Below, piece after piece: positions 1 to 64,000 of a DNA stretch of 64,000 nucleotides. The translations under genes were made by a program, and so were the position numbers. The notes under the pieces are model-generated. The model was not told the origin of the DNA. It worked only from the letters and a program-made list of their open reading frames with translations, and did no database searches. Within the stretch, counting starts at the first letter, position 1. Each line of letters begins with the position of its first letter. The stretch is taken from the NCBI RefSeq assembly GCF_027158205.1, contig NZ_JAPVLU010000004.1, positions 148,868 through 212,867 of the forward strand. Direction: 5' to 3'. Source of the stretch: Streptomyces sp. H39-S7. Its GTDB lineage: Bacteria > Actinomycetota > Actinomycetes > Streptomycetales > Streptomycetaceae.

Positions 1-153
1 GGGATCACGGCCGGTGTGCGCCGGACGGTGTTTTGAGACGTTGTGTTGCGCACGGTGAAGGTCTTGAGACAGCGGTGGGCGAAGGGGTGGCTGTGACCAC
101 AGCGGGTTCCTAGGGTCGGGGTGTCCGAACTCACCCCGCGCTGGAGGACCCCT

Positions 154-1653
154 GTGCGTAAGAGAGCGATCGTTTCCGCCGTGAGCGCCGCCGGCCTGCT
201 GCTGGCGATCCCGGCATCCGCCGCCGACGCCGGACCGGGCGCGCCCGGCATCGGCGACGCGTACTACCCGACGTACGGGAACGGCGGCTATGACGTCTCC
301 CACTACGACCTGCGGCTGAAGTACCAGCCCGCCACCGACGAACTGGAGGGCACCGCGACCCTGCTGACCACCGCCACCCAGGGGCTGACCCGCTTCAACC
401 TCGACTTCGCGCTGGACGTCAGCGAGGTCCGGGTCAACGGCCGGATCGCGAAGTTCGCCACCAGCGGCGAGCAGGAGCTGGAGATCACCCCGGCCACCCC
501 GCTCGCCAAGGGTCAGCAGGCCACCGTCGTCGTCCGCTACTCCGGCGTCCCGGGCAAGGTGAAGCGCTACGGGTTCACGTCCTGGCACCGGACCCCCGAC
601 GGAGGCGTCGCCGCCAACGAACCGGAATCCGCCTGGTGGTGGTTCCCCAGCAACGACCATCCGCTGGACAAGGCCACGTACGACGTCTCGGTGCTCGTCC
701 CCGACGGCACCGCCGCGATCAGCAACGGCGTGCTGGTCTCGCAGACCTCCAGGATCGGCTGGACCCGCTACAACTGGCGGCAGAACAAGCCGCAGGCCAC
801 GTACCTGGCCACCCTCGCGGTGGGGAAGTTCGACATCACCCGCAGCACCACCGCCAACGGGCTGCCCGTCATCAACGCCTACAGCAAGGACCTGGGCGAC
901 AACGACGGCGCCGCCCGCGCCAGCGTCGAGCGCACCGGCGAGATCATCGACTGGGAGAGCGACTACTTCGGCCCCTACCCGTTCAGTGCCGCCGGCGGTT
1001 ACGTCCCCAACGTGCCCACCCGCTATGCCGTGGAGACGCAGGGGCGGGTCTTCTACAGCCCCGCGCAGTTCGCGGCCGGGTCGAACCCCTCGCTCGTCGT
1101 CCATGAACTGGCGCACCAGTGGTGGGGCGACAGCGTCTCGGTCGCCCACTGGTCCGACATCTGGCTCAATGAGGGCTTCGCGAGTTACGCACAGTGGCTG
1201 TGGTCCGAGCACCAGGGCGAGGGCACCGCGCAGGAACTCGCCGACTGGGTCTACAGCCAGCACCCCGCCGACGACCCGTTCTGGACCGTGAAGCCCGGCG
1301 ACCCCGGCGCGGAGAACCAGTTCGACAGCGCCGTCTACGACCGGGGCGCCGTCGCCATTCAGGCGCTGCGCAACACGATCGGCGACACGGCGTTCTTCGC
1401 CCTGCTCAAGGCGTGGCCCGCCCAGCACCAGTACGGCAACGGCTCCATCGCCGAGTTCCAGCAGCTCGCCGAGAAGATCTCCGGCAAGAAGCTCGGCCCG
1501 CTCTTCCAGACCTGGCTCTTCACCGCGTCCAAGCCCGCGGCGCCGGCAGCGGCCCCGAAGGCGGGCGCGCTGCGCGCGGCGCCGGCCGCTCCGCAGGCGG
1601 AGCCGAAGTCCTGGAAGCAGATCGCGGCGACGCACACCGGCCACAACCGGTGA
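154..1653 (+). CDS. Secreted M1-family zinc metallopeptidase (aminopeptidase)
   Basis: This encodes an extracellular zinc peptidase of the M1 (gluzincin) family, which removes N-terminal residues from peptides. I chose the GTG at 154 because GGAGG at 143-147 sits six bases upstream; an in-frame GTG at 121 lacks such a site. From 154 the protein has 499 residues and begins with a Sec signal peptide (MRKRAIV, then a hydrophobic run ending near ASAADA). An N-terminal beta-sandwich is followed by the catalytic domain. The zinc motif HELAH lies at residues 317-321 and the third ligand E340 in NEGFASY follows after exactly 18 residues, the M1 spacing. A GAMEN-like element is present only in altered form around YAVETQGR. 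The C-terminus is an Ala/Pro-rich tail, so the large ERAP-like C-terminal domain of long M1 enzymes is missing. It converges on mrpD with only 13 bases between stop codons. Confidence 0.93.
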   Translation: MRKRAIVSAVSAAGLLLAIPASAADAGPGAPGIGDAYYPTYGNGGYDVSHYDLRLKYQPATDELEGTATLLTTATQGLTRFNLDFALDVSEVRVNGRIAKFATSGEQELEITPATPLAKGQQATVVVRYSGVPGKVKRYGFTSWHRTPDGGVAANEPESAWWWFPSNDHPLDKATYDVSVLVPDGTAAISNGVLVSQTSRIGWTRYNWRQNKPQATYLATLAVGKFDITRSTTANGLPVINAYSKDLGDNDGAARASVERTGEIIDWESDYFGPYPFSAAGGYVPNVPTRYAVETQGRVFYSPAQFAAGSNPSLVVHELAHQWWGDSVSVAHWSDIWLNEGFASYAQWLWSEHQGEGTAQELADWVYSQHPADDPFWTVKPGDPGAENQFDSAVYDRGAVAIQALRNTIGDTAFFALLKAWPAQHQYGNGSIAEFQQLAEKISGKKLGPLFQTWLFTASKPAAPAAAPKAGALRAAPAAPQAEPKSWKQIAATHTGHNR

Positions 1654-1666
1654 GCCGGCCCCTGAT

Positions 1667-3286
1667 TCAGCGCGCCAGGACCGCCTGCACGTAGGGCGTC
1701 CGTGACAGGAGCTCGCCGGCCGCCCGGTCGGCGAGCCCCGTCAGCGGGCCGGCCAGCACGGTGTAGGCCAGCCCGAGCGCGACCAGGGCCATGGTGGCGG
1801 CGAGCATCGTGCGGGGGAGCGCGGCGGTGGTGGTGATCGAACGGCCGCTGAGGGAAGCGGACTCCGGGCGTCCGGCGGGCATGAGAGTGTCCTCGTCGGC
1901 GTCGTCCTGATCGTCACTGTCGTCGGTCTCCAGCACGGTGCCGTCCTCGCACAGATCGGGCGGCGCCGCCCGCCAGAACGCCAGGTTCCAGACCTTGATC
2001 AGCGCGTAGAGCGTCAGCAGGCTCGTCAGGACACCGCCGCCGACCAGCACATACGCCCAGACGCCGCCGTCGGCGACGCCCGCGCGCAGCAGCCCGAGCT
2101 TGCCGAGGAAGCCCGACAGCGGAGGAATCCCGGCGAGGTTCATGGCGGGCACGAAGAAGATCGCGGCGAGCAGCGGCGAGATCCTGGCGAGCCCGCCGAG
2201 CCGCTGCAGATCGGTGGTGCCGCCGCGGCGTTCCACCAGGCCCGTGACGAGGAAGAGCGTGGTCTGCACGGTGATGTGGTGGGCGACGTAGAAGACCGCG
2301 CCCGCGACGCCGCCGCGCGAGGCCAGCGCGATGCCGAAGACCATGTACCCGATGTGGCTGACGAGGGTGAAGGACAGCAGCCGTTTGAGGTCGGTCTGCG
2401 CGACCGCGCCGAGGATCCCGACGACCATCGACAGCAGGGCGATCAGCATCAGCGGCTCGGCGAGCCGGGTGCCGGGGAAGAGCAGCGTCTGGGTGCGCAG
2501 TATCGAGTACACGCCGACCTTGGTGAGCAGCCCGGCGAAGACGGCGGTGACGGGCGCGGGCGCGGTCGGGTAGGAGTCGGGGAGCCAGGCGGCGAGCGGG
2601 AAGACGGCCGCCTTGATGCCGAAGACGGTGAGCAGGGCGAGTTGCAGCACCAGCCGGATCCCGGCGGGCAGATCGGCCAGCCGGACGGAGAGCTGCGCGA
2701 GGTTCATGGTGCCGGTGGCCGCGTAGACCATGCCGATCGCCACCAGGAAGAGCACCGAGGACAGCAGCGACACCACGATGTACGTGGCCCCCGCGCGGAT
2801 CCGCGCCGCCGTGCCGCCGAGTGTCAGCAGGACGTAGCTCGCGGTCAGCATGATCTCGAAGCCGACGTAGAGGTTGAACAGGTCGCCGGAGAGGAACGTG
2901 TCGGAGACCCCGGCGACGAGGATCAGGTACGCGGGGTGGAAGACCGACAGCGGGGTCGCCTCGTCGCGGTCGGCCATGCCCTGGCCGATGGAGTACACCA
3001 GCACGCACAGCGTCACCGCGGACGACACCACCAGCATCAGCGCCGACAGCCGGTCGGCGACCAGCGCGATGCCGATCGGGACCGGCCAGCCGCCCGCGTG
3101 CATCACCTGCGGCCCGTCGCGGTCGGCCGCCACCAGCAGCGTGACGGAGGCGGCCAGCACCACGCTGAGGACGGCCGCGCTGATGAACCGCTGGACGCGG
3201 GGGAGCCGCAGCCCCACGGCGAGTTTGAGGCCCGCCGCGAAGAGCGGGAGGACGACGGGCAGCGGCAGCAGTGCGCTCGCGTTCAT
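1667..3286 (-). CDS. mrpD: Mrp/Mnh cation-proton antiporter subunit D
   Basis: This is a 539-aa polytopic membrane protein of the NuoM/NuoN-like family that forms the MrpD channel subunit of multisubunit Na+(K+)/H+ antiporters. About 14 hydrophobic segments are visible, with family signatures such as FNLYVGFEIML near the N-terminal third, KAAVFPLAAWLPDSY and TDLKRLLSFTLVSHIGYM. The ATG at 3286 overlaps the TGA of mrpC (ATGA), so translation is coupled. Between the last helices is an acidic hydrophilic loop (DDSDDQDDADED) that is unusual for the family. It is the last gene of the operon: mrpE, mrpF and mrpG do not follow, and the next gene faces the other way. Function as an ion exchanger is inferred from the family; ion specificity cannot be read from the sequence. 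Confidence 0.93.
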   Translation of the reverse strand: MNASALLPLPVVLPLFAAGLKLAVGLRLPRVQRFISAAVLSVVLAASVTLLVAADRDGPQVMHAGGWPVPIGIALVADRLSALMLVVSSAVTLCVLVYSIGQGMADRDEATPLSVFHPAYLILVAGVSDTFLSGDLFNLYVGFEIMLTASYVLLTLGGTAARIRAGATYIVVSLLSSVLFLVAIGMVYAATGTMNLAQLSVRLADLPAGIRLVLQLALLTVFGIKAAVFPLAAWLPDSYPTAPAPVTAVFAGLLTKVGVYSILRTQTLLFPGTRLAEPLMLIALLSMVVGILGAVAQTDLKRLLSFTLVSHIGYMVFGIALASRGGVAGAVFYVAHHITVQTTLFLVTGLVERRGGTTDLQRLGGLARISPLLAAIFFVPAMNLAGIPPLSGFLGKLGLLRAGVADGGVWAYVLVGGGVLTSLLTLYALIKVWNLAFWRAAPPDLCEDGTVLETDDSDDQDDADEDTLMPAGRPESASLSGRSITTTAALPRTMLAATMALVALGLAYTVLAGPLTGLADRAAGELLSRTPYVQAVLAR

Positions 3287-3768
3287 CGGTCGGCCCCCAG
3301 CACGTTGTCCCACAGTTCGTCGTCGAGGTCCTCGGAGTCCTCGGCACGCGCCTGCCGTGCCCGGTCCGCCCGGATCACCGCCCGCAACTCGGCCCGTGTC
3401 CCCTCGTGTTCGGCCCGCAGCGCGACCCGGATGTCCTCGACGTCGTCCTGGACGTCGTCGCTGCCGGTCAACTGCCAGCTGCGGTACGCCATCGCGAGCA
3501 GGAACGCGGTCAGCGCGAGGGTGATCACGATCGCGGTCAGCGCCATCGCCTGCGGGAACGGGTCGGAGACGGCCGCCGGATCGGTGCCGGGGGAGAGCAG
3601 CGGGGCCTTGCCCGAAGGGCCTGAGGTGGCCAGCACCAGCAGGTTCACCCCGTTGCCCAGCAGGACGGCGCCGAGCAGGATGCGGGTGAGCGGCCGGGCG
3701 AGCAGCAGCACCGTCCCGCAGGCGAACAGCACCCCGCCGGCGGCGATCAGGGCGACGGTGGCGGTCAT
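3283..3768 (-). CDS. mrpC: Mrp/Mnh cation-proton antiporter subunit C (NuoK-like)
   Basis: This is a 161-aa protein with three transmembrane helices, homologous to NuoK. Visible signatures are LLLARPLTRILLGAVLLGNGVNLLVL and DPFPQAMALTAIVITLALTAFLLA, which are characteristic of MrpC/MnhC. It is longer than the usual 110-125 aa because of a charged C-terminal extension (roughly residues 100-161) rich in Asp, Glu and Arg that is probably cytoplasmic and coiled-coil prone. The ATG overlaps the mrpA stop codon and its own stop overlaps the mrpD start, so the three genes are translated as a tightly coupled unit. Confidence 0.93.
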   Translation of the reverse strand: MTATVALIAAGGVLFACGTVLLLARPLTRILLGAVLLGNGVNLLVLATSGPSGKAPLLSPGTDPAAVSDPFPQAMALTAIVITLALTAFLLAMAYRSWQLTGSDDVQDDVEDIRVALRAEHEGTRAELRAVIRADRARQARAEDSEDLDDELWDNVLGADR

Positions 3769-6638
3769 GCCTTCCTCCTGGCTTCTTCGCGCTCGATCTG
3801 CTGGTCGATCTTGGCGCCGAGGCTCCGCAGCACGTCGAGGACGACCCCGAGGACCAGCAGGTAGACGCCGAAGTCGAAGAGCACGGAGCTGGGGACGTGC
3901 ACGTCGCCGAAGAGCGGCAGCCGGGTGTGGAACACCCCGCCGGCCAGGACGTCGGCCCCGAACACCAGACCGCCCAGGCCCGTCCCGACGGAGACCATCA
4001 GGCCCGTGCCGAGCAGGAACCCGGCGTCGACCGGAGCCGCCTCGGCCAACTCGTACCGTCCGCCCGCCAGATACCGCACGACGAGCGCGAGACCCGCGAC
4101 CATCCCGGCCGTGAAGCCGCCGCCGGGCAGGCTCTCCGCGCAGAACAGCAGGTACAGCGAGAGCACGAGGACGGGGTGGAAGACCAGCCGCGCCACCACC
4201 TCGAAGACCACCGAGCGCCGGTCGGGGTCGAGGGTGTCGCCGGCCGCCAGCCAGGCGCGCTCCGGGGCCGCGCGGGGACCGGTGCGCACCTCCGCCGCCC
4301 ACACGCCCGCCGCGCCGCCTTCGTCCCGCGCGCGCGGCAGCGAGCCGGCCCGGCGGCGAAGGTAGACCAGGCTCGTCACCCCGACGGCGGCGACCGCCAG
4401 CACCGCCGACTCGCCCATCGTGTCCCAGGCCCGCAGGTCGACGAGGATCGTCGCGACCACGTTCTTCAGCCCGTCGTGCGCGGTCTCGGCGACCATGTCG
4501 GCGCCCGCTGCCGGATGCCGGCGGGCCGCCAGCGCCAGATACGTCAGGGCGGCCGCCAGCGTCCCGGCGGTGACGCCGAGCGCGGCGTGCAGGGCGCGCC
4601 GCCATGCCGTCGCCGTCGGCGGGAAGCGGTGCGGGAGGCGTCGCAGCACCAGGACGAACACGACGATGCTGGTCGTCTCCACGGTGAACTGCGTCAGCGC
4701 GAGATCCGGCGCCCCCTGCAGCACGAAGAGCACGCCGGTGCCGTAGCCGGTCGTGCCGGCCAGCACCACCGCCTTCATCCGCTGCCGGGTCGGCAGGCAC
4801 AGCACGCCCGCCGCGGCCACGGCGACCGCCACCGCGATCTGGCCCGCGTCGTCCCCCCAGCGCGGGGCGCCGCCCCACGCCCACGGCCGGTCGGTGAGCA
4901 GCGCCGCCGCCTCCGCGCCCGAGAAGACCAGCAGCGCCGTGCCGAGGTAGACCGGCAGCGAGCCGCGCTGGATGCTCCCGGTGAGCTGCAGCGCGAAGCG
5001 CTCCGTCTGCCACAGGATCTGGGCGAACGCCGTCTCGGCGCGCGGCAGCGCCAGCCGCTTGCCCCAGCGCACCAGGCGGTCGCGTACGAAGAACAGGGCC
5101 ACGCCGCCCGCCCACGCGATCTCCGACAGGGTCAGCGGGAGGCCGGCGCCGTGCCACAGGGCCAGGTGGTACGGGGTTCCGCGGGACGGGAAAGCGGACG
5201 CGTACCGCGCCATCAGCGGTTGCAGCAGGCTCACCCCCGGCCCCAGCGCCAGGCCCGCCAGCGCCAGCAGCGCCGTGGGGGCCAGCAGGGCGGGGGCCGT
5301 CCTCCTCCGCCCGCTGTGCGCGGGCGGCCGATCGGACGACGTGGCCGGGCCGAAGGCGCCGTACAGGAAGCGGAGGGTGTACGCGGTGGTCAGCGCCGAC
5401 CCGGCGACGGTGGCGTACAGGGTGAGACGGTCGGCTCCGCCGCCCGCCCAGAGCGCGGCGAACGAGGCCTCCTTGGCGGCGAAGCCGAGGAAGGGCGGCA
5501 GGCCCGCCATGGAGGCGCCAGCGAGGCAGGCGGTGCCGCAGACCAGCGGCATCGCACGCGCCAGCCCGTCGAGGCGGCGGATGTCTCGGCTCCCGGTGGC
5601 GTGGTCGACGATGCCGACCACGAGGAACAGCGGCGCCTTGAACAGCGCGTGCGTCAGCAGCATGGTGGCGCCGGCCAGCGCGGTGTACCGGGACCCGGCC
5701 CCCACCAGCGCGGTGAGGAAGCCGAGCTGGCTCACCGTCCCGTAGGCGAGGATCCGCTTGAGGTCGGTCTCGCGCAGCGCCCGCCAACCGCCGAGCAGCA
5801 TCGTGGCGGCGCCGAACGTCAACGTCAGACCCCGCCAGGGCGCGATCGCGGCGAAGGCGGGGGAGAACCGGGCGACGAGGTAGATGCCGCCCTTCACCAT
5901 CGCCGCCGCGTGCAGATAGGCGCTGACCGGCGTCGGCGCCGCCATGGCACCGGGCAGCCACAGGCTGAACGGCCAGATCGCGGACTTCGACAGCGCCCCG
6001 GCGAGCACCAGCACCAGTGCGACCTGCACCGCGGTGCCGCCCGACGGCGGCGGATGCGCGACGAGGGCGGAGATCCGGTAGGTGCCGGCCGCCTGACCGA
6101 GTATCAGCAGCCCGACGAGCATGGCGAGGCCGCCGGCGGTGGTGACGAGCAGCGCCTGCAGCGCGGAGCGCCGGTTGCCCTGCTTCACCGACAGATGGCC
6201 GATGAGCAGGAAAGAGAAGACGGTGGTCAGTTCCCAGAAGACGTACAGCAGGATCAGGTCGTCGGCGAGAACGAGCCCCAGCATCGCCCCGGCGAACGCG
6301 GTCAGGTTCCCCGCGAAGTTCGCCAGCCCCGGCTCGTCGTCGCCGAAGTACCCGGTGCAGTAGACGAGTACGAGCGCCCCGACGCCGCCGACCAGCACGG
6401 TCAGCAGCAGCCCCAGGGCGTCGAGCCGCAGCGCGATCTCCAGATCGAGCGCGGGCGCCCACCGCCACTGCTCGCTGCGCACCGCGCCGTCGGCGACGGA
6501 CGCCCACTGGGAGAACGCCCACACCGCCGCGGCGGCCGGCGCCACCGCGAGGACGAGGAAGGCCCGCCGGCCGAGCCACCGCACCAGAGGGGTGGCGCAG
6601 GCGGCGAGGACGAAGTGGGCGGCGACCAGGGCGAGCAC
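3765..6638 (-). CDS. mrpA: Mrp/Mnh cation-proton antiporter subunit A (fused A/B)
   Basis: This large (about 957 aa) integral membrane protein is the MrpA subunit. The first two thirds are NuoL-like, with motifs such as ELTTVFSFLLIGHLSVK, KSAIWPFSLWLPGAM, TDLKRILAYGTVSQLGF and LPPFLGFAAKEA. The C-terminal third carries the DUF4040 and MrpB-like segments (DLALTQFTVETTSIVVFVL, and LYLLFCAESLPGGGFTAGMVAGL), so A and B are fused as is common in actinobacteria. I place the start at the GTG at 6638, giving a hydrophobic N-terminus; no strong ribosome-binding site is visible, so the start is approximate. It is the first gene of the mrpACD operon and is divergent from the metallophosphoesterase, with a 114-bp shared upstream region. 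Confidence 0.92.
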   Translation of the reverse strand: MLALVAAHFVLAACATPLVRWLGRRAFLVLAVAPAAAAVWAFSQWASVADGAVRSEQWRWAPALDLEIALRLDALGLLLTVLVGGVGALVLVYCTGYFGDDEPGLANFAGNLTAFAGAMLGLVLADDLILLYVFWELTTVFSFLLIGHLSVKQGNRRSALQALLVTTAGGLAMLVGLLILGQAAGTYRISALVAHPPPSGGTAVQVALVLVLAGALSKSAIWPFSLWLPGAMAAPTPVSAYLHAAAMVKGGIYLVARFSPAFAAIAPWRGLTLTFGAATMLLGGWRALRETDLKRILAYGTVSQLGFLTALVGAGSRYTALAGATMLLTHALFKAPLFLVVGIVDHATGSRDIRRLDGLARAMPLVCGTACLAGASMAGLPPFLGFAAKEASFAALWAGGGADRLTLYATVAGSALTTAYTLRFLYGAFGPATSSDRPPAHSGRRRTAPALLAPTALLALAGLALGPGVSLLQPLMARYASAFPSRGTPYHLALWHGAGLPLTLSEIAWAGGVALFFVRDRLVRWGKRLALPRAETAFAQILWQTERFALQLTGSIQRGSLPVYLGTALLVFSGAEAAALLTDRPWAWGGAPRWGDDAGQIAVAVAVAAAGVLCLPTRQRMKAVVLAGTTGYGTGVLFVLQGAPDLALTQFTVETTSIVVFVLVLRRLPHRFPPTATAWRRALHAALGVTAGTLAAALTYLALAARRHPAAGADMVAETAHDGLKNVVATILVDLRAWDTMGESAVLAVAAVGVTSLVYLRRRAGSLPRARDEGGAAGVWAAEVRTGPRAAPERAWLAAGDTLDPDRRSVVFEVVARLVFHPVLVLSLYLLFCAESLPGGGFTAGMVAGLALVVRYLAGGRYELAEAAPVDAGFLLGTGLMVSVGTGLGGLVFGADVLAGGVFHTRLPLFGDVHVPSSVLFDFGVYLLVLGVVLDVLRSLGAKIDQQIEREEARRKA

Positions 6639-6752
6639 GCGGCGAACACTTCCGCCGCCCGGGCGACACGGGTGCCCGGCGCGCCATGCGTAAGCCAGGA
6701 TCACCCATTGGGCGGGGTACCGCCGGTGCCCGGATCCGCCTACCTTCTGCAT

Positions 6753-7592
6753 ATGCCGGATGGAAAACTCTGGGGTATCAGCGACCTGCACGTGGCGTTC
6801 GCGGAGAACCGGAAGATCGTCGAAGGCCTGCGCCCCGCGTCGGACGCCGACTGGCTGATCGTCGCGGGCGACGTCGGCGAGCTGACGGACGGCATCGAGT
6901 GGGCGCTGACCCTGCTGAGCAGCAGATACGCCCGGGTGGTGTGGGCGCCCGGCAACCATGACCTCTGGACGCCCGCCGAGGACCCGGTCCAGTTACGCGG
7001 CGAGGCGCGCTACCGCCACCTGGTCGAGATGTGCCGTTCGCTGGGCGTGCTGACGCCGGAGGACCCCTACCCGGTCTGGGAGGGCGCGGGCGGCCCGGCC
7101 GTCGTCGCGCCGCTCTTCATCCTCTACGACTACACGTTCCGCACCGAGACCGCCGCGAACAAGGAGGAGTCGCTGGCCCAGGCGTACAAGTCCGGAATCG
7201 TGTGCAGTGACGAGTTCCTCCTGCACCCGGACCCGTTCCCGAGCCGTGACGCCTGGTGCCGGGCCCGGGTGAAGGAGTCCGAGCGGCGCCTGCTGGACTG
7301 CGACCCGGCGCTCCCGCTGGTCCTGGTCAACCACTTCCCGCTGGTCCGCCAGCCCACCCGGATCCTGCACCATCCGGAGTTCGCCCAGTGGTGCGGCACC
7401 GAACGCACGGCCGACTGGCACCGGCGCTTCACGGTGAGCGCGGTGGTCTACGGCCACCTGCACATCCCGAGGACCGCCTGGTACGACGGCGTCCGCTTCG
7501 AGGAGGTCTCCGTCGGCTACCCCCGGGAATGGAACCGCCCGGGCCACCCGAGAACGGTCCCCCGCCAGATCCTCCCGGAACCGGTGCACTGA
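6753..7592 (+). CDS. Metallophosphoesterase with a TTA codon
   Basis: This 279-aa protein is a calcineurin-like metallophosphoesterase. The dinuclear metal motifs are clear: ISDLH near the N-terminus, VAGDVGE, APGNHDLW, then LVNHFP and a final GHLHIP. The substrate is not apparent; the family includes nucleotidases, phosphodiesterases and phosphatases. The ATG at 6753 has no visible Shine-Dalgarno sequence, and a TANNNT-type -10 element (TACCTT, 6741-6746) ends six bases before it, so a leaderless transcript is possible. Codon 81 (6993-6995, Leu in VQLRG) is TTA. In Streptomyces this rare codon is read by the bldA tRNA, so translation would be tied to development; this is inferred from codon use only. 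It stands alone, divergent from mrpA and followed by a convergent tRNA. Confidence 0.9.
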   Translation: MPDGKLWGISDLHVAFAENRKIVEGLRPASDADWLIVAGDVGELTDGIEWALTLLSSRYARVVWAPGNHDLWTPAEDPVQLRGEARYRHLVEMCRSLGVLTPEDPYPVWEGAGGPAVVAPLFILYDYTFRTETAANKEESLAQAYKSGIVCSDEFLLHPDPFPSRDAWCRARVKESERRLLDCDPALPLVLVNHFPLVRQPTRILHHPEFAQWCGTERTADWHRRFTVSAVVYGHLHIPRTAWYDGVRFEEVSVGYPREWNRPGHPRTVPRQILPEPVH

Positions 7593-7620
7593 CACGGCGC
7601 CGCGCGCGCCGGGAACGAAG

Positions 7621-7648
7621 AAGGCCCCCCGCTTCCGCGAGGGGCCTT
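7621..7648. terminator. Bidirectional rho-independent-type hairpin
   Basis: AAGGCCCC (7621-7628) pairs with GGGGCCTT (7641-7648). It sits between the metallophosphoesterase and the convergent tRNA-Lys gene and could terminate both. The T-tract is poor, as is usual in Streptomyces. Confidence 0.75.
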
Positions 7649-7658
7649 CGACCGTCTG

Positions 7659-7732
7659 TGCGCCGTCAGGGACTCGAACCCCGGACCCGCTGATTAAGAG
7701 TCAGCTGCTCTAACCAACTGAGCTAACGGCGC
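7659..7732 (-). tRNA. tRNA-Lys (anticodon CTT), copy 1
   Basis: Read on the minus strand this 74-nt sequence folds as a cloverleaf with acceptor GCGCCGT/ACGGCGC, D-loop AGCTCAGTTGGTTAGAGC, anticodon arm CTGACTCTTAATCAG (anticodon CTT, lysine AAG codons) and T-arm GGGTTCGAGTCCC. The discriminator base is A and CCA is not encoded. A -10-like TACGAT (minus strand, 7748-7753) lies 15 nt upstream. It is identical to the copy at 11753-11826. Confidence 0.97.
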
Positions 7733-7935
7733 GTGCTGACATGGAAGATCGTACCCGATCCTCCGGGGTGCTCAAAAACCGGCGTCGGACCGGCCCCGGA
7801 CCGACGCCGACCGGGGCCGACCGGGGCCGGACCGGCCTCGGAGCTGCGCCGACGCGGGCGGCGGATCTCCGCCAGGCGGGATCCTGCCAGGCTGTGGCGG
7901 TGCGCGGCGCGCCTCCGGGCCGATAGATCATGTGC

Positions 7936-10900
7936 ATGACGCCGATAAGACGCCGCGCCTCCCTGCTCGCCAGCGCCACCGCGCTCGCGCTCAGTACCGG
8001 ACTCCTCCTGCCCACCACCCCCGCGAACGCCGCCCCAGGCGCCACCCCGCGCACCGCGGCACCGCAGGCCAAGACGTACGACATCACCCTGGTCACCGGG
8101 GACGTCGTGCACTTCGCCGACGGAGCCGGCACCCAGGACACCGTCACCGTGGACCGCCCGCACGGCGCCCCCGGCGGCGTGCACGTCCAGCAGTCGGGCG
8201 GTGAGACCTACGTCCTGCCGGACGAGGCGCTGCCGCTGCTCGCCGCGGGCAAGCTCGACCGCCGGCTGTTCGACCTGACCGCGCTGGTGAAGATGGGCTA
8301 CGACGACGCCCGCTCCGGCGGCGTCCCCATGATCGCCACCTACACCGCCGCCGCCCGCGCCGCCCGGTCGCTGCCCGCCGCCCCCGCGGGCAGCAGCACC
8401 ACCCGCCCGCTGCCGAGCATCGGCGGCGCCGCGCTCAAGGCGCGCAAGAAGGAGACCCGCGCCTTCTGGCAGGACGTCGTGGCCGCGCCCGCGAAGGCCC
8501 GGTCGCTCGACAACGGCATCGACAAGCTGTGGCTGGACGGCCGTGTCGAAGCGAGCCTGAAGGAGTCGGTACCGCAGGTCAACGCGCCGCAGGCGTGGGC
8601 GAAGGGCTATGACGGCAAGGGCCGGAAGGTGGCGATCCTGGACACCGGGATCGACGACACCCACCCGGACCTGAAGGACCAGGTCTCCGCCGAGCAGAGC
8701 TTCGTCCCCGGCCAGGCGGTCACCGACGGGAACGGCCACGGCACGCACGTCGCCTCGACGATCGCGGGCACCGGAGCCGCCTCCGACGGCGACTACAAGG
8801 GCGTCGCGGCCGGCGCGAAGCTGCTGATCGGCAAGGTGCTGTCCAACGAGGGTTCCGGCGAGGACTCCTGGATCATCGCCGGCATGGAGTGGGCCAAGGC
8901 CCAGGGCGCCGACGTGGTCAGCATGAGCCTCGGCTCGCCGCTCCCCGACGACGGGTCCGACCCGATGTCGCAGGCGGTCGACAGCCTCTCGGCGAACGGC
9001 GGACCGCTCTTCGTCATCGCCGCCGGAAACGCGTACGCGGCCGGTTCCATCGGCTCGCCCGGCTCGGCGGCATCGGCGCTGACCGTCGCCGCCGTCGACA
9101 AGCAGGACGGCCGCGCGGACTTCTCCAGCATGGGTCCGCTGGAAGGCTCGTACGGGCTGAAGCCGGACATCTCGGCCCCCGGCGTCGACATCACCGCCGC
9201 CCGCTCGCAGGCGCTCGCCTCCGGCAGCGGCATGTACCAGACCATGTCCGGCACCTCGATGGCCACGCCGCACGTGGCGGGCGCCGCCGCGATCCTCAAG
9301 CAGCGGCACCCCGACTGGACCGGACAGCAGCTCAAGGACGCGCTGATGAGCTCGTCCCAGCAGCTCACCGCCTTCACCCCGTACGAGATGGGCACCGGGC
9401 GGCTCGACGTGCTCGCGGCCGTGGACTCCACCGTCCAGGCCACCGGCTCCGTCGCCGCGGCCGCCTATAAGTGGCCGCACGACGGTGCCGCGAGCACCAC
9501 GCGCACCCTCACCTACCGCAACAACGGCTCGGCGGACGTCACGCTGAACCTCGCGCTGGACCCGGCCGCGCAGGCGGCCGGCGCCTACACGCTGTCCGCG
9601 AAGACGGTCACCGTCCCGGCGGGCGGCACCGCCGCCGTCACCCTCACCCTGGACCCCGCGACCGTTCCGTCCGCGACCACCTTCTCCGGCCAGGTCACCG
9701 CGACCGACGCGGCCGGCGGCAAGGCCGTCGCGCACACCGGTTTCGCGCTCACCAAGGAGCAGGAGCTCTACGACTACACGATCAAGCTGAACGGGCGCGA
9801 CGGGAAGCCGGCCACCGGCATCGTCGTCCTCGCCGAGAAGGACAATCCGTACCTGTCGCCGCTCGACGTGGCCGGCGAACGCACCCTGCGGCTCCCGCCG
9901 GGCACGTACATGGCGTACGCGGAGCTCGAGGTCGCCGGTGACACCCCGGACTCCCGCGGCCTGGCGGTGCTCGCCAGCCCGGAGACCGTGCTCACCAAGA
10001 GCACCACGGTCGCGCTCGACGCGAGCACGGCGCACCGGGTCAGCACCCGCGTCCCGCAGGAGACCGAGCAGCGGCAGCTGCACCTGGACCTGGCCCGCAC
10101 CTTCTCCAACGGCAACCTCGTCCGCGACGCGTACGTCGTGCCGCCGGCCTTCGACGCCATCTATGCCGCGCCCACCCGGAAGGTCACCGACGGCACCTTC
10201 TCGTTCGTGACCCGCTGGCGGCTCGGTGAGAAGCAGGTCGACGCCTCGGCGCACGGCCGCGACCTCGACCTGATGCCGCAGGCCGGCGCCACCGTCCAGG
10301 ACGGCTCGGCCAAGCTGCGCGTCGTCACCGCGGGCAAGGGCGCCGCGGCCGACTACGCGGGCCTGGACGTCAGGGGCAAGGCCGTCGTCGTCACCCACAG
10401 CGCCGGCGTCTCCCCGGCCGACCGCGCCGCGAACGCCCTCCGGGCGGGCGCCAAGCTGCTGATCGTCGTCAACGACGGCACCGGCCGGCTCTCCGAGTAC
10501 TACGCCGACGACGCGGGCGTCAGCACCCCGCTCAGCGTCGTCTCGACCATGCGGGACGCGGGCGCCCGGCTCGTCGCCGACGCCAGGGGCGGCAAGCTCA
10601 CCCTCGACGTCACCCAGCGCACCTACCCGCGCTACCTGTACGACCTGCTCTCGCAGCAGGACGGCACGATCCCGGACCGGCCCCTCGCCTACACCCCCGA
10701 CCCGAAGCGGGACCTCGCCCGGATCGACGCCGTGTACAACGGCGACCGGCAGCGGGCCGGCGGCGGCTTCCGCTACAACATCCCCGCCTGGGGTCCGGGC
10801 GTCGGCTTCGCCGAGAAGGAGAGCTACCCCGGCAAGCGCACCGAGTACGTCTCGCAGCAGCACGGCGCCGGCTTCTGGTACGAGGACCACGCCGTCTACC

Positions 10901-11670
10901 AGCCCGACTACTCGGACGTGATGTTCGAGATGCGCGGCGGCAACGACCACTTCACCGCGGGCCGGCACTACACCACCTCGTGGTTCGGCGGGGTCCAGCG
11001 GCCGCGCCTGGGCCAGGCGTTCTGGGGTCCGAACCGCAGCGTCTACAACGACATCCAGTTCAACCTCACCCCGTGGACGGACGCGGGCGCGGGCCACTCC
11101 GGCTCGATGCCGTCGGACGAGTACGACACCACCACGTACGCGGTGTACCAGGGCGACAAGCTGCTGGACGAGGGCGCGGGCCGCGCGGGACTCGTGACGG
11201 CGTCTCCCGGCACCGCGCCGTACCGGTTCGTCCTGGACTCGACCCGGGACGCGGCCACCTGGAAGTCCTCCATCCGCACCCACACCGAGTGGGGCTTCGT
11301 CTCCGGACCGCTCCCGACGGACGGACCCTTCCAGGAGGACATCAAACTGCTGCAGCTCGACTACGACGTGCCCACGGACACCGCGGGTGACGTCAGGGCC
11401 GGACAGTGGACGCGGATCGGTGTCTCGTCCCGCACGCAGGAGTGGCTGAACGGTGTGACGAAGGCCACCAGGGCGACGTTGTCGGTCTCGTACGACGACG
11501 GAAAGACGTGGGCGCCGACGCTCCTGGTCCGGACGGGCGAGGGCTCCTGGAGCACGCTCGTCAGGACGCCGGACAAGCCCGGCGGCTCGGTCTCGCTCAA
11601 GGCCACCGCGCAGGACGGCAAGGGCGGCACCATCAGCCAGGAGATCATCCGGGCGTTCGGGCTGCGCTGA
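7936..11670 (+). CDS. Large secreted S8 (subtilisin-like) serine protease
   Basis: This is a secreted subtilase of about 1244 residues that degrades proteins outside the cell. A signal peptide (MTPIRRRASLLAS, hydrophobic run, then PANA) is followed by a propeptide to about residue 210. The catalytic triad is D236 (LDTGIDDTHPD), H268 (NGHGTHVAS) and S441 (GTSMATPHVAG), with an oxyanion-type Asn in AAGNAYA. Beyond the catalytic domain are beta-sandwich repeats and, near residues 800-890, a PA-like segment (RAANALRAGAKLLIVVNDG). The start could also be the ATG at 7930; neither has a convincing ribosome-binding site, and the second gives the more usual signal peptide. The gene is a single unit flanked by two inverted tRNA-Lys genes and ends before a strong hairpin. 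Confidence 0.94.
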   Translation: MTPIRRRASLLASATALALSTGLLLPTTPANAAPGATPRTAAPQAKTYDITLVTGDVVHFADGAGTQDTVTVDRPHGAPGGVHVQQSGGETYVLPDEALPLLAAGKLDRRLFDLTALVKMGYDDARSGGVPMIATYTAAARAARSLPAAPAGSSTTRPLPSIGGAALKARKKETRAFWQDVVAAPAKARSLDNGIDKLWLDGRVEASLKESVPQVNAPQAWAKGYDGKGRKVAILDTGIDDTHPDLKDQVSAEQSFVPGQAVTDGNGHGTHVASTIAGTGAASDGDYKGVAAGAKLLIGKVLSNEGSGEDSWIIAGMEWAKAQGADVVSMSLGSPLPDDGSDPMSQAVDSLSANGGPLFVIAAGNAYAAGSIGSPGSAASALTVAAVDKQDGRADFSSMGPLEGSYGLKPDISAPGVDITAARSQALASGSGMYQTMSGTSMATPHVAGAAAILKQRHPDWTGQQLKDALMSSSQQLTAFTPYEMGTGRLDVLAAVDSTVQATGSVAAAAYKWPHDGAASTTRTLTYRNNGSADVTLNLALDPAAQAAGAYTLSAKTVTVPAGGTAAVTLTLDPATVPSATTFSGQVTATDAAGGKAVAHTGFALTKEQELYDYTIKLNGRDGKPATGIVVLAEKDNPYLSPLDVAGERTLRLPPGTYMAYAELEVAGDTPDSRGLAVLASPETVLTKSTTVALDASTAHRVSTRVPQETEQRQLHLDLARTFSNGNLVRDAYVVPPAFDAIYAAPTRKVTDGTFSFVTRWRLGEKQVDASAHGRDLDLMPQAGATVQDGSAKLRVVTAGKGAAADYAGLDVRGKAVVVTHSAGVSPADRAANALRAGAKLLIVVNDGTGRLSEYYADDAGVSTPLSVVSTMRDAGARLVADARGGKLTLDVTQRTYPRYLYDLLSQQDGTIPDRPLAYTPDPKRDLARIDAVYNGDRQRAGGGFRYNIPAWGPGVGFAEKESYPGKRTEYVSQQHGAGFWYEDHAVYQPDYSDVMFEMRGGNDHFTAGRHYTTSWFGGVQRPRLGQAFWGPNRSVYNDIQFNLTPWTDAGAGHSGSMPSDEYDTTTYAVYQGDKLLDEGAGRAGLVTASPGTAPYRFVLDSTRDAATWKSSIRTHTEWGFVSGPLPTDGPFQEDIKLLQLDYDVPTDTAGDVRAGQWTRIGVSSRTQEWLNGVTKATRATLSVSYDDGKTWAPTLLVRTGEGSWSTLVRTPDKPGGSVSLKATAQDGKGGTISQEIIRAFGLR

Positions 11671-11695
11671 TCCGGCGACCCGTACCGCACCACGC

Positions 11696-11734
11696 GGGCC
11701 GGAGGGGAATGGTCATCAGCACCCCCTCCGGCCC
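11696..11734 (+). terminator. Strong hairpin terminator of the S8 protease gene
   Basis: A perfect 12-bp stem pairs GGGCCGGAGGGG (11696-11707) with CCCCTCCGGCCC (11723-11734). It starts 25 bases after the protease stop codon and lies immediately before the tRNA-Lys promoter. Confidence 0.85.
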
Positions 11735-11736
11735 CG

Positions 11737-11742
11737 TATGAT
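11737..11742 (+). promoter_or_regulatory. -10 element of the tRNA-Lys promoter
   Basis: TATGAT at 11737-11742 closely matches the vegetative -10 consensus and lies ten bases before the tRNA 5' end. No good -35 box is visible at 17 bp because the terminator stem occupies that position. Confidence 0.6.
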
Positions 11743-11752
11743 TGACACGTAG

Positions 11753-11826
11753 GCGCCGTTAGCTCAGTTGGTTAGAGCAGCTGACTCTTAATCAGCGGGT
11801 CCGGGGTTCGAGTCCCTGACGGCGCA
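11753..11826 (+). tRNA. tRNA-Lys (anticodon CTT), copy 2
   Basis: This 74-nt cloverleaf has anticodon CTT in the arm CTGACTCTTAATCAG and T-arm GGGTTCGAGTCCC. It is base-for-base identical to the copy at 7659-7732 but in the opposite orientation. CCA is not encoded. Confidence 0.97.
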
Positions 11827-11838
11827 CAGCAGGGCAAG

Positions 11839-11876
11839 ACGAAGGGCGCTCCTCCTCCGGGAAGAGCGCCCTTCGT
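11839..11876 (+). terminator. Terminator hairpin after tRNA-Lys copy 2
   Basis: A perfect 13-bp stem pairs ACGAAGGGCGCTC (11839-11851) with GAGCGCCCTTCGT (11864-11876), starting 12 bases after the tRNA 3' end. Confidence 0.85.
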
Positions 11877-11991
11877 CGTTCCCGGGCGCACCACGCGCTG
11901 CCGACCCGCACGGCCCAGGCCGACGCGCGGGTGGGCCTGCGGGGTGATCCACTGGGTCGGTCTCGCAAAACTCCCCCCATAGGAGCTCAGC

Positions 11992-12288
11992 ATGGCGATC
12001 CTCATTGTCTTCGACATCCCCGGCATGACCCAGGACGCGTACCAGCAGTCCATCGTCAAGCTGACCGGTGGCCGCGACGCGGTCAAGAGCTCGTCGGACT
12101 GGCCCGTGCCCGGCCTCGTCACGCACACGGCCGCCACCACTCCCAACGGCTTCTTCGTCGCCGACGTCTGGGAGTCCGAGGAGGCGTTCCAGAAGTTCGG
12201 CGAGATCATCCGGCCGATCCTGGAGGGGCTCGGCGTCGCGGACGTACAGCCGAAGATCTATCCGGTGGTCAACCTGGTGACCCCGTAG
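11992..12288 (+). CDS. Small dimeric alpha/beta-barrel (ABM-like) protein
   Basis: This 98-aa cytosolic protein begins at an ATG with AGGAG six bases upstream. Its pattern (MAILIVFDIPGMTQDAYQQ, then PGLVTHTAA, GFFVADVWESEEAFQKFGE and a final KIYPVVNLV) is that of the ferredoxin-like dimeric barrel family that includes antibiotic biosynthesis monooxygenases and EthD-like proteins. The W-E-S-E-E-A-F segment is the typical helix start in these proteins. No catalytic residues identify a reaction, so function is unassigned. It is a single-gene unit between a tRNA terminator and its own strong terminator. Confidence 0.85.
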   Translation: MAILIVFDIPGMTQDAYQQSIVKLTGGRDAVKSSSDWPVPGLVTHTAATTPNGFFVADVWESEEAFQKFGEIIRPILEGLGVADVQPKIYPVVNLVTP

Positions 12289-12303
12289 GCCTGGCACCAC
12301 GGT

Positions 12304-12335
12304 CGAAGGCCCCCCGCTGAAGCGGGGGGCCTTCG
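12304..12335. terminator. Bidirectional hairpin terminator
   Basis: A perfect 15-bp stem pairs CGAAGGCCCCCCGCT (12304-12318) with AGCGGGGGGCCTTCG (12321-12335). It lies between the convergent small ABM-like gene and the IclR gene. Confidence 0.85.
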
Positions 12336-12362
12336 TTCGTGTGCCGGGGCCGGTGCGGGGGC

Positions 12363-13118
12363 TCAGAAGCTGAGGGAGAGGAGGACCGGCGCCGCGCGTT
12401 CGTTCAGGGTGTCGACGGCCGGTTTCAGGCGGTGCGCCTGCGAGGTGGGCATCGACAGTGCGAGGCACGCGACGGTCTTGCCGATGGTGACCGGTACCGC
12501 GGCGCAGACCGTGCCGACCGCGTACTCCTGGAGGTCGAGCATGGGGTGGCTGGCCGGCAGGCTCTCCAGCTCCGACAGCAGGGCCTTCTCGTTGACGACG
12601 GTGCGCGAGGTGAGGCGCGCTGTCCTGTGCCGGGACAGGTGGTCGCGGCGGCTGTCGTGGTCGAGCTGCGCGAGCAGGCACTTGCCGATCGCGCTGGCGT
12701 GGGCGGAGGAGCGGAAGTCCACCCATTCGTTCACCCGCGGGGTGGCCGGGCCGTCCGCCACGTCCACCACCGTCACCTCGCCGTCGTCGTAACGGCTGAA
12801 ATAGACGGCTGCGCCGACCTCGTCGCGCAGCTCGTTGAGGACGCTGTTGAGCCGGTCGGCGAGCGCCTGCTCGCGATCGGCGGCGCCCAGCAGCACGAGG
12901 GATTCACCGGTGACGTATCCGCCGCCGGGCAGGAACGCCACGTAGCGCTCGCGTTTGAGCATGGCCAGTAGTTGTGAGAGGTATCCGATGGGCACGCCGA
13001 GCTCACGGGCCAGCTGCTCGGCCGTCACGCCATGCCGGTGGCGGTCGATCGCCTCCAGCACGCGCAGTGCGTACTGGACCGCGTAGACCGGCGCGATCTG
13101 TCGGTACTCAAGCGCCAC
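12363..13118 (-). CDS. IclR-family transcriptional regulator
   Basis: This 251-aa regulator has an N-terminal winged helix-turn-helix (about residues 10-70, GVTAEQLARELGVPIGYLSQLLAMLKRERYV) and a C-terminal IclR effector-binding domain (AVYFSRYDDGEVTVVDVADG, ASAIGKCLLAQL, and the closing SMPTSQAH). I chose the GTG at 13118 because AGGGGGA lies just upstream; an in-frame GTG at 13133 is possible. The effector is unknown. It is divergent from the LLM oxidoreductase gene across about 340 bp, so it may control that gene and itself, but this is inference from position alone. Confidence 0.9.
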   Translation of the reverse strand: MALEYRQIAPVYAVQYALRVLEAIDRHRHGVTAEQLARELGVPIGYLSQLLAMLKRERYVAFLPGGGYVTGESLVLLGAADREQALADRLNSVLNELRDEVGAAVYFSRYDDGEVTVVDVADGPATPRVNEWVDFRSSAHASAIGKCLLAQLDHDSRRDHLSRHRTARLTSRTVVNEKALLSELESLPASHPMLDLQEYAVGTVCAAVPVTIGKTVACLALSMPTSQAHRLKPAVDTLNERAAPVLLSLSF

Positions 13119-13398
13119 GAAATCCCCCTGCACGTGTGCCGTTCGCGTCCGGTGCCGTGCCGTACGTCACGGCGGTAGCCGCTGGTCATGGCCGATGGGC
13201 GGACCGAACGAACCCGACAGGCCGAGCCGTCTTCCACGATAGCCGCAACGGCGTTCAAGGTAGAGGCCGTTGACCAGCCGATCGGTGCTCTTCGTGCACA
13301 AATGCAGAAAGTCGGGGTGTCGGCATATGCCAGTGGCCTCGTTGCGGACGGAGCGATGGCGGATCGACGGCGGATCGGCGAGGGGATCGGCCGGGAAT

Positions 13399-13419
13399 AA
13401 CCGGAGTCCGTCTCCGGTT
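13399..13419. promoter_or_regulatory. Perfect inverted repeat upstream of the LLM oxidoreductase
   Basis: AACCGGAG (13399-13406) and CTCCGGTT (13412-13419) form an 8-5-8 inverted repeat in the IclR/LLM intergenic region, about 40 bases before the chosen LLM start. It could be an operator, for instance for the divergent IclR protein, or an mRNA hairpin. The rest of the 13119-13440 gap shows no gene; it also holds a short palindrome GGCATATGCC at 13322-13331. Confidence 0.4.
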
Positions 13420-13461
13420 CAAGTTGCCGCAGGCGAATACATGACCGAGGAGGCGCCCCCC

Positions 13462-14571
13462 GTGGGAGACGAACCGCAGACCACCGACGACATCCGCGGA
13501 GCAGCCCGCGGCAGCGCACCCGTGCCGCTGTCCGTGCTGGATCTGGCGACCGTGGGAAGCGGGCTCACCGCTACGCAGGCCCTGCGCGCCAGTGTCGAAC
13601 TGGCCAAGCTCGCCGAAGCCCGCGGATTCCACCGGATGTGGGTCGCCGAGCACCACTCGATGCCGGGTGTGGCCAGCTCGTCCCCCGCGGTGATCCTCGC
13701 CCACCTCGCCGCGTACACCAGGACGCTCCGGCTCGGCTCCGGTGGGGTGATGCTCCCCAACCACGCCCCGCTGGTGATCGCCGAGCAGTTCGGCACCCTG
13801 GAGGCGCTGGCCCCCGGCCGGATCGACCTGGGGCTCGGCCGAGCGCCCGGCACTGACGGCGCCACCGCCGCCGCGCTGCGCCGCACCGACCGCCCGGACG
13901 GCGCCGACGACTTCCCGCGGCAGCTCGACGAGCTGACCCGGTTCCTGGACGACGACTTCCCGGACGGGCACCGCTACGCGCGCATCCACGCGATCCCCGG
14001 ACCGGTGCAGGGCTCCGCCCCGGGCGGCGTGCAGTCCGCGTCCCGCCCGTCGGTCTGGCTGCTGGGCTCCTCCGGCTTCAGCGCCCGGCTGGCCGGCGCG
14101 CTGGGCCTGCCGTTCTCCTTCGCGCACCACTTCTCGGCGGCCAACACCGTGCCCGCGCTGGAGCTCTACCGCGAGTCGTTCCGCCCCTCCGCGGTACTGG
14201 ACAGCCCGTACGCCGCCATCGGCGTCTCCGCCCTCGCGGCGGACGATCCGGCCGAGGCGCGGCGCCAAGTGCTCACCGGTGCCCTCGGGATGCTGCGGCT
14301 GCGCACCGGGCGACCGGGGCTCATTCCGTCGCCGGAAGAGGCCGAGGCGTACGAATTCAGTTCCCTGGAGCGCGAGTTCATCGACTCCTGGCTGGTCAAC
14401 GTGGTGCACGGCGGCGCCGAGGAGGTTCGAGACGGGCTCGACTCCCTGGTGAAGCGGACCGGGGCGGACGAGCTGATCATCACGGCCAACGCCCATACCC
14501 CGGCCGCCCGTCTGCGCTCCTACGCGTTGATCGCGGACGCGTACGGGCTGCCCGGCGGTGACGGGGCGTAG
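13462..14571 (+). CDS. LLM-class (luciferase-like) flavin-dependent oxidoreductase
   Basis: This protein of about 369 residues is a bacterial luciferase-like monooxygenase of the one-domain type (PVPLSVLDLATVGSG opening, MWVAEHHSMPG, GSGGVMLPNHAPLVIAEQFGTLEALAPGRIDLGLGRAPG, LGSSGFSARLAGALGLPFSFAHHF). These are signatures of the FMN/F420-dependent TIM-barrel family; substrate is unknown. I chose the GTG at 13462 because GAGGAGG lies eight bases upstream; the in-frame ATG at 13441 has only a weak site. It is a single gene divergent from an IclR regulator and followed by a hairpin terminator. Confidence 0.9.
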   Translation: MGDEPQTTDDIRGAARGSAPVPLSVLDLATVGSGLTATQALRASVELAKLAEARGFHRMWVAEHHSMPGVASSSPAVILAHLAAYTRTLRLGSGGVMLPNHAPLVIAEQFGTLEALAPGRIDLGLGRAPGTDGATAAALRRTDRPDGADDFPRQLDELTRFLDDDFPDGHRYARIHAIPGPVQGSAPGGVQSASRPSVWLLGSSGFSARLAGALGLPFSFAHHFSAANTVPALELYRESFRPSAVLDSPYAAIGVSALAADDPAEARRQVLTGALGMLRLRTGRPGLIPSPEEAEAYEFSSLEREFIDSWLVNVVHGGAEEVRDGLDSLVKRTGADELIITANAHTPAARLRSYALIADAYGLPGGDGA

Positions 14572-14657
14572 GGCCTCCCAGCGGTTAATACCGGGTTTCC
14601 CGAGGGGGCGTGGTTCGACCACCGGACGGACATCTTCCGCATCCTTAACTCAGCCTA

Positions 14658-14692
14658 AAGCCGCTTGTCAGCACCTGCGACAGGCGGCTTTT
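14658..14692 (+). terminator. Terminator of the LLM oxidoreductase gene
   Basis: AAGCCGCTTGTC (14658-14669) pairs with GACAGGCGGCTT (14679-14690) with one mismatched pair, and is followed by a short T-run. Confidence 0.75.
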
Positions 14693-14733
14693 CGCTGGCC
14701 GGAGGGGGTTTCCGGCGGGTAGGCAGCCGGTCA

Positions 14734-14766
14734 ATTGGTCTAGTCCTAAGTCTGGTACAGACCATT
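14734..14766 (+). promoter_or_regulatory. Paired DasR-like (dre) operators in a chitinase promoter
   Basis: Two direct copies of a TGGTC-type box lie 72-104 bases before the chitinase start: TGGTCTAGTCC at 14736-14746 and TGGTACAGACCA at 14753-14764, 17 bp apart. Known dre sites follow ACTGGTCTAGACCAGT, and pairs of about 12-bp direct repeats are typical of Streptomyces chitinase promoters, giving repression by the GntR-family regulator DasR and induction by chitin breakdown products. The assignment to DasR is by sequence similarity only. Confidence 0.7.
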
Positions 14767-14837
14767 GACCTGAGCATCTCAGGCGCCCTATACATGGCGC
14801 AGCCCCTGCTCCTCCCTCTTCCCCCCGGAGGTCTTAC

Positions 14838-16592
14838 GTGCAGCTCCATAAAAGATCACTCGTGGCTGCCGCCACCAGTGCGGCCCTCGCCCTCGGCGCG
14901 ATCACCGCGCTCGTCGGCGGGCTCGCCCCGGCGAGCGCCGCGGGCACCGACGCCCAGCCGGCCGCCGCGGCCGCGAGCAGCGGCGGGGTGAAGATCGCCT
15001 ACTACGACCAGTGGAGCGTGTACGGCAACGCCTTCTACCCCAAGGCGCTCGACACCCGCGGGATAGCAAGCAAGCTGGACATCATCAACTACTCGTTCGG
15101 GAACATCCACCCGACCGACCTGACCTGCTTCGAGGCCAACAAGGCCGCCTCGCAGGACGAGAACAACCCCAGTGCCGGTGACGGCGCGGGCGACTCCTTC
15201 GCGGACTACCAGAAGTCCTTCGGCGCGGCCGACAGCGTGGACGGTGTCGCCGACACCTGGAACCAGCCGATCACCGGCGCGTTCAACCAGCTGCGGAAGC
15301 TCAAGGCGAAGTACCCGAAGCTGAAGGTCAACATCTCCATCGGCGGCTGGACGTACTCCAAGTACTTCTCCGACGCCGCGAAGACCGACGCGAGCCGCAA
15401 GAAGTTCGTGACCTCCTGCGTCGACCAGTACATCAAGGGCAACCTGCCCGTCGACGGCGGCTTCGGCGGCCCCGCCTCCGCGGCCGGCGTGTTCGACGGC
15501 ATCGACCTCGACTGGGAGTACCCGGGTTCGACCGGCGGCCACCTCGGCAACCACGTGGACGTGGCCGACAAGCAGAACTTCACGCTGCTGCTCGCCGAGT
15601 TCCGCAAGCAGCTCGACGCGTACGGCACCGCCAACGGCGGCAAGAAGATGCTGCTGACCGCCGCGCTGCCGGCCGGCCAGGACAAGATCTCGCACATCGA
15701 GACCAACAAGGTCGGGCAGTACCTCGACTACGCGAACATCATGACCTACGACATGCACGGTGCCTGGGACGCCGACGGCCCGGTGTACCACCAGTCGCCG
15801 CTCGTCCCCGCGAGCAACGACCCGACCGACCCGATCGCGCCGGGCACCGAGAAGTACAACGTCACCAACGCGGTGAACTCCTGGCTCGACGGCAACCCCA
15901 CGTACGGCATCGCGGGCGGCTTCCCCGCCAACAAGCTGACGCTGGGCTACGAGCTGTACTACCGCGGCTGGACGGGCGTCACCGCCGGCGCCAACCACGG
16001 TCTCGGACAGCCCGCCACCGGGCCGGCCCCGGCCCGCAGCCTCAGCGCGACGGCCGGCATCGCGTACTACAAGGAACTCGGCGGCATCGTCGACAACCCG
16101 GCGACCACCTTCTGGGACGACGCGTCGAAGTCCTCGTACTTCTACAACGGCACGGAGTTCTGGACCGGCCTCAACGCCCAGTCCATTCAGGCCCGCGCCG
16201 ACTACGCGCACTGCCGCGGACTGGCCGGCGCGATGATGTACTCCCTGCTGGACCTCGACACCGGCACCACGCTGCTGAACAAGATCAACACTGCGGTGGG
16301 CGGCTCCGCGACCGGCTGTGGCACGACCACCACGCCGCCGACGACGCCTCCGACCACCCCGCCGACCACTCCGCCCACGACGCCTCCGACCACGCCTCCC
16401 ACCACCCCGCCGACCACGCCGCCGGGCGGCACGTGCACGGCGGCCGCCTGGAGCTCCTCCGCGGTCTACACCACCGCCAGCGGAACGGTCTCCTGGAAGG
16501 GTCACAACTGGAAGGCCAAGTGGTGGACGACGGGCGAGGAGCCCGGCACCACCGGCGAATGGGGCGTGTGGCAGGACCTCGGGGCCTGCTGA
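14838..16592 (+). CDS. Secreted GH18 chitinase with C-terminal CBM5/12
   Basis: This 584-aa extracellular chitinase hydrolyses beta-1,4 links of chitin. The GTG start has GGAGG about seven bases upstream. A signal peptide (MQLHKRSLVAAAT to ASAAG) precedes a GH18 barrel (about 50-490) with SIGGWTYSKYF and the catalytic DGIDLDWEYPG, the proton donor being E227. A perfect linker of eight TTPP units leads to a chitin-binding module of the CBM5/12 type (ACSSS-like opening AAWSSSAVYTTASGTVSWKGHNWKAKWWTTGEEPG) ending in Cys. The presence of ALPAG, NIMTYDMHGAWD and a chitinase insertion domain suggests subfamily A, often exo-acting; that is inference. Regulation by DasR is suggested by the paired boxes upstream. 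Confidence 0.96.
   Translation: MQLHKRSLVAAATSAALALGAITALVGGLAPASAAGTDAQPAAAAASSGGVKIAYYDQWSVYGNAFYPKALDTRGIASKLDIINYSFGNIHPTDLTCFEANKAASQDENNPSAGDGAGDSFADYQKSFGAADSVDGVADTWNQPITGAFNQLRKLKAKYPKLKVNISIGGWTYSKYFSDAAKTDASRKKFVTSCVDQYIKGNLPVDGGFGGPASAAGVFDGIDLDWEYPGSTGGHLGNHVDVADKQNFTLLLAEFRKQLDAYGTANGGKKMLLTAALPAGQDKISHIETNKVGQYLDYANIMTYDMHGAWDADGPVYHQSPLVPASNDPTDPIAPGTEKYNVTNAVNSWLDGNPTYGIAGGFPANKLTLGYELYYRGWTGVTAGANHGLGQPATGPAPARSLSATAGIAYYKELGGIVDNPATTFWDDASKSSYFYNGTEFWTGLNAQSIQARADYAHCRGLAGAMMYSLLDLDTGTTLLNKINTAVGGSATGCGTTTTPPTTPPTTPPTTPPTTPPTTPPTTPPTTPPGGTCTAAAWSSSAVYTTASGTVSWKGHNWKAKWWTTGEEPGTTGEWGVWQDLGAC
16329..16424 (+). repeat. Eight 12-bp units encoding the chitinase TTPP linker
   Basis: Ninety-six bases encode exactly eight consecutive TTPP tetrapeptides between catalytic and chitin-binding modules. 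Third-position variation among the units shows the protein repeat is older or more constrained than the DNA repeat. Confidence 0.9.
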
Positions 16593-16606
16593 CCTGACCG
16601 CCCCAT

Positions 16607-16647
16607 CCGGAGCCCGCGTCCCTTCCCCCCACGGACGCGGGCTCCGG
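16607..16647. terminator. Bidirectional hairpin terminator
   Basis: A perfect 15-bp stem pairs CCGGAGCCCGCGTCC (16607-16621) with GGACGCGGGCTCCGG (16633-16647), between the convergent chitinase and cdgA genes. Confidence 0.85.
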
Positions 16648-16681
16648 CATGTCCGGGGTCCGGTTCACCTGACGACCGGTG

Positions 16682-18469
16682 TCAGGTGTCGAGCAGTCCT
16701 GAGATCCGCTCGGCGGCGACCGGGCGGGAGTAGTGCCAGCCCTGGCCGGTGTCGCAGCCGATCCGCCGCAGCCGCTCGGCCTGTTCGGCGTTCTCGACGC
16801 ATTCCGCGGTGACGGTGAGGCCGAGCCGGTGGGCGAGCTCCACCAGGGCCTCGACGATGGTCTCGTCGGCGGGGTTGGGGTGTTCGGCCGAGCGGAAGCC
16901 CTGGACGAAGGAGCCGTCGAGCTTGAGGGCGGAGACGGGCAGCCGGCTCATGTAGGCGAGGTTGGAGTAGCCGGTGCCGAAGTCGTCGATGGCGATCCGC
17001 ACCCCCATCTCGCTCAGCGCGTGCAGGGCCTGCAGCGGCCGGCCGGCGGAGCCCATGACGGCGGACTCGGTGAGCTCCAACTGCAGCAGCTCCGGCGGCA
17101 GTCCGGTCTCCTCCAGGATGGCGGCGACATCGGCGACGAGGTCGGAGTCCCAGACCTGGCGGACCGCGACGTTGACGCTGATGAAGATCGGGTCGTCCGG
17201 GTGGTCCTTCTGCCAGACCCGTGCCTGGCGGCACGATTCGGCGAGCACCCAGCGGCCGAGCTGGACGATCGAGCCGTTCTCCTCGGCGAGGCCGATGAAA
17301 CGGTCCGGCGCCAGCCGCCCGAAGTGCGGGTGCTGCCAGCGGACCAGGGCCTCGACACCGCGCAGCATCCCGCTGTCCAGCCCGACCAGCGGCTGGTACT
17401 CCAGGATGAACTCACCGCGCTCCACGGCCTGTCGCAGCGTGCTGGAGAGCGCCTGGCGCGTCATGCGGTGGGCGTTGCGCTCGGGGTCGAAGAGCGTCCA
17501 GCGGGCCTTGCCGTCGGCCTTGGCCCAGTAGAGCGTGGTGTCGGCGGCCTGCATCAGGCCGGTGGCGGAGCTGCCGGCCACCTCGCGCTCGACCACGCCG
17601 ATGCTCGCCGACACCGCGAGCCGCTGCCCGTCCACGTCGAACGGCCGCTGCAGCGCCGTGAGGACGGACTCGGCGAGCACGGTGGCCTGTCCCGTGCCCG
17701 TGGAGTCCCGGACGAGCAGGGCGAATTCGTCGCCGCCGAGCCGGGCGACCAGGTTGCCGCCGGGTTCCGCGCAGGTCTGCAGCCGCTGGGCGACGGCGGC
17801 GAGCAGCTCGTCGCCGATCCGGTGCCCGAGGGTGTCGTTGATGGCCTTGAAGCCGTCGAGGTCCAGGTAGCACAGCCCGATCCGGCCGGTCCTGCTGCCG
17901 GCGCCGTCGAGGGCGGCGGAGAGCCGCTCGAAGAACAGCGCCCGGTTGGGCAGCCGGGTGACGGAGTCGTGCATCTGCAGATGGCGCAACTGCTCGCGCA
18001 GGCTGTGGCGTTCACCGACGTCCTCGACGGAGAGCAGTGCGGCGCCGCAGCCGCCGCCGGTGCCGGTGAGCGTGACCTCGGCCCACAGGAAGCCGCCGTC
18101 GCGCAGCTTCACCCGGCGCGTGCAGCGCAGGTGGTCGCGGCGGCCGGCGAGCACCTCGCGGTAGGCGGTGCGGACCGGGTCGTCCTCGGCGAGCCCCAGC
18201 AGTCCGGTGGCGACGCGGGCGGCGAGCCCGGCGGGGCTGCTGCCGAGGAGTGAGCCGAGCGCCTGGTTGGCCTCCAGCACCCAGCCGTCACGGTCGACCA
18301 GCGCCATCGCCAGCCGGGCCGCGGTGAAGGCGACGCGGTAGTCGTGCGGTTCGCCGGCTGAGGAGCCGGGCGTTTCGGAACGCGATTCGGAAGTAATTCC
18401 ATTACTCTGCGTGAGCACTACCGGTGTGATGTCGGGTTCGGCGCTGGGGCCGCCCGAGGGTCCGCCCAT
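16682..18469 (-). CDS. cdgA: PAS-GGDEF-EAL cyclic-di-GMP enzyme (CdgA-type)
   Basis: This cytosolic protein of 595 residues has a PAS-like sensor domain (about 45-160), a GGDEF domain with an intact active site LGGDEF at 245-249, and an EAL domain (EAL at 373-375, later DDFGTGYSNL, and a conserved Glu in LELTESAVMG). It can therefore in principle make and degrade c-di-GMP. No membrane segments are seen. In S. coelicolor cdgA (SCO2817, as I recall) is such a protein, is a BldD target and its overexpression blocks development; gene identity here rests on domain order, regional synteny and BldD-like boxes. The ATG at 18469 follows GGAG. Two BldD-like boxes lie at 18403-18415 (inside the 5' coding part) and 18623-18635 (upstream). 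Confidence 0.88.
   Translation of the reverse strand: MGGPSGGPSAEPDITPVVLTQSNGITSESRSETPGSSAGEPHDYRVAFTAARLAMALVDRDGWVLEANQALGSLLGSSPAGLAARVATGLLGLAEDDPVRTAYREVLAGRRDHLRCTRRVKLRDGGFLWAEVTLTGTGGGCGAALLSVEDVGERHSLREQLRHLQMHDSVTRLPNRALFFERLSAALDGAGSRTGRIGLCYLDLDGFKAINDTLGHRIGDELLAAVAQRLQTCAEPGGNLVARLGGDEFALLVRDSTGTGQATVLAESVLTALQRPFDVDGQRLAVSASIGVVEREVAGSSATGLMQAADTTLYWAKADGKARWTLFDPERNAHRMTRQALSSTLRQAVERGEFILEYQPLVGLDSGMLRGVEALVRWQHPHFGRLAPDRFIGLAEENGSIVQLGRWVLAESCRQARVWQKDHPDDPIFISVNVAVRQVWDSDLVADVAAILEETGLPPELLQLELTESAVMGSAGRPLQALHALSEMGVRIAIDDFGTGYSNLAYMSRLPVSALKLDGSFVQGFRSAEHPNPADETIVEALVELAHRLGLTVTAECVENAEQAERLRRIGCDTGQGWHYSRPVAAERISGLLDT
18403..18415. promoter_or_regulatory. Perfect match to the BldD-box consensus within the cdgA 5' end
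   Basis: TTACTCTGCGTGA fits every fixed position of the published BldD half-site palindrome TNACNCWGNGTNA. It lies 54-66 bases downstream of the proposed cdgA start codon. BldD bound to c-di-GMP represses developmental and c-di-GMP genes, so this would close a feedback loop. Binding is inferred. Confidence 0.65.
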
Positions 18470-18620
18470 TGCCCGCTCCCCGTGTCGCGCTGGTCTCTGG
18501 GCGATCATAGGCGCTGGCGGAGCGGCAAAACCAGCGCCGTCGTGGTGATTCTTGGCACGCAAGCTGACGGATTGATCGTTTCTGCACGAATGCGGTGGCC
18601 AACTGACCGCTTTGCATAAG

Positions 18621-18639
18621 CCATTACGCACAGTAATGG
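18621..18639. promoter_or_regulatory. Second BldD-like box / inverted repeat upstream of cdgA
   Basis: CCATTAC (18621-18627) and GTAATGG (18633-18639) form a 7-5-7 inverted repeat. Its centre TTACGCACAGTAA (18623-18635) matches the BldD consensus at all fixed positions but one. It lies between cdgA and the divergent M6 protease genes, about 155 bp before cdgA and 110 bp before the protease start. Confidence 0.5.
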
Positions 18640-18748
18640 AGTCGCCCACGCCTCGTGCGGAGCAACCCAACAGGGCATATCTCCGCAATTCATAGCAACG
18701 TGGTGAAGGTGTCCCGAACGGGCTCACGAATCCTCCCCGGAGGTCCAT

Positions 18749-19975
18749 GTGCGGCGGACAGGCATCCTCATACGGGCGCGGCGTCGGCCCCTGCGCGCGC
18801 TGGCGGCGGCGGCGAGCGTCTTCGCCGCAGTCGTCGCCTGGACGCTCGTCGCGGGACCCACCGCGGCCGCCGCCCCGGGCGGGGACTGCGCCCTGCCGCG
18901 CACCGCGGCCCACCACTCCGAAGGAGTGGACACGTGGAACGCGGCGTTCCCCAGGCCGAGTACGGTCCTGGACGCCGTGATGATCTTCCTGTCCTTCCCG
19001 GACGCGGTGCCCGAGCTGACACCGGCAGAGGTCACCGCGGACCACTTCCCGGCCACCTCGCTCTTCTACGACCGCGCCTCGTACGGACGGTTCCAGCTGC
19101 GCGCGCATCCCGTCGACCGCTGGATCCCGATGCCGCACCGCTCCACCGACTACCGGATCCGGCGCGACTGGGACGCGAACCGGCGCGGCGGGTACCTGCG
19201 GGACGCCGTCGCCGCGGCCGACCCAGCGGTGGACTTCTCGGCGTACGACCTCGTCTACCTGGTCGCCGACCCGAACGCCCCCGGCGTCGACGCGGACGCC
19301 ACGAAGGTCGTGAACCTCGGCACCCCGCTGCGGGCGGACGGCACCGATCTGCGGCGGCTCGTCACGGTGTTCGAGCAGCACCCGCCCGACCACAACGTGC
19401 TCGCCCACGAGACCGGCCACGTCTTCGACCTGCCCGACCTCTACTCGCGGCCGGCGATCGGGAGCGACGCCGACTGGGACACCCGGGTCGGCGACTGGGA
19501 CCTCATGGGAAGTCAGTTCGGCCTCGCCCCCGAGCCGTTCGCCTGGCACAAGTGGAAGTTCGGCTGGCTGGAGGACCACCAGGTGCAGTGCGTGTTCCGA
19601 CGCGGCACCAGCTGGCACGAACTGACACCGCTGGAGACCGCGGGCGGCACCAAGCTCGTCGTCGTCCGCACCGGACGGCGCACCGCGCTGGCCATCGAGG
19701 CGCGCTCCGCGACCGGCAACGACGCGGGTCTGTGCCGGGAAGGCGTGCTGCTCTACGAGGTGCGCTCCAACAGGGAGTCGGGCGAAGGGCCCGTCACGGT
19801 CCTCGACGGCCACCCCGCCACCTCCGCCTGCCAGGACGGCTCCGCCTACCCGCCGCTGGCCGACGCGCCGCTCGGCGCGGGCGAGTCCTACGCCTACGAC
19901 GCGGGCCTGGTGCGGGTGACGGTCGCCTCCCACTCCGTGGACGGCTCGTGGACCGTCAAGGTCAGCGAGGGATAG
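18749..19975 (+). CDS. Secreted M6-like zinc metalloprotease, copy 1
   Basis: This 408-aa protein starts at a GTG with GGAGG five bases upstream and carries a signal peptide rich in Arg and Ala (RRPLRALAAAASVFAAVV to PTAAAAPG). The M6 (immune-inhibitor-A-like) metalloprotease domain is recognised by LSFPDA near the start, the long YDLVYLVADPNAPG region, the zinc motif HETGHVFDLPDLY and the downstream GDWDLMGSQFGLAPEPFAWHKWKFGWL. Eight Cys are few but paired between family members. It is directly followed (4 bp gap) by a paralogue and both look co-transcribed. Substrate is unknown. Confidence 0.9.
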   Translation: MRRTGILIRARRRPLRALAAAASVFAAVVAWTLVAGPTAAAAPGGDCALPRTAAHHSEGVDTWNAAFPRPSTVLDAVMIFLSFPDAVPELTPAEVTADHFPATSLFYDRASYGRFQLRAHPVDRWIPMPHRSTDYRIRRDWDANRRGGYLRDAVAAADPAVDFSAYDLVYLVADPNAPGVDADATKVVNLGTPLRADGTDLRRLVTVFEQHPPDHNVLAHETGHVFDLPDLYSRPAIGSDADWDTRVGDWDLMGSQFGLAPEPFAWHKWKFGWLEDHQVQCVFRRGTSWHELTPLETAGGTKLVVVRTGRRTALAIEARSATGNDAGLCREGVLLYEVRSNRESGEGPVTVLDGHPATSACQDGSAYPPLADAPLGAGESYAYDAGLVRVTVASHSVDGSWTVKVSEG

Positions 19976-19979
19976 GGCC

Positions 19980-21233
19980 GTGCCGACGGACGGACGAATA
20001 CCGTGGGTACCCGGTGCGGGGCTGAAGGCCGCCGCCATCGGGACGGTCGCGCTGCTCGCGGTGGCCAGCACGGCCGCCACGGGGCCGCAGGCCGCCTACT
20101 CCCCGCCGACGGCCGCCAGGCCGTGCGCGCTGCGCGCGACGCCCGGCACCGCGATGTCCGAGGGCTTCCCCGACCGGTCCGCCCGGGGGCTGGGCAGCGA
20201 GTTCGCCCCGTCCACCGGCGAGGTGCGGGCCCTGACCCTGTTCCTCGACTTCTCCGACGCGCCCGCGCCCTACGGCGCCAGTGAGCGGTACGCGGAGTTC
20301 TTCCCGGCCGTCACCGAGTGGTTCGACCGCGGCTCGTACGGAAAGCTGCGCTACGAGTCGACGCCCGTGATGCGCTACATCCGCATGCCGCGGCCGTTCT
20401 CCGCGTACGGGATCGACCGCGGCTACGGCTGGGACGCGCACACCGCGATGATGCGCGACCTGCTCGCGGTCGCCGACCGTGACATCGACTTCCGCGGCTA
20501 CGACCTGGTCAACATTCTCGTCACCCCCAACGCGGGGCCGCCCGCCGACGAGGCCGTCCTGTCGGTCACCTGGACCGGCGCCTCGGCCGCCACCACCGAC
20601 GACGGCGCCCGGCTCGACCGGGTCTCGCTGGTCTACGGCCACGACCAGTCGGGTTCCCGCGTCCTCGCCCACGAGAACGGCCACGCCTTCGGCCTGCCCG
20701 ACCTCTACGCCGCCGACGACTTCCAGCGCACCGACACCCTCGCCGGCCAGTGGGACAGCATGTCCCTGGACTGGGGGCTGGGCGGCGACCTCTTCGCCTG
20801 GCACAAATGGCGGCTCGGCTGGCTGGACGACTCGCAGATCGCCTGCGCCGCGGTGCGCGGCGAATGGACGTACGCGCTGCGCGCCGTCTCCGTGCCCGGC
20901 GGCCGGAAGGCGGTGGTCGTTCCCTACGGGCGGACCCGCGCGTATGTGATCGAGTCCCGGCAGACGTCGGGCAACGACCGTGAGGCCTGCCGCGAGGGCG
21001 TCCTCGTCTACCAGGTCCGTACCGACATCGACTCCGGCGCGGGGCCGGTGTCCGTCCGGGACGCCCATCCCTCCACCAGCGCATGCGACTTCAGCAGCGG
21101 CTCGTTCAACTCCCTCAACGACGCACCCTTCCGGGTGGGCGAGGTCTTCGACGACCCGGCGGCCGGTCTGACGGTCCGCGTGCTGGGCCGTGATCCCGCC
21201 GGCGACTGGGAGGTCCAGGTGACCCGCCGCTGA
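19980..21233 (+). CDS. Secreted M6-like zinc metalloprotease, copy 2
   Basis: This 417-aa protein is a paralogue of the preceding gene and follows its stop codon after four bases, with GAGGGAT as ribosome-binding site. It has an N-terminal hydrophobic export segment (AAAIGTVALLAVASTAATG). Shared landmarks are LFLDFSDAPAPYG, YDLVNILVTPNAG, zinc motif HENGHAFGLPDLY, then GQWDSMSLDWGLGGDLFAWHKWRLGWLDD and SRQTSGNDREACREGVLVYQVR. Conservation of the catalytic motif in both copies suggests both are active. The pair is probably one operon ending at the hairpin just after this gene. Confidence 0.9.
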   Translation: MPTDGRIPWVPGAGLKAAAIGTVALLAVASTAATGPQAAYSPPTAARPCALRATPGTAMSEGFPDRSARGLGSEFAPSTGEVRALTLFLDFSDAPAPYGASERYAEFFPAVTEWFDRGSYGKLRYESTPVMRYIRMPRPFSAYGIDRGYGWDAHTAMMRDLLAVADRDIDFRGYDLVNILVTPNAGPPADEAVLSVTWTGASAATTDDGARLDRVSLVYGHDQSGSRVLAHENGHAFGLPDLYAADDFQRTDTLAGQWDSMSLDWGLGGDLFAWHKWRLGWLDDSQIACAAVRGEWTYALRAVSVPGGRKAVVVPYGRTRAYVIESRQTSGNDREACREGVLVYQVRTDIDSGAGPVSVRDAHPSTSACDFSSGSFNSLNDAPFRVGEVFDDPAAGLTVRVLGRDPAGDWEVQVTRR

Positions 21234-21280
21234 CCCGTACCGCTCCGGCGCGGCGCACCGGCTCGCCGGAACGGTACGGG
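21234..21280. terminator. Hairpin terminator between M6 proteases and OsmC gene
   Basis: CCCGTACCG (21234-21242) pairs with CGGTACGGG (21272-21280), with a second internal pairing CCGGCG/CGCCGG. The stem begins directly after the protease stop codon and can serve the convergent OsmC gene as well. Confidence 0.75.
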
Positions 21281-21293
21281 TCGTACGGCGGTG

Positions 21294-21722
21294 TCAGGCG
21301 AGGAGTTCGGCGTTCAGGGTGATGTTCACTCCGGCCAGGGCCTTGCTGACGGGGCAGTTGGCCTTCGCGTCCTGGGCCGCCGTCTGGAAGTCCTCGGCAC
21401 TGATGCCGGGTACGTGGGCCTTGACGGACAGGACGATGCCGGTGATGCCCTCACCCGGCTGGAAGGTCACGTCGGCCTTCGTGTTCACGGACTCCGGCGG
21501 GGTGCCCGCGCCGGCGAGGCCGTGGGACAGGGCCATCGAGTAGCAGGACGAGTGCGCGGCCGCGATGAGTTCCTCGGGGCTCGTCTTGCCGTTGGCCGCC
21601 TCGGCGCGCGAGGGCCAGGAGACCTCGTAGCTGCCGACCCCGGAGGAGTCGAGGGAGACGGTGCCGGAGCCGTCGAGGAGGGCGCCCTTCCACTGGGTGG
21701 TCGCGGTGCGGGTGGTTGCCAT
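21294..21722 (-). CDS. OsmC-family peroxiredoxin
   Basis: This 142-aa cytosolic protein is an OsmC-type organic hydroperoxide reductase. The two reactive cysteines are present: C60 in AAHSSCYSMALS and C123 in ANCPVSKAL. The N-terminal TTQWKGALLDGSGTVSLDSSG and TSPEELIAAAHSSC segments are typical of the OsmC rather than the Ohr branch. The ATG has GGAGG nine bases upstream. It is a single gene. Confidence 0.94.
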   Translation of the reverse strand: MATTRTATTQWKGALLDGSGTVSLDSSGVGSYEVSWPSRAEAANGKTSPEELIAAAHSSCYSMALSHGLAGAGTPPESVNTKADVTFQPGEGITGIVLSVKAHVPGISAEDFQTAAQDAKANCPVSKALAGVNITLNAELLA

Positions 21723-21814
21723 GGTCACAAGCCTCCAAGAGAGAGCGGGAAACGCCTCTCGCACGCTACCCCGCCACCGGGTCCTGGGCGGCGGAAGACG
21801 GCGGCGCGGGAGGG

Positions 21815-22699
21815 TCAGCGCCCGGGGAAGCTGTAGGTGTAGTGCTGCGCGTCGAGCTGGTCCAGCAGCTGCGACAACGCCTGCACCGTCTGCGAGCGGT
21901 CGCCGCCGCCGTCGTGCATCAGCACGATCGCGCCGGGCGCGAGGTTGGCGTTGACGTGGTGCACGATGGCGGCCGCCCCGGGCCGCTTCCAGTCGTCGGA
22001 GTCCGAGGTCCAGCCCAGCGGGCGCATCCCGTGACCTGCGGCTATCTCCCGTATCCACGGCTTGAAGTCCCCGCCGGGCGCCCGGTAGTACGGCACTTCG
22101 GCGCCGGGCCCCGCCGCGTCGGCGATCTGCTGCCGGGCGTCCAGGATCTCGTGCCGGTTGTAGTCGGCGGACTTGGAGCTCTGGTGCTCGTCGTGGTGCA
22201 CCGAGTGGTCGCACAGCCGGTGGCCGGCCGCGGTGATCTGCCGCACGACGGCGGGGTGGGCCTGGGCGTTCGGGCCGATCTCGCAGAAGGTGGCCTTGGC
22301 GTGGTGCCGGGCGAGCAGCGCCAGTATCTGCGGCGTCCAGTGCGGGTCGGGCCCGTCGTCGAACGTGAGGGCCACGGCCTTGCCGCCGTCCTCCAGCCCG
22401 TGCTGTATCTCCCGGCTGACGCGGTGGCCGCCGGGCGCGTCGTCGGACGGGACGGTCGCCGAACTCGTGGCGGACGGCGAGGACCGGGTGGGCCGCGCGG
22501 ACGGGGCGCGTGGCGAGGACGTGGCGGGTGGCGTGCCCGTCCGGGTCTGGTGGGGGATGGTGGCCGAAGGAGTGGGCGACGGGGAGGAGACGGGAGCCGC
22601 CTGGGTGCCCTGCTGGCCGCCGCAGGCCGCCAGGGCGGCTCCCGCGAGCGTCACCCCCAGGGTCGTGGCGGTCGTCTTCTTCGCGCTGCTCAGCGCCAC
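21815..22699 (-). CDS. Lipoprotein polysaccharide deacetylase (NodB domain)
   Basis: This 294-aa protein has a lipoprotein signal with lipobox LAAC (Cys26), a Ser/Thr/Pro-rich spacer of about 70 residues and a NodB carbohydrate-deacetylase domain. Catalytic and metal motifs are present: TFDDGPD, the metal-binding HSVHH, RAPGGDF, and a closing LMHDGGGDRS. It probably removes acetyl groups from peptidoglycan or a related N-acetylglucosamine polymer at the cell surface; the actual substrate is not determined by sequence. The GTG at 22699 is chosen because GGAGGT lies six bases upstream; longer starts up to 22780 lack such a site and would bury the signal peptide. Confidence 0.93.
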   Translation of the reverse strand: MALSSAKKTTATTLGVTLAGAALAACGGQQGTQAAPVSSPSPTPSATIPHQTRTGTPPATSSPRAPSARPTRSSPSATSSATVPSDDAPGGHRVSREIQHGLEDGGKAVALTFDDGPDPHWTPQILALLARHHAKATFCEIGPNAQAHPAVVRQITAAGHRLCDHSVHHDEHQSSKSADYNRHEILDARQQIADAAGPGAEVPYYRAPGGDFKPWIREIAAGHGMRPLGWTSDSDDWKRPGAAAIVHHVNANLAPGAIVLMHDGGGDRSQTVQALSQLLDQLDAQHYTYSFPGR

Positions 22700-22867
22700 A
22701 GTTGTACCTCCATCGATGCACTCGCGACCCGAAAGGGCCGGTCCGCCCGGACCGGCCCGCTCGTTGTTCCGTCGTTCCACCGTAAGCGCAGGCCGCGGCG
22801 GGCGACCTCGTCCGTTCGGTCAAGACTGAGCAGTGGCGTGTTCCGCCACGACCGGTATATCCGCAGA

Positions 22868-25800
22868 TCAGCGGCGGCGGACCAGGGGGAACGGCAGGGT
22901 CTCGCGGATCGAGCGGCCGGTAAGGAACATCACCAAGCGGTCGACGCCGATGCCCAGCCCCCCGGTCGGCGGCATCGCGTACTCCAGGGCGGTCAGGAAG
23001 TCCTCGTCCAGCTCCATCGCCTCGGCGTCACCGCCCGCCGCCAGCAGCGACTGCTCGGTGAGCCGGCGCCGCTGCTCCACCGGGTCGGTGAGCTCCGTGT
23101 AGGCGGTGCCCAGTTCGGTGCCGTACGCGACCAGGTCCCAGCGCTCCGCGAGCCGGGGGTCGCCGCGGTGCTGCCGGGTGAGCGGGGAGACGTCCAGCGG
23201 GAAGTCCTTGTAGAACGTCGGGAGGGTGGTGCGCTCCTCGACCAGCCGCTCGTACATCTCCAGCACGATGTCGCCGCGCCCGTCGCCGGGGGAGTGCGGC
23301 ACGCCCGCGCGGTCGCAGAGCCGCCGCAGCGCCTCGGGCGGGGTGTCGGCGGTGACCTCCTCACCGAGCGCCTGCGAGATCGCGTCGTTGACGGTCCGCA
23401 CCGGCCACAGTCCCGACAGGTCGACGTCACCGCCGTCCCGGCGGGCGGTCTGCGAGCCGTTGGCGGCGGTCGCGGCCCGCTGGATCAGCTCACGGGTCAG
23501 GTCCAGCATCGTGTCGTAGTCGGCGTAGGCCTGGTACGCCTCCAGCATCGTGAACTCGGGGTTGTGCTTGTACGACACGCCCTCGTTGCGGAAGGTGCGG
23601 CCGAGTTCGAAGACCTTCTCGACACCGCCGACGCAGAGCCGTTTGAGGTACAGCTCCGGGGCGATGCGCAGGTACAGGTCCAGGTCGTAGGCGTTGATGT
23701 GGGTGGTGAACGGGCGGGCGTTGGCGCCTCCGTGCACCGGCTGCAGCATCGGCGTCTCGACCTCCAGGTACCCGCGGTCCACCAGCGACTCGCGCACCGA
23801 GTGCACCGCCGCGCTGCGGGCCCGCAGCACGTCTCGGGCGTCGGGCCTGACCACCAGGTCGAGGTAGCGCTGCCGGACCCGGGCCTCCGGATCGGTCAGG
23901 CCGCGCCGCTTGTCGGGCAGCGGGTGCAGGCACTTGGCGTTCAGCCGCCACGTGTGCGCGTCGGCGGTCACCTCGCCGGCCCGGCTCACGCCCATCACGG
24001 CCTCGAAGCCCAGCAGGTCGCCCAGGTCGACGTCGGCGGCGAAGGAGCGCATCCCGGCAGTGGTGAAGCGGTCGCGGTCCAGCAGGATCTGCAGGTCGCC
24101 CGACCAGTCCCGCAGCGTCACGAAGAGCACGCCGCCGTGGTCGCGCAGCCGCAGCACCCGCCCCGCCAGCCGTACCCCGGTGCCGGCGGGCGCCGCCGCG
24201 GCGGCGGCCAGGGTGTGCGTCGGCTCGACGCCGGGCGGGTACGGGTCGCTCTCCGCTTCCCGCAGCCGTTCCAGCTTCCGCAGCCTGACGCGCACCTGCT
24301 CCGGGCGTCCGGGGCCGGCCGACCGGCCCGGCCCGGCCGCCGACAGGTCGGCGGCGGCCTCCGCGGCCTCCTCCAGCGGGATGAACACCGGCATCGCGGC
24401 CGGGACCTCCGCGCCGCCCCGGTCCCGCCAGAAGCGCAGCCGCGGCATCTCCACGAAACCCTCCGCGATACCGGAGGCCAGGCCGATACGGGCCAGGTCC
24501 TTCGCCTCCGAGTAGCAGAGGAAGCGCGGGTACCACTGCGGCTGGTACTTCACGTTCGACCGGTACAGCGCCTCCAGCTGCCACCACCGGGAGAAGAAGA
24601 GCAGCAGCCGCCGCCACAGCCGCAGCACCGGCCCCGCACCGATCCTGGCGCCCTCCTCGAAGACCGAGCGGAAGACCGCGAAGTTCAGCGAGATCTGCCG
24701 GATGCCGAGCCGGGGCGACTGCGCGGCCAGCTCCGTCACCATGAACTCCATGATCCCGTTGGGTGCGGCGGGATCGCGCCGCATGACGTCCAGTGAGACC
24801 CCGGCCCGGCCCCACGGCGCGAACGACAGGAGCGCGATGACCTGTCCCGCGTCGTCCAGCGCCTCCACCAGCAGGCAGTCGCCGTCCGCGGGGTCGCCGA
24901 GCCGGCCCAGCGCCATCGAGAAGCCGCGCTCGGTGTCGGTGCCGCGCCAGGCGTCCGCCCGCGCCACCACCTCGCTCAGCTCCTCGGCCGACAGCTCGCG
25001 GTGGCGGCGGATCCGGCTCGTCGCACCGGTGCGCCGCACCCGGTTGACGGCCTGTCGGGTGCCGCGCATCTCGCGGCCTCCCAGATCGAAGCCGCCGACC
25101 TCCAGCACCGCCTCGTCGCCCAGCTCCAGGGCGCCGAGACCGGCCCGCGAGTACGCCTTCGCGCCCTCCTCGCCCGCGCCCATCACGGCCGGCACCCACC
25201 CGTACCGCGCCGCGTGCTCCTGCCACGCCTCGATGGCGGGGCCCCACGCCTCGGTGTCGCCCAGCGGATCACCACTGGCCAGGCAGACGCCCATCTCGAC
25301 GCGGAAGGTGATGGCGGCCTTGCCGCTGGACGAGAAGACCACGGACTTGTCGCGCCGGGTGGCGAAGTAGCCGAGTGAGTCCTGCTCCCCGTACTTCGCC
25401 AGCAGGGCGCGGATCCGCGGCTCGTCGTCGCCGTGCAGCGCCGCTTCGACCTTCTGCGAGCGGAACAGCGCGGCGGCGCCGGCGAGCAGGGCGAGCGCGC
25501 CGAACAGACCGAGCCAGAAGTTGGTCCAGAAGGGTGGATGGCCGATGCCGGACGGCAGGTCGTTGACGCCGCCGACCACCCGGTTGACCGACCAGCGCAG
25601 CCGGTCCTTCCCGACGAGGGTGCCGGGGAACACCGACAGCAGCGCCCAGCCGGCCAGGACGCCGGCCACCAGGCCCAGCACCAGCACCAGCAGCGCCCGC
25701 CAGAACGCGCCCTTGCGCACCCGCGCGGAGAACTCACCGCGCGCGATCACCAGCACGGCGAGCGCCGTGCCGGTGATCAGCAGCGCGGGTACGGCGCTCC

Positions 25801-26101
25801 ACTCCGAGAAGAAGATCAGCACCACGTTCGCCAGGACCGTCAGCCCGAGGAGCACCACGACGATCCAGTAGGCCACCCGCTTGCGCGCCGCCAGCGCCCC
25901 GGCCAGCAGCATCAGGAACGCCGCGTAGGCGAGGTTCGCGGATGCCGGCACCGTCAGGATCTCGATCCAGCGGAGCACGGGACGGAGGAGGCGGTGCAGG
26001 GGGCCGATGACGGCGAGTACGGCGCAGAACACGGCGAGCGCGGCGAAGAACTCCCCGAACCACTCCGGTACCGAGCGTTTCCAGCGGGGTTGTTCCTCCA
26101 T
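22868..26101 (-). CDS. lysX: Bifunctional lysyl-phosphatidylglycerol synthase / lysyl-tRNA synthetase
   Basis: This roughly 1077-aa fusion protein charges tRNA-Lys and transfers lysine to phosphatidylglycerol, making the membrane less negative. An N-terminal block of about six membrane helices (residues 1-190) is followed by a DUF2156/MprF-type transferase domain (about 200-520; SLGYFATRRDKSVVFS, ALGRLGDPADGDCLLVEAL, ISLNFAVFRSVFEEG, YQPQWYPRFLCY), an OB-fold anticodon-binding domain (VRLAGRVLRLRDHGG) and a class II LysRS core with motif 2 FRNEG and motif 3 GIGVDRLVMFLTGR. The architecture is that of actinobacterial LysX, a factor for resistance to cationic peptides. Start at 26101 is the first ATG in good context. 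It is followed by unrelated genes, and a partial paralogue lies at 26998-29613. Confidence 0.94.
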   Translation of the reverse strand: MEEQPRWKRSVPEWFGEFFAALAVFCAVLAVIGPLHRLLRPVLRWIEILTVPASANLAYAAFLMLLAGALAARKRVAYWIVVVLLGLTVLANVVLIFFSEWSAVPALLITGTALAVLVIARGEFSARVRKGAFWRALLVLVLGLVAGVLAGWALLSVFPGTLVGKDRLRWSVNRVVGGVNDLPSGIGHPPFWTNFWLGLFGALALLAGAAALFRSQKVEAALHGDDEPRIRALLAKYGEQDSLGYFATRRDKSVVFSSSGKAAITFRVEMGVCLASGDPLGDTEAWGPAIEAWQEHAARYGWVPAVMGAGEEGAKAYSRAGLGALELGDEAVLEVGGFDLGGREMRGTRQAVNRVRRTGATSRIRRHRELSAEELSEVVARADAWRGTDTERGFSMALGRLGDPADGDCLLVEALDDAGQVIALLSFAPWGRAGVSLDVMRRDPAAPNGIMEFMVTELAAQSPRLGIRQISLNFAVFRSVFEEGARIGAGPVLRLWRRLLLFFSRWWQLEALYRSNVKYQPQWYPRFLCYSEAKDLARIGLASGIAEGFVEMPRLRFWRDRGGAEVPAAMPVFIPLEEAAEAAADLSAAGPGRSAGPGRPEQVRVRLRKLERLREAESDPYPPGVEPTHTLAAAAAAPAGTGVRLAGRVLRLRDHGGVLFVTLRDWSGDLQILLDRDRFTTAGMRSFAADVDLGDLLGFEAVMGVSRAGEVTADAHTWRLNAKCLHPLPDKRRGLTDPEARVRQRYLDLVVRPDARDVLRARSAAVHSVRESLVDRGYLEVETPMLQPVHGGANARPFTTHINAYDLDLYLRIAPELYLKRLCVGGVEKVFELGRTFRNEGVSYKHNPEFTMLEAYQAYADYDTMLDLTRELIQRAATAANGSQTARRDGGDVDLSGLWPVRTVNDAISQALGEEVTADTPPEALRRLCDRAGVPHSPGDGRGDIVLEMYERLVEERTTLPTFYKDFPLDVSPLTRQHRGDPRLAERWDLVAYGTELGTAYTELTDPVEQRRRLTEQSLLAAGGDAEAMELDEDFLTALEYAMPPTGGLGIGVDRLVMFLTGRSIRETLPFPLVRRR

Positions 26102-26172
26102 ACGACCATGCTGGCCGCCCCCGGGGTTTCCGCAACCGGACACCCCGGCCCGCGCCCTCCGGTGGGCGGGCC

Positions 26173-26811
26173 TCAGTCGTCGTCGCCCCGGGTCCGGCGG
26201 CGCCGGCGCAGGACGACCGTCCCGGTCAGCGCGGCGGCGACGAGGGCGGCGCCCAGCGCGGTCTCCGCGGGGTTCATGCCGATGCCGCCGCCGAGGCCCG
26301 TCTGCACGCCGCCCCTGGGGGTGCGGGACGAGACGGTGAGGGTTCCGGTGAACGAGCCCTCCTTGGGCGCGGAACCGTTCTTGCAGGTCACCGTGACCTC
26401 GTACTCACCCGGCTGGGTGCCCTCCGGGATCGTGCCGACGCCGCCGACCTGGTTGTCGAGCATCGAGAGGGTGACCGGGGGGATGACGGAACCGCCCGCG
26501 GTGGACCGGAACGTGGCGACGCCGGACGTGCCGGTGCAGTTGCCGCCGTCGAACACGGAGAACTGGCCGCCGGGGGCGACCGGGTTCGGCTGGACGATGA
26601 CGGGGTTGGCGGGCACCACCGGCTTGAGGGGTACGGCGGGCGAGGTGAGTTCGGCGGGCTCGGTGGGCTGCAGGAGCTCGGCGGGCGCCGAGGGCTCTAC
26701 GGACTCGACGGGGACGACGGGCTCGGGTGACACGGCTGACGCGGCTCCCGCCGGGCTCAGCGCGATGACCGCGGCGAGGGCGGGGGCGGCGAGTAGGTGC
26801 TGTGAGCGCAT
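26173..26811 (-). CDS. Secreted surface protein with C-terminal membrane anchor (possible sortase substrate)
   Basis: This 212-aa protein has a signal peptide (MRSQHLLAAPALAAVIAL to AASA), a Pro/Glu/Val-rich stretch of about 45 residues, a beta-rich Ig-like domain with two Cys (NCTGTSG and VTCKNG), and a C-terminal tail RGGVQTGLGG, then a hydrophobic helix and RRRRR. This end resembles C-termini of actinobacterial exported proteins often found near class F sortase genes, but no classical LPXTG is visible, so anchoring by sortase is only a suggestion. GGGAGAG precedes the ATG. It lies upstream of lysX in the same direction; a sortase gene is 3 kb away on the same strand. Confidence 0.8.
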   Translation of the reverse strand: MRSQHLLAAPALAAVIALSPAGAASAVSPEPVVPVESVEPSAPAELLQPTEPAELTSPAVPLKPVVPANPVIVQPNPVAPGGQFSVFDGGNCTGTSGVATFRSTAGGSVIPPVTLSMLDNQVGGVGTIPEGTQPGEYEVTVTCKNGSAPKEGSFTGTLTVSSRTPRGGVQTGLGGGIGMNPAETALGAALVAAALTGTVVLRRRRRTRGDDD

Positions 26812-26997
26812 CGGGTCTCTCCCAGGGCGGGTTCACGGACGGTGTTCCGCGGGGCGGACAGGAACCCGCCCTCCCTCCGAGCACACCCGGATGCCGCGCC
26901 CGTTGCCTGTCGGCCGCCCGGCCGGGACTACGCCGAACGGACCACCGCAGGGGGCGTTCCGGCCGGGCCCGCGCAGGTCAGCGACGTGCCCCGGGCA

Positions 26998-29613
26998 TCA
27001 GGACCGGATGTCGGCGTCACCGCCGCCCGGGTGAACGGGCCCGGCCGCCGCCGGCGCCGGTGCCCCGCCCAGCCGCGGCAGGCGCGGCGCCGTCAGGAAG
27101 CCCTCGGCCATGGCGGTGGCGGCGGCGATCCGGGGCAGCTCGGCGGACCGCTCGTACAGCAGATGGCGCGGGCGCCACTGCGGCAGGTAGGCGGCGTAGG
27201 AGCGGTAGCGGGCCTCCAGGTGCCAGCGGCGGGAGAGCAGCCGGAGAACCTTGCGCCACAGCCGCAGCAGCGGGCCGGCGCCGGCCTTGCCGTCCTCCTC
27301 GAAGACCGAGCGGAAGACGGCGAAGTTGAGGGAGATCCGCTCGACGCCCCGCACCGGTTCGGCGTCCGCCCGCGCCAGCAGCAGCAGTTCGGTGATCAGG
27401 TAGTCGATGAGCGCCCTGCCGGACTCGCGGTCGCGGCGCATCAGGTCGAGGCAGAGGCCCCGCCGGCCCCACGGCACGAAGCTCAGCAGCGCCGAGGTCC
27501 GCCCCTGCGGGTCGCGGCACTCCACCATCACGCAGTCGCCGTCCGCCGGATCGCCCAGCCGGCCCAGCGCCACCGAGAAGCCGCGTTCGCCGGGGTGCCG
27601 CCGCCAGGCGTCGGCGAGATGGGTCAGACCGGCCATCTCCTCGCGGGGGATGTCGCGGTGGCGGCGTACGACGGCGGTGTAGCCGGCGTCGCGGATCAGC
27701 CCGCGGGCCTCCCGCAGCGGACGCAACGCCGCACGGCCGTCCGCGCCCTCCTCCGACATGCCCAGATACGTTCCGGCGAACTCGGCGACGTCGACCACCG
27801 CCTCGTCGCCGAAGTCCAGCGACTTCAGTCCGGCCTGTTCGTAGACGGCCGCGGCGCCCCCGCCGGTCCCGGTGACGGCCGGGATCCAGGCGTGCCGGCG
27901 GGCATCGGCCAGCCAGCCGTCGATCGCCGCCGGCCACTGCGCGCGGTCGCCGATCGGATCCCCGGAGGCCAGCGCCACCCCGTTGACCACCCGGTACAGC
28001 ACGGCGGCCCGGCCGTCGGGGGACCAGCTCACCGACTTGTCACGGCGCAGCGCGAAGTACCCGATCGGGTCGTGCTCGCCGTGCTCGGCGAGCAGTTCGC
28101 GCAGCCGGAGCTCGTCCGACGGTTCGAGCCTGGCGCGGCCGCGCGGGGAGCGGAAGAAGGCGAGCAGCACCATCAGCATCAGGGTGACGCTCAGCAGGTT
28201 GACGGCGAGGTCGGTCCAGCCGGGCACGGTGATCTCGGGCAGGTCGAACAGACTGGAGACGGTGAGCACGCGCAGCACGGCGTAGTGCAGGCAGGCGCGC
28301 CAACTCGCGGGCGGCGCTTCGTCCGTGGCGTGCACCAGGACGGTGCCCAGGCCCACCGCGACGACGCTGCCGATCAGCAGCGAGACCATTCCGAGGGCGA
28401 CGTTGCCGCGCTCGCCCCGCACGTTGAACGCCCGCCGGGAGACGAGCAGGGAGAGCGCCAGCAGCAGGGTGAGGCCGCCGGAGATCCAGTTGAAGGGGTG
28501 CGTGCGGGCCTCGGGGAGCAGATCGATCGCCAGCGCGCACAGCGCCAGGTATCCCCAGACCAGCGTTACGGCGACGATCCAGGACGCGCGCTTGCGGCGG
28601 CGCAGGGTCACCGCGAGCAGGAAGGCCAGGGCGGCGCCGGTGAATCCCGGGCTCAGCAGGAAGGCGGTGAAGAACTCCCCGTTGGTGGCCCGGTGCACCC
28701 GTTCGCGGAAAGGCGCGATCAGTCCGGTGAGGACGTTCACCACGGCGGCGGCCCGCAGGTACCAGACGGCGATCGCCGCCCCGGGCTCCTGCAGCGGCCG
28801 CAGCCACACCTCGATCCGGGACGGCGGGATGTCGACCAGGGTGGGGCGGGGCACGGGGGCGCTCTCGGACTTCGACTTCAGGTGCGGGGCGCCCGCGACC
28901 GCGTCCATCAGGGTGGTCTTGAACGCCACCAGCCGCCGGTGGACGCGGTCCTCGCGGCGCTCGGAGCGGGCCAGCCGCCGGGGCCGGGAGAGGTAGCGCC
29001 AGCGCGACCAGGGGCTGGCCGGCCGGGCCAGCCGCAGCGCCCCGATGATCGCGACCGGCGGCATCATCACGCCGATCAGCCCGGTCCACACCTTGCCCTT
29101 GATCAGGCAGATGACCACGAAGCCCAGCAGGACCGCCGCGACCCCGATCTGCTCGCCGCTGACCCCGCCGACGAAGCCGCCCAGCGGGGCCTCCCCGATG
29201 AGCAGCAGACCGATCACCGCGACGGCGAGGATCACCGCGTCCACGGACTTGCGGCCCTGCTCGCTCCAGTAGACGTCCTCCAGGTGCAGGACGAGGGCGA
29301 ACTCGTCGAGCACCAGCCCGCAGCCGATGCCGAACAGCACGGCCAGGAGGTTGTGCGCGACGACACCGCCGCGTACCGCGAAGGAGCCGATGCCGCCGAT
29401 GAGCATCATGGCCTGGCCGAAGACGACGTGGTGGATGTGCAGGCCGCCCGGGTTGACGTTCCCCGGCCACCAGCTCACGCCCCGCCTGATCATCCGCACG
29501 CTGAAGCGGATGAAGAGGAAGGACCCGATCAACCCGACGAGCAGCAGGAAGAGCGGTTCGCGGCCGTTGTCGACGATCCGCGACCGGTAGGCGTCGGCCA
29601 ACCAGTCCCACAT
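26998..29613 (-). CDS. DUF2156 (MprF-like) membrane protein with an extra N-terminal membrane domain
   Basis: This 871-aa polytopic protein is not a simple LysX copy. Its C-terminal 330 residues are a DUF2156 aminoacyl-phosphatidylglycerol transferase domain (DPIGYFALRRDKSVSW, ALGRLGDPADGDCVMVE, ISLNFAVFRSVFEED, YLPQWRPRHLLY) closely patterned on that of lysX, preceded by the usual transmembrane block (about 270-480). In front of this is a separate membrane domain of about 200 residues with conserved polar residues within helices (GLHIHHVVFG, and LDEFALVLHLEDVYW), a family seen as stand-alone actinobacterial membrane proteins. No tRNA-synthetase domain is present. It may transfer an amino acid to a lipid, or have lost that role. 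GAGGTG lies before the ATG. Confidence 0.88.
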   Translation of the reverse strand: MWDWLADAYRSRIVDNGREPLFLLLVGLIGSFLFIRFSVRMIRRGVSWWPGNVNPGGLHIHHVVFGQAMMLIGGIGSFAVRGGVVAHNLLAVLFGIGCGLVLDEFALVLHLEDVYWSEQGRKSVDAVILAVAVIGLLLIGEAPLGGFVGGVSGEQIGVAAVLLGFVVICLIKGKVWTGLIGVMMPPVAIIGALRLARPASPWSRWRYLSRPRRLARSERREDRVHRRLVAFKTTLMDAVAGAPHLKSKSESAPVPRPTLVDIPPSRIEVWLRPLQEPGAAIAVWYLRAAAVVNVLTGLIAPFRERVHRATNGEFFTAFLLSPGFTGAALAFLLAVTLRRRKRASWIVAVTLVWGYLALCALAIDLLPEARTHPFNWISGGLTLLLALSLLVSRRAFNVRGERGNVALGMVSLLIGSVVAVGLGTVLVHATDEAPPASWRACLHYAVLRVLTVSSLFDLPEITVPGWTDLAVNLLSVTLMLMVLLAFFRSPRGRARLEPSDELRLRELLAEHGEHDPIGYFALRRDKSVSWSPDGRAAVLYRVVNGVALASGDPIGDRAQWPAAIDGWLADARRHAWIPAVTGTGGGAAAVYEQAGLKSLDFGDEAVVDVAEFAGTYLGMSEEGADGRAALRPLREARGLIRDAGYTAVVRRHRDIPREEMAGLTHLADAWRRHPGERGFSVALGRLGDPADGDCVMVECRDPQGRTSALLSFVPWGRRGLCLDLMRRDRESGRALIDYLITELLLLARADAEPVRGVERISLNFAVFRSVFEEDGKAGAGPLLRLWRKVLRLLSRRWHLEARYRSYAAYLPQWRPRHLLYERSAELPRIAAATAMAEGFLTAPRLPRLGGAPAPAAAGPVHPGGGDADIRS

Positions 29614-29782
29614 GGCGTCACCTCGGGAGAGCGGCCGGATCCGGAGAGCACATCATGTACACAAAGTGGCGGCCGGGCTGGGATTTTGTCGTGAACGCGA
29701 GCAATAAGGTGACACACCGTTTTATCCATGCCATCAGAAATTCCTAAACTAGGACATACTGAACTCGCCTGCCAGTGGTGTG

Positions 29783-29814
29783 CCCCCGGGCCGGCCGATC
29801 GGTCCGCCCGGGGG
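29783..29814 (-). terminator. Terminator hairpin of the sortase gene
   Basis: CCCCCGGGC (29783-29791) pairs with GCCCGGGGG (29806-29814), with a further inner pairing GCCGATCGGT. It lies 28 bases after the sortase stop codon on the minus strand and upstream of the DUF2156 gene. Confidence 0.75.
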
Positions 29815-29841
29815 TGGGCAGACCGCCGGAAGCGGATGGGG

Positions 29842-30570
29842 TCAGGCGGGTCCGGCGGAGCCGGTGAGCCGGGCGTAGACCACGACGTTGGCCAGGTATC
29901 CCGCCGCCTTGCTGAACTCCCCGCCGCAGGTGATCACCCGCAGCTCGGCGTCGGGCGTCGCGCCGTACACCCGTTCGGTGGGGAACTCCCGCTTGTCGTA
30001 GACCTCGATGCCGTACACCGTGAACACGGCGGTACGGCCGTCCGCGCGGTCGACCTCGATCCGGTCGCCCTTGTGCAGCCCGCCCAGCCGGTAGAAGACG
30101 GCGGGGCCCTCGCGGGTGTCCACGTGCCCGGCGAGTACGGCCCCGCCCGGCGCGCCGGGCGCGGCCCCGCCCGCGTACCAGCCGGCCAGCGGCCGCTCGG
30201 TCTCCGGCGGCGTCTGCAGCCGGCCGGCGGCGTCGAGTCCGAGCCGCATGAGGGACGCGTCCACCCCGATGGCCGGGATCCGGATCCGTTCGGGGTCGGC
30301 GGCGGCCAGCGGGGTCGCGCGCGGCGGCAGGACGGCCTCCTGCGGCCTGCCGCCGTCCGGGTTCCGCCCGGCCGTGGAGACCGCGTCGGCCGCGGTGGGC
30401 AGCGGCGGCTCCCGCTCCTGCGTGCCGTCGCGCAGCAGCCAGACGCCGGTCACCACCGTGACCGCGAGGATGCCCGCCGCCATCCGGCCGACGCGGTGCG
30501 ACGGCGGACGCCGTGCATCGTCGCGCGCGCCGTCCGGCGCGTCCGGGGGACGGTAGTGCGGCAGTGGCAT
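29842..30570 (-). CDS. Class F sortase
   Basis: This 242-aa membrane-bound transpeptidase has a cytoplasmic N-terminus, one membrane helix (about residues 28-46), a Pro-rich stalk and a sortase barrel from about residue 95. The catalytic His is H149 in AGHVDTREG and the Cys is C215 in RVITCGGEF, the class F (SrtF, actinobacterial) pattern; IRIPAIGVDASL at the domain start is typical. Sortases join surface proteins to the wall or to each other. AGGAGG precedes the ATG at 30570. It has its own terminator, so is a single-gene unit. The protein at 26173-26811 could be a substrate. Confidence 0.92.
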   Translation of the reverse strand: MPLPHYRPPDAPDGARDDARRPPSHRVGRMAAGILAVTVVTGVWLLRDGTQEREPPLPTAADAVSTAGRNPDGGRPQEAVLPPRATPLAAADPERIRIPAIGVDASLMRLGLDAAGRLQTPPETERPLAGWYAGGAAPGAPGGAVLAGHVDTREGPAVFYRLGGLHKGDRIEVDRADGRTAVFTVYGIEVYDKREFPTERVYGATPDAELRVITCGGEFSKAAGYLANVVVYARLTGSAGPA

Positions 30571-30672
30571 GCGGGCCTCCTGGAGACGGTCTCTCCCTGG
30601 CCTTGTTACCGCGCCGGGCCGCTCCCGTACCGCTCACGCACTGCTCTCACGCCGCACCGCGAAATGACGAAA

Positions 30673-30699
30673 GGCGCCCCTCCCGAAGGAGGAACGCCC
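30673..30699 (-). terminator. Imperfect hairpin downstream of tRNA-Lys copy 3
   Basis: GGCGCCCCTCC and GGAGGAACGCC pair around CGAA with two mismatches. It begins 23 bases beyond the tRNA 3' end on the minus strand. Confidence 0.55.
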
Positions 30700-30721
30700 A
30701 GGTCAACGGAGTTACCGTAGG

Positions 30722-30795
30722 TGCGCCGCCAGGGACTCGAACCCCGGACCCGCTGATTAAGAGTCAGCTGCTCTAACCAACTGAGCTAGCGGCGC
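30722..30795 (-). tRNA. tRNA-Lys (anticodon CTT), copy 3
   Basis: This 74-nt cloverleaf (minus strand) has anticodon CTT and differs from the two other copies at only two positions, the last pair of the acceptor stem, which is C-G instead of T-A. The pairing is thus preserved. A TAATGT -10-like element lies 14 nt upstream (30810-30815). CCA is not encoded. Confidence 0.97.
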
Positions 30796-30853
30796 GTGCT
30801 GCGAGACAGACATTAGCATCCGCTTCCGGCGGAGCGAAAATCGAATATCCCGA

Positions 30854-31471
30854 TCAGGCCGGGGAGGTCGTGGGGGTCGGCGCGGGAGCGGACGGGCGGG
30901 CGGCGGAGCGGGCCGCCCGGATGCAGGCCCACAGCAGCACGTCGGGGCCGGGGAGCCACGGCTGACGGGTGTCGGGTGCCACCACCCAGCGCGACGACCC
31001 GCCCTCGGTGTCCAGGCCGGTCTCGTCGCCGTACAGCGGCGGCACGGTCACCGCGTCCCCCGGCCCGTGGCACATCAGCGGCGGTACCGAGTGGCTCCAC
31101 TCCTCCCAGCCCAGCAGTGACGGCAGCCGCTGGGCGCACCCGGGAGCGACCAGCAGGAGCACCCGGCCGCGGTGCAGCGCCACCGGCCCGCTCCCGGGCC
31201 CCGAGGCCCACAGCTGCTCCAGCACCCGGCGGCCGAAGAGCGCGGGGAGGTTCACCACGTCGAAGACGGTGCCGCACGGCAGCACGCTGGGCGCCGTCGG
31301 GCGGGCGCTCCACAGTGCCTGGACGCTGCGTGGGAAAGCGCTGGCGGAGGCGAGCCACTCCGCGCCCGCCGGGGTGACGTACGCGGTGTGCGACTGCCGT
31401 TCGGGATCCATCGGGTCACCGGCCACGCCGAAGTCCGGGTGCCTCCAGGTCTCCCACTGCCATTCGCTCAT
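30854..31471 (-). CDS. Uncharacterised protein resembling part of a DNA primase/polymerase domain
   Basis: This 205-aa protein starts at an ATG preceded by CTCTAGG. I do not recognise a defined function. The segment CGTVFDVVNLPALFGRRVLEQL, GPVALHRGRVLLLVAPG and AVTVPPLY follows the order seen in the archaeo-eukaryotic primase-like (Prim-Pol) domains of actinobacterial proteins, but the acidic catalytic pair of active primases is not obvious. So it may be a degenerate Prim-Pol fold with another role. The C-terminus is Pro/Ala/Thr-rich. It lies alone between tRNA-Lys and the nuclease/helicase operon, on the same strand. Confidence 0.7.
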   Translation of the reverse strand: MSEWQWETWRHPDFGVAGDPMDPERQSHTAYVTPAGAEWLASASAFPRSVQALWSARPTAPSVLPCGTVFDVVNLPALFGRRVLEQLWASGPGSGPVALHRGRVLLLVAPGCAQRLPSLLGWEEWSHSVPPLMCHGPGDAVTVPPLYGDETGLDTEGGSSRWVVAPDTRQPWLPGPDVLLWACIRAARSAARPSAPAPTPTTSPA

Positions 31472-31580
31472 ACACCTAGAGGTACCGGCCGATCGCGCTG
31501 TGTCGAAGTGAATCGGACGAATACGGGACAGGAACAACGCTCATCCGGTACCTTGCGCAACCCGCATATGCCAAAGGCCC

Positions 31581-31601
31581 GTGATCGCTTGACACGATCA
31601 C
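31581..31601. terminator. Short hairpin between two hypothetical genes
   Basis: GTGATCG (31581-31587) pairs with CGATCAC (31595-31601). It lies downstream of the 120-aa gene and upstream of the Prim-Pol-like gene, so may end the nuclease/helicase transcript. Confidence 0.5.
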
Positions 31602-31634
31602 CAGCTCAGGGCAGGGCTTTCAGCCACCTTCCGG

Positions 31635-31997
31635 TCACCGCTCCTGCAGTCGTGTCCCGAACTCGACCATTTTCTTCGCGTAGTCCTCGGTCCAGCCCGA
31701 CTGCTCGGCGATCGCGGCGAACGTCAGCCGGTCGAACCGGCGCGGATCCGCCAACTGGGCCGCAGCTATCGCCTGGTACTCCGTCGCCCGGTCGGCCGCC
31801 GCGCGGAAGGCCAGCGCCAGCTCCGTGGAGCGCGCCAGCAGTTGCCGGGGATCGTCGAGCGACTCCAGGTCGAAGAAGTGCTCCTCGTCGGCGAGGGCCT
31901 GGGCGGGCTCGAAGAGCAGCTCCGCCGGGCGCAGGCGCCGTGCGGTCGCCGGCGGGACGGCGTCGCGCCGGTCGTGAGCCGACTGCGGCTCTGACAT
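31635..31997 (-). CDS. Small uncharacterised protein with a possible HTH
   Basis: This 120-aa protein has a convincing start (ATG with GGAGGT eight bases upstream). It is predicted mostly helical: an acidic middle (LADEEHFFDLESLDDPRQLL) and a C-terminal segment RLTFAAIAEQSGWTEDYAKKMVEFG that looks like a helix-turn-helix. No family is recognised. It lies 91 bp downstream of the helicase gene on the same strand and might belong to that operon. Confidence 0.75.
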   Translation of the reverse strand: MSEPQSAHDRRDAVPPATARRLRPAELLFEPAQALADEEHFFDLESLDDPRQLLARSTELALAFRAAADRATEYQAIAAAQLADPRRFDRLTFAAIAEQSGWTEDYAKKMVEFGTRLQER

Positions 31998-32088
31998 GTA
32001 CCTACCTCCAAGGGATTCGCGCGTTCCATTGTCCCGCGCCCGCGCAAGAGGGCCTGCGGGCCGTCCGACGTGCTGCTCCGCAGCGGCC

Positions 32089-33471
32089 CTACGTCCGGTA
32101 GGGGACCCGGTGCTCGTCCAGGTGCGCCAGAACGGCGTGGTTGGCCTCCCAGCCGTCGGGGAACTTCACCGTCACGCCGAGCTGCACCGGTTCGGTCGAC
32201 GGATGCTCGTCCAGCAGCCGGGCCACGCCCGCCCGGCAGACCACGATGCAGGCGTGCCGGTGCCGGGAGGCGAGCACGCACAGCCGGCCCGTCTCCAGGT
32301 GGAAGGCCGTCGCGTCCGGACGGCCGGACAGCGGGTGCAGGAAGACCGTCACGTCGAACTCCCGGCCCTGCAGCCGGTTCGCGGTGTCCACGGCGACCCC
32401 GGCCACGCCCAGCGCGGTGAGCGCCGACCGCACCGCCGCCGCCTGGTCGCGGTGGGCCGTGCCGACGGCGATCCGGTCCGCGGTCAGCGGCGACGGCTCC
32501 TGCGAGCGCTCGCTGAACGTCACCCCGCCCCGGTCCAGCAGCCGCCGCACCACCAGGGCCACCGCGTGCACCGCCTCGGGATCCGTCCGGGGAGTGTGCC
32601 GGGCCGGCAGCTCCAGCAGCCCCCAACCCGACGCGGCCGCCTCGTCCAGCACCTCGTCGGGGCCCGTGCCCTGCGAGGGCACTCCGAAGGACAGCCGCCG
32701 GACGCCGGGCCCGGTGCCGCTGCGGAACGGCGTGTACGGGTAGAACGCCCGCGACACCAGCGGCGCCGCCGACGCCGGGAGCCGCCACGACACCGGCAGC
32801 CGGTGCTGCGGGAGCCCTGGGTTGTGCGCCAGCAGCGTCACCACCGCGCTCGCCGACGGGTCGTAACTCAGCCCCGCCCACTGGTCGGCGCCCACCACGC
32901 TGAACGGGTCCAGCTGCCCGGGGTCACCGACGAACAGCGCCCGTTCGAAGAGCCCGGCCACCTGGAGCAGCGCGTCCGAACGCATTTGGTACGCCTCGTC
33001 GACGATCGCGTGCCTCCAGGGCGACGTCAGGTCGGTGGTCTTGACGTACGCCCACTTCGCCGAGGTCGCGATCACCACCTTCTGCTGGGCGAGATCGGCC
33101 ACCTTCGCGGACTTCACGATCGACGGATGCCGGTCGAGCAGCGGATCGGGCGGCGACTCCGCGCCGTGCAACCGTCCGATCGCCAGTCCGGGATCGGCGG
33201 TCGCCAACCGGTCCGCGAGGTCGTCCACCTGCGCGTTCGTCTGCGCGACGACCATCAACGACTCGCCCGCCGCGGCCAGTTCCTGCGCGGCGCGCACCAC
33301 GAGCGTCGACTTGCCGGCGCCCGGCGGGGAGTCGACGACGACACCGCGCGACGACCCGTGGAGCGTGTCGCGCAGGATCGCCTCCGTGACCGCCGCCGCC
33401 TCGGCCGCGGGGTCGCGCGGAGCGGGGCGGGCCGAACCGTGGGGCGGTGAGTCCTCCGTCGTGCGGCTCAC
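32089..33471 (-). CDS. Compact superfamily 1 (Dna2/Upf1-like) helicase
   Basis: This 460-aa ATPase has all main SF1B motifs: Walker A SPPGAGKST (about 48-56), Walker B IVDEAYQ (about 156-162), motif III VGDPGQLDPF (181-190), a motif IV-like SWRLP, motif V DTANRLQGREFDVTVF and motif VI LCVLASRHRHACIVV. The core is unusually short; the accessory 1B beta-barrel and stalk of Dna2 or RecD-like enzymes have little room. The GTG overlaps the stop codon of the preceding gene (GTGA), so it is co-translated with it. With the upstream Fe-S nuclease this suggests a DNA end-processing machine. It is the third of three overlapping genes. Confidence 0.88.
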   Translation of the reverse strand: MSRTTEDSPPHGSARPAPRDPAAEAAAVTEAILRDTLHGSSRGVVVDSPPGAGKSTLVVRAAQELAAAGESLMVVAQTNAQVDDLADRLATADPGLAIGRLHGAESPPDPLLDRHPSIVKSAKVADLAQQKVVIATSAKWAYVKTTDLTSPWRHAIVDEAYQMRSDALLQVAGLFERALFVGDPGQLDPFSVVGADQWAGLSYDPSASAVVTLLAHNPGLPQHRLPVSWRLPASAAPLVSRAFYPYTPFRSGTGPGVRRLSFGVPSQGTGPDEVLDEAAASGWGLLELPARHTPRTDPEAVHAVALVVRRLLDRGGVTFSERSQEPSPLTADRIAVGTAHRDQAAAVRSALTALGVAGVAVDTANRLQGREFDVTVFLHPLSGRPDATAFHLETGRLCVLASRHRHACIVVCRAGVARLLDEHPSTEPVQLGVTVKFPDGWEANHAVLAHLDEHRVPYRT

Positions 33472-35030
33472 AGGAAGTCCTCCACGGTGACGGGATCGGG
33501 TGCGGGGGCGGCCGGCGGGGCGGCGGACTGCGGCGGGCCGCCGTGCGTCCACGGCGTGTCCTCGGGGTCGGGCAGCTCGGGACCGCCGCGCGGCGCGTGC
33601 TCGAACAGCGTCCAGCACACGAGGTCGCCGGCGGCGGGCACGGATCCCTCGTCGGGGACCTTGCCGCGGCCCATGCCGTTCAGCAGCCGCACCGTGACCT
33701 CGCCCGGCGCGGGCCACTCCACGAAGCGCGCCTCCTGGGTCTTCCCACCGGGCAGCGCGCGGTAGAGCTTCGCGTCGGTGTCGAAGTGCGGCACGTCCGC
33801 GGTCGCGACCGTCACCAGCGGGCGCGGGCGCGGCACCTTCGCCTCGCTGTACGCCATCACCACGTCGGTGACCTCGCCCGCGAACGCCTCGCCGGACAGC
33901 CGCCGGCCGGCCATCACCAGCGGATCGTCCAACGCCTCCTGCGCCTCCAGCCGCACCTGGGCCGTCTCCCGGCCCATCAGTTTCTGCGCGGCGGCGATGG
34001 CGTCGTCGCGCTTCGGCTGCGGCGGCTCACCGGCCCGCACCCGGTCCCGGTGCGCGGTGAACGACCAGCGGTCCCGCTTCCAGCGCTCCTCGACGTGCCC
34101 GCCCTCGGGCAGCGCCCGCAGCAGGTCGAGCCCGCGCCACACATCGTCCCAGGTCGGCCGCAACTGACTCTCGACAAGCCCCCGCACCTCGGCCTCGGCG
34201 ACGGCGGTCGCGGGGGTCCGCTCCTCGCCCGCCGCCCGCGCCGCCGCGCGGGCCGCGTCGAAGCGGGACATCGCGGGGGCCAGCACCGTGTTGTCGAAGG
34301 CGGGGTCGGTCGCCGGGCCCGCGGGCGGGCTCAGCAGCAGGCCGTCGGCGCCGCGCCCGGTCTCCGCGCGGCGGGCCGCCTCCGCGCCGGTCATGTCCTC
34401 GGGAGGGTCGATCCAGCCGAGCAGCGCGCCCAGGTGCTGGTCCTCCAGATTGCTCTGGCCGGTCGCCCAGTGGCGCGACAGCAGCTCCGTCATCGACAGC
34501 AGCAGGCAGGCGCCGGGTGTGCGGGCGCGCTCCCCGTACTGCGTCAGCCAGCGCCCGGCCAGCGGGACCCGCGACGGCACGGGGTAGGGCTCGTCGGGAT
34601 TCTCCTCCGCCGTGCGGCGGAAGCGGGTGGAGCGGCCGAGCAGCCGGACGTAGTCGGCCGCCGCGGCGTTCGGCACGATGATCTGCGGGGCGTCCGCGCA
34701 GACCTCGGACTCCTCGCGGTTGCGTGTCGCCGGTTCGGTCTCGACCTCGTCCGCGTACCGGTCCATGTGCGCGACGACCGTGGTCGCCAGCGCCGCGAGG
34801 AAGTCGAACCGCAGGTCCCGGTCGCGCGGCTGCGGCACCACCAGGAGGCTCGGCGCCTTCCGGTCGCGGCCCATCAGCGCGCCCAGCGGCGCGCCGACCT
34901 CGCCCGCCGTGGTCAGCGGCACGAACACCAGGGGATGCGGCGACAGGTGCCGGTGCCTGACCGTCGCCAACGGCTGCGCGCGGCCCGCGACCACGGCCTC
35001 GGCCCGCGCCAGGGTCCCGATCAGCGACAT
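33468..35030 (-). CDS. Uncharacterised 520-aa protein between nuclease and helicase
   Basis: I do not recognise this protein. It starts at an ATG inside the end of the nuclease gene (10-bp overlap) with GGGAGGTG upstream, and its stop overlaps the helicase start, so a stoichiometric complex is likely. The N-terminal part is alpha/beta with PLTTAGEVGAPLGALMGRD and PSLLVVPQPRDRDLRFDFL; the middle is helical; the C-terminal 100 residues are beta-rich (LVTVATADVPHFDTDAKLYR, EVTVRLLNGMGRGKVPDEG, AGDLVCWTLFEH) and could be an OB fold or beta-barrel. No catalytic motifs are evident. A role as a DNA-binding or bridging subunit is inference. Confidence 0.8.
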   Translation of the reverse strand: MSLIGTLARAEAVVAGRAQPLATVRHRHLSPHPLVFVPLTTAGEVGAPLGALMGRDRKAPSLLVVPQPRDRDLRFDFLAALATTVVAHMDRYADEVETEPATRNREESEVCADAPQIIVPNAAAADYVRLLGRSTRFRRTAEENPDEPYPVPSRVPLAGRWLTQYGERARTPGACLLLSMTELLSRHWATGQSNLEDQHLGALLGWIDPPEDMTGAEAARRAETGRGADGLLLSPPAGPATDPAFDNTVLAPAMSRFDAARAAARAAGEERTPATAVAEAEVRGLVESQLRPTWDDVWRGLDLLRALPEGGHVEERWKRDRWSFTAHRDRVRAGEPPQPKRDDAIAAAQKLMGRETAQVRLEAQEALDDPLVMAGRRLSGEAFAGEVTDVVMAYSEAKVPRPRPLVTVATADVPHFDTDAKLYRALPGGKTQEARFVEWPAPGEVTVRLLNGMGRGKVPDEGSVPAAGDLVCWTLFEHAPRGGPELPDPEDTPWTHGGPPQSAAPPAAPAPDPVTVEDFL

Positions 35031-36160
35031 CCGGCACCTCCCGCGGCGAGCGCCTCGGCGCGCAGGACGGCGGCGCGGCGCAGCGCGGCGACGGCCGGAT
35101 CCGCCGCGGCGCTCGCCGCGTCGGTGCCCCGGGCGGCGGACAGCACGGCCTCGACCGTGGTGAGGGTGCCCAGTTCACCGCGCAGACCCCGGCCCAGGGA
35201 CTCGACGGAGCCGCAGGCGCGGGAGCGGCCGCGGCAGTGGAAGGCCAGCTCGCAGGCGGCCAGGCACTCGGGGGAGTACGCGGCGGGGAGCGCCTCGACG
35301 GCGGCGGTCAGCTCGGGGGCCGGCCGGGTCGGCGTCCGGCCGTCCTCGGACCAGCGCAGGTCGAACGTGGTGCCGTCCGGCAGTTCCGCGGCGATCTCCT
35401 CGATACGCGTCAGCCGGGTGAGCTGCCGCCGGGTCACCGACAGCTGCTTGCGCACGTCGACGAACTGGGCGGTGGGCAGGTTGGAGAAGTCCTTGGGGCA
35501 CACCAGCAGCACATCGTGCGAGACCCGCACAGGACCCGGTGTCTCCTCCAGCGTCGGCGCCAGCCGTTCCAGCGCCAGCACGTAGACGGCGGCCTGGCGG
35601 GCGGCGGCGCCCACCTTCACCGAGTCCGCGCCGCCGTCCAGGATCGGGAAGGACTTGACCTCGACGACCGTCCAGCCGCCGTCCGGCGCGACCGCCACCG
35701 CGTCCGGCTCCAGGTAGGCGGTCGAGCCCGCCACGTCCAGCGTCAGCAGGGGGTGGTCCAGCAGCGTCCAGCAGCCGGCGGTGGTCGCCTCCGCGAGGGC
35801 CAGCCGGGTCCTGGCCGTACGGCCCTCGGGGCCGGCGGCCGACAGGTCCGGCAGCAGCGCGCCGCTGTCCTCGGGGGCGCCCAGCAGCCGCAGCAGCTCG
35901 GCGCACTTCTCCGCCTTGACCCGGGCCTCGAAGGCATGGCCGCGGGCGAAGGCGAACTGGGACTGCCCGAAGGGGGCGGGCGCGCCCAGCACCTGCGCGA
36001 CCGCCCCCTTGTCGATCCCGGCGGCGTCGAGCAGGGCCCGGCGGCGGCAGCCGGGGTTCGCGGCCAGGGCCGCGAGGGCCCGCGCGTCGAGCGGACGTGG
36101 TGGTGTGGCCGGTCCGCGCAACTCGGCCAGCCGCTCCCGCAGATAGTGCGTAGTGCTCAC
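35021..36160 (-). CDS. RecB/Cas4/AddB-like nuclease with iron-sulfur cysteines
   Basis: This 379-aa protein carries a PD-(D/E)XK nuclease domain of the RecB type: H75 in GHAFEARV, D153 in LEPDAVAV, E167 and K169 in VVEVKSF, and the Q189-x3-Y193 motif RQAAVYV. A single Cys upstream (C38, NPGCRRR) and a C-terminal group C299, C303, C309 and C316 (ECLAACELAFHCRGRSRAC) reproduce the split cysteine arrangement that holds a 4Fe-4S cluster in Cas4, AddB and Dna2. It should cut single-stranded DNA ends. The start is a GTG; it is 21 bp downstream of the PAP2 gene. No cas genes or CRISPR arrays are nearby, so a Cas4 role in adaptation is unlikely. Confidence 0.87.
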   Translation of the reverse strand: MSTTHYLRERLAELRGPATPPRPLDARALAALAANPGCRRRALLDAAGIDKGAVAQVLGAPAPFGQSQFAFARGHAFEARVKAEKCAELLRLLGAPEDSGALLPDLSAAGPEGRTARTRLALAEATTAGCWTLLDHPLLTLDVAGSTAYLEPDAVAVAPDGGWTVVEVKSFPILDGGADSVKVGAAARQAAVYVLALERLAPTLEETPGPVRVSHDVLLVCPKDFSNLPTAQFVDVRKQLSVTRRQLTRLTRIEEIAAELPDGTTFDLRWSEDGRTPTRPAPELTAAVEALPAAYSPECLAACELAFHCRGRSRACGSVESLGRGLRGELGTLTTVEAVLSAARGTDAASAAADPAVAALRRAAVLRAEALAAGGAGCR

Positions 36161-36181
36161 CCGCGGAAGTCTCGCACCCCG

Positions 36182-37177
36182 CTACGACAATCGGCTCTGA
36201 CCCACGGAAGACCTGCCCGAGGGGTCGGTTCTGTGCTCGTCCTCCGACGCCGTCCGCGGGGTCGGGACCCCGCTGGGTGCCGGGTCGTGCGGCGTGCTCC
36301 TGGAAGCCCCCGGAGCCGGGGCCCTCGACTTCGTGCCGGAGACGTCCGCCGAGGCCGCGACGACCGGGCTGTGGCCCTCCGCCGAGGTGGTGGCGCCGGA
36401 CCGGACGGCCCGCCGGGCGCGCAGCGCGTCGACGGCGTGCAGGGCCTTCGGGGCCAGCAGGTACCCGATGCCCATGACGGCCGCACCGGCGACCGCGTCC
36501 AGCAGGTAGTGGTTGGCGGTGCCCATCACCACGAACGTGGTGATCAGCGGGTACAGGATGCCCAGCGAGCGCACCAGCGGGGTCCGCCCGTAACGCCAGA
36601 GCATGATCCCGCACCACAGCGCCCAGCCGACGTGCAGGCTCGGCATCGCCGCGTACTGGTTGGTGAGCCCGCCCAGGCCGCGCGGGGCGCTGGCCTCCTG
36701 GCCCCACCAGCCGTAGGAGCCGTACTGCGCCATGGTGTCGATGAAGCCGTGGCTGGCGTCGAGCAGCCGCGGCGGGGCCGTGGGCGTCAGGGTGAAGCCG
36801 ATCAGGCCGATCAGGGTGGAGAGCATCAGCCACGTGCGGGCCGCGCGGTAGTGCGTCGGCCGCCGCCGCCACAGCCACACCAGGATCGCGGGCGTCACGA
36901 GGTAGTGCAGGGAGGCGTACGCGAAGTCCGCGGGGACACCGATCGCCGCGTGCTTCGTGAAGATGCCGTTGAGCCAGCGCTCCGGGTCGATCCGCATCAG
37001 CTGTTCGAGATGCAGGATGTCGATCCCGCTCTCCATGGCGTTGGCCACGTCGCCGCGGACCAGGAGGCGGCCGGACGAGTACAGGGCGTACACGACGGCG
37101 ATGAGCGGCAGCTCGGTCCACCAGCGCAGCCGGCCCCGATAGGCCGAGGCGCGAGGCGCTGTGGCGGTGATCGTCAT
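36182..37177 (-). CDS. PAP2-superfamily membrane phosphatase
   Basis: This 331-aa protein has about six membrane helices and the PAP2 phosphatase motifs in the order TPTAPPRLL, MPSLHVGWALW and NHYLLDAVAG, giving a lipid-phosphate phosphatase or phosphotransferase with its active site facing outside. The pattern of PPRLL and SLHVGW is that of the inositolphosphoryl-transferase-like branch. A long Pro/Ser/Arg-rich tail (about 60 residues) is probably cytoplasmic and unstructured. I chose the ATG at 37177, preceded by GGGGAG. It is divergent from a TetR gene and a palindrome lies between them, so TetR control is plausible. The nuclease operon begins 21 bp downstream on the same strand. Confidence 0.88.
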   Translation of the reverse strand: MTITATAPRASAYRGRLRWWTELPLIAVVYALYSSGRLLVRGDVANAMESGIDILHLEQLMRIDPERWLNGIFTKHAAIGVPADFAYASLHYLVTPAILVWLWRRRPTHYRAARTWLMLSTLIGLIGFTLTPTAPPRLLDASHGFIDTMAQYGSYGWWGQEASAPRGLGGLTNQYAAMPSLHVGWALWCGIMLWRYGRTPLVRSLGILYPLITTFVVMGTANHYLLDAVAGAAVMGIGYLLAPKALHAVDALRARRAVRSGATTSAEGHSPVVAASADVSGTKSRAPAPGASRSTPHDPAPSGVPTPRTASEDEHRTDPSGRSSVGQSRLS

Positions 37178-37232
37178 GCGGCCGTTCTCCCCGTTCTGCG
37201 GATGTGGCTCGTTGCGGACCATGTCGTAGGCT

Positions 37233-37253
37233 CTACCGTACGTCGTACGCTAG
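37233..37253. promoter_or_regulatory. Palindromic operator between PAP2 and TetR genes
   Basis: A 21-bp imperfect palindrome consists of CTACCGTACG (37233-37242), a central T, and CGTACGCTAG (37244-37253), with one mismatch between arms. It lies 56 bp upstream of the PAP2 start and about 140 bp upstream of the TetR start. Size and GTACG core are typical of TetR-family operators; binding by the adjacent TetR protein is inference. Confidence 0.65.
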
Positions 37254-37391
37254 ACAGCCCGCACATCGCCCCGGAAATTCCCGGCCACATACTGTTTGTC
37301 CCGTGTTCAGCATCTCTTGGTCGGGTATGCGGGAGGGAAGACGCCAGGGGCACCCTCCCAGGTTGCTCCCCGTGAGAAGTTAGAGAATGGC

Positions 37392-38093
37392 ATGACCGTC
37401 ACCCAGCCGGCCCGCTCCCCCCGGCGCCGCGCTCCCCGAAACACGCTCAATCCGGACAGAATCCTCGACGCGGCGGTCACACTTCTCGACCGTGACGGCG
37501 CCGAGGCGTTCACCATGCGCGCTCTCGCCGCGCAGCTCGGCGTCGGCACGATGGCCGTCTACTCGCACTTCCGGAGCAAGGAGGAGATCAGCGACGCCGT
37601 CGCCCAGCGGCTCCTCGGAGAAGTCGAGCTGCCCGCCGCGGGTGAGGTCGACGGTGACGCCCGCGAGCAACTGCGTGAGGTATGTCGCAGTGTCTTCCGG
37701 CTCTTCGCCGAACACCCGTCGGCCCTGCAGCTCCTCACCACCCGGCCGATGCGCGGCGACGAGGCCATCGCCGTCATCGACCGCATGCTCGGCCTGCTGC
37801 GCGCCGCCGGCCTCGACCGGGTCGACGCCGCGCGCGCCCACGTCGCCCTCATGCAGTACACGGTCGGGTCCGCGCTGTGGAACGTCCGGCGGGACCGCGC
37901 CCTGTGCGAGGACGGGCTGCGCGAGCGGGTGCGCGCCCGGCTCGCCGACCTCCCCGCCGACCGCTACCCCGCGCTCACCGAGCTCGTCCCCGAGCTCGCC
38001 ATCGCCCAGGACGCGGGAATGGCCCAGTACGAACTCGGGCTCGACGGACTGCTGACCGGCCTCATCGGCCGGGGCGCCCGGAGTGCGCGATGA
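37392..38093 (+). CDS. TetR-family transcriptional regulator
   Basis: This 233-aa regulator has an N-terminal HTH (about 20-75: RILDAAVTLLDRDGAEAFTMRALAAQLGVGTMAVYSHFRSKEEI) and a C-terminal domain of the tetracycline-repressor class (VRRDRALCEDGLRERVRARLADLPADRYPALTELVPEL). It is divergent from the PAP2 gene with a strong palindrome between them. The ATG at 37392 has only a weak site (GAGAA). Ligand is unknown. Confidence 0.92.
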   Translation: MTVTQPARSPRRRAPRNTLNPDRILDAAVTLLDRDGAEAFTMRALAAQLGVGTMAVYSHFRSKEEISDAVAQRLLGEVELPAAGEVDGDAREQLREVCRSVFRLFAEHPSALQLLTTRPMRGDEAIAVIDRMLGLLRAAGLDRVDAARAHVALMQYTVGSALWNVRRDRALCEDGLRERVRARLADLPADRYPALTELVPELAIAQDAGMAQYELGLDGLLTGLIGRGARSAR

Positions 38094-38131
38094 TGGCGTG
38101 ATCTCCATTACGTGATGAAAGGTCCCTCCGC

Positions 38132-38740
38132 ATGGCTCCGCGCATCCTTCTGGTCCGTCACGGCCAGACGGAGTGGTCCCTCTCCGGCCGCCACACCGGC
38201 CGTACCGACATCCCCCTCACCGAGGAGGGCCGCCGTACCGCGCGGCTGCTCGCCGACCGGCTGAGCGGCGCGCCCTGGGGCGGGCTGCCGGGCGTCGAGG
38301 TCCGCACCAGCCCGCTCGTCCGGGCGAGCGAGACCTGCGAGCTCACCGGCTTCGGCGGCCGCGCCACCGCGTGGGACGCGCTGATGGAGTGGGACTACGG
38401 CGACTACGAAGGGCTCACCCCCGACGGCATCGCGGAGCGCGAACGCGCGGCGGGCCGGCCCGGGTGGAACATCTGGCGGGACGGGATCGTGGGCGGGGAA
38501 GCGCTCGCCGCGGTCGCGGCGCGGGCGGACGAGGTGGTGGCGTGGGCCCGGTCGGCCGACCGCGACGTACTCGTCTTCGCCCACGGGCACTTCCTGCGGA
38601 CACTGGGCGCCCGCTGGCTGGGCCTGGACCCCTCGTTCGGCGCGTCGATCCGCCTGGACCCGGCGTCGCTGTCGATCCTGGGCTGGGCTTACGGCGAACC
38701 GGCGATGGAACGCTGGAACGACACCGGTCATCTCGGGTGA
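38132..38740 (+). CDS. Histidine phosphatase (phosphoglycerate-mutase-like)
   Basis: This 202-aa protein has the histidine phosphatase RHG motif ([11 protein letters not shown]), the second-half [10 protein letters not shown] and the acid residue and His of [11 protein letters not shown] and [11 protein letters not shown]. These give a phosphoesterase with a phospho-His intermediate. The length and E-W-D-Y-G-D-Y-E-G motif suggest a broad-specificity phosphatase rather than a glycolytic mutase. It lies 38 bp downstream of the TetR gene and may be co-transcribed with it. Confidence 0.92.
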
Positions 38741-38763
38741 CGTTGCGGGGTCGGTGACCGGGC

Positions 38764-38796
38764 CCTCCGGGCCGGGGCCGGATCCCGGCCCGGAGG
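38764..38796. terminator. Bidirectional hairpin terminator
   Basis: CCTCCGGGCC (38764-38773) pairs with GGCCCGGAGG (38787-38796) between the convergent histidine phosphatase and XRE/TPR genes. Confidence 0.75.
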
Positions 38797-38798
38797 CG

Positions 38799-40100
38799 CT
38801 ACCTCTGGCGGTTCATGAACTCGGCGACCGCCGCTGTCCGGTGGTGGGGGCGGAGGCGGGTGGCTGTGGTGCCGAGGAGGGCTCTCACCCGGGAGGACTG
38901 GACGCGGCCGAGGAGGTCGAGGACGCGGGAGCCTGCGGCGGCCGCCTCGTCCGGGCGGTTGCCGGCGGCGAGGTTCGCCGACAGCTCGGCACCGTAGAGG
39001 GCGATGTTGCGGGTGAAGTGCGGGTCCTGGAGGCTGACCGCGCGCCGCGCGGAGTCCGCCGCGCGGCGGTGGTCCCCGAGGGCGGACCAGGACTGGGCCT
39101 CCAGGCCCGCGAGTTCGGCCTCGCCGAAGAACGTCATCCACTGCGGGTCGGCGTCGGACGGGCCGCGGCCGAAGAGGGACTGGGCGCGCGACAGCGCGCG
39201 CTCGCAGCCGACGCGGTCACCGAGCCCCGCCCGGCCGTTCGCTTCGCGCAGGGCGAGCAGCGACAGCAGCCGGGGCGACGCCAGGCGCTTGGCGGCGGCC
39301 TGGGCCGCCTGGGCGGCCCGGACCGCCTCGTGCGGCCGGCCCGCGTCACGGGCGAGGAAGGCGGTGTTGCAGAACGCGTGCGCCTCCAGGGCCGCGTCGC
39401 CCGACACCCGGGCCGTCGCCAGGGCCTCGGCATAGTAGGAGCGGGCGTCGCCGAACCGGCCGGAGTCGTGGGCCAGCCATCCGACGGAGACGGCGAGTTC
39501 GCCCGCCCCGGCGTACAGGCCGTCGGCCACGGACTGGCTGTAGGCGCCCTCGTCGAGCAGTCGGCAGGCGGTGCGCAGCGCCTGGCCGGCCTGCTCGAAC
39601 AGGCCGTCCCCGCCGTGCCGGTCGTCGTGCAGCCGGATGTGCCGGACGGCGTCCTCCACGGCCTGGACGTCGTTGACACCGACCCGGCGCGGGTCGGACG
39701 CCAGGGCGGTCGCGATGACGACGGGGCCGCCGGTCATGAACACGCGACGCAGCACGTCGCTCTCCTCGAACTCGGATTCATACGTCTCTTGCGGTGGCGC
39801 GCCGCCGCGTCTGCCCCGCACCGCCTCGCGGGGGGCGAAGCCCAGGTCCCCCAGCGAACGGCCGGGGAACATGTGGCGGAACACCCGCTCGTAGGCGTAG
39901 TTGGGGCACCGGATCTCCCCGGCCTCCACCCGCCCGATGTACCGGGCGTCGCAGCTGACCTGCTCGCCGATCTCGCGGGCGGAACGGCGTACCGCCGCCG
40001 CGAACTCGTTGGGGGAGCGGTCTCCGCGCAACTGCCGGAAGGCCGCGTTGGCCATGGTGGCGGGACGGGCTGGATCGGGGCTGGAGGACGGTGAAGCCAT
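38799..40100 (-). CDS. XRE-type HTH / TPR regulatory protein (NsdA-like)
   Basis: This 433-aa protein has an N-terminal XRE-type HTH (about 22-75: SPNEFAAAVRRSAREIGEQVSCDARYIGRVEAGEIRCPNYAYERVFRHMF) and a C-terminal helical-repeat domain with several TPR-like units (VADGLYAGAGELAVSVGWLAHDSGRFGDARSYYAEAL and similar). The layout is that of Streptomyces developmental and antibiotic regulators such as NsdA; orthology is not claimed. AGGAG lies six bases before the ATG. A 207-bp region separates it from the divergent small gene at 40308. Confidence 0.85.
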   Translation of the reverse strand: MASPSSSPDPARPATMANAAFRQLRGDRSPNEFAAAVRRSAREIGEQVSCDARYIGRVEAGEIRCPNYAYERVFRHMFPGRSLGDLGFAPREAVRGRRGGAPPQETYESEFEESDVLRRVFMTGGPVVIATALASDPRRVGVNDVQAVEDAVRHIRLHDDRHGGDGLFEQAGQALRTACRLLDEGAYSQSVADGLYAGAGELAVSVGWLAHDSGRFGDARSYYAEALATARVSGDAALEAHAFCNTAFLARDAGRPHEAVRAAQAAQAAAKRLASPRLLSLLALREANGRAGLGDRVGCERALSRAQSLFGRGPSDADPQWMTFFGEAELAGLEAQSWSALGDHRRAADSARRAVSLQDPHFTRNIALYGAELSANLAAGNRPDEAAAAGSRVLDLLGRVQSSRVRALLGTTATRLRPHHRTAAVAEFMNRQR

Positions 40101-40307
40101 GGCGGACTCCTGGTGCGGACGGCGCGACGACCGTACCGGCTGTCATGGTCCGGATACCGAGAGTTTGCCTACAAAACGGATATCTCACCCTGGATCTGCC
40201 ATGAAATGCCACCCCTTGCGGTGTTAGGTGGCCGTAGCTGTTGACGCGGAGGCGCGTTGTACCCCTCATAAGGGCGGTGCTGCGTCCGCCCGCGAGGAGG
40301 GTTCCCC

Positions 40308-40712
40308 TTGTTGCACACCGATCGGCACGAACCGAGTCCGGAGCAGAGCGAACTGCCGCCGTCGACGCCGCCCTGCGATCTCGTCACCGTCCCGACCCAG
40401 CAGGGCCTGGAAGCCGTCGACATCCTGCGGCTGCGCACCCGCGTGGGGCCGGTGCTGCACGACGACGCGGGGGACGGCATCGGCTTCCTGGTGCCGCAGG
40501 GCACCGCCGACGGCTGGGACCTGCCCGGCAGTTCGTGTACGCGGAGCAACGGGCGCGGCTTCTCCATCGGCGCGGAGCCGTCGGTGGCCGGTTCCGGCTG
40601 GCTGGTGCCGCCGGACAGCGGGCCCGACCGGCTCACCGCCACCGACCCGGCCGTACTGCGGGCGGCGCTCGGCGAGGCGGCCCGCACGATCAGGCTGGCC
40701 GGCGGCGTCTGA
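40308..40712 (+). CDS. Small uncharacterised protein, TTG start
   Basis: This 134-aa protein starts at a TTG seven bases after GAGGAGG, a strong site that decides the start. Its central pattern, VDILRLRTRVGPVLHDDAGDG, IGFLVPQGTADGWDLPG and GSGWLVPPDSG, shares the order seen in the protein at 30854 (FDVVNL, GPVALHRG, LLLVAPG, VTVPPL), so both may derive from the same Prim-Pol-like fold. Function is unknown. It is divergent from the XRE/TPR gene, an arrangement common for Streptomyces regulator/partner pairs. Confidence 0.75.
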   Translation: MLHTDRHEPSPEQSELPPSTPPCDLVTVPTQQGLEAVDILRLRTRVGPVLHDDAGDGIGFLVPQGTADGWDLPGSSCTRSNGRGFSIGAEPSVAGSGWLVPPDSGPDRLTATDPAVLRAALGEAARTIRLAGGV

Positions 40713-40737
40713 TCGACCGCTGACCGATACTGGTCGG

Positions 40738-41604
40738 GTGGCGGGCAAGAAGCAGGGCGGAAGAGCACAGGCGAGGGAAGCGGTCGGCGCCGCGGTCGGC
40801 GGCGGGCAGGCCGAGCTGGTCCCGGACCGGGAGCGGCCGCGCGGCTGGACGCTGCTCATCGACGGTGCCCCGCAGTCGCACGTCGATCTCGACGACCCGT
40901 CGTACCTGGACTTCTCGTACCAGCGCAGGATCGGCCACATCATCGACCTGGTAGCGCCCCCGGGGCGCCCGCTGCAGGTGCTCCACCTGGGCGGCGGCGC
41001 GCTCACCCTGGCCCGGTACACCGCCGCGACCCGGCCGCGCTCCACGCAGCAGGCCGTCGAGCTCGACGGTCCACTCGTCGAGCTGGTCCGCCGTGAGCTG
41101 CCGTGGGACAGGACCTGGCGGATCAAGGTACGCGGCGGCGACGCGCGGGCCGGGCTCGGCAAGGTCCCGGACGGCTGGGCCGACCTGGTCATCGCCGACG
41201 TCTTCGGCGGTGCCCGCACCCCCGCACATCTGACCAGTGCCGAGTTCCTGCACGAGGTCAGGCGCGCGCTGTGCCCCGGCGGCTTCTACACGGCCAACCT
41301 CGCCGACGGCGGCGCGCTCGGCTTCCTGCGCGCCCAGATCGCCACCGCGCGGTCCGCCTTCGCCGAGGTCTGTGTGTCCGCCGACCCGGCCGTGCTGCGC
41401 GGCCGCCGCTTCGGCAACGCCATCCTGCTCGCCGCCGACGTCGAGCTGCCGCTCGCCGAGCTGACCCGGCGGGTCGCCTCCGATCCGCATCCCGGCCGCG
41501 TCGAACACGGCCGCCCGCTGGCCGACTTCGCCGGCGGCGCCGTCCCGGTCACCGACGCGACGGCGGCACCGTCACCGGCCCCGCCGGAGTCGGTCTTCCG
41601 CTGA
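40738..41604 (+). CDS. Spermidine-synthase-like methyltransferase-fold protein
   Basis: This 288-aa protein has a Rossmann-type core of the spermidine synthase family (VLHLGGGALTLARYTAATRP, AVELDGPLVELVRREL, RGGDARAGLGKVPDGWADLVIADVFGG, RRALCPGGFYTANLAD). The conserved catalytic Asp-x-Tyr-like residues of true spermidine synthases are not evident (IADVFGGA), so it may be a methyltransferase or a non-polyamine relative, as many actinobacterial members are. The GTG at 40738 has no ribosome-binding site; GATACT at 40725-40730 suggests a leaderless transcript. It follows the small gene by 25 bp. Confidence 0.85.
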   Translation: MAGKKQGGRAQAREAVGAAVGGGQAELVPDRERPRGWTLLIDGAPQSHVDLDDPSYLDFSYQRRIGHIIDLVAPPGRPLQVLHLGGGALTLARYTAATRPRSTQQAVELDGPLVELVRRELPWDRTWRIKVRGGDARAGLGKVPDGWADLVIADVFGGARTPAHLTSAEFLHEVRRALCPGGFYTANLADGGALGFLRAQIATARSAFAEVCVSADPAVLRGRRFGNAILLAADVELPLAELTRRVASDPHPGRVEHGRPLADFAGGAVPVTDATAAPSPAPPESVFR

Positions 41605-41619
41605 CGCGTGCGCAGCGGG

Positions 41620-42159
41620 TCAGGCCTTGTACATCTCCACCATCGGCGGGTGGCCGTTCCAGGTGCAGAAGACCGACGAGGTGGCGGCGCCCCCGGTGAA
41701 GTCCACCCGGATCCACTCGTCCAGCTTCCAGACCTTCATCTCCCAGCCCGAGTCGGGAGTCGCCGAGACGAGGGTGGCCGAGGACGGCCCGAGGTCCAGC
41801 ACGACGCGGCCGCCGGTGACCTTGTAACTGTGCACATTGCCCGTGGTGTTGCTGGTGGAGGCGTCGTGCGAGGCGCCGGGGGGCCGCACCGGCGGCGTGG
41901 ACGACGCCTTCGTCGCGGGCTTGGTGGTGGGCGGGGCGGTCGGCGAGGGCGACTTCGTGGACGGCGTCGGCTTCGGCCGGTGCGTGGAGGAGGCCACCGG
42001 CTGCGCCGAGGAGCCGGCGACGGCGTCGGAGACCGGGAGCGCGCGCGGCGGATCGTAGGCGGTACCGGTGAGCACGGAGTGCACCCCGAACCACGACATC
42101 GTCACCGCGGCGGAGGTCGCGAGCGTCCAGGCCCCGGCGTGAAGCAATCCTCGTTGCAT
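41620..42159 (-). CDS. Secreted/membrane-anchored protein with Pro/Thr/Ser linker
   Basis: This 179-aa protein has an N-terminal hydrophobic segment (GAWTLATSAAVTMSWFGVHSVL) acting as signal or anchor, a 60-residue linker rich in Pro, Thr, Ser and Lys, and a C-terminal beta-domain of about 75 residues (VHSYKVTGGRVVLDLGPSSATLVSATPDSGWEMKVWKLDEWIRVDFTGGAATSSVFCTWNG). No known family is recognised. AGGAT precedes the ATG. It is divergent from a two-component system with 180 bp between them, so could be a sensor accessory or target. Confidence 0.85.
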   Translation of the reverse strand: MQRGLLHAGAWTLATSAAVTMSWFGVHSVLTGTAYDPPRALPVSDAVAGSSAQPVASSTHRPKPTPSTKSPSPTAPPTTKPATKASSTPPVRPPGASHDASTSNTTGNVHSYKVTGGRVVLDLGPSSATLVSATPDSGWEMKVWKLDEWIRVDFTGGAATSSVFCTWNGHPPMVEMYKA

Positions 42160-42339
42160 CGGCACATCCTGCCGTACGCCCGTCCGGGCCGGGCCTTCGG
42201 CGCCCGGAACCTGTCCTGGCGTGCGCGAATACGTTCGAACGCGGGTGGGGCGGTCGGAGGAGCTGCTAAGGGGTGCGGCCGCGGAGGCGTAAGCGGACCG
42301 ACCCGTACCGCGTCCCCCGAATGGGCTACCGTGCGGGCC

Positions 42340-43029
42340 ATGGCAAGTGTGCTCGTGGTCGAGGACGACCAGTTCGTGCGCTCCGCCCTCATCCGGCACC
42401 TCACCGAGGCGGCCCACACCGTACGCAGTGTGGGCACGGCTCTGGAGGCGCTGCGCGAGGTGGCGCAGGTCGGTTTCGATGTCGTGATCCTGGATCTCGG
42501 CCTCCCCGACCTGGACGGGTCGGAGGCGCTGAAGATGCTGCGCGGGATCACCGACGTCCCGGTGATCATCGCCACCGCCCGTGACGACGAGGCGGAGGTG
42601 GTCAGGCTGCTCAACGCGGGCGCCGACGACTATCTCGTCAAGCCGTTCTCGGTCGAGCACCTGTCCGCCCGGATGTCCGCCGTGCTGCGCCGGGCACGCG
42701 GCCGGGAGGCCGCGCCCGACGAGACCGCGCTGCTCGCGGTCGGCGGGCTGCGGATCGACGTGCGCAGGCGGCGGGCGGAGCTCGACGGGGTGACGCTGGA
42801 CCTGACCCGCCGCGAGTTCGACCTGCTGGCCTTCCTCGCGGCGCGCCCCGGCGTCGTCGTGGCGCGCCGGGAACTGCTCGCCGAGGTGTGGCAGCAGTCC
42901 TACGGCGACGACCAGACGATCGACGTCCATCTGTCCTGGCTCCGTCGCAAACTGGGCGAAACCGCTGCCCGGCCGCGGTATCTGCACACGCTGCGCGGTG
43001 TCGGGGTGAAGCTGGAGCCACCCGCATGA
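42340..43029 (+). CDS. OmpR-family response regulator
   Basis: This 229-aa regulator has a receiver domain with phosphoacceptor D52 (VVILDLGLPDLDG), T and K of the active site in IATARDD and LVKPF, and a C-terminal winged helix (LTRREFDLLAFLAARPGVVVARRELLAEVW, TIDVHLSWLRRKLGE). The ATG at 42340 has no ribosome-binding site, but TACCGT lies about eight bases before it, so a leaderless mRNA is possible. The stop overlaps the start of the sensor kinase gene. The next gene downstream is a chitinase, though the kinase input is unknown. Confidence 0.93.
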   Translation: MASVLVVEDDQFVRSALIRHLTEAAHTVRSVGTALEALREVAQVGFDVVILDLGLPDLDGSEALKMLRGITDVPVIIATARDDEAEVVRLLNAGADDYLVKPFSVEHLSARMSAVLRRARGREAAPDETALLAVGGLRIDVRRRRAELDGVTLDLTRREFDLLAFLAARPGVVVARRELLAEVWQQSYGDDQTIDVHLSWLRRKLGETAARPRYLHTLRGVGVKLEPPA

Positions 43030-44420
43030 GGTGGCTGCTCGTCAAGGTGTGCCTGGCGGTGACCGCGATGGTCGTCGTCGCGTTCGCCGTCCCGCTGGGA
43101 CTGGTGGTCAAGGAGCTGGCCCGCGACCGGGCCTTCTCCAACGCCGAACGGCAGGCCGCCGCGATCGGCCCCGCGCTGGCCATCACCACCGACCGCGTCC
43201 AGCTGGAACGGGCGCTCGCGTCCACCCAGGCCGGCGCGGACGGCCGGATGGCGCTGCGGGTGCCGGCCACCGCCGGCTCCGCCCCGGTGGAGATCGGGAA
43301 GCACCGCTCCTCCAACGCCGCGATGGACGCCGCGTCCAGCCGCGGCCGGGCCTCCACCGTCGGGGTCCGCGGCGGATACGCGCTGCTGCAGCCGAACGCG
43401 GTCAGCTCGGGCACGGTCGCAGTCGTCGAGGTCTACGTGCCGGACAGCGACATCACCCGCGGCGTCGCCACCGCGTGGATGGTGCTGGCGGCGGTCGGCA
43501 TCGGGCTGATCGTCGGCTCGGTGGCCATCGCCGACCGGCTCGGCACCCGGATGGTGCGGCCGGCCGGCCGACTGGCGAACGCGGCGAACGCGCTGGGCCG
43601 CGGCGACCTCGGTGTACGGGTCTCGGAGGCCGGGCCGTCGGAACTGCGCTCGGTGGCGGTCGCGTTCAACGCCATGGCCGACCAGGTCGTCCAACTGCTC
43701 GCCAACGAGCGCGAGCTGGCCGCCGACCTCTCGCACCGGCTGCGCACCCCGCTCACCGTGCTCCGGCTCAACGCCGCCTCGCTCGGCAACGGGCCCGTCG
43801 CCGAGCAGACCCGCGAGGCCGTCGCACAGTTGGAGCGCGAGGTCGACACGATCATCCGCACCGCGCGCGAACAGCAGATCACCGCACCGGTCGTGGCCGG
43901 CTGCGACGCTGCCGAGGTGATCCGTGAGCGCATGGCGTTCTGGTCCGCCCTCGCGGAGGACCAGGGGCGCGAGGCGCGCACCGCGGGCGTGGACCGGCCG
44001 GTCCGGGTGCCGGTGGCGCGCGGCGAGCTGGCCGCCGCGCTCGACGCCATGCTCGGCAACGTCTTCCGGCACACCCCGGAGGGCGCCGCGTTCTCCGTGG
44101 ACATGCACAACGGCGAGGACGCCGTGATCGTGCTGGTCTCCGACGCCGGGACCGGCATCAAGGACCCCGCGGCCGCGCTGCGCCGCGGTCAGGGCGACGG
44201 CGGGCCGGGCTCCACGGGTCTGGGACTCGACATCGTGCGCCGGGTCGCCGAGTCCACCGGCGGCGACATCGCCATCGGCCACTCCGTGCTCGGCGGCACC
44301 GAGGTCCGGGTCTGGCTGGCGCTGCGTCCCGGCTCCGGCGACTCCGGCCGGGGTCACCGTGTGGCACGCCGCCGTCGCAGATCGGGACAGAAGTCCCGTG
44401 CCAGTGGTCTGAACCATTAA
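43026..44420 (+). CDS. Sensor histidine kinase
   Basis: This 464-aa membrane kinase has two membrane helices (about 5-28 and 150-170) enclosing a periplasmic-type loop of 120 residues, a HAMP domain (RLGTRMVRPAGRLANAANALGRGDLGVRVSEAG), a phosphoacceptor H237 in DLSHRLRTPL and an ATPase domain with N-box LDAMLGNVFRHTPEG, DAGTGIKD and GSTGLGLDIVRR. It is translationally coupled to the regulator (ATGA). The final residues overlap a DasR-like site that probably serves the downstream chitinase gene. The charged tail RRRRRSGQK is unusual. Confidence 0.93.
   Translation: MRWLLVKVCLAVTAMVVVAFAVPLGLVVKELARDRAFSNAERQAAAIGPALAITTDRVQLERALASTQAGADGRMALRVPATAGSAPVEIGKHRSSNAAMDAASSRGRASTVGVRGGYALLQPNAVSSGTVAVVEVYVPDSDITRGVATAWMVLAAVGIGLIVGSVAIADRLGTRMVRPAGRLANAANALGRGDLGVRVSEAGPSELRSVAVAFNAMADQVVQLLANERELAADLSHRLRTPLTVLRLNAASLGNGPVAEQTREAVAQLEREVDTIIRTAREQQITAPVVAGCDAAEVIRERMAFWSALAEDQGREARTAGVDRPVRVPVARGELAAALDAMLGNVFRHTPEGAAFSVDMHNGEDAVIVLVSDAGTGIKDPAAALRRGQGDGGPGSTGLGLDIVRRVAESTGGDIAIGHSVLGGTEVRVWLALRPGSGDSGRGHRVARRRRRSGQKSRASGLNH
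44403..44418. promoter_or_regulatory. DasR-like operator overlapping the kinase stop codon, upstream of a chitinase
   Basis: AGTGGTCTGAACCATT (44403-44418) matches 12 of 16 positions of the DasR consensus including TGGTCT and ACCA. It lies across the last codons of the sensor kinase gene and 128 bp upstream of the chitinase start. The rest of the 125-bp gap has no other recognisable structure. Confidence 0.6.
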
Positions 44421-44545
44421 CCCGCTCCGATCCCTCCCTTAAGGGCGCCATAAGAACCCCAACCCCCGCTGTGGTCAGGGCTTTTGTCCGTTCCGCCCGC
44501 GCTAGCGTCGTGCCGCACCCCGCCCCCCACGAAAGGCAGGCCGGT

Positions 44546-46024
44546 ATGGCCAGCACGCACCGCCGTCGACCCGGGCTCAAGACCAAAGCGATCGGTGGCC
44601 TCGTCGCCGTGGGAGTCGTGGCGGGAGGCGCCTTCGCGCTGGCCGGATCAGCGAGTGCCGCTCCGGTCGGCGCCGCCTACACCAAGACGAGCGGCTGGAC
44701 CGGCGGCTACACCGGCCAGTACGAGATCACCAACTCCTCGGACAAGGCGCTCGCCGGCTGGACCCTCTCGTTCGACCTGCCGGCCGGCACCACGCTGAGC
44801 TCGCTGTGGAACGGCAAGTTCACCGCGAACGGCCAGCACGTCACCGTGAAGCCGGAGAGCTGGAACGGCACCGTGGCGCCGGGCGCGAAGGTGAACGTCG
44901 GGTTCGTGGCGGCGTCCGGCGGCACCGCGGCCGACCCCGTCAACTGCCTGATCAACGACGCCAAGTGTTCGGTGGACAGCGGCCCGACCGCCACCCCGAG
45001 CGGCCGGCCGACCGTGACCGCGAGCCCGACCGCGACGCCGTCCCCGACGAGGACCGCGACGCCGACGCCCACGAAGACCAGCACGCCGACCCCCACGCCC
45101 ACCAAGACCGGCGGCACCACCACCCCGGTCGCCGGCGCGGGCTTCTCGCCGTACATCGACACCTCGCTGTACCCGGCCTACGACATGGTCGGCACCGCGA
45201 AGAGCACCGGCGTCAAGCAGTACAACCTCGCCTTCATCACCTCCGGCGGCGGCTGCACCCCCAAGTGGGGCGGCGTGACGGAGCTCGGCGCCGACTCGGT
45301 GGCCGGCCAGATAGGCGCGCTGCGGGCAGCCGGCGGCGACGTCCGCGTCTCGTTCGGCGGCGCGTCCGGCACCGAGCTGGGCACGGCCTGCTCGTCGGTC
45401 GCCGATCTGACGGCCGCCTACGGCAAGGCCGTCGACCAGTTCAAGCTGACCAAGGTCGACTTCGACATCGAGGGCGGCGCGCTGCCGGACACCGCGTCCA
45501 ACAGCCGTCGCGCGCAGGCCATCGCCGCGCTCCAGAAGAGCCACAGCGGCCTCGACGTCTCGTACACGCTCCCCGCGATGCCGACCGGTCTGACGCAGGA
45601 CGGCATCAACCTGCTGGCCAACGCCAAGAAGAACGGCGTGAACATCTCGACGGTCAACATCATGGCGATGGACTACGGACCCGCGTTCAACGGCGACATG
45701 GGCCAGTACGCGATCGACGGCGCCACCGCTACGCAGGCGCAGGTCAAGAGCGTGCTCGGACTGTCCGACGCGGCCGCCTGGAAGGCGGTGGCGGTCACCC
45801 CGATGATCGGTGTGAACGACGTCAACACCGAGATCTTCACGGTCGACGACGCGACGCAGCTGGTGAACTTCGCGAAGTCCAAGGGCCTGGGCTGGCTGTC
45901 GATGTGGTCCTCGACCCGTGACAAGCAGTGCCCCGGCGGCGCGAAGAACTACGCCGACGCGAGCTGCAGCTCGATCGTCCAGGGCGACCTGGCCTTCACG
46001 AAGGCGTTCGGCGCCTTCGGCTGA
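44546..46024 (+). CDS. Secreted GH18 chitinase with N-terminal CBM2
   Basis: This 492-aa secreted enzyme has a signal peptide (to SASA), an N-terminal CBM2 cellulose/chitin-binding module (about 40-145; GWTGGYTGQYEITNSSDKALAGW, WNGTVAPGAKVNVGF with Cys pair CLINDAKC), a Thr/Pro linker (about 150-200) and a GH18 domain (about 205-492). The catalytic motif is the DxxDxDxE-derived VDFDIEGGAL with E309, plus SFGGASG and the later MAMDYGPAF. The variant FDIEGG is typical of a chitinase subgroup in actinobacteria with endo-type or lytic activity on chitin. GAAAGGCAGG precedes the ATG. DasR control is suggested by the site upstream. Confidence 0.94.
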   Translation: MASTHRRRPGLKTKAIGGLVAVGVVAGGAFALAGSASAAPVGAAYTKTSGWTGGYTGQYEITNSSDKALAGWTLSFDLPAGTTLSSLWNGKFTANGQHVTVKPESWNGTVAPGAKVNVGFVAASGGTAADPVNCLINDAKCSVDSGPTATPSGRPTVTASPTATPSPTRTATPTPTKTSTPTPTPTKTGGTTTPVAGAGFSPYIDTSLYPAYDMVGTAKSTGVKQYNLAFITSGGGCTPKWGGVTELGADSVAGQIGALRAAGGDVRVSFGGASGTELGTACSSVADLTAAYGKAVDQFKLTKVDFDIEGGALPDTASNSRRAQAIAALQKSHSGLDVSYTLPAMPTGLTQDGINLLANAKKNGVNISTVNIMAMDYGPAFNGDMGQYAIDGATATQAQVKSVLGLSDAAAWKAVAVTPMIGVNDVNTEIFTVDDATQLVNFAKSKGLGWLSMWSSTRDKQCPGGAKNYADASCSSIVQGDLAFTKAFGAFG

Positions 46025-46052
46025 CCTGCCCCGACCTGATCGCGCACGCCCA

Positions 46053-46092
46053 CAGCGGCCCACCGGCGGAGCCTCCCGCCGGTGGGCCGCTG
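46053..46092. terminator. Strong bidirectional hairpin terminator
   Basis: A perfect 17-bp stem pairs CAGCGGCCCACCGGCGG (46053-46069) with CCGCCGGTGGGCCGCTG (46076-46092), between the convergent chitinase and bglC genes. Confidence 0.88.
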
Positions 46093-46144
46093 CCGTGCGA
46101 GGGGTCGCGACAGCACCCTCGAACCGCCGCACCCCCCGCGTCCG

Positions 46145-47602
46145 TTACGGAGCGTCGGGCTCCGTGATCTCACCCGTGCGGGCGACCTGGGCGTACCAGT
46201 GGGCGCTGGACTTCGGGATCCGCGTCTGGGTGGCGTAGTCCACGTACACCGCGCCGAACCGCTTGCTGTAGCCGTAGGACCATTCGAAGTTGTCCATCAG
46301 CGACCACAGGAAGTAGCCGCGGACATCGGCGCCGTCCGCGATCGCGCGGTGCACGGCGGCGAGGTGGCCGCGCAGGTAGTCGATCCGCCGGGGGTCGTTG
46401 ACCGTGCCCTCGGGGGAGACGTAGTCGTCGAAGGCGGCGCCGTTCTCAGTGACCATCAGCGGCAGGCCGGGGTTCTCCTCGGCCATGCGCCGCAGCAGGT
46501 CGTACAGCCCGCTGGCGTCGACCGCCCAGCTCATCGCCGTGGTCTCGCCGGGCGGGAGGTGGAAGGCGACCTGCTCGGAGCCGGGCCACGGGGAGTGCGC
46601 GCTGGCGCCGTGGCCGTCGAAGCGGGTGGCGTCGGCCCCGTCCTGCACGGGCAGCGGGCCCGAGACGACCGTCGGCGTGTAGTAGTTGATGCCCAGCAGG
46701 TCGATGGGGCGGGAGATCTCGGCGAGGTCGCCGTCGTGGACCAGCGCCTGCCAGTCCACGAGGTGCGCGGTGTCCTCGAGCAGGTCCGCCGGGTACCCGC
46801 CGTGCAGGATCGGCCCGGTGAAGACCCGGTTGCCGACGGCGTCGATCCGGCGCGCGGCGTCCAGCGCCGCGGGCGACTGGTCGAGCGGGCGCACCTGGTG
46901 GAGATTGAGGGTGATCGAGGTCTGCGCGGTAGCGGGGAGTATGGAGCGCAGAGCCCCGATCGCCCGGCCATGGGCGAGATTGAGATGGTGGGCCGCCTTC
47001 AGGGCGGCGTCGGGCTCGGTACGGCCGGGTGCGTGCACCCCGGAGCCGTAGCCCAGGAACGCCGAGCACCACGGCTCGTTGAGGGTGGTCCAGTACGGGA
47101 CGCGGTCGCCGAGGGCGCTCGCCATGATCGCGGCGTACTCGGCGAACCGCTCGGCGGTGTCGCGCACGGTCCAGCCGCCGACCTCCTCCAGATCCTGCGG
47201 CAGGTCCCAGTGGTAGAGGGTCGCGACCGGGGTGATCCCCTTGTCGAGCAGCTCGTCGGCGAGCGCGCGGTAGAAGTCCAGGCCGCGCTGGACGGCGGGC
47301 CCCCGGCCGGTGGGCTGGACCCGCGACCAGGAGACGGAGAAGCGGTAGGCGCCCAGGCCGAGGTCGGACATCAGGGCGACGTCGTCACGGAACCGGTGGT
47401 AGTGGTCGGCCGCGATGTCACCGGTGTCGCCGTTGTGGACCCGGCCCGGGGTGTGGCTGAAGGTGTCCCAGATGGAGGGCGTGCGGCCGTCTTCGGCCAC
47501 GGCACCCTCGATCTGGTAGGCGGCGGTGGCCGCGCCCCAGACGAAGCCGGGCGGAAAGCGGAGCAGACCGGTGGATGCGGTCTCGGGACGGACAGCGGTC
47601 AT
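46145..47602 (-). CDS. bglC: GH1 beta-glucosidase (cellobiose hydrolysis)
   Basis: This 485-aa cytosolic enzyme splits cellobiose and short cello-oligosaccharides to glucose. It has the GH1 barrel with acid/base E176 in TLNEPW and nucleophile E386 in VTENGAAF; the N-terminal [15 protein letters not shown] and C-terminal [18 protein letters not shown] are standard signatures. No signal peptide is present, which fits hydrolysis of imported sugars. It is the last gene of the cebEFG-bglC operon, 54 bp after cebG. No separate CebR box is seen in front of it. Confidence 0.94.
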
Positions 47603-47656
47603 ACGGGGGCACTCCAAAGGATGAGTGTGGGGAGGGGCGGTGGGCCGGCGGGAGGG

Positions 47657-48574
47657 TCAGCTCTTGACCGCGCCGGCGGTGATGCCGCCCACGATGTGTT
47701 TGCCGAGCAGGGCGAAGACCAGCAGCAGCGGCACGGTCGCGATCAGCGCACCGGTCAGCACGACCGCGTGGTCGATGGTGTGGTCGCCGGAACCCAGTCC
47801 GGCCAGCGCCACCTGCACGGTGGGGTTCTGTTGGTTCAGTGCGATGAACGGCCAGAAGAAGTCGTTCCAGGACTGGACGAAGACCAGCATCCCCAGCACC
47901 GCCATGGCCGGCCGGGCGATCGGGAAGACCACGTGCCAGACGATCCGCAGGCTGTGCGCCCCGTCCACCCGGGCCGCCTCGATCAGCTCGATCGGCAGGG
48001 CCTCGGCGAGGAACTGCCGCATGAAGAACACCCCGAAGGCCGCCACCAGCGACGGCAGGATGACCGACTGCAGTTGGCCCACCCACCCCAGATCGGTGAT
48101 GATCTGGTAGAGCGGAATCACGCTGAGCTGCGGCGGGATCGTCATCGTCGCGACGACGAGGGTCAGCAGCCCGTTGCGGCCCCGGAAGCGCAGCTTCGCG
48201 AAGGCGAAGCCGGCCAGCGTGGCGAACAGCACCGTGCTGAGCGAGACGAACCCGGCCACGATGGTGGAGTTGATCAGCGCCTGGCCCATGTGGACCTGGT
48301 CCCAGGCGATCTTCAGGTTGTCGATCAGATGGCTGCCGGGCAGCAGCTCGGTCGGCGGCTGCACGATCTCGGTGTCGGTGCTGGAGGCCGCGACGATCGT
48401 CCAGTACAGCGGGAAGAGCGAGACCAGCGCGGCGAAGACCAGGACCGCGTACGTGACGGGCCCCGCGTGGTCCTGCCGTCCGGCACGGGCCCGGAAGCGC
48501 CGCCGTTTGGGCGGGGGAGCGGCGGAACCGGGCCCCGCCCGGCGCGCGCTGCGGTCGGCGACTGCGTGTGCCAT
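47657..48574 (-). CDS. cebG: Cellobiose/cellotriose ABC transporter permease
   Basis: This 305-aa permease has six membrane helices and the EAA motif (LIEAARVDGAHSLRIVWHVVFPIARPAM), which contacts the ATPase. The charged N-terminus is about 35 residues. It starts three bases after cebF. In Streptomyces the CebEFG importer uses the shared ATPase MsiK, encoded elsewhere, and no ATPase gene is present here, in line with that. Confidence 0.94.
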   Translation of the reverse strand: MAHAVADRSARRAGPGSAAPPPKRRRFRARAGRQDHAGPVTYAVLVFAALVSLFPLYWTIVAASSTDTEIVQPPTELLPGSHLIDNLKIAWDQVHMGQALINSTIVAGFVSLSTVLFATLAGFAFAKLRFRGRNGLLTLVVATMTIPPQLSVIPLYQIITDLGWVGQLQSVILPSLVAAFGVFFMRQFLAEALPIELIEAARVDGAHSLRIVWHVVFPIARPAMAVLGMLVFVQSWNDFFWPFIALNQQNPTVQVALAGLGSGDHTIDHAVVLTGALIATVPLLLVFALLGKHIVGGITAGAVKS

Positions 48575-48577
48575 GGG

Positions 48578-49588
48578 TCAGCCCCCCAGCTTCCTGCGGT
48601 TCACCCGCGTGATGATCAGTTGGATGGCACCCACGAGCAGGAGGATCAGGAGCATGACCCACGCGACGGCCGACGCCTGTCCGAGCGCCCCGTTCTGCCA
48701 GCCCTTCTCGTACATGTAGAGGCTGAGCGTCTGGTACTGGTGCGCCGATCCGCCGCTGACGCCCAGACCGCCGCCGAACAGCATCGGTTCGCCGAACAGC
48801 TGGGTCGCCCCGATCGTCGAGACGATGATCGTGAACAGGATCGTGGGACGGATCGAGGGGATGGTGATGTTGATGAACTGCCGCCAGCGCGAGGCCCCGT
48901 CGAGCGCGGCCGCCTCGTACAGATCGCCCGGCACGGCCTGCATCGCCGCGAGGTAGATCAGCGCGTTGTACCCCGTCCAGCGCCAGGTGACGATCGTCGA
49001 GATGGCGATCTGGGACGGCCACTTGTCGGCCTCCCACTGGATGTGGTCCACCCCGAAGTGGCTCAGCAGCTGGTTGACCATCCCGTAGTCCGGGTTGAAG
49101 AGCTGCACGAAGACCAGCGAGGCCGCCGCGATCGACGTCGCGTACGGGGCCAGCACCGCCACCCGGAAGAACCCGCGCCCCCGGAGCTTGTAGTTCAGGA
49201 GATGGGCCAGGCCCAGCGCCATCAGCAGCTGCGGGACGGTGGAGATCACCCCCAGCGAGAACGTGTTGCGCAGCGCGTTCCAGAAGAACTCGCTGTCCCA
49301 CAGCCGGGTGTAGTTGTCGAAGCCGCGCCACTGCGCGGAGCCGCCCAGTTCGACCTGGTGGAACGAGAGCCAGCCCGTGTAGATCAGCGGGAAGAGCCCG
49401 AAGGCGGCGAAGCAGATGAAGAAGGGGGCGATGTACGCGTACGGCGTCGCCTTGAGGTCCAGGCGGTACAGCCGCGAGCGCCAGGAGGGGCCGGCGGGGG
49501 AGCCGGGAGTGCCCGGCGGTGCGGAGGCGGGGACGGGCCGGGCCGGCGGCGGACTGCCGTCGGCCGACGCCCTGACGGAGGTGGCCAC
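48578..49588 (-). CDS. cebF: Cellobiose/cellotriose ABC transporter permease
   Basis: This 336-aa permease has six membrane helices and an EAA motif (LYEAAALDGASRWRQFINITIPSIRPTI). I chose the GTG at 49588 (AAGGA about ten bases upstream); the in-frame sequence further upstream has no matching site. A long Pro/Ala-rich N-terminal tail of about 35 residues precedes the first helix. It is separated from cebE by a strong hairpin. Confidence 0.92.
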   Translation of the reverse strand: MATSVRASADGSPPPARPVPASAPPGTPGSPAGPSWRSRLYRLDLKATPYAYIAPFFICFAAFGLFPLIYTGWLSFHQVELGGSAQWRGFDNYTRLWDSEFFWNALRNTFSLGVISTVPQLLMALGLAHLLNYKLRGRGFFRVAVLAPYATSIAAASLVFVQLFNPDYGMVNQLLSHFGVDHIQWEADKWPSQIAISTIVTWRWTGYNALIYLAAMQAVPGDLYEAAALDGASRWRQFINITIPSIRPTILFTIIVSTIGATQLFGEPMLFGGGLGVSGGSAHQYQTLSLYMYEKGWQNGALGQASAVAWVMLLILLLVGAIQLIITRVNRRKLGG

Positions 49589-49689
49589 GAGTGGCGTCCT
49601 TCCCGGTCGGGTCGATCGGTCGGTCTCGGTGGATCGGGGCCGGTCCCGGTCGGGACCGTCGGCCACGACCGGATCAGCGTCGTGAAGGC

Positions 49690-49726
49690 GGGCCGCCCGG
49701 CAGGAGTGGTCACTGCCGGGCGGCCC
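49690..49726 (-). terminator. Intercistronic hairpin between cebE and cebF
   Basis: A perfect 14-bp stem pairs GGGCCGCCCGGCAG (49690-49703) with CTGCCGGGCGGCCC (49713-49726), starting seven bases after the cebE stop codon. Such a hairpin may partially terminate transcription or stabilise the binding-protein mRNA so that cebE is made in excess over the permeases. Confidence 0.7.
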
Positions 49727-49732
49727 GGCCGG

Positions 49733-51073
49733 CTACTGGTCGATCTTGTCCTTGACCAACGCCTGCACGTTGGACCACGCCTTGTCCTTGGACGTGCCGT
49801 GCTGCTCGATGTCGAGGATCCCGTTGTCGGTGATGTAGGTCTTCACCTGGCCGTCGTAGCGGCCGATCGGGGCCGGGGTGACGCCCTTGGCGGTCGCCGT
49901 GTACACCTTGCCGACCGGCGCGGTGCCGAAGTACGGGTTGGTCGCGCCCGTCACGGTCGGCGAGTCGAGGCCTGCCTTGGTGGACGGGATGTTGCCGTTC
50001 TTGGCGAACACCTTCGCCTGCTGCTCGGCCGCGGTCAGCCAGGCGGCCAGCGCGGTCGCCTCGGCGGTGTGCTTGCCCGCCTTGGGAACGGACAGGAAGG
50101 CACCGCCCCAGTTACCGGCCTCGGGCGCGGCGGCGATGTCCCACTTGGCCGCGTTGGCCGGGCCGCCCTGCTCCTTGATGATGCCGGTCATCCAGCTCGG
50201 GCAGGCGATCGTGGCGAACTTGGAGTTCTTGAACGCCGCGTTCCAGGTGCCCTTGTCGTCGAACTGCCGCAGCTTGCCGCTCAGGCCCTGCTGCGCCGCT
50301 TCCACGGCCAGGTCCCAGGCCTTCTTCACACCCGGGCTGCTGTCGTAGATCAGCTTGCCCTGATCGTCGGAGTACTGCTGCGCCTGGCTGGAGACCACGG
50401 CGTTGAAGACACCGCTGGCGGAGTCGGTGAAGGACACCCCGGCCGGGGCCTTGGCCTTGAACTGCTTCCCGACCGCTATGTACTTGGTCCAGTCGCCCGC
50501 CCACAGCGCGGCGACGGCCTCGCGGTCGGCCGGCAGACCGGCCTGCTGAAACAGGTCCTTGCGGTAGCAGACCGCCATCGGGCCGACGTCGGTGCCGAGC
50601 CCGATCACCTGACCGCTCTTCGTGGTGGCCTGCTTCTCCTTCCAGTCCAGCCACTTGGTGGTGTCGACCCCGTTGGCCTTGCCGAGGTCGATGAACTTGT
50701 CGCCCAGCGTGGCGGTCGCCTCGGCGATGAAGCCGACCTCGATCGCCTGGATGTCGGCCAGGCCGCTGCCCTGGGACAGGTGCAGCTTGAGCGCGTCCCA
50801 GTACTTCTGGCCGTCGGCGACGTTGTCCTCGACGATCGTGATGTTCGGGTGCAGCTTGTGGTACTCCGAGAACAGGGCCGCGCCCGTCTTGTCGTCGTAG
50901 CCGAACGAGCCGAAGTCGCCGACGTGCAGCGTGATGTTCTCGGTGCCCGCGTTCTCCTTCTTGCCCGAGTCCGAGTCGCTGCTGCAACCGGTGATCAGGG
51001 TCGCGCAGGCCGCGAGCCCCGCGACCGCGATCAGGGCGGTTCTGCGGGCACGAGTGCCGCTGGAAGTGCGCAT
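49733..51073 (-). CDS. cebE: Cellobiose/cellotriose-binding lipoprotein
   Basis: This 446-aa ABC substrate-binding protein has a lipoprotein signal with lipobox LITGC (Cys30) and a family 1 periplasmic-binding fold (LHVGDFGSFGYDD, SEYHKLHPNITIVEDNVADGQKYW, GSGLADIQAIEVGF, and the later GTWNAAFKNSKFATIACPSWMTGII). Its place in the ceb operon and the CebR box upstream make cello-oligosaccharides the likely substrate. The ATG at 51073 has AAGGAG six bases upstream. Confidence 0.94.
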   Translation of the reverse strand: MRTSSGTRARRTALIAVAGLAACATLITGCSSDSDSGKKENAGTENITLHVGDFGSFGYDDKTGAALFSEYHKLHPNITIVEDNVADGQKYWDALKLHLSQGSGLADIQAIEVGFIAEATATLGDKFIDLGKANGVDTTKWLDWKEKQATTKSGQVIGLGTDVGPMAVCYRKDLFQQAGLPADREAVAALWAGDWTKYIAVGKQFKAKAPAGVSFTDSASGVFNAVVSSQAQQYSDDQGKLIYDSSPGVKKAWDLAVEAAQQGLSGKLRQFDDKGTWNAAFKNSKFATIACPSWMTGIIKEQGGPANAAKWDIAAAPEAGNWGGAFLSVPKAGKHTAEATALAAWLTAAEQQAKVFAKNGNIPSTKAGLDSPTVTGATNPYFGTAPVGKVYTATAKGVTPAPIGRYDGQVKTYITDNGILDIEQHGTSKDKAWSNVQALVKDKIDQ

Positions 51074-51136
51074 TCCACTCTCCTTGTCCAGGGTGGTTCT
51101 GGCGTTCGATCTGACGTTCGTGTGACGACGAGATTG

Positions 51137-51150
51137 TGGGAGCGCTCCCA
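51137..51150. promoter_or_regulatory. CebR operator upstream of cebE
   Basis: TGGGAGCGCTCCCA is a perfect 14-bp palindrome identical to the published CebR-box. It lies 64 bp upstream of the cebE start. CebR represses the operon and is released by cellobiose. Confidence 0.9.
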
Positions 51151-51294
51151 CGTGGGCTTGCCGGAACATTCGTGCCTCAGGGGGTGAAGTGTCAAGAGAT
51201 GAAGTCCATTTCGTTGCCGGAACGTGTCCGGGCCGGACCTTCGATCACTTCTTGAACGAAAGGGGCGCGGTATGGCCGCTATCGTGAGGAATCG

Positions 51295-51308
51295 TGGGAG
51301 CGCTCTCA
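51295..51308. promoter_or_regulatory. CebR operator upstream of cebR
   Basis: TGGGAGCGCTCTCA matches the CebR box at 13 of 14 positions and lies 56 bp before the cebR start, consistent with autoregulation. The two boxes are 158 bp apart centre to centre, on the shared 290-bp divergent region, so DNA looping is possible. Confidence 0.8.
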
Positions 51309-51363
51309 CGGGCAGTGCGTCGGAGCGCCTAGGATGGCGCGTCAGTCATGTCGGGAGGCGGAA

Positions 51364-52392
51364 GTGACCGTGAACGGTCGGCACAGCGGACGGCCCACGC
51401 TCGAGGAGGTCGCCGCGCGCGCCGGAGTGGGCCGCGGCACGGTCTCGCGGGTCATCAACGGGTCCCCACGGGTGAGCGACCGGGCCAAGGCCGCGGTCGA
51501 GGTCGCCATCGCCGAGCTGGGGTACGTCCCCAACCGGGCCGCCCGCGCGCTCGCCGGCAACCGGACGGACGCCATCGCGCTCGTCATCCCGGAGCCCGAG
51601 ACCCGGCTCTTCGCCGAGCCGTACTTCTCCGACATCATCCGCGGGGTCGGTGCCGAGCTCGCCGACACCGACATGCAGCTGCTGCTGACGCTGATCCGAA
51701 CACCCAAGGAGCGCTCCCGCTTCGCCCAGTACCTCAGCGCCCACCGGGTCGACGGCGTCCTGCTCGTCTCCGTCCACGAGGACGACCCGCTGCCCGACCT
51801 GCTGGAGCAGCTGGACATGCCCGCCGTCCTGAACGGCCGGCGCTCCGACCTGGAGTCCGTCTCCTACGTGGACTCCGACAACGTCGGCGGCGCCCGGTCC
51901 GCCGTCGGCTACCTGCTCGGCCGCGGCCGCCGCGTCGTGGCCACCATCGCCGGCCCCGTCGACATGTACGTCGCCCGCTGCCGCCTCGACGGGTACCGCC
52001 AGGCCGTTGACGCGGCGGGCCTGGGCGACGACGCGTCGCTCGTCGTCCGCGGCGACTTCACCGAGGAGGGCGGCCGGCGCGCGATGCGGGAACTGCTCGC
52101 CCGTCGGCCCGACGTGGACGCCGTCTTCGCCGCCTCCGACGTCATGGCCTCCGGCGCGCTCCAGGTGCTGCGCGAAGCCGGCCGGCGGGTCCCCGACGAC
52201 GTGGCCCTCGTCGGCTTCGACGACTCCGTCATCGCCCGCCACATGGACCCGGCCCTCACGAGCGTGCGGCAGCCCATCGAGGAGATGGGCCGCACCATGG
52301 CCCGCGTCCTCCTGGAGGAGATCGCGGAACGCACGTCGGTGCGGCGGCACGTGGTGCTCGCCACGGAACTGGTGCGGCGGGACTCGGCATAG
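51364..52392 (+). CDS. cebR: LacI-family repressor CebR
   Basis: This 342-aa repressor has an N-terminal LacI-type HTH (PTLEEVAARAGVGRGTVSRVINGSPRVSDRAKAAVEVAIAELGYVPNRAARALAG) and a C-terminal sugar-binding domain (AEPYFSDIIRGVGAEL, VLLVSVHEDDP, FAASDVMASGALQVLRE, VGFDDSVIARHMDPALTSVRQP). I chose the GTG at 51364, preceded by GGAGG at 51354-51358; the next GTG at 51370 would also fit. Its location, divergent from cebE with two CebR boxes between, identifies it. A terminator follows. Confidence 0.94.
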   Translation: MTVNGRHSGRPTLEEVAARAGVGRGTVSRVINGSPRVSDRAKAAVEVAIAELGYVPNRAARALAGNRTDAIALVIPEPETRLFAEPYFSDIIRGVGAELADTDMQLLLTLIRTPKERSRFAQYLSAHRVDGVLLVSVHEDDPLPDLLEQLDMPAVLNGRRSDLESVSYVDSDNVGGARSAVGYLLGRGRRVVATIAGPVDMYVARCRLDGYRQAVDAAGLGDDASLVVRGDFTEEGGRRAMRELLARRPDVDAVFAASDVMASGALQVLREAGRRVPDDVALVGFDDSVIARHMDPALTSVRQPIEEMGRTMARVLLEEIAERTSVRRHVVLATELVRRDSA

Positions 52393-52488
52393 GGGCCGGA
52401 GGCCGGGGGGCCGTTCACCGGACAGTGTGACGTCGGCCACATGTCCGGGCTCCCCGCCCCGCGGAGCCCCCGGGATCCGAACACGAAG

Positions 52489-52520
52489 AAGCCCCGACCT
52501 GCGTTCGCAGATCGGGGCTT
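52489..52520. terminator. Long bidirectional terminator hairpin
   Basis: AAGCCCCGA (52489-52497) pairs with TCGGGGCTT (52512-52520), and an inner CTGCG/CGCAG extends the stem with a single mismatch. It lies between cebR and the convergent tRNA-His and ends both. Confidence 0.88.
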
Positions 52521-52530
52521 GATCGTTCAG

Positions 52531-52604
52531 GGTGAGTGACGGGACTTGAACCCGCGGCCACCTGGACCACAACCAGGTGCTCTACCAACTGAGCTACACC
52601 CACC
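52531..52604 (-). tRNA. tRNA-His (anticodon GTG)
   Basis: Read on the minus strand this cloverleaf has anticodon arm CCTGGTTGTGGTCCAGG (anticodon GTG, histidine), D-arm AGCTCAGTTGGTAGAGC and T-arm GCGGGTTCAAGTCCCGT. The extra 5' G (position -1, 52604) pairs with C73 (52531), the identity element of tRNA-His. One G-T pair occurs in the acceptor stem. CCA is not encoded. Confidence 0.96.
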
Positions 52605-52670
52605 ATGTCCGGCGCTTCTCGGCGCCGACCTGAAGAAGCATACAGGGTCCGGGAGGGTGCTCGCCTCAGG

Positions 52671-53273
52671 CTATTCGGCGGCCAGGACGTGCTTCGCCGC
52701 GATGGCCCGGGCGGTGTCGGTGTCCGGGCCGGGCTGCGCCACGAAGACGGCTTCGCGGTAGTACCGCAGCTCCGCGATGGACTCGCGGATGTCCGCCAGG
52801 GCGCGGTGGTTGCCGTTCTTTTCCGGGCTGTTGAAGTACGCCCGGGGGTACCACCGGCGGGAGAGCTCCTTGATGGAGGAGACGTCCACGATCCGGTAGT
52901 GGAGGTGCTGTTCGAGGGCCGGCATGTCCCGTGCGAGGAAGCCGCGGTCCGTGCTGACCGAGTTCCCGCACAGCGGGGCCTTGCGCGGCTCGGAGACGTG
53001 CTCGCGCACGTAGTCGAGCACCAGCTTCTCGGCCTCCTCGAGCGTCACACCGCCTTCGAGCTCCTCCAGGAGCCCGGAGGCGGTGTGCATCTCGCGTACG
53101 ACGTCGGGCATGGTCGTCAAGGACTCGGCGGGCGGGCGGATGATGATCTCCACCCCCTCACCGAGAATGTTCAGCTCCGAGTCGGTGACCAGCGCGGCCA
53201 CCTCTACGAGCGCGTCGTGGGCCAGCGACAGCCCGGTCATCTCGCAGTCGATCCACACCATGCGGTCGTTCAT
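52671..53273 (-). CDS. orn: Oligoribonuclease
   Basis: This 200-aa DEDDh 3'-5' exonuclease degrades very short RNAs and pGpG, the breakdown product of c-di-GMP. The motifs are VWIDCEMTGL (D9, E11), GNSVSTDRGFLARDMP, and HRALADIRESIAELRYYR. In Streptomyces ornA is essential for normal aerial growth and lies next to adpA; the same order is seen here, with orn directly downstream of adpA (5 bp gap). The pGpG role links it with c-di-GMP enzymes such as the cdgA protein in this window, as inference. Confidence 0.95.
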   Translation of the reverse strand: MNDRMVWIDCEMTGLSLAHDALVEVAALVTDSELNILGEGVEIIIRPPAESLTTMPDVVREMHTASGLLEELEGGVTLEEAEKLVLDYVREHVSEPRKAPLCGNSVSTDRGFLARDMPALEQHLHYRIVDVSSIKELSRRWYPRAYFNSPEKNGNHRALADIRESIAELRYYREAVFVAQPGPDTDTARAIAAKHVLAAE

Positions 53274-53278
53274 GGGTC

Positions 53279-54595
53279 TCACCCTAAGGGGCGATCGCGT
53301 GGACCAGGCATAGCCGGGTTGCGGCCGCGTGCGATGCGCTCCGCGCGCAGCCGTCCCCTGATGACACCGTCGGTGCCGTCCATGCGGCTCTGCTCCGGCA
53401 CTCGCGGGGCGTACACGTCGGAGTCGGGCTTGCCCGGCACCGTCAGGAGCTGCGGCGGCGTGCCCCGGCGCGGCGGCAGGTGCTCGGCCGGTGCTGGTGG
53501 CCGCTCCGGGTCGTCCTGCGGGCGCCGGGCCCGGTACGCGGCACGGTAGGAGGCGGGCGACGACCCCAGCTGGCGCCGGAAGTGCCCGCGCAGCGCGACG
53601 GGGGAGCGGAAGCCGCAGCGGCCCGCCACCTCGTCCACCGAGAAGTCGGACGTCTCCAGCAGCCGCTGCGCCTGCAGCACCCGCTGCGTGATCAGCCACT
53701 GCAGCGGGGCGCTGCCGGTCAGCGACCGGAAGCGCCGGTCGAAGGTCCTGCGGCTCATGTAGGCGCGCGCCGCCAGGGCCTCCACGTCGAACTGCTCGTG
53801 CAGGTGCTCCAGCGCCCAGGCGACGACCTCGGCCAGCGGGTCGCCACCGATCTCTTCTGGTAATGACCTGTCGAGGTGACGCTGGCTGGAGGGCCAGTCG
53901 CTGCGGCGCGGCGGCACCACGAGCCGCCGGGCGAGCGCGTTCGCCGCCTCGGCGCCGTGGTCGGTGCGCACGACATGCAGGCAGAGGTCGATTCCGGCCG
54001 CGGTGCCGGCCGAGGTCAGTACGTCTCCGTCGTCCACGAACAGCTCCCGGGGGTCCACATGTACGGAGGGATAGCGCTTGGCCAAGGTGGGCGCGTACAT
54101 CCAGTGGGTGGTCGCGGGGCGGCCGTCCAGAAGCCCCGCGGCGGCCAGTACGAACGCCCCTGTGCACAGGCCGATGATCCGGGCGCCTTCCTCATGGGCC
54201 CGGCGCAGCGCGTCGAGGGCCTCGGGAGGCGGTGGCTGGGAGATCGAGCGCCAGGCGGGCACCACGACGGTGCCGGCCCGTGAGAGCGCCTCGAGTCCGT
54301 AGGGGGCGCTGAGTTCCAAACCCCCGGTGGTGCGAAGTGGCCCGTCCTCGCCGGCGCAGACCAGCAGCCGGTAGCGGGGCACGCCCGCGTCCTGCCGGTC
54401 GATGCCGAACACGGAGAGCGGGATGGAACTTTCGAAGATCGGCCCGCCGCTGAACAGCAGCACGGCGACGACTTCGGCACGCCGCCGCGCGGACAGTTTG
54501 CGAGTGGCGCGGGACGACGCTGACGGTGCTGAGGATCCGGCGGATGGCGACAGGTTCTCCATCGCCGTACCGGTCCTGGACTCCTGGCTCATCAT
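53279..54595 (-). CDS. adpA: AdpA, AraC-family master developmental regulator (TTA codon)
   Basis: This regulator of about 438 aa has an N-terminal DJ-1/GATase1-like dimerisation domain (about 45-225: VVAVLLFSGGPIFESSIPLSVFGIDR, GTVVVPAWRS, GLCTGAFVLAAAGLLDG) and a C-terminal AraC-type DNA-binding domain (about 265-370: MSRRTFDRRFRSLTGSAPLQWLITQRVLQAQRLLETS, CGFRSPVALRGHFRRQLGSSP). Sequence and synteny identify it as AdpA/BldH. Codon 245 (53861-53863 on the complementary strand) is TTA, in the linker within RSLPEE, the conserved site at which bldA tRNA controls adpA in other Streptomyces. The ATG at 54595 and an adjacent ATG at 54592 both follow GAGGGGGG. It heads an adpA-orn unit and has a long upstream region. 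Confidence 0.96.
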   Translation of the reverse strand: MMSQESRTGTAMENLSPSAGSSAPSASSRATRKLSARRRAEVVAVLLFSGGPIFESSIPLSVFGIDRQDAGVPRYRLLVCAGEDGPLRTTGGLELSAPYGLEALSRAGTVVVPAWRSISQPPPPEALDALRRAHEEGARIIGLCTGAFVLAAAGLLDGRPATTHWMYAPTLAKRYPSVHVDPRELFVDDGDVLTSAGTAAGIDLCLHVVRTDHGAEAANALARRLVVPPRRSDWPSSQRHLDRSLPEEIGGDPLAEVVAWALEHLHEQFDVEALAARAYMSRRTFDRRFRSLTGSAPLQWLITQRVLQAQRLLETSDFSVDEVAGRCGFRSPVALRGHFRRQLGSSPASYRAAYRARRPQDDPERPPAPAEHLPPRRGTPPQLLTVPGKPDSDVYAPRVPEQSRMDGTDGVIRGRLRAERIARGRNPAMPGPRDRPLG

Positions 54596-55556
54596 GGAGC
54601 TCAAGCCCCCCTCGATCGACGCGGCCCCTCGGTCCTGCACGTTTCCCCCGCCGTATTTCCCAAGATCGAATCTACTGTGTTTGGTGTGCCTGGTGAGGCA
54701 GTTGCGAATACTTCACCACCTGGCGCTAAGTCGACTTGACCACGTGGCGTGAAGCATTCGATCACGAAGCGTTCCACTCACCGAGCCCGCTGTGAAGTAC
54801 GCCTCCGGCTCCCGCGGTGGCCTACGCCGCCCTCCACGCCCCCTGGAGCCGTTTCATTGCAGGTGACAGGCATGTCAGCAAGGGCTTCTACCAACAGGGG
54901 CAGTACGGCCAGAAGTTGGCCGAAAATCATAGGCCCGCCCGCATGCACCTCCCAACGGCGCCCCGTTGTGCGCCCCCTGGCCAGCCAACCGCCCCGGGGC
55001 GCCCCGCGCGACCAGTGGCGTCATCGGGGTGCTATCGGGCCATTCGCCGCCCGCGAGGGGGGCGGGTGTCCTGTTCACGCCGGTGCCGCGGGAAATCTGG
55101 TTTGCGCGGCGGATGGGATTCATGCCCTGCGGCGCTCCGGGCAGGTCTGGGGTGCTCCACGTGCGGCGCCGGGGTCACTGCGGGGGCCCCGATCCGCCGC
55201 GGAGCCGCCGCCGAGCCGCCCTGGAGCCGCTCTGGAGCCCTTCTGGAGCCGGCCCGCCCTCCCGCCGCGCGGAATCGGCCCGCCGGACGACGGCGCGACG
55301 TTGCGCTCGGGGCCGGGCTCCGGCATCCTCCTGGAAACTCCGCGTATGTAATGCCTGCGGAGGCTCGACGAGGCTGTGCAGGGATACGTCTCCGCCGTAC
55401 TCTGGAGTCATCAGGGTCGGAAGCCCTCGAACTGGCCGAAACCGGTCAGCCTCGTGGCCCCCGTCAGGGTATTACCGAACACGCAGCGAAGCCCGCTGTG
55501 ACCGCCGTTGTCCGCCGGTCGGCGTCCCCGCGCCGCCCTCGTCGAGAAACCGCATC
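54596..55556. other. Long non-coding region upstream of adpA and the USP gene
   Basis: These 961 bp separate two divergent genes and show no convincing gene in any frame: candidate frames lack ribosome-binding sites and any recognisable family. The region probably carries the adpA control region, which is long in other Streptomyces, and the promoter of the USP gene. Visible structure includes an inverted repeat CGGCCA/TGGCCG (54906-54911 and 54917-54922), a broader GGTGA/TCACC pair around 54692-54718 and an 11-bp-phased repeat block (55221-55250). No confident BldD, AdpA or gamma-butyrolactone-type operator could be assigned by eye. Confidence 0.6.
55221..55250. repeat. Three CTGGAGCC units with exact 11-bp period
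   Basis: CTGGAGCC occurs at 55221, 55232 and 55243, spaced 11 bp, with partial GAGCC units at 55202 and 55213 extending the phase. A further CTGGAGCC lies at 54843. The period equals about one helical turn, as with arrays bound by a protein on one DNA face. Confidence 0.7.
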
Positions 55557-56078
55557 ATGGCCGGTTATGAGCTTCCTGAGCCCGCTGAAGGCAAGCCGCT
55601 CGCCGAATCGGCGGCGCTCCCCGAAGCGGCCCCCGAGCTGCGCTCGTCCTGTGACCCGGCCTTCCGGCACGGCGTCGTCGTCGGTTTCGACGGCTCGGTC
55701 TCCAGCGAGCGGGCGCTCGCGTACTCGATCGGCATGGCCCGCCGCCTGGGCTCGGCCCTGATCATCGTCCACGTCGCCAACCGCCTTCCGGCCACGGTCT
55801 GGGCCGGTTGCGAACCCCCGGTCTTCGTCGACGTACCGGACCACAGGACCGAGGTCCTGGGCCTGGAACTCGCCTGCGCCGACCACCTCGCCGAGGTCCC
55901 CTGGATCCTGGTCGAACGCGGCGGCGACATCTGCCACGAACTCGAGGAGGTCGGCCGCGAGTACGAGGCCGACGCCATCGTCGTCGGCGGTACCCAAGGC
56001 CTCATCGGCCGCATCTTCGGTTCAGTGGCCGGCCGCCTGGCCCGCAGAGCCCAACGCCCGGTCATCGTGATCCCGTAA
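55557..56078 (+). CDS. Universal stress protein (UspA family)
   Basis: This 173-aa protein has a single USP domain with VVVGFDGSVSSERALAYSIGMARRLGSALIIVHV at the start and the ATP-binding loop GGTQGLIGRIFGSVAGRLARRAQRPVIVIP at the end, close to the G-2x-G-9x-G(S/T) pattern. It adds a charged N-terminal extension of about 35 residues. Role in stress response is only inferred. It is a single gene, divergent from adpA. Confidence 0.92.
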   Translation: MAGYELPEPAEGKPLAESAALPEAAPELRSSCDPAFRHGVVVGFDGSVSSERALAYSIGMARRLGSALIIVHVANRLPATVWAGCEPPVFVDVPDHRTEVLGLELACADHLAEVPWILVERGGDICHELEEVGREYEADAIVVGGTQGLIGRIFGSVAGRLARRAQRPVIVIP

Positions 56079-56094
56079 GGCGCGCTGACGCCGG

Positions 56095-56127
56095 AAGGCG
56101 GGGCCCGGATCCTCCGGGCCCCGCCTT
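56095..56127. terminator. Bidirectional hairpin terminator
   Basis: AAGGCGGGGCCCGG (56095-56108) pairs with CCGGGCCCCGCCTT (56114-56127), a perfect 14-bp stem followed by T residues, between the convergent USP and glmS genes. Confidence 0.88.
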
Positions 56128-56200
56128 TTGCGCTCAGGCCGTCACGTCGTCAGGCCGTCAGGTTGTCCGGCGGCCCAGGCCGTCCGGCCGTTCGCGGGAT

Positions 56201-58015
56201 CTACTCCACCGTGACCGACTTCGCCAGGTTGCGCGGCTTGTCGATGTCACGCCCCATCGCCTTCGCCGTGTGGTAGGCGAACAGCTGCAGCGGGATCCCC
56301 ATCAGGATCGGGTCCAGCTCGACCTCGTTCTTCGGCACCACGATGGTGTGGTCCGCCTTCTCCTGCACCTGGTGCGCCACCGCCAGGATCCGCCCGCTCC
56401 GCGCCTTGATCTCCTCCAGCGCCGCCCGGTTCTTCTCCAGCAGTTCGTCGTCGGGCACGATCGCCACCGTCGGCAGCGCCGGCTCGATCAGCGCCAGCGG
56501 ACCGTGCTTCAACTCGGAGGCCGGGTACGCCTCCGCGTGGATGTAGCTGATCTCCTTGAGCTTCAACGAGGCCTCGCGGGCCACCGGATAGCCCCGCACG
56601 CGCCCGATGAACATCATCGACTTCGCCCCCGCGTACTCCGCGGCCAGCTTCTCGATCTCCGCCTCGCCCTCCAGCATCTCGGCGATCTGCGCGGGCAGCT
56701 TCCGCAGTCCCGCGATGATCCGCTTGCCGTCCGCGACCGACAGGTCCCGGATCCGGCCGAGGTGCAGCGCGAGCAGCCCGAAGGCGACCACGGTGTTGGT
56801 GAAGCACTTGGTGGAGACGACGCAGACCTCGGGGCCCGCGTGCACGTACACCCCGCCGTCCGTCTCGCGGGCGATCGCCGAGCCGACGACGTTCACCACG
56901 CCCAGCACCCGCGCGCCCTTGCGCTTGAGCTCCTGGACGGCGGCGAGCACGTCGTAGGTCTCGCCGGACTGGGACACCGCGATGTAGAGGGTGTCGGGGT
57001 CGACGACCGGGTTGCGGTAGCGGAACTCGGAGGCCGGCTCGGCGTCCGAGGGGATGCGCGCCAGCTCCTCGATCATCTGCGCGCCGATCTGACCGGCGTG
57101 GTAGGACGTGCCGCAGCCGAGGATCTTGATCCGGCGGACGCTCCGCGCCTCGCGCGGGTCGAGGTTCAGGCCGCCCAGGTGCACGGTGGAGAAGCGGTCG
57201 TCGATACGGCCGCGCAGCACGCGGTCGACCGCGTCGGGCTGCTCGGAGATCTCCTTGTGCATGTACGTGTCGTGGCCGCCCATGTCGTACGACTCGGCCT
57301 CCCACTCCACGGTGGTCGGCGTGGCCGAGGTGGTGGAACCCTCGGTGGTGTACGTGCGGAAGTCGTCGGCCTTCAGGGTGGCCATCTCGCCGTCGTCGAG
57401 GGTGACGACCTGGCGGGTGTGGCTGACCAGCGCGGCGACGTCCGAGGCGACGAACATCTCCTTGTCACCGATGCCGAGCACGACCGGCGAGCCGTTGCGG
57501 GCGACGACGATGCGGTCGGGGAAGTCCTGGTGCATGACGGCGATGCCGTAGGTGCCCTCGATGCGGCGCAGCGCCTCCTGGACCTTGGCCTCCAGGGTGT
57601 CGGCCTGTGAGCGGCCGATGAGGTGCACGACGACCTCGGAGTCGGTCTCGGATGTGAACTCCACGCCGTCGGCGATCAGTTTGGCGCGCAGGTCGTCGGC
57701 GTTGTCGATGATGCCGTTGTGGACCAGGGCGACTTTGCCGTCCGCGTCGAGGTGGGGGTGCGCGTTCTCGTCGTTCGGAGCGCCGTGCGTGGCCCATCGG
57801 GTGTGCGCGATACCGGTGGTGCCGGTGAAACGCTTGGGGATGCGGGCCTCCAGCTCGCGGACCCGGCCCTTGGCCTTGACGGTCTTGAGGACCCCGGATT
57901 TTCCGGTGATGACGACGCCCGCCGAGTCGTAGCCCCGGTACTCCAGCCGCTGCAGGCCTTCCAGCAGCAGCGGAGCCACGTCGCGCTTACCGATGTATCC
58001 GACGATCCCGCACAT
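56201..58015 (-). CDS. glmS: Glutamine--fructose-6-phosphate aminotransferase
   Basis: This 604-aa enzyme makes glucosamine-6-phosphate from fructose-6-phosphate and glutamine, the first step of cell-wall amino sugar synthesis. The N-terminal Ntn-glutaminase begins MCGIVGYIGKRDVAP with nucleophile Cys2, and two SIS domains follow (KILGCGTSYHAG, ESGETYDVLAA-like SQSGETYDVLAAVQELK, and LKLKEISYIHAEAYPASELKHGPLALI), ending in DIDKPRNLAKSVTVE. It is full length. In S. coelicolor a second glmS copy exists in this region near hexosaminidase genes, so this may be the paralogue used when recycling amino sugars. GAGAGGGA lies before the ATG. Confidence 0.96.
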   Translation of the reverse strand: MCGIVGYIGKRDVAPLLLEGLQRLEYRGYDSAGVVITGKSGVLKTVKAKGRVRELEARIPKRFTGTTGIAHTRWATHGAPNDENAHPHLDADGKVALVHNGIIDNADDLRAKLIADGVEFTSETDSEVVVHLIGRSQADTLEAKVQEALRRIEGTYGIAVMHQDFPDRIVVARNGSPVVLGIGDKEMFVASDVAALVSHTRQVVTLDDGEMATLKADDFRTYTTEGSTTSATPTTVEWEAESYDMGGHDTYMHKEISEQPDAVDRVLRGRIDDRFSTVHLGGLNLDPREARSVRRIKILGCGTSYHAGQIGAQMIEELARIPSDAEPASEFRYRNPVVDPDTLYIAVSQSGETYDVLAAVQELKRKGARVLGVVNVVGSAIARETDGGVYVHAGPEVCVVSTKCFTNTVVAFGLLALHLGRIRDLSVADGKRIIAGLRKLPAQIAEMLEGEAEIEKLAAEYAGAKSMMFIGRVRGYPVAREASLKLKEISYIHAEAYPASELKHGPLALIEPALPTVAIVPDDELLEKNRAALEEIKARSGRILAVAHQVQEKADHTIVVPKNEVELDPILMGIPLQLFAYHTAKAMGRDIDKPRNLAKSVTVE

Positions 58016-58123
58016 ATGGTCGTCCCTCTCCGTCGTGTGTCAGTTGGTGGTGGCGCCCCGCCCGCACGCGGGGGGCACCGGTGGATGCAGATGCAGGTAC
58101 AGCTGTGGTGTGTCAGCCGTGCG

Positions 58124-58399
58124 TCAGCCGTAGACGATGCGGCGCAGTTGCCGCAGGGAGAGCTCCGGCGGAGCCACCGCGCGATGCGGCAGCTCCTCGG
58201 TGATCCGCTCGAAGATCACCGCGTTGACCAGGCCTTTGGCCTGGAGCTCGCGGTGCCGGCGGCGGACGAACAGCTCCGTCGTCTCGTCGAAGTACGCCAG
58301 CACGTCCTGGATCACCCGGGTCGCCTCACCGCGGTGCAGCGGTGTGGTGCGGACCAGGTGGTCGACAAGGTCCTCGTGGGACGTCTGGCGGTCGGGCAT
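58124..58399 (-). CDS. Small conserved protein upstream of glmS
   Basis: This 91-aa soluble protein (MPDRQTSHEDLVDHLVRTTPLHRGEATRVIQ opening; ELSLRQLRRIVYG end) is helical and charged, with no recognised catalytic motif. I recall similar small genes beside glmS and hexosaminidase genes in other Streptomyces, but the function is unknown. It is divergent from the GH20 gene with a DasR-like site between and lies 108 bp upstream of glmS on the same strand, so an operon with glmS is possible. Confidence 0.82.
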   Translation of the reverse strand: MPDRQTSHEDLVDHLVRTTPLHRGEATRVIQDVLAYFDETTELFVRRRHRELQAKGLVNAVIFERITEELPHRAVAPPELSLRQLRRIVYG

Positions 58400-58491
58400 C
58401 CGTAGATACTGGTGTGATCATCGCCCGTTTGCAAGAATCCTGCCCGATTCCGGGCAGAAGGCGGATCTCGGTGAGCCAAAAGCGTGGGGAA

Positions 58492-58507
58492 ATTGGTCTA
58501 CACCTTG
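58492..58507. promoter_or_regulatory. DasR-like operator between GH20 and the small gene/glmS
   Basis: ATTGGTCTACACCTTG (58492-58507) keeps TGGTCTA-ACC of the DasR consensus, and a following GACCA completes an inverted TGGTC/GACCA pair (58494-58513). It lies 70 bp upstream of the hexosaminidase start. The remainder of the region has no other structure I can see. Confidence 0.55.
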
Positions 58508-58576
58508 ACCACTCCGGGTGCGCGCGGTACCCAAGGGACAGCGTTACCTCCGCCTCCCGCTGAAGGGATTCCCCCG

Positions 58577-60283
58577 GTGAGACGACCCAGCGTTCGGAAC
58601 GACCTGCCACAGATCCTGTGCTCGCTGCTGATGATCGGCGCCGTTGCCTGGGCCTCGGCGCCGCCGGCCGCGCCGGCCGCCGCGGCCGACGCCTCGGCGG
58701 CCGTCCTGGCGCGGGTCGTCCCCGCCCCGGCCTCCGTACAGCCCGGCGGCGCTTCCTACGCCATCGGCGCCGGAACCCGCATCCACGTGCCCGGCGACTC
58801 CGCCGAGGCCAGGAAGATCGGCGACTACCTCGCCGCGGTGCTGCGGCCGTCCACCGGCTACCCGCTGCCCGTCGTCGCGGACGGCGGGGACCGCGACGGC
58901 ATCGTGCTGAAGCTGGGGGCGACGGTCAGCAGTGCGGCCCGCCGCACGTCGACCCCTGCCGGAGCGGTGGACACCGGGGCGGCAGGCGTCGGAGCGGCAG
59001 GCGCCGGGGCTCCTCGCGACACTGCCGTGGCACTCGGCGCGGAGGGATACCGGCTCGCCGTCTCCGGGGAGTCGGTGACCCTCGGAGCCGAGCAGGCCGC
59101 CGGGCTGTTCCACGGCGTGCAGACGCTGCGCCAGCTGCTCCCCGCCGCGATCGAGAAGCGCTCCGTGCAGAGCGGCCCCTGGACGGTGCCGGGCGCCACC
59201 ATCACCGACGCGCCCCGCTACGCCTACCGCGGCGGCATGCTCGACGTCTCCCGGCACTTCTTCTCCGTCGCGCAGGTCGAGCGGTACATCGACCAGCTCG
59301 CCCTCTACAAGATCAACCAGCTTCATCTGCACCTGTCGGACGACCAGGGGTGGCGGATCGCCATCGACTCCTGGCCGCGGCTGGCCACCTACGGCGGCAG
59401 CACCCAGGTCGGAGGCGGGCCCGGCGGCTCGTACTCGAAGGCCGACTACAGCGAGATCGTCCGCTACGCCGCGAGCCGCTACCTGACGGTGGTGCCGGAG
59501 ATCGACATGCCGGGGCACACCAACGCGGCCCTCGCCTCCTACGCGGAGCTGAACTGCTCCGGCACCGCCCCGCCGCTCTACACGGGTATCAAGGTGGGAT
59601 TCAGCTCGCTGTGCGTGTCCAAGGACGTCACCTACCGGTTCGCGGACCAGGTGCTGGGGGAGCTGGCCGCCCTCACACCCGGGCCGTACCTGCACATCGG
59701 CGGCGACGAGGCGCACTCCACGACCCACGCCGATTACGTGACCTTCATGGACAAGGTCCAGCCGCTCGTCGCCAAGTACGGCAAGACCGTGATCGCCTGG
59801 CACCAGCTGGCGGGCGCGCACCCGGTCCCCGGGGCCGTCGGCCAGTACTGGGGCACGAACGGCAGCGAGAAGGAGGTCGCGGACGCGGCCAAGGCCGGTC
59901 TGCGGCTGATTCTCTCGCCCGCCAACCGGGCCTACCTGGACATGAAGTACAACGCCTCCACGCCGCTGGGCCTGGACTGGGCCGGCCTCGTCGAGGTGAA
60001 GGACTCCTACAACTGGGACCCCGCCACCTTCATCAAGAACGCGCCCGCCTCCGCCGTCCTCGGCGTCGAGGCTCCGATGTGGACGGAGACCCTCGTGACC
60101 AGCGCGAACCTCGACTACATGGCGTTCCCGCGGCTGCCCGGAATCGCCGAGATCGGCTGGTCCCCGGCGGCCACCCACCAGTGGGATGCCTACAAGGTGC
60201 GGCTCGCCGCCCAGGGCCCGCGCTGGACGGCGCTGGGCATCGGTTTCTACCGCTCGCCCCAGGTGCCCTGGCCGAGCAGCTGA
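58577..60283 (+). CDS. Secreted GH20 beta-N-acetylhexosaminidase
   Basis: This 568-aa secreted enzyme cleaves N-acetylglucosamine from the non-reducing ends of chitin oligomers. The N-terminal signal (LCSLLMIGAVAWASA) is followed by the GH20b fold (about 50-200) and the GH20 barrel (YRGGMLDVSRHFFSVAQVERYIDQLALYKINQLHLHLSDDQGWRI, IDMPGHTNAALASY). The catalytic pair is D377-E378 in HIGGDEAHSTTH. I chose GTG at 58577 because GAAGGGA lies upstream; earlier in-frame starts give an unnatural leader. An Ala/Gly-rich insertion occurs near residues 115-155. Confidence 0.94.
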   Translation: MRRPSVRNDLPQILCSLLMIGAVAWASAPPAAPAAAADASAAVLARVVPAPASVQPGGASYAIGAGTRIHVPGDSAEARKIGDYLAAVLRPSTGYPLPVVADGGDRDGIVLKLGATVSSAARRTSTPAGAVDTGAAGVGAAGAGAPRDTAVALGAEGYRLAVSGESVTLGAEQAAGLFHGVQTLRQLLPAAIEKRSVQSGPWTVPGATITDAPRYAYRGGMLDVSRHFFSVAQVERYIDQLALYKINQLHLHLSDDQGWRIAIDSWPRLATYGGSTQVGGGPGGSYSKADYSEIVRYAASRYLTVVPEIDMPGHTNAALASYAELNCSGTAPPLYTGIKVGFSSLCVSKDVTYRFADQVLGELAALTPGPYLHIGGDEAHSTTHADYVTFMDKVQPLVAKYGKTVIAWHQLAGAHPVPGAVGQYWGTNGSEKEVADAAKAGLRLILSPANRAYLDMKYNASTPLGLDWAGLVEVKDSYNWDPATFIKNAPASAVLGVEAPMWTETLVTSANLDYMAFPRLPGIAEIGWSPAATHQWDAYKVRLAAQGPRWTALGIGFYRSPQVPWPSS

Positions 60284-60368
60284 CGGCGGCCGCGGGCGGC
60301 CGGTCACCAGGACCGCCCGCCGGCAGCCGTCGGGAGGCGGGTCGCCGGCATCCGGCCGGGACGGCCCG

Positions 60369-60424
60369 CCGCGCCGGACGAATGCCTGCCGCGCCGGACG
60401 AATGCCGCTCCGGCTGAATGCCGC
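60369..60424. repeat. 20-bp tandem repeat downstream of the GH20 gene
   Basis: CCGCGCCGGACGAATGCC occurs at 60369-60386 and again at 60389-60406, and a diverged third unit (CTCCGGCTGAATGCCGC) ends near 60424. The block lies between the convergent GH20 and acyl-CoA dehydrogenase genes. A weaker hairpin (60292-60299 with 60313-60320) precedes it. Confidence 0.7.
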
Positions 60425-60433
60425 CCGCTCCGG

Positions 60434-61600
60434 TCAGCCCGTGAGCCCCAGCTCGCGGGCGATCAGCATCCGCTGCACCTCGCTGGTGCCCTCGCCGATC
60501 TCCAGGATCTTCGAGTCCCGCCACATGCGGGCCACCGGGTACTCGTTCATGAAGCCGTAGCCGCCGTGGATCTGCGTGGCCTCCCGCGCGTTGGTGACCG
60601 CGATCTCCGAGGAGTACAGCTTCGCGAGCGCCGCCTCCTTCTTGAACGGCTCACCGGCGAGCAGCCGGGACGCGGCGTCACGCCAGGCTAGCCGGGCGGT
60701 GTGGGCGCGCATCTCCATGTCGGCGAGCTTGAACTGGATCGCCTGGTTGGCGCCGATCGGCCGGCCGAACGCCTCCCGGCTCTTCGCGTACGCCAGCGAC
60801 TCGTCGACACAGCCCTGGGCGAGCCCGGTGGCCAGCGCCGAGATGGCGATCCGGCCCTCGTCGAGGATCCGCAGGAACTGCGCGTAGCCGCGGCCCTTCT
60901 CGCCGAGCAGGTTCGCGGCCGGGACCCGGCAGTCGGAGAAGGACAGCTCACGGGTGTCCGAGGCGTTCCAGCCGACCTTGGAGTACGGGGCCGCGACACC
61001 GAAGCCCGGGGTGCCGGAGGGCACGATGATCGACGAGATCAGCGGCCGTCCGTCGTCCTTGCGGCCGGTGACGGCGGTGACCGTGACCAGGCCGGTGATG
61101 TCCGTACCGGAGTTGGTGATGAAGCACTTGCTGCCGTTGATCACCCATTCGTTCGTCGCCTCGTCCAGCCGGGCGGTGGTGCGCGTGCCCCCTGCGTCCG
61201 AACCGCACTCGGGCTCGGTCAGCCCGAACGCGCCCAGGATCTCCCCCGAGCACATCCGCGGCAGCCACTCGCGCTTCTGCTCCTCGGTGCCGAAGCGGAA
61301 GATCGGCATCGCGCCCAGCGAGACGCCCGCCTCGAGGGTGATGGCGACGGACGAATCCACCCGCGCGAGCTCCTCGAGGACGATGCCGAGGGCGAGGTAG
61401 TCGCCGCCCATGCCGCCGTACTCCTCGGGGAAGGGCAGGCCGAACAGGCCCATCCGGCCCATCTCACGGATGATCTCGTACGGGAACTCGTGGTTCTCGT
61501 AGAACTCCCCGATCTTCGGCGCGATCACGTCGTGCGCGAACGCCTCGACGGTGCGGCGCAGTTCCTCGTGCTCGGGGGCGAGGCGGTGGTCGATCGACAT
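60434..61600 (-). CDS. Acyl-CoA dehydrogenase (probable isovaleryl-CoA dehydrogenase)
   Basis: This 388-aa flavoenzyme has ACAD signatures (GMGGDYLALGIVLEELARVDSSVAIT, FGLTEPECGSDAGGTRTTA, GSKCFITNSG, and C-terminal TQIHGGYGFMNEYPVARMWRDSKILEIGEGTSEVQRMLIAREL). With HMG-CoA lyase and a biotin carboxylase in the same unit it probably oxidises isovaleryl-CoA in leucine breakdown, though a short-chain acyl-CoA role cannot be excluded. The ATG lies two bases after the HMG-CoA lyase stop codon, so they are coupled. Confidence 0.93.
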   Translation of the reverse strand: MSIDHRLAPEHEELRRTVEAFAHDVIAPKIGEFYENHEFPYEIIREMGRMGLFGLPFPEEYGGMGGDYLALGIVLEELARVDSSVAITLEAGVSLGAMPIFRFGTEEQKREWLPRMCSGEILGAFGLTEPECGSDAGGTRTTARLDEATNEWVINGSKCFITNSGTDITGLVTVTAVTGRKDDGRPLISSIIVPSGTPGFGVAAPYSKVGWNASDTRELSFSDCRVPAANLLGEKGRGYAQFLRILDEGRIAISALATGLAQGCVDESLAYAKSREAFGRPIGANQAIQFKLADMEMRAHTARLAWRDAASRLLAGEPFKKEAALAKLYSSEIAVTNAREATQIHGGYGFMNEYPVARMWRDSKILEIGEGTSEVQRMLIARELGLTG

Positions 61601-61602
61601 GA

Positions 61603-62541
61603 CTACGGCTCCTGGTGGGAGAGGGCGCGGACGGTGCGGGAGGGGCTTGGCCTCCCGAGCTGCTCCGCCATCCACACGCTTGTGGCGGTGAGGCGGTCGA
61701 GGTCGACCCCGGTGTCGATACCGAGGCCGTTCAGCATCCAGACGAGGTCTTCTGTGGCGAGGTTTCCGGTGGCGCTCTTCGCGTACGGGCAGCCGCCGAG
61801 GCCGCCCGCGGAGGCGTCGACGACGGTCACACCCTGCTGGAGGGCGGCCAGCGTGTTGGACAGTGCCTGGCCGTACGTGTCGTGGAAGTGCACGGCGAGC
61901 CGGTCCGTCGGGATTCCCTGCTCCCCCAGGGCGGCGAGCAGTGCGGTGACGTGGCCGGGGGTGGCGACCCCGATCGTGTCGCCGAGGCTCAGCTCGGTGC
62001 ATCCCAGGTCATGGAGCCGGCGGGCGACGGCGGCCACCCGGTCCACCGGGACCGGGCCCTCCCACGGGTCTCCGAAGCACATGGAGAGGTAGCCGCGGAC
62101 GGTGGCTCCGGCCTCCCGGGCCCTGGCGACGACCGGCTCGAACATGGCGAGGGACTCGTCGACGGTCCGGTTCAGATTGGCCTTGGCGAACGACTCGGTC
62201 GCGCTGCCGAAGACGGCGATCTCCCGGACGCCGAGCGCCAGTGCGCGCTCCAGCCCCCGTTCGTTGGGGACCAGCACCGGCAGGTGCGCGTCGACGTCCG
62301 CCAGCAGCGGCATCAGTTCGGCGGCGTCGGCCAGTTGGGGCACCCACTTGGGGTGCACGAAGCTGGTCGCCTCGATCGTGCCGAGGCCGGCGGCGGCCAG
62401 CCGGTGGATGAACTCGGCCTTCACCGCCGTCGGGACGGTCGCCTTCTCGTTCTGCAGCCCGTCGCGCGCGCCGACCTCGTGGATCCTGACCCGCGCGGGC
62501 AGACCGGACGCCGGTACGGACATGGGCAGTCCGTCGGTCAT
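61603..62541 (-). CDS. Hydroxymethylglutaryl-CoA lyase
   Basis: This 312-aa TIM-barrel enzyme cleaves HMG-CoA to acetoacetate and acetyl-CoA. It has the DRE-TIM motif in RIHEVGARDGLQNE, metal ligands in AVHFHDTYGQALSN and the catalytic-loop Cys in GGLGGCPYAKSATGN. It ends leucine degradation. The ATG overlaps the stop of the biotin carboxylase gene (ATGA), showing an operon carboxylase - lyase - dehydrogenase. Confidence 0.95.
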   Translation of the reverse strand: MTDGLPMSVPASGLPARVRIHEVGARDGLQNEKATVPTAVKAEFIHRLAAAGLGTIEATSFVHPKWVPQLADAAELMPLLADVDAHLPVLVPNERGLERALALGVREIAVFGSATESFAKANLNRTVDESLAMFEPVVARAREAGATVRGYLSMCFGDPWEGPVPVDRVAAVARRLHDLGCTELSLGDTIGVATPGHVTALLAALGEQGIPTDRLAVHFHDTYGQALSNTLAALQQGVTVVDASAGGLGGCPYAKSATGNLATEDLVWMLNGLGIDTGVDLDRLTATSVWMAEQLGRPSPSRTVRALSHQEP

Positions 62542-64000
62542 GACTCCTCCCGGGGAGCGACGACGGCGAGCACCTGGTCCATGGCGACGGTGCTGCCGGC
62601 GGTGACGTCGATCTCGGTGACCGTGCCGTCGTGGGGAGCGGTGATGACGTGCTCCATCTTCATCGCCTCGACGACGAGCAGGCTCTGGCCCGCCGTCACC
62701 TCGTCCCCGACCGCGACCTTGACGACGGTCACGGTGCCGGGCATCGGCGCGGTGAGCGCGTCGGTGCCACCGGCGCCCGCGCTGCCGCTCAGGGCGGCCG
62801 CGACGGGGTCGTGGTCCGCGACGTGCCAGCTGTCCCCGTCACGGCCCAGCCAGGCGTCCGCGTGGTGGAAGGAGTGGGTGGCTCCGTCCCAGTGCAGGAC
62901 GCCGCGTCTCCCGTCGGTGACCAGGCGCGCGGGGACCGCCGGCGCGTCGCCCACCCGGACCTCGTCGCCCCGGACCCGGACGGCCAGCGGCTCGTGGCCG
63001 GGCACCCGCAGGTGGTGGGTGGTCCAGGCCGGCTCGCCGCCCAGCCGCCAGCCGTCGGCGGCCGAGAACGGATCCGTCCAGGTGGTGGCGTCCGACGGGG
63101 GTCGCAGAGCGGCCTGGCGCAGCAGAGCTGCTGCGGCGTAGACCTCGGGCGGCACGTCCGACGAGGTCAGAGAGGCGACCTCGCGCTCCACCAGCCCGGT
63201 GTCGAGGACACCGGACACCACCTCGGGGTGGGCCAGCAGCCGCCGCAGGAAGCCGGCGTTGGTGGCGACCCCCAGGGTGACGGTGCCGGCCAGCGCCGCG
63301 CGCAGCTTGCGCAGCGCGGTGGCGCGGTCGGGCCCGTACGCGATGACCTTGGACAGCATCGGGTCGTACAGACTGCCGATCTCGGTGCCCTCGGCGAGTC
63401 CGGAGTCGGTGCGGACCCCGTCGCCCTGCGGTTCGTGGAGCGACAGCACGGTCCCGCCGGAGGGCAGGAAGCCGCGGGCCGGGTCCTCGGCGCAGATCCG
63501 GGCCTCGACGGCGTGGCCGGTCAGGGTGACGCCCTCCTGCCCGAACGGCAGCCGCTCGCCGGACGCGACGCGCAACTGCCACTCGACGAGGTCCAGCCCG
63601 GTGACCAGTTCGGTGACGGGGTGCTCCACCTGGAGGCGGGTGTTCATCTCCATGAAGCAGTACGCGGAGGGATCCGCTCCCGGGACGATGAACTCGACGG
63701 TGCCCGCCCCGACATAGCCGCAGGAGCGGGCGGCCTGCACGGCGGCCTCTCCCATCGCCGCGCGGGTGGCCTCGTCCAGGAGCACGCTGGGCGCCTCCTC
63801 GATGACCTTCTGGTGCCTGCGCTGCAGCGAGCACTCCCGCTCGCCCAGGTGGACGACGTTGCCGTGGGCGTCGGCCAGCACCTGGATCTCGATGTGGCGC
63901 GGTCTGTCGATCCAGCGCTCGACGAGCAGGGTGTCGTCGCCGAAGGAGCCGCGGGCCTCGCGCCGGGCGGCGGCGATCTCGTCGCCGAGCAGCGCCTCGT
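62538..64000 (-). CDS. Acyl-CoA carboxylase biotin-carboxylase/BCCP subunit (5' end outside window)
   Basis: The gene continues beyond the right edge; 487 codons are visible. The ATP-grasp carboxylase domain (IQVLADAHGNVVHLGERECSLQRRHQK, EFIVPG, MEMNTRLQVEHPVTELVTGLDLVEWQL) and a C-terminal biotin carrier domain with the biotinyl Lys in VVEAMKMEH are present. With HMG-CoA lyase and isovaleryl-CoA dehydrogenase this is probably the alpha subunit of 3-methylcrotonyl-CoA carboxylase; an acetyl/propionyl-CoA role is possible. A carboxyltransferase subunit gene is expected further upstream, outside the window. Confidence 0.93.
   Translation of the reverse strand, partial: EALLGDEIAAARREARGSFGDDTLLVERWIDRPRHIEIQVLADAHGNVVHLGERECSLQRRHQKVIEEAPSVLLDEATRAAMGEAAVQAARSCGYVGAGTVEFIVPGADPSAYCFMEMNTRLQVEHPVTELVTGLDLVEWQLRVASGERLPFGQEGVTLTGHAVEARICAEDPARGFLPSGGTVLSLHEPQGDGVRTDSGLAEGTEIGSLYDPMLSKVIAYGPDRATALRKLRAALAGTVTLGVATNAGFLRRLLAHPEVVSGVLDTGLVEREVASLTSSDVPPEVYAAAALLRQAALRPPSDATTWTDPFSAADGWRLGGEPAWTTHHLRVPGHEPLAVRVRGDEVRVGDAPAVPARLVTDGRRGVLHWDGATHSFHHADAWLGRDGDSWHVADHDPVAAALSGSAGAGGTDALTAPMPGTVTVVKVAVGDEVTAGQSLLVVEAMKMEHVITAPHDGTVTEIDVTAGSTVAMDQVLAVVAPREES

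Follow-up and report, generated by a model that had tools for sequence, protein, structure and literature searches.

An undescribed actinobacterial membrane domain with an invariant His and acidic site, fused to a decaying LysX-type DUF2156 half in Streptomyces sp. H39-S7

The window analysed here is a stretch of 64,000 nucleotides, and this work will focus on one gene within it and on the genes beside it (Table 1). A preliminary description, made from the DNA letters, had claimed an open reading frame for a DUF2156 lipid aminoacyl-transferase, a separate membrane domain ahead of the MprF-like part, and a full LysX 0.9 kb away. We find all of these in place. LPG_synthase_C (DUF2156, PF09924) is matched with 225.3 bits against a Pfam cut-off of 27.5, and tRNA-synt_2_TM matches residues 280-484 with 40 bits. 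Residues 1-250 have no Pfam match; the membrane domain that lies there, which we will call the N-domain, is found as a stand-alone protein elsewhere. It carries GLHIHHVVFG at residues 57-66 and LDEFALVLHLEDVYW at residues 102-116 of the translation. LysX is separated from the fusion gene by 855 bases.

Table 1. The fusion gene, its parts and its neighbours (positions in the window)
Feature	Positions	Strand	Remark
Whole fusion ORF, 871 aa, ATG at 29613	26998..29613	-	open frame
N-terminal membrane domain, residues 1-245, undescribed family, stand-alone elsewhere	28879..29613	-	
HxHH motif: H59, H61, H62	29428..29439	-	invariant 84/84
D103-E104, near cytosolic end of TM3	29302..29307	-	invariant 84/84
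D113-V-Y-W116, loop after TM3	29266..29277	-	invariant 84/84
LysX-type transmembrane region, residues 265-490	28144..28821	-	PF16995 match 280-484
DUF2156 / LPG_synthase_C domain, residues 495-845	27079..28131	-	PF09924 match 505-820; MprF fold in model
Ala808 (GCC), at the position of essential K806 of S. aureus MprF	27190..27192	-	
Intact LysX, K806-equivalent Lys kept	22868..26143	-	NF002821, 1,622 bits
Small secreted-looking protein, C-terminal hydrophobic segment, Arg-rich tail	26173..26811	-	no Pfam match
Sortase, upstream same-strand neighbour of the fusion gene	29842..30570	-	PF04203, 86 bits

The small secreted-looking protein gene sits between the fusion gene and LysX. The sortase gene is on the other side of the fusion gene, and another family also has sortases encoded close to its MprF-like and N-domain genes (L042, L043). 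In Streptomyces fildesensis and in Streptomyces sp. PH10-H1 a further MprF-like DUF2156 gene, of 855 and 981 aa, sits between the sortase and the fused gene (L054 4002-7968, L055 5036-7981); in S. fildesensis it is joined by a 461-aa esterase (PF00756), and the present genome has no such MprF-like gene. The window also holds a match to the bifunctional DNA primase/polymerase N-terminal domain at 30854-31537 (PF09250, 34 bits), which lies between the sortase region and a module of three same-strand, partly overlapping genes at 32089-36160. Two genes of this module are conserved beside the fused gene in relatives, and its first gene is P-loop ATPase or helicase-like, with weak PADLOC matches to MkoA/MkoC. 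The genome as a whole has only four PF09924 matches, and its two further DUF2156 proteins, on contigs C57 and C80, are both without an N-domain.

By sequence and by model alike, the C-terminal half of the fusion protein is a DUF2156 homologue. Its likeness to LysX lies in the transmembrane region and DUF2156 domain, which together (residues 280-844) match positions 20-573 of the 1,102 in the LysX model NF002821 with 498.6 bits, and in a synthase that is predicted to be cytosolic. The fusion differs from LysX in having an extra N-terminal membrane domain, in losing the residue equivalent to K806, and in lacking a lysyl-tRNA synthetase: there is no tRNA-synt_2 match, and NCBIfam shows no tRNA synthetase. 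It resembles MprF in that the full-length model (pLDDT 69.9) reaches a target-normalised TM-score of 0.76 against 4v36, and 5vrv and 4v34 are matched in fold as well. The N-domain has no match to a flippase model in Pfam or NCBIfam. The NF002821 score is below the cut-off of 742, and the score against the bifunctional MprF model NF033480, 118.4 bits, is below its cut-off of 600. Because both equivalog cut-offs are missed and the essential lysine is gone, we do not class the fusion protein as a working MprF or LysX.

It is also useful to compare LysX2 (Rv1619) of Mycobacterium tuberculosis. As the available part of that report has it (PMC8974105), LysX2 has a DUF2156 domain but no tRNA synthetase, and its genome encodes LysX as well; in these respects the two proteins are alike. 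The LysX2 domain lies outside the membrane by PhoA/LacZ fusions, whereas the DUF2156 domain of the fusion is predicted to be cytosolic from its positive-inside charge pattern. That same part of the report describes no N-terminal HxHH domain for LysX2. An inverted topology of the LysX2 type was considered for the fusion and was judged unlikely on the charge distribution.

According to the portion of the mutational study at hand (PMC2774229), S. aureus MprF requires K547, K621, E624, D731, R734 and K806, and changing K806 to Ala abolishes Lys-PG synthesis. K621 and E624 are uninformative here because they are already replaced in LysX. When K547, D731, R734 and K806 are scored in the fusion protein, the first three are present and K806 is not. 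The preliminary description had said that predicted loss of the substrate pocket would count against it, and such predicted loss is partial: the K806 equivalent is Ala808, but K526, D723 and R726 are kept, along with E676 for the important E685. A lysine occupies the K806 position in all four aligned solved homologues, in LysX, and in the C57 and C80 proteins. Among 30 distinct fused proteins (33 rows minus three duplicates) the position holds Lys in five, all from the Kitasatospora group (L058, L060, L061, L062, L064), Arg in one (L063), and in the other 24 it is a different residue or a gap; K547 has been substituted or is absent in 11, and D731 substituted in three. The Kitasatospora group keeps the scored catalytic residues. 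All five new fused proteins from further genomes are without the lysine, as is L146, a near-copy of L054 that was left out of the five, and the G050 synthase has Ala there when read by eye. Of ten DUF2156 proteins whose genes are close to stand-alone N-domain genes, all ten keep K547, D731, R734 and K806. These residues are also kept in five DUF2156 proteins from L035-L037, L083 and L093, and the L119 protein, which belongs to another subgroup and has no DK motif, keeps the Lys at the K806 position.

The fusion of N-domain and DUF2156 protein arose once, ancestrally. Fused N-domains form a single clade in the tree (SH-aLRT 99), and so do the fused synthases, which are sister to the C57-type proteins; genes of that type are convergent to stand-alone N-domain genes in L035-L037. 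The 32 genomes of the genus that were examined have exactly one N-domain match each, with 24 in frames of 802-1201 aa, one shortened (G022) and seven stand-alone. One of the 24, G050 (L150), has its synthase in another frame than its N-domain, through either a frameshift or an assembly error. The shortened protein (L050 7163-8419) is about 419 aa long and has lost the transmembrane region and about half of the synthase, with the N-domain kept. Kitasatospora strains MAA4, mediocidica and GAS204B have one fused copy and a second, stand-alone one. L062, recorded as Saccharothrix sp. ST-888, falls with the Kitasatospora sequences in both trees and is probably misnamed.

After the fusion the constraint on the two halves was reversed, and the synthase decayed in the lineage of the present genome. 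With L063 and L050 excluded from both sets of pairs, which are not independent, the synthase half is the better conserved one in 10 of 10 pairs among the five proteins that keep K806 (mean 84% vs 76% for the N-terminal half), and in 3 of 253 pairs among the 23 that have lost it (58% vs 78%). The decaying synthase halves are not neutral. Their dN/dS (NG86) runs from 0.16 to 0.50 over the 13 K806-lost pairs tried, and in 12 of these it exceeds the value for the N-terminal half, the exception being L103/L101. The present genome's own group is at an early stage of decay: against its nearest relatives the synthase half has a dN/dS of 0.17-0.26, the N-domain one of 0.05-0.20, and the synthase domain of LysX from these genomes one of roughly 0.07-0.17. 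With these values and with K526, E676, D723 and R726 kept, the synthase is therefore still under constraint and could have changed its activity instead of losing it.

This bears on the suggestion, made in the preliminary description, that the protein has another substrate and couples two membrane reactions. In its full form the argument is that the synthase still works, on another acceptor or with another amino acid, and that its product undergoes a further reaction in the membrane, catalysed by the N-terminal half. The Kitasatospora group, with its scored residues intact and its synthase half the better conserved, fits such a bifunctional enzyme, and the group studied here loses only K806 among the scored positions while its dN/dS stays well below 1. 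DUF2156 lipid acceptors do vary; LysX, for instance, makes lysyl-diacylglycerol in Corynebacterium pseudotuberculosis and two mycobacteria, as the consulted part of that work reports (PMC10580965). However, K806 to Ala is the very change that abolished Lys-PG synthesis in the S. aureus enzyme (PMC2774229, in part), the lysine is present in the solved homologues, in LysX and in the two remaining paralogues of the genome, and many fused relatives lose more residues, one of them the transmembrane region and half of the synthase. We regard a bifunctional enzyme as unlikely in general. In the present genome the K806 equivalent is lost and the synthase half is decaying clade-wide, and two coupled reactions are therefore unlikely there, the suggestion being unsupported for this protein; in the Kitasatospora group such coupling is possible.

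A synthase that has lost its catalytic lysine suggests that the N-terminal half is the part still at work. By literature searches and by Pfam and NCBIfam scans, this half belongs to an undescribed family. No Pfam or NCBIfam model covers it in the 32 members scanned, where the most frequent of the scattered weak matches are to DUF7555 (7 of 32, best E 7e-4) and a PEP-CTERM model (10 of 32, best E 0.013), and the literature searched on DUF2156 and on MprF/LysX in Streptomyces and Actinobacteria held nothing on the fusion or the N-domain. The preliminary description had proposed a search for the N-domain as a stand-alone protein, and such proteins turn up in many Actinomycetota genomes. The domain is present in 39 of 41 near-relative genomes, this one counted, and in 43 of 118 class-level genomes, about a third, at E <= 1e-8 with a single query. 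The 46 loci in named genomes comprise 12 fused and 34 stand-alone cases. In viral contigs none of 106 candidate stretches was confirmed to hold it.

The conservation of the N-domain centres on a few motifs. R36, H59, H61, H62, G66, L100, D103, E104, L111, D113, V114, Y115, W116 and G120 are invariant across all 84 homologues in the alignment, a set that extends to relatives of 156-183 aa that have just the first three or four TM segments in common. E118 and R121 are invariant in the closer 32 homologues and variable in those short relatives. The family signature can be written GGxHhHHxxxG...LxxDExAL...LxDVYWxxxGR. Judged from the alignment, which includes proteins at 30-45% identity, conservation of the motifs goes far beyond chance, and the earlier reading of the His and acidic residues as a putative metal or catalytic site is consistent with their invariance. 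The short relatives (L045-L048, L122 5977-6462, L123 5785-6336) retain the HxHH/DE/DVYW site. In Streptomyces sp. SGAir0924 the gene of a short relative shares 4 bp with an alpha/beta hydrolase gene.

The AlphaFold2 model of the N-domain (mean pLDDT 78.7, pTM 0.69) places H59 immediately ahead of TM2, H61/H62 where that helix starts, and D103/E104 near the end of TM3; D113, Y115 and W116 fall in the loop after TM3, which is modelled at low confidence. In this model the conserved His and acidic residues share one side of the membrane. They had been described as buried, which needs one refinement: the modelled residues are not deep inside helices. Over 32 sequences the mean net charge is +4.5 for residues 36-60 and +11 for residues 193-240, and the charges around helices 283-488 of the fusion fit a cytosolic synthase domain. 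From these positive loops and helix charges we conclude that the conserved site most likely faces the cytosol. Fold searches returned little. A PDB sequence search with the N-domain profile gave chance matches only (E 0.93 and above), Foldseek of the model against the PDB gave none at E <= 0.001 (best E 0.65), and a BFVD fold search gave nothing below E 1. VIA-align matches to transporter helix bundles, with Z up to 9.0, were set aside, as such Z values are common for helical models. There being no trustworthy fold match, the case for metal binding is made from the residue pattern.

The lipocone superfamily (VanZ, PTDSS1/2 and others) is a natural comparison. The part of the lipocone survey available to us (PMC12419801) describes small helical domains with predicted head-group chemistry, a site that combines a helix-2 His with acidic residues of helices 3 and 4, and a predicted action of the membrane forms on the outer leaflet. 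The residue pattern of the N-domain is only loosely similar to this, and its site is on the cytosolic side, in contrast to that predicted outer-leaflet action. An hhalign comparison of the N-domain profile with a VanZ profile of our own making, VanZ being the sole lipocone family compared, gave a probability of 0.1. DUF2238 occurs in none of 60 genomes.

The genetic link between the N-domain and the lipid AMINOACYL-TRANSFERASES goes beyond the fusion. A stand-alone N-domain gene overlaps LysX by 4 bp in a Pseudonocardia MAG (L093), another overlaps the gene for a 717-aa DUF2156 protein by 4 bp on a Rhodococcus qingshengii plasmid (L119), and in Rhizocola (L083) the N-domain gene is 24 bp from a divergent LysX. 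Reading the matches by eye and omitting the present genome, we found a DUF2156 match no more than 10 kb from the N-domain gene in 9 of 42 class-level genomes, where about 0.34 are expected. In seven of these nine the two genes are convergent and at most 1.1 kb apart (0.08 expected within 1.5 kb), although these close pairs are not phylogenetically independent, five coming from one genus and two from another. A search with our own profile found a DUF2156 gene in the stretch of 7 of 49 stand-alone loci (L035, L036, L037, L041, L042, L083 and L093, out of L035-L048, L051 and L065-L098), and a 137-aa DUF2156 fragment in that of L090. In the other 33 of the 42 genomes no DUF2156 gene lies as close as 10 kb to the gene for the N-domain, and therefore the partnership is not obligate.

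One could argue from those 33 genomes that the N-domain has a housekeeping role unrelated to aminoacyl lipids, with the fusion and the neighbourhoods as by-products of gene order in a few lineages. Most stand-alone copies do sit elsewhere: in Rhodococcus and Tsukamurella the gene lies between tex and rplS, with lepB nearby, and in Streptacidiphilus it goes with ThrE exporter and NlpC/P60 genes, neither context having a DUF2156 gene. No common operon partner of the stand-alone genes was found, and their neighbours vary by lineage. However, the pairing is far above expectation, and it recurs in separate lineages, with different DUF2156 subfamilies and in fused, overlapping, divergent and convergent arrangements, which makes a housekeeping role quite unlikely in our opinion. 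In most Streptacidiphilus loci and those of the second Kitasatospora copies the order is a ThrE-type threonine/serine exporter, then the N-domain gene, then NlpC/P60 (L067 6247-10209).

The main rival for the N-domain is that it is no enzyme at all. It would be a translocator of aminoacyl lipids between leaflets or a dock for the synthase, with the polar site coupling protons or binding a head group. MprF-type enzymes combine a synthase with a flippase (PMC8974105, in the part available), what weak resemblance the model shows is to helix bundles of transporters, and the occurrence of the domain beside several DUF2156 subfamilies fits a general accessory protein. But that resemblance does not rise above noise (best Foldseek E 0.65), the synthase already has LysX-type TM regions beside it, and the compact H-x-H-H / D-E / D-V-Y-W cluster is at one face with nothing comparable at the other. 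We consider a translocating or docking role somewhat unlikely. For the C-terminal half the main rival is the altered but active synthase discussed above.

The reading we prefer, which we put at about an even chance from the sequence evidence, is that the N-domain is a metalloenzyme of the membrane whose substrates come from the lipid pool of DUF2156 enzymes and that the synthase half is becoming a pseudoenzyme. The fusion joins two membrane proteins that are adjacent elsewhere, a 245-aa member of an undescribed actinobacterial family and a LysX-type DUF2156 transferase. The N-domain would bind a metal through H59, H61 and H62 together with D103, E104 and D113 at the cytosolic face, and catalyse a reaction, in the simplest case hydrolysis or exchange, at the head group of the lipids that DUF2156 enzymes use or make. 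In Actinomycetota this pool may be diacylglycerol rather than PG, given the lysyl-diacylglycerol that LysX makes in C. pseudotuberculosis and the two mycobacteria. The synthase half, having no K806-equivalent lysine, would be silent or nearly so, transferring no amino acid, and may be kept as a lipid-binding, partner-binding or regulatory pseudoenzyme. N-terminal activity would then be the target of selection in this lineage. The broader claim, that the N-domain founds a new Actinomycetota family of membrane metalloenzymes working on aminoacylated lipids or their acceptors in the cytosolic leaflet, and that the fused synthase became a directing or regulating pseudoenzyme after it lost the lysine, is possible but doubtful.

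Aminoacyl lipids determine membrane charge and tolerance to cationic peptides, and to our knowledge little has been learned about their turnover in Actinomycetota. We believe the N-domain family, with its presence in 43 of 118 genomes, its invariant site and its link to the synthase, is a candidate for a missing step in that turnover. The fused proteins, intact in Kitasatospora and decaying in the genus of the present genome, also offer a natural experiment in how an enzyme domain turns into a pseudoenzyme once it is tied to a partner; if the pseudoenzyme reading is right, living species show the successive stages from an active to an eroded enzyme. Outside the fused series, at L041 4385-7612 and L119 3851-6004, in two unrelated genera, the N-domain gene is paired with a further DUF2156 subgroup, whose proteins have a different long membrane region (with a weak Rhomboid match in L041) and no DK motif.

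Follow-up and report, generated by a model that had tools for sequence, protein, structure and literature searches.

In helicases of the Upf1 type and in Dna2, the two RecA-like domains are accompanied by a stalk and a beta-barrel, and the cysteines of the Dna2 nuclease are spaced C-x2-C-x5-C. The parts of Dna2 follow one another in the order nuclease, stalk and beta-barrel and, over about 450 residues, the helicase domain (PMC4716839). AddAB and AdnAB are multi-subunit bacterial helicase-nucleases composed of two large subunits, in which UvrD-type SF1A motors are fused to nucleases. In the TM0106 family (TIGR03491), a RecB-like nuclease is fused to an SF1 helicase in a single chain of about 1130–1270 aa. 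We describe here a module of three genes, NUC, MID and HEL, from Streptomyces sp. H39-S7 (GCF_027158205.1; host genome of 9.5 Mb). It lies in a window of 64,000 nt (NZ_JAPVLU010000004.1, 148,868–212,867, forward strand; mean GC content about 72%), to which window coordinates and residue numbers refer, position 1 being its first letter. The explanation we favour, with a probability of about 0.6, is that NUC-MID-HEL is a split Dna2-like helicase-nuclease, the three proteins forming one complex that acts on DNA ends or flaps. Searches of the open-access literature (most subscription journals and bioRxiv lie outside this coverage) turned up no account of the module, and publications on SiwR/WYL, Cas4 phylogenomics and conflict systems do not cover it.

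The order of the genes, NUC-MID-HEL, is that of the Dna2 domains (PMC4716839). Like Dna2, the module includes a PD-(D/E)XK nuclease with a predicted Fe-S cluster, one upstream and three downstream cysteines being conserved in NUC; HEL has an SF1B Upf1-like core, for which DNA2 is the best single-sequence match in the PDB (E 7e-6), and some of the module loci are genomically linked to a homologue of Mre11-Rad50 (SbcCD). Unlike Dna2, which is one polypeptide, the module consists of three separate chains in every locus. Its cysteine spacing is C-x3-C-x5-C, it has no N-terminal OB fold (the NUC model begins with helices leading to C38), and the N-terminal region of MID (about 300 aa) has no counterpart in Dna2. 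Given its several chains and the missing OB fold, the module stands outside the Dna2 family in the strict sense. It shares with AddAB and AdnAB a multi-subunit bacterial organization, and the NUC fold distantly resembles the nuclease domain of AdnA, but its motor is an unfused SF1B protein (AAA_11/AAA_12); because the motor class differs, it is not an AddAB/AdnAB system. Nor is it TM0106: in a comparison with actinobacterial fusion proteins of that family, HEL matched the helicase region over 363 columns (hhalign probability 99.6), whereas NUC matched only weakly (hhalign probability 2.9) and the MID profile not at all. The TM0106 family is absent from all four sampled genomes of the window's family.

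Gene layout and inheritance

A first-pass annotation of this DNA had described three overlapping open reading frames, and these are present on the minus strand at the positions it gave. NUC (35021..36160, 379 aa) is a putative Fe-S PD-(D/E)XK nuclease subunit, assigned from its reading frame, conservation and an AF2 model; MID (33468..35030, 520 aa) is an orphan middle subunit known from its AF2 model, with no sequence family; and HEL (32089..33471, 460 aa) is a minimal SF1B helicase with AAA_11/AAA_12 domains. Both overlaps were also found in the sequence: NUC and MID share 10 bp (35021..35030), and the stop codon of MID and the start codon of HEL overlap in GTGA (33468..33471, minus strand), from which translational coupling of MID to HEL would be expected.

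The three genes are found together or not at all. A survey of 394 genomes of the class detected NUC in 76 and MID and HEL in 77 each; all three occur in the same 76 genomes, and the others have none, two stray matches aside. An extra HEL match in genome G339 (E 4e-46, versus E ≤ 1e-163 for true members) was rejected as another SF1B helicase, and a MID match in genome G040, antisense to a membrane NADH-dehydrogenase-type gene, as due to chance. Of 22 genomes chosen separately, seven had both NUC and HEL, with MID in all seven, and 15 had neither; genomes with two copies hold two complete trios. The genes lie on one strand in the order NUC-MID-HEL in 181/181 collected loci with all three (some of these loci overlap), with overlapping start and stop codons in most loci. 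This constant order and the joint presence or absence across the 394 genomes put the linkage far beyond chance. The gene order is identical in a second class of the phylum, at about 25% identity. The trees of the three proteins are congruent (pairwise-distance r of 0.965–0.97), and no gene fusion among them was found in about 200 loci searched. NUC, MID and HEL are an obligate three-protein module. The survey supports the linkage seen in the first-pass annotation: separation of the genes is no routine matter, HEL alone having moved, in one family (f34), where it lies 36–50 kb from NUC-MID yet is retained. A HEL fragment with an internal stop (G215:C4:1351875-1352258, profile positions 19–148) between a relocated HEL and NUC-MID is perhaps a relic of the relocation. 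Two interruptions of the module were also seen: a TnpB-like open reading frame with a zinc-finger CxxC pattern inserted between MID and HEL (L075:9240-10800), and a stretch of about 1 kb made up of GC-rich tandem repeats between NUC and MID (L045:6445-7495).

The copy in the window belongs to a core copy present in 43 of the 44 sampled genomes of the family (Streptomycetaceae), and the Streptomyces core copy forms a single clade in all three trees. Its neighbours, compared by all-versus-all BLAST on coding-like open reading frames, are conserved. In the window, NUC is preceded, at a distance of 21 bases, by a PAP2 gene (36182-37222), and HEL is followed by SM4 (31635..31997, minus strand, 120 aa), a Prim-Pol/SCO3374-like gene and a tRNA-Lys gene. 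Apart from the window, nine core-copy loci were fetched, and SM4 is present in all of them and in no locus of other families; among the fetched loci it is restricted to core copies of Streptomycetaceae. A Pfam search of SM4 gave no match, and it is probably a neighbour gene rather than a subunit.

Predicted properties of the three subunits

The motifs listed for NUC in the first-pass annotation are all present in the window. In an alignment of NUC from 50 loci, E151-P152-D153, Y193 (of the motif Q189-x3-Y193) and each of the cysteines of C299-x3-C303-x5-C309 are conserved in 50/50; C38 is conserved in 48 (the other two having a gap and an X), K169 of the E167-x-K169 motif in 48, Q189 in 48 and E167 in 46. 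Two of the residues originally listed did not hold up: position 75, read as an active-site histidine, is not conserved (32 loci have N and 6 have H), and C316, the last cysteine, taken as the fourth downstream one, is kept in only 14/50. Since C316 is not conserved, the plausible Fe-S quartet consists of C38 and the C-x3-C-x5-C group. The second class, at about 25% identity, also keeps the catalytic and Fe-S residues nearly unchanged, four relatives from it retaining C38, D153, E167, K169, Q189, Y193, C299, C303 and C309. The AF2 model of NUC (pLDDT 92) matched, by Foldseek against the PDB, MGME1, the Cas4-family protein ACE1, RecE, Cas4, EXO5, Dna2 and AdnA, with low TM-scores of 0.2–0.3 by query. 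No Pfam model scored above the cut-off for NUC; the most frequent nuclease family match was PDDEXK_1, in 8/49 members (best E 0.0012). An NCBIfam search gave nothing but a chance match, and the TIGR03491 model was not matched. Matches of the NUC profile to the designed repeat proteins OR497 and OR329 in the PDB were rejected as compositional. MarR_2/HTH matches on residues 24–58 were rejected too, being below the cut-off and overlapping the C38 Fe-S segment. The conserved residues and the predicted fold support the assignment of NUC as an Fe-S PD-(D/E)XK nuclease of the RecB/Cas4/Dna2 type, in agreement with its earlier designation as a RecB-type nuclease. Two lineages carry catalytic substitutions, E167L with K169R (L054/L055) and E167A with Q189E (L076/L087), and keep the whole module. 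With E167 and one of K169 and Q189 gone in these lineages, catalysis would be dispensable in some copies; either NUC also does something other than cut DNA, or the copies in question are inactive.

HEL has the Pfam domains AAA_11/AAA_12 and all the SF1 motifs, with SPPGAGKST, DEAY, GDPGQLDPF, SWRLP, RLQGRE and SRHRHA invariant or nearly so. Its profile matched SMUBP-2 (8e-12) and DNA2 (2e-11) in the PDB, and UPF1 is also among its relatives. Only 43 residues precede the Walker A motif, versus 176 positions in the IGHMBP2-family model, which makes HEL resemble a bare motor, lacking the stalk and beta-barrel of Upf1-type helicases and Dna2. These features support HEL as a minimal SF1B Upf1/Dna2-like helicase, and confirm the short core of 460 aa recognized earlier.

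MID found no family in Pfam, NCBIfam, PADLOC, PHROG or the PDB sequences; its closest named relative is from Streptomyces fildesensis (95% identity). Its AF2 model is confident (pLDDT 89.7) and predicts an N-terminal alpha/beta region, long helices (313–378), a six-strand beta-barrel (382–474) and a low-confidence tail. The tail contains a PWTH motif (493–496), of which W494-T495-H496 is invariant and may be a docking motif. A Foldseek search of the model against 350,542 PDB chains gave nothing below E 0.001. The UPF1 helicase core (2gk6) ranked second, as a weak match (E 3.9e-3, TM about 0.12), and UPF1 again tenth (E 0.014), with alignments of about 135 columns; the remaining matches are mostly generic six-strand barrels, and other such barrels score like UPF1. 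Comparisons of sequence profiles gave no evidence of a 1B domain in MID. The model agrees with a stalk and 1B domain, short of proof. The first-pass suggestion that MID supplies the missing barrel and stalk is supported by the predicted architecture, with helices and a barrel modelled and the UPF1 core ranking high, but the homology is weak, at E 0.004 and with sequence profiles silent. MID fits no metabolic family.

Accessory copies and their neighbours

In 28 loci, a fourth gene, UP (249–291 aa), lies immediately upstream of NUC (at L092:10721-11563, for example; one of the 28 aligned). UP has no database family match; it has a coiled-coil-like N-terminus followed by a conserved ‘LRRDEERSF...ARPYY’ block, which may be a winged helix. 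Among 14 genomes tested, UP was present only in the two carrying an accessory copy, and it has so far been seen solely alongside NUC-MID-HEL copies. A divergent SbcD-SbcC pair adjoins UP-NUC-MID-HEL in 10 loci (L051, L052, L053, L059, L060, L061, L073, L077, L092 and L093), an adjacency that, on a plain locus count, should be rare by chance in genomes of this size. In three of these ten accessory copies (L051, L092 and L093), Wadjet (JetABCD) genes, JetA/C/D, lie beside or near HEL, and SbcCD, Wadjet and the module possibly form a composite defence island there. In contrast to the SbcCD and Wadjet islands that they adjoin, NUC, MID, HEL and UP are components of no PADLOC system: none of NUC, MID, SM4 and UP had a PADLOC match, and HEL drew nothing but weak matches to generic helicases. 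Other accessory copies adjoin GmrSD-type or ResIII-type genes. The plasmid copies L092 and L093 nest in the tree with copies of other families, which indicates their horizontal transfer, and SbcCD-linked copies move horizontally, in defence-like islands. A viral Foldseek search gave no match at E ≤ 0.001, an SDE3-like helicase ranking 20th, and no phage or viral relatives of the module were found. The defence role put forward in the first-pass annotation suits the accessory copies, with their SbcCD, Wadjet and GmrSD neighbours; for the window's own Streptomyces copy, which is inherited vertically, it is not obvious.

Two accessory copies lie near replicon ends, one (G361:C1:14079-18938) at about 15 kb from that of a single-contig chromosome and the other (NZ_CP108489.1:284630-288625) at about 12–16 kb from that of a linear plasmid; accessory copies possibly prefer telomere-proximal sites. 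In another class of the phylum, a TM0106-like protein with a PD-(D/E)XK nuclease and an RNase H-like domain directly follows NUC-MID-HEL (L185:6062-7753).

Possible mechanism and rival explanations

From gene linkage, motif conservation, predicted folds, co-inheritance and the association with SbcCD, all direct results, we infer a physical complex with the following activities, polarity, substrate and biological role. HEL, as an SF1B 1A/2A motor, would pull single-stranded DNA in the 5'->3' direction, MID would clamp HEL to NUC and provide the stalk and beta-barrel absent from HEL, and NUC, its tunnel held by a 4Fe-4S cluster, would cut the threaded strand. The cellular task would be the processing of DNA ends or flaps; in Streptomyces, as in several further actinomycete families, it would serve genome maintenance and be passed on vertically. 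Accessory copies with UP and SbcCD would turn the same machine on ends that SbcCD has opened, resecting or degrading them, plausibly on incoming DNA. By analogy, this accessory lineage most likely pairs the module with SbcCD in parallel to the pairing of Mre11-Rad50 with Dna2. Against the split Dna2-like reading count the weak match of MID to UPF1, the low TM-scores of the NUC model, the absence of fusions and of an N-terminal OB fold, and the two lineages with substituted catalytic residues. We advance more tentatively, as a possibility with the odds somewhat against it, a full actinobacterial counterpart of Mre11-Rad50/Dna2, in which a split Dna2 is inherited vertically in most streptomycetes and mobile cassettes with their own SbcCD and a UP subunit serve immunity.

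The module could instead be primarily an anti-plasmid or anti-phage effector, with SbcCD, Wadjet or UP recognizing or opening foreign DNA, NUC-MID-HEL degrading it and the core copy being a domesticated resident defence. The islands with SbcCD, JetA/C/D, GmrSD-type and ResIII-type genes, some of them on plasmids, and the horizontal transfer indicated by the tree speak for this, but a copy that is present in nearly all sampled genomes of the family with conserved synteny is unlike patchy defence genes. PADLOC was also silent or generic, and viral relatives were not found, which makes a primary defence function rather unlikely. The absence of gene fusions, the ability of HEL to sit away from NUC-MID and the weak barrel match of MID would also suit three proteins acting sequentially in one repair pathway, with no threading machine: NUC as a Cas4/EXO5-like exonuclease, HEL as a separate helicase and MID as a regulatory or unrelated DNA-binding adaptor. 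We consider this unlikely in view of the near-perfect co-occurrence, the overlapping codons, the congruent trees and the lack of the usual N-terminal accessory region in HEL.

Relatives of the Upf1/IGHMBP2 type act on RNA or RNA:DNA hybrids, and the known proteins of the NUC nuclease class have DNA substrates. HEL might accordingly act on RNA or hybrids, the module resolving R-loops or trimming RNA primers; SMUBP-2 and UPF1, RNA/DNA helicases, are among the closest solved relatives of HEL, and the TM0106-like neighbour in L185 has an RNase H-type domain. Against this stand the DNA substrates of the nuclease class and the SbcCD neighbours, which point to DNA ends, and an RNA-directed function seems improbable. 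If the split Dna2-like reading is true, Streptomyces would have a DNA-processing complex that is near-universal in the genus yet apparently undescribed, having escaped notice because family databases contain no match to the nuclease and middle subunits. The module would be a bacterial split Dna2 in which motor, barrel and nuclease are open to separate study and swapping, would connect bacterial SbcCD with a partner of the Dna2 type, and would bear on linear-chromosome maintenance and foreign-DNA exclusion in Streptomyces.

The 64-kb window also contains three tRNA-Lys(CTT) genes (7658-7732, 11753-11827 and 30720-30795), together with a fused MprF-like/lysyl-tRNA synthetase-like gene (22868-26143).
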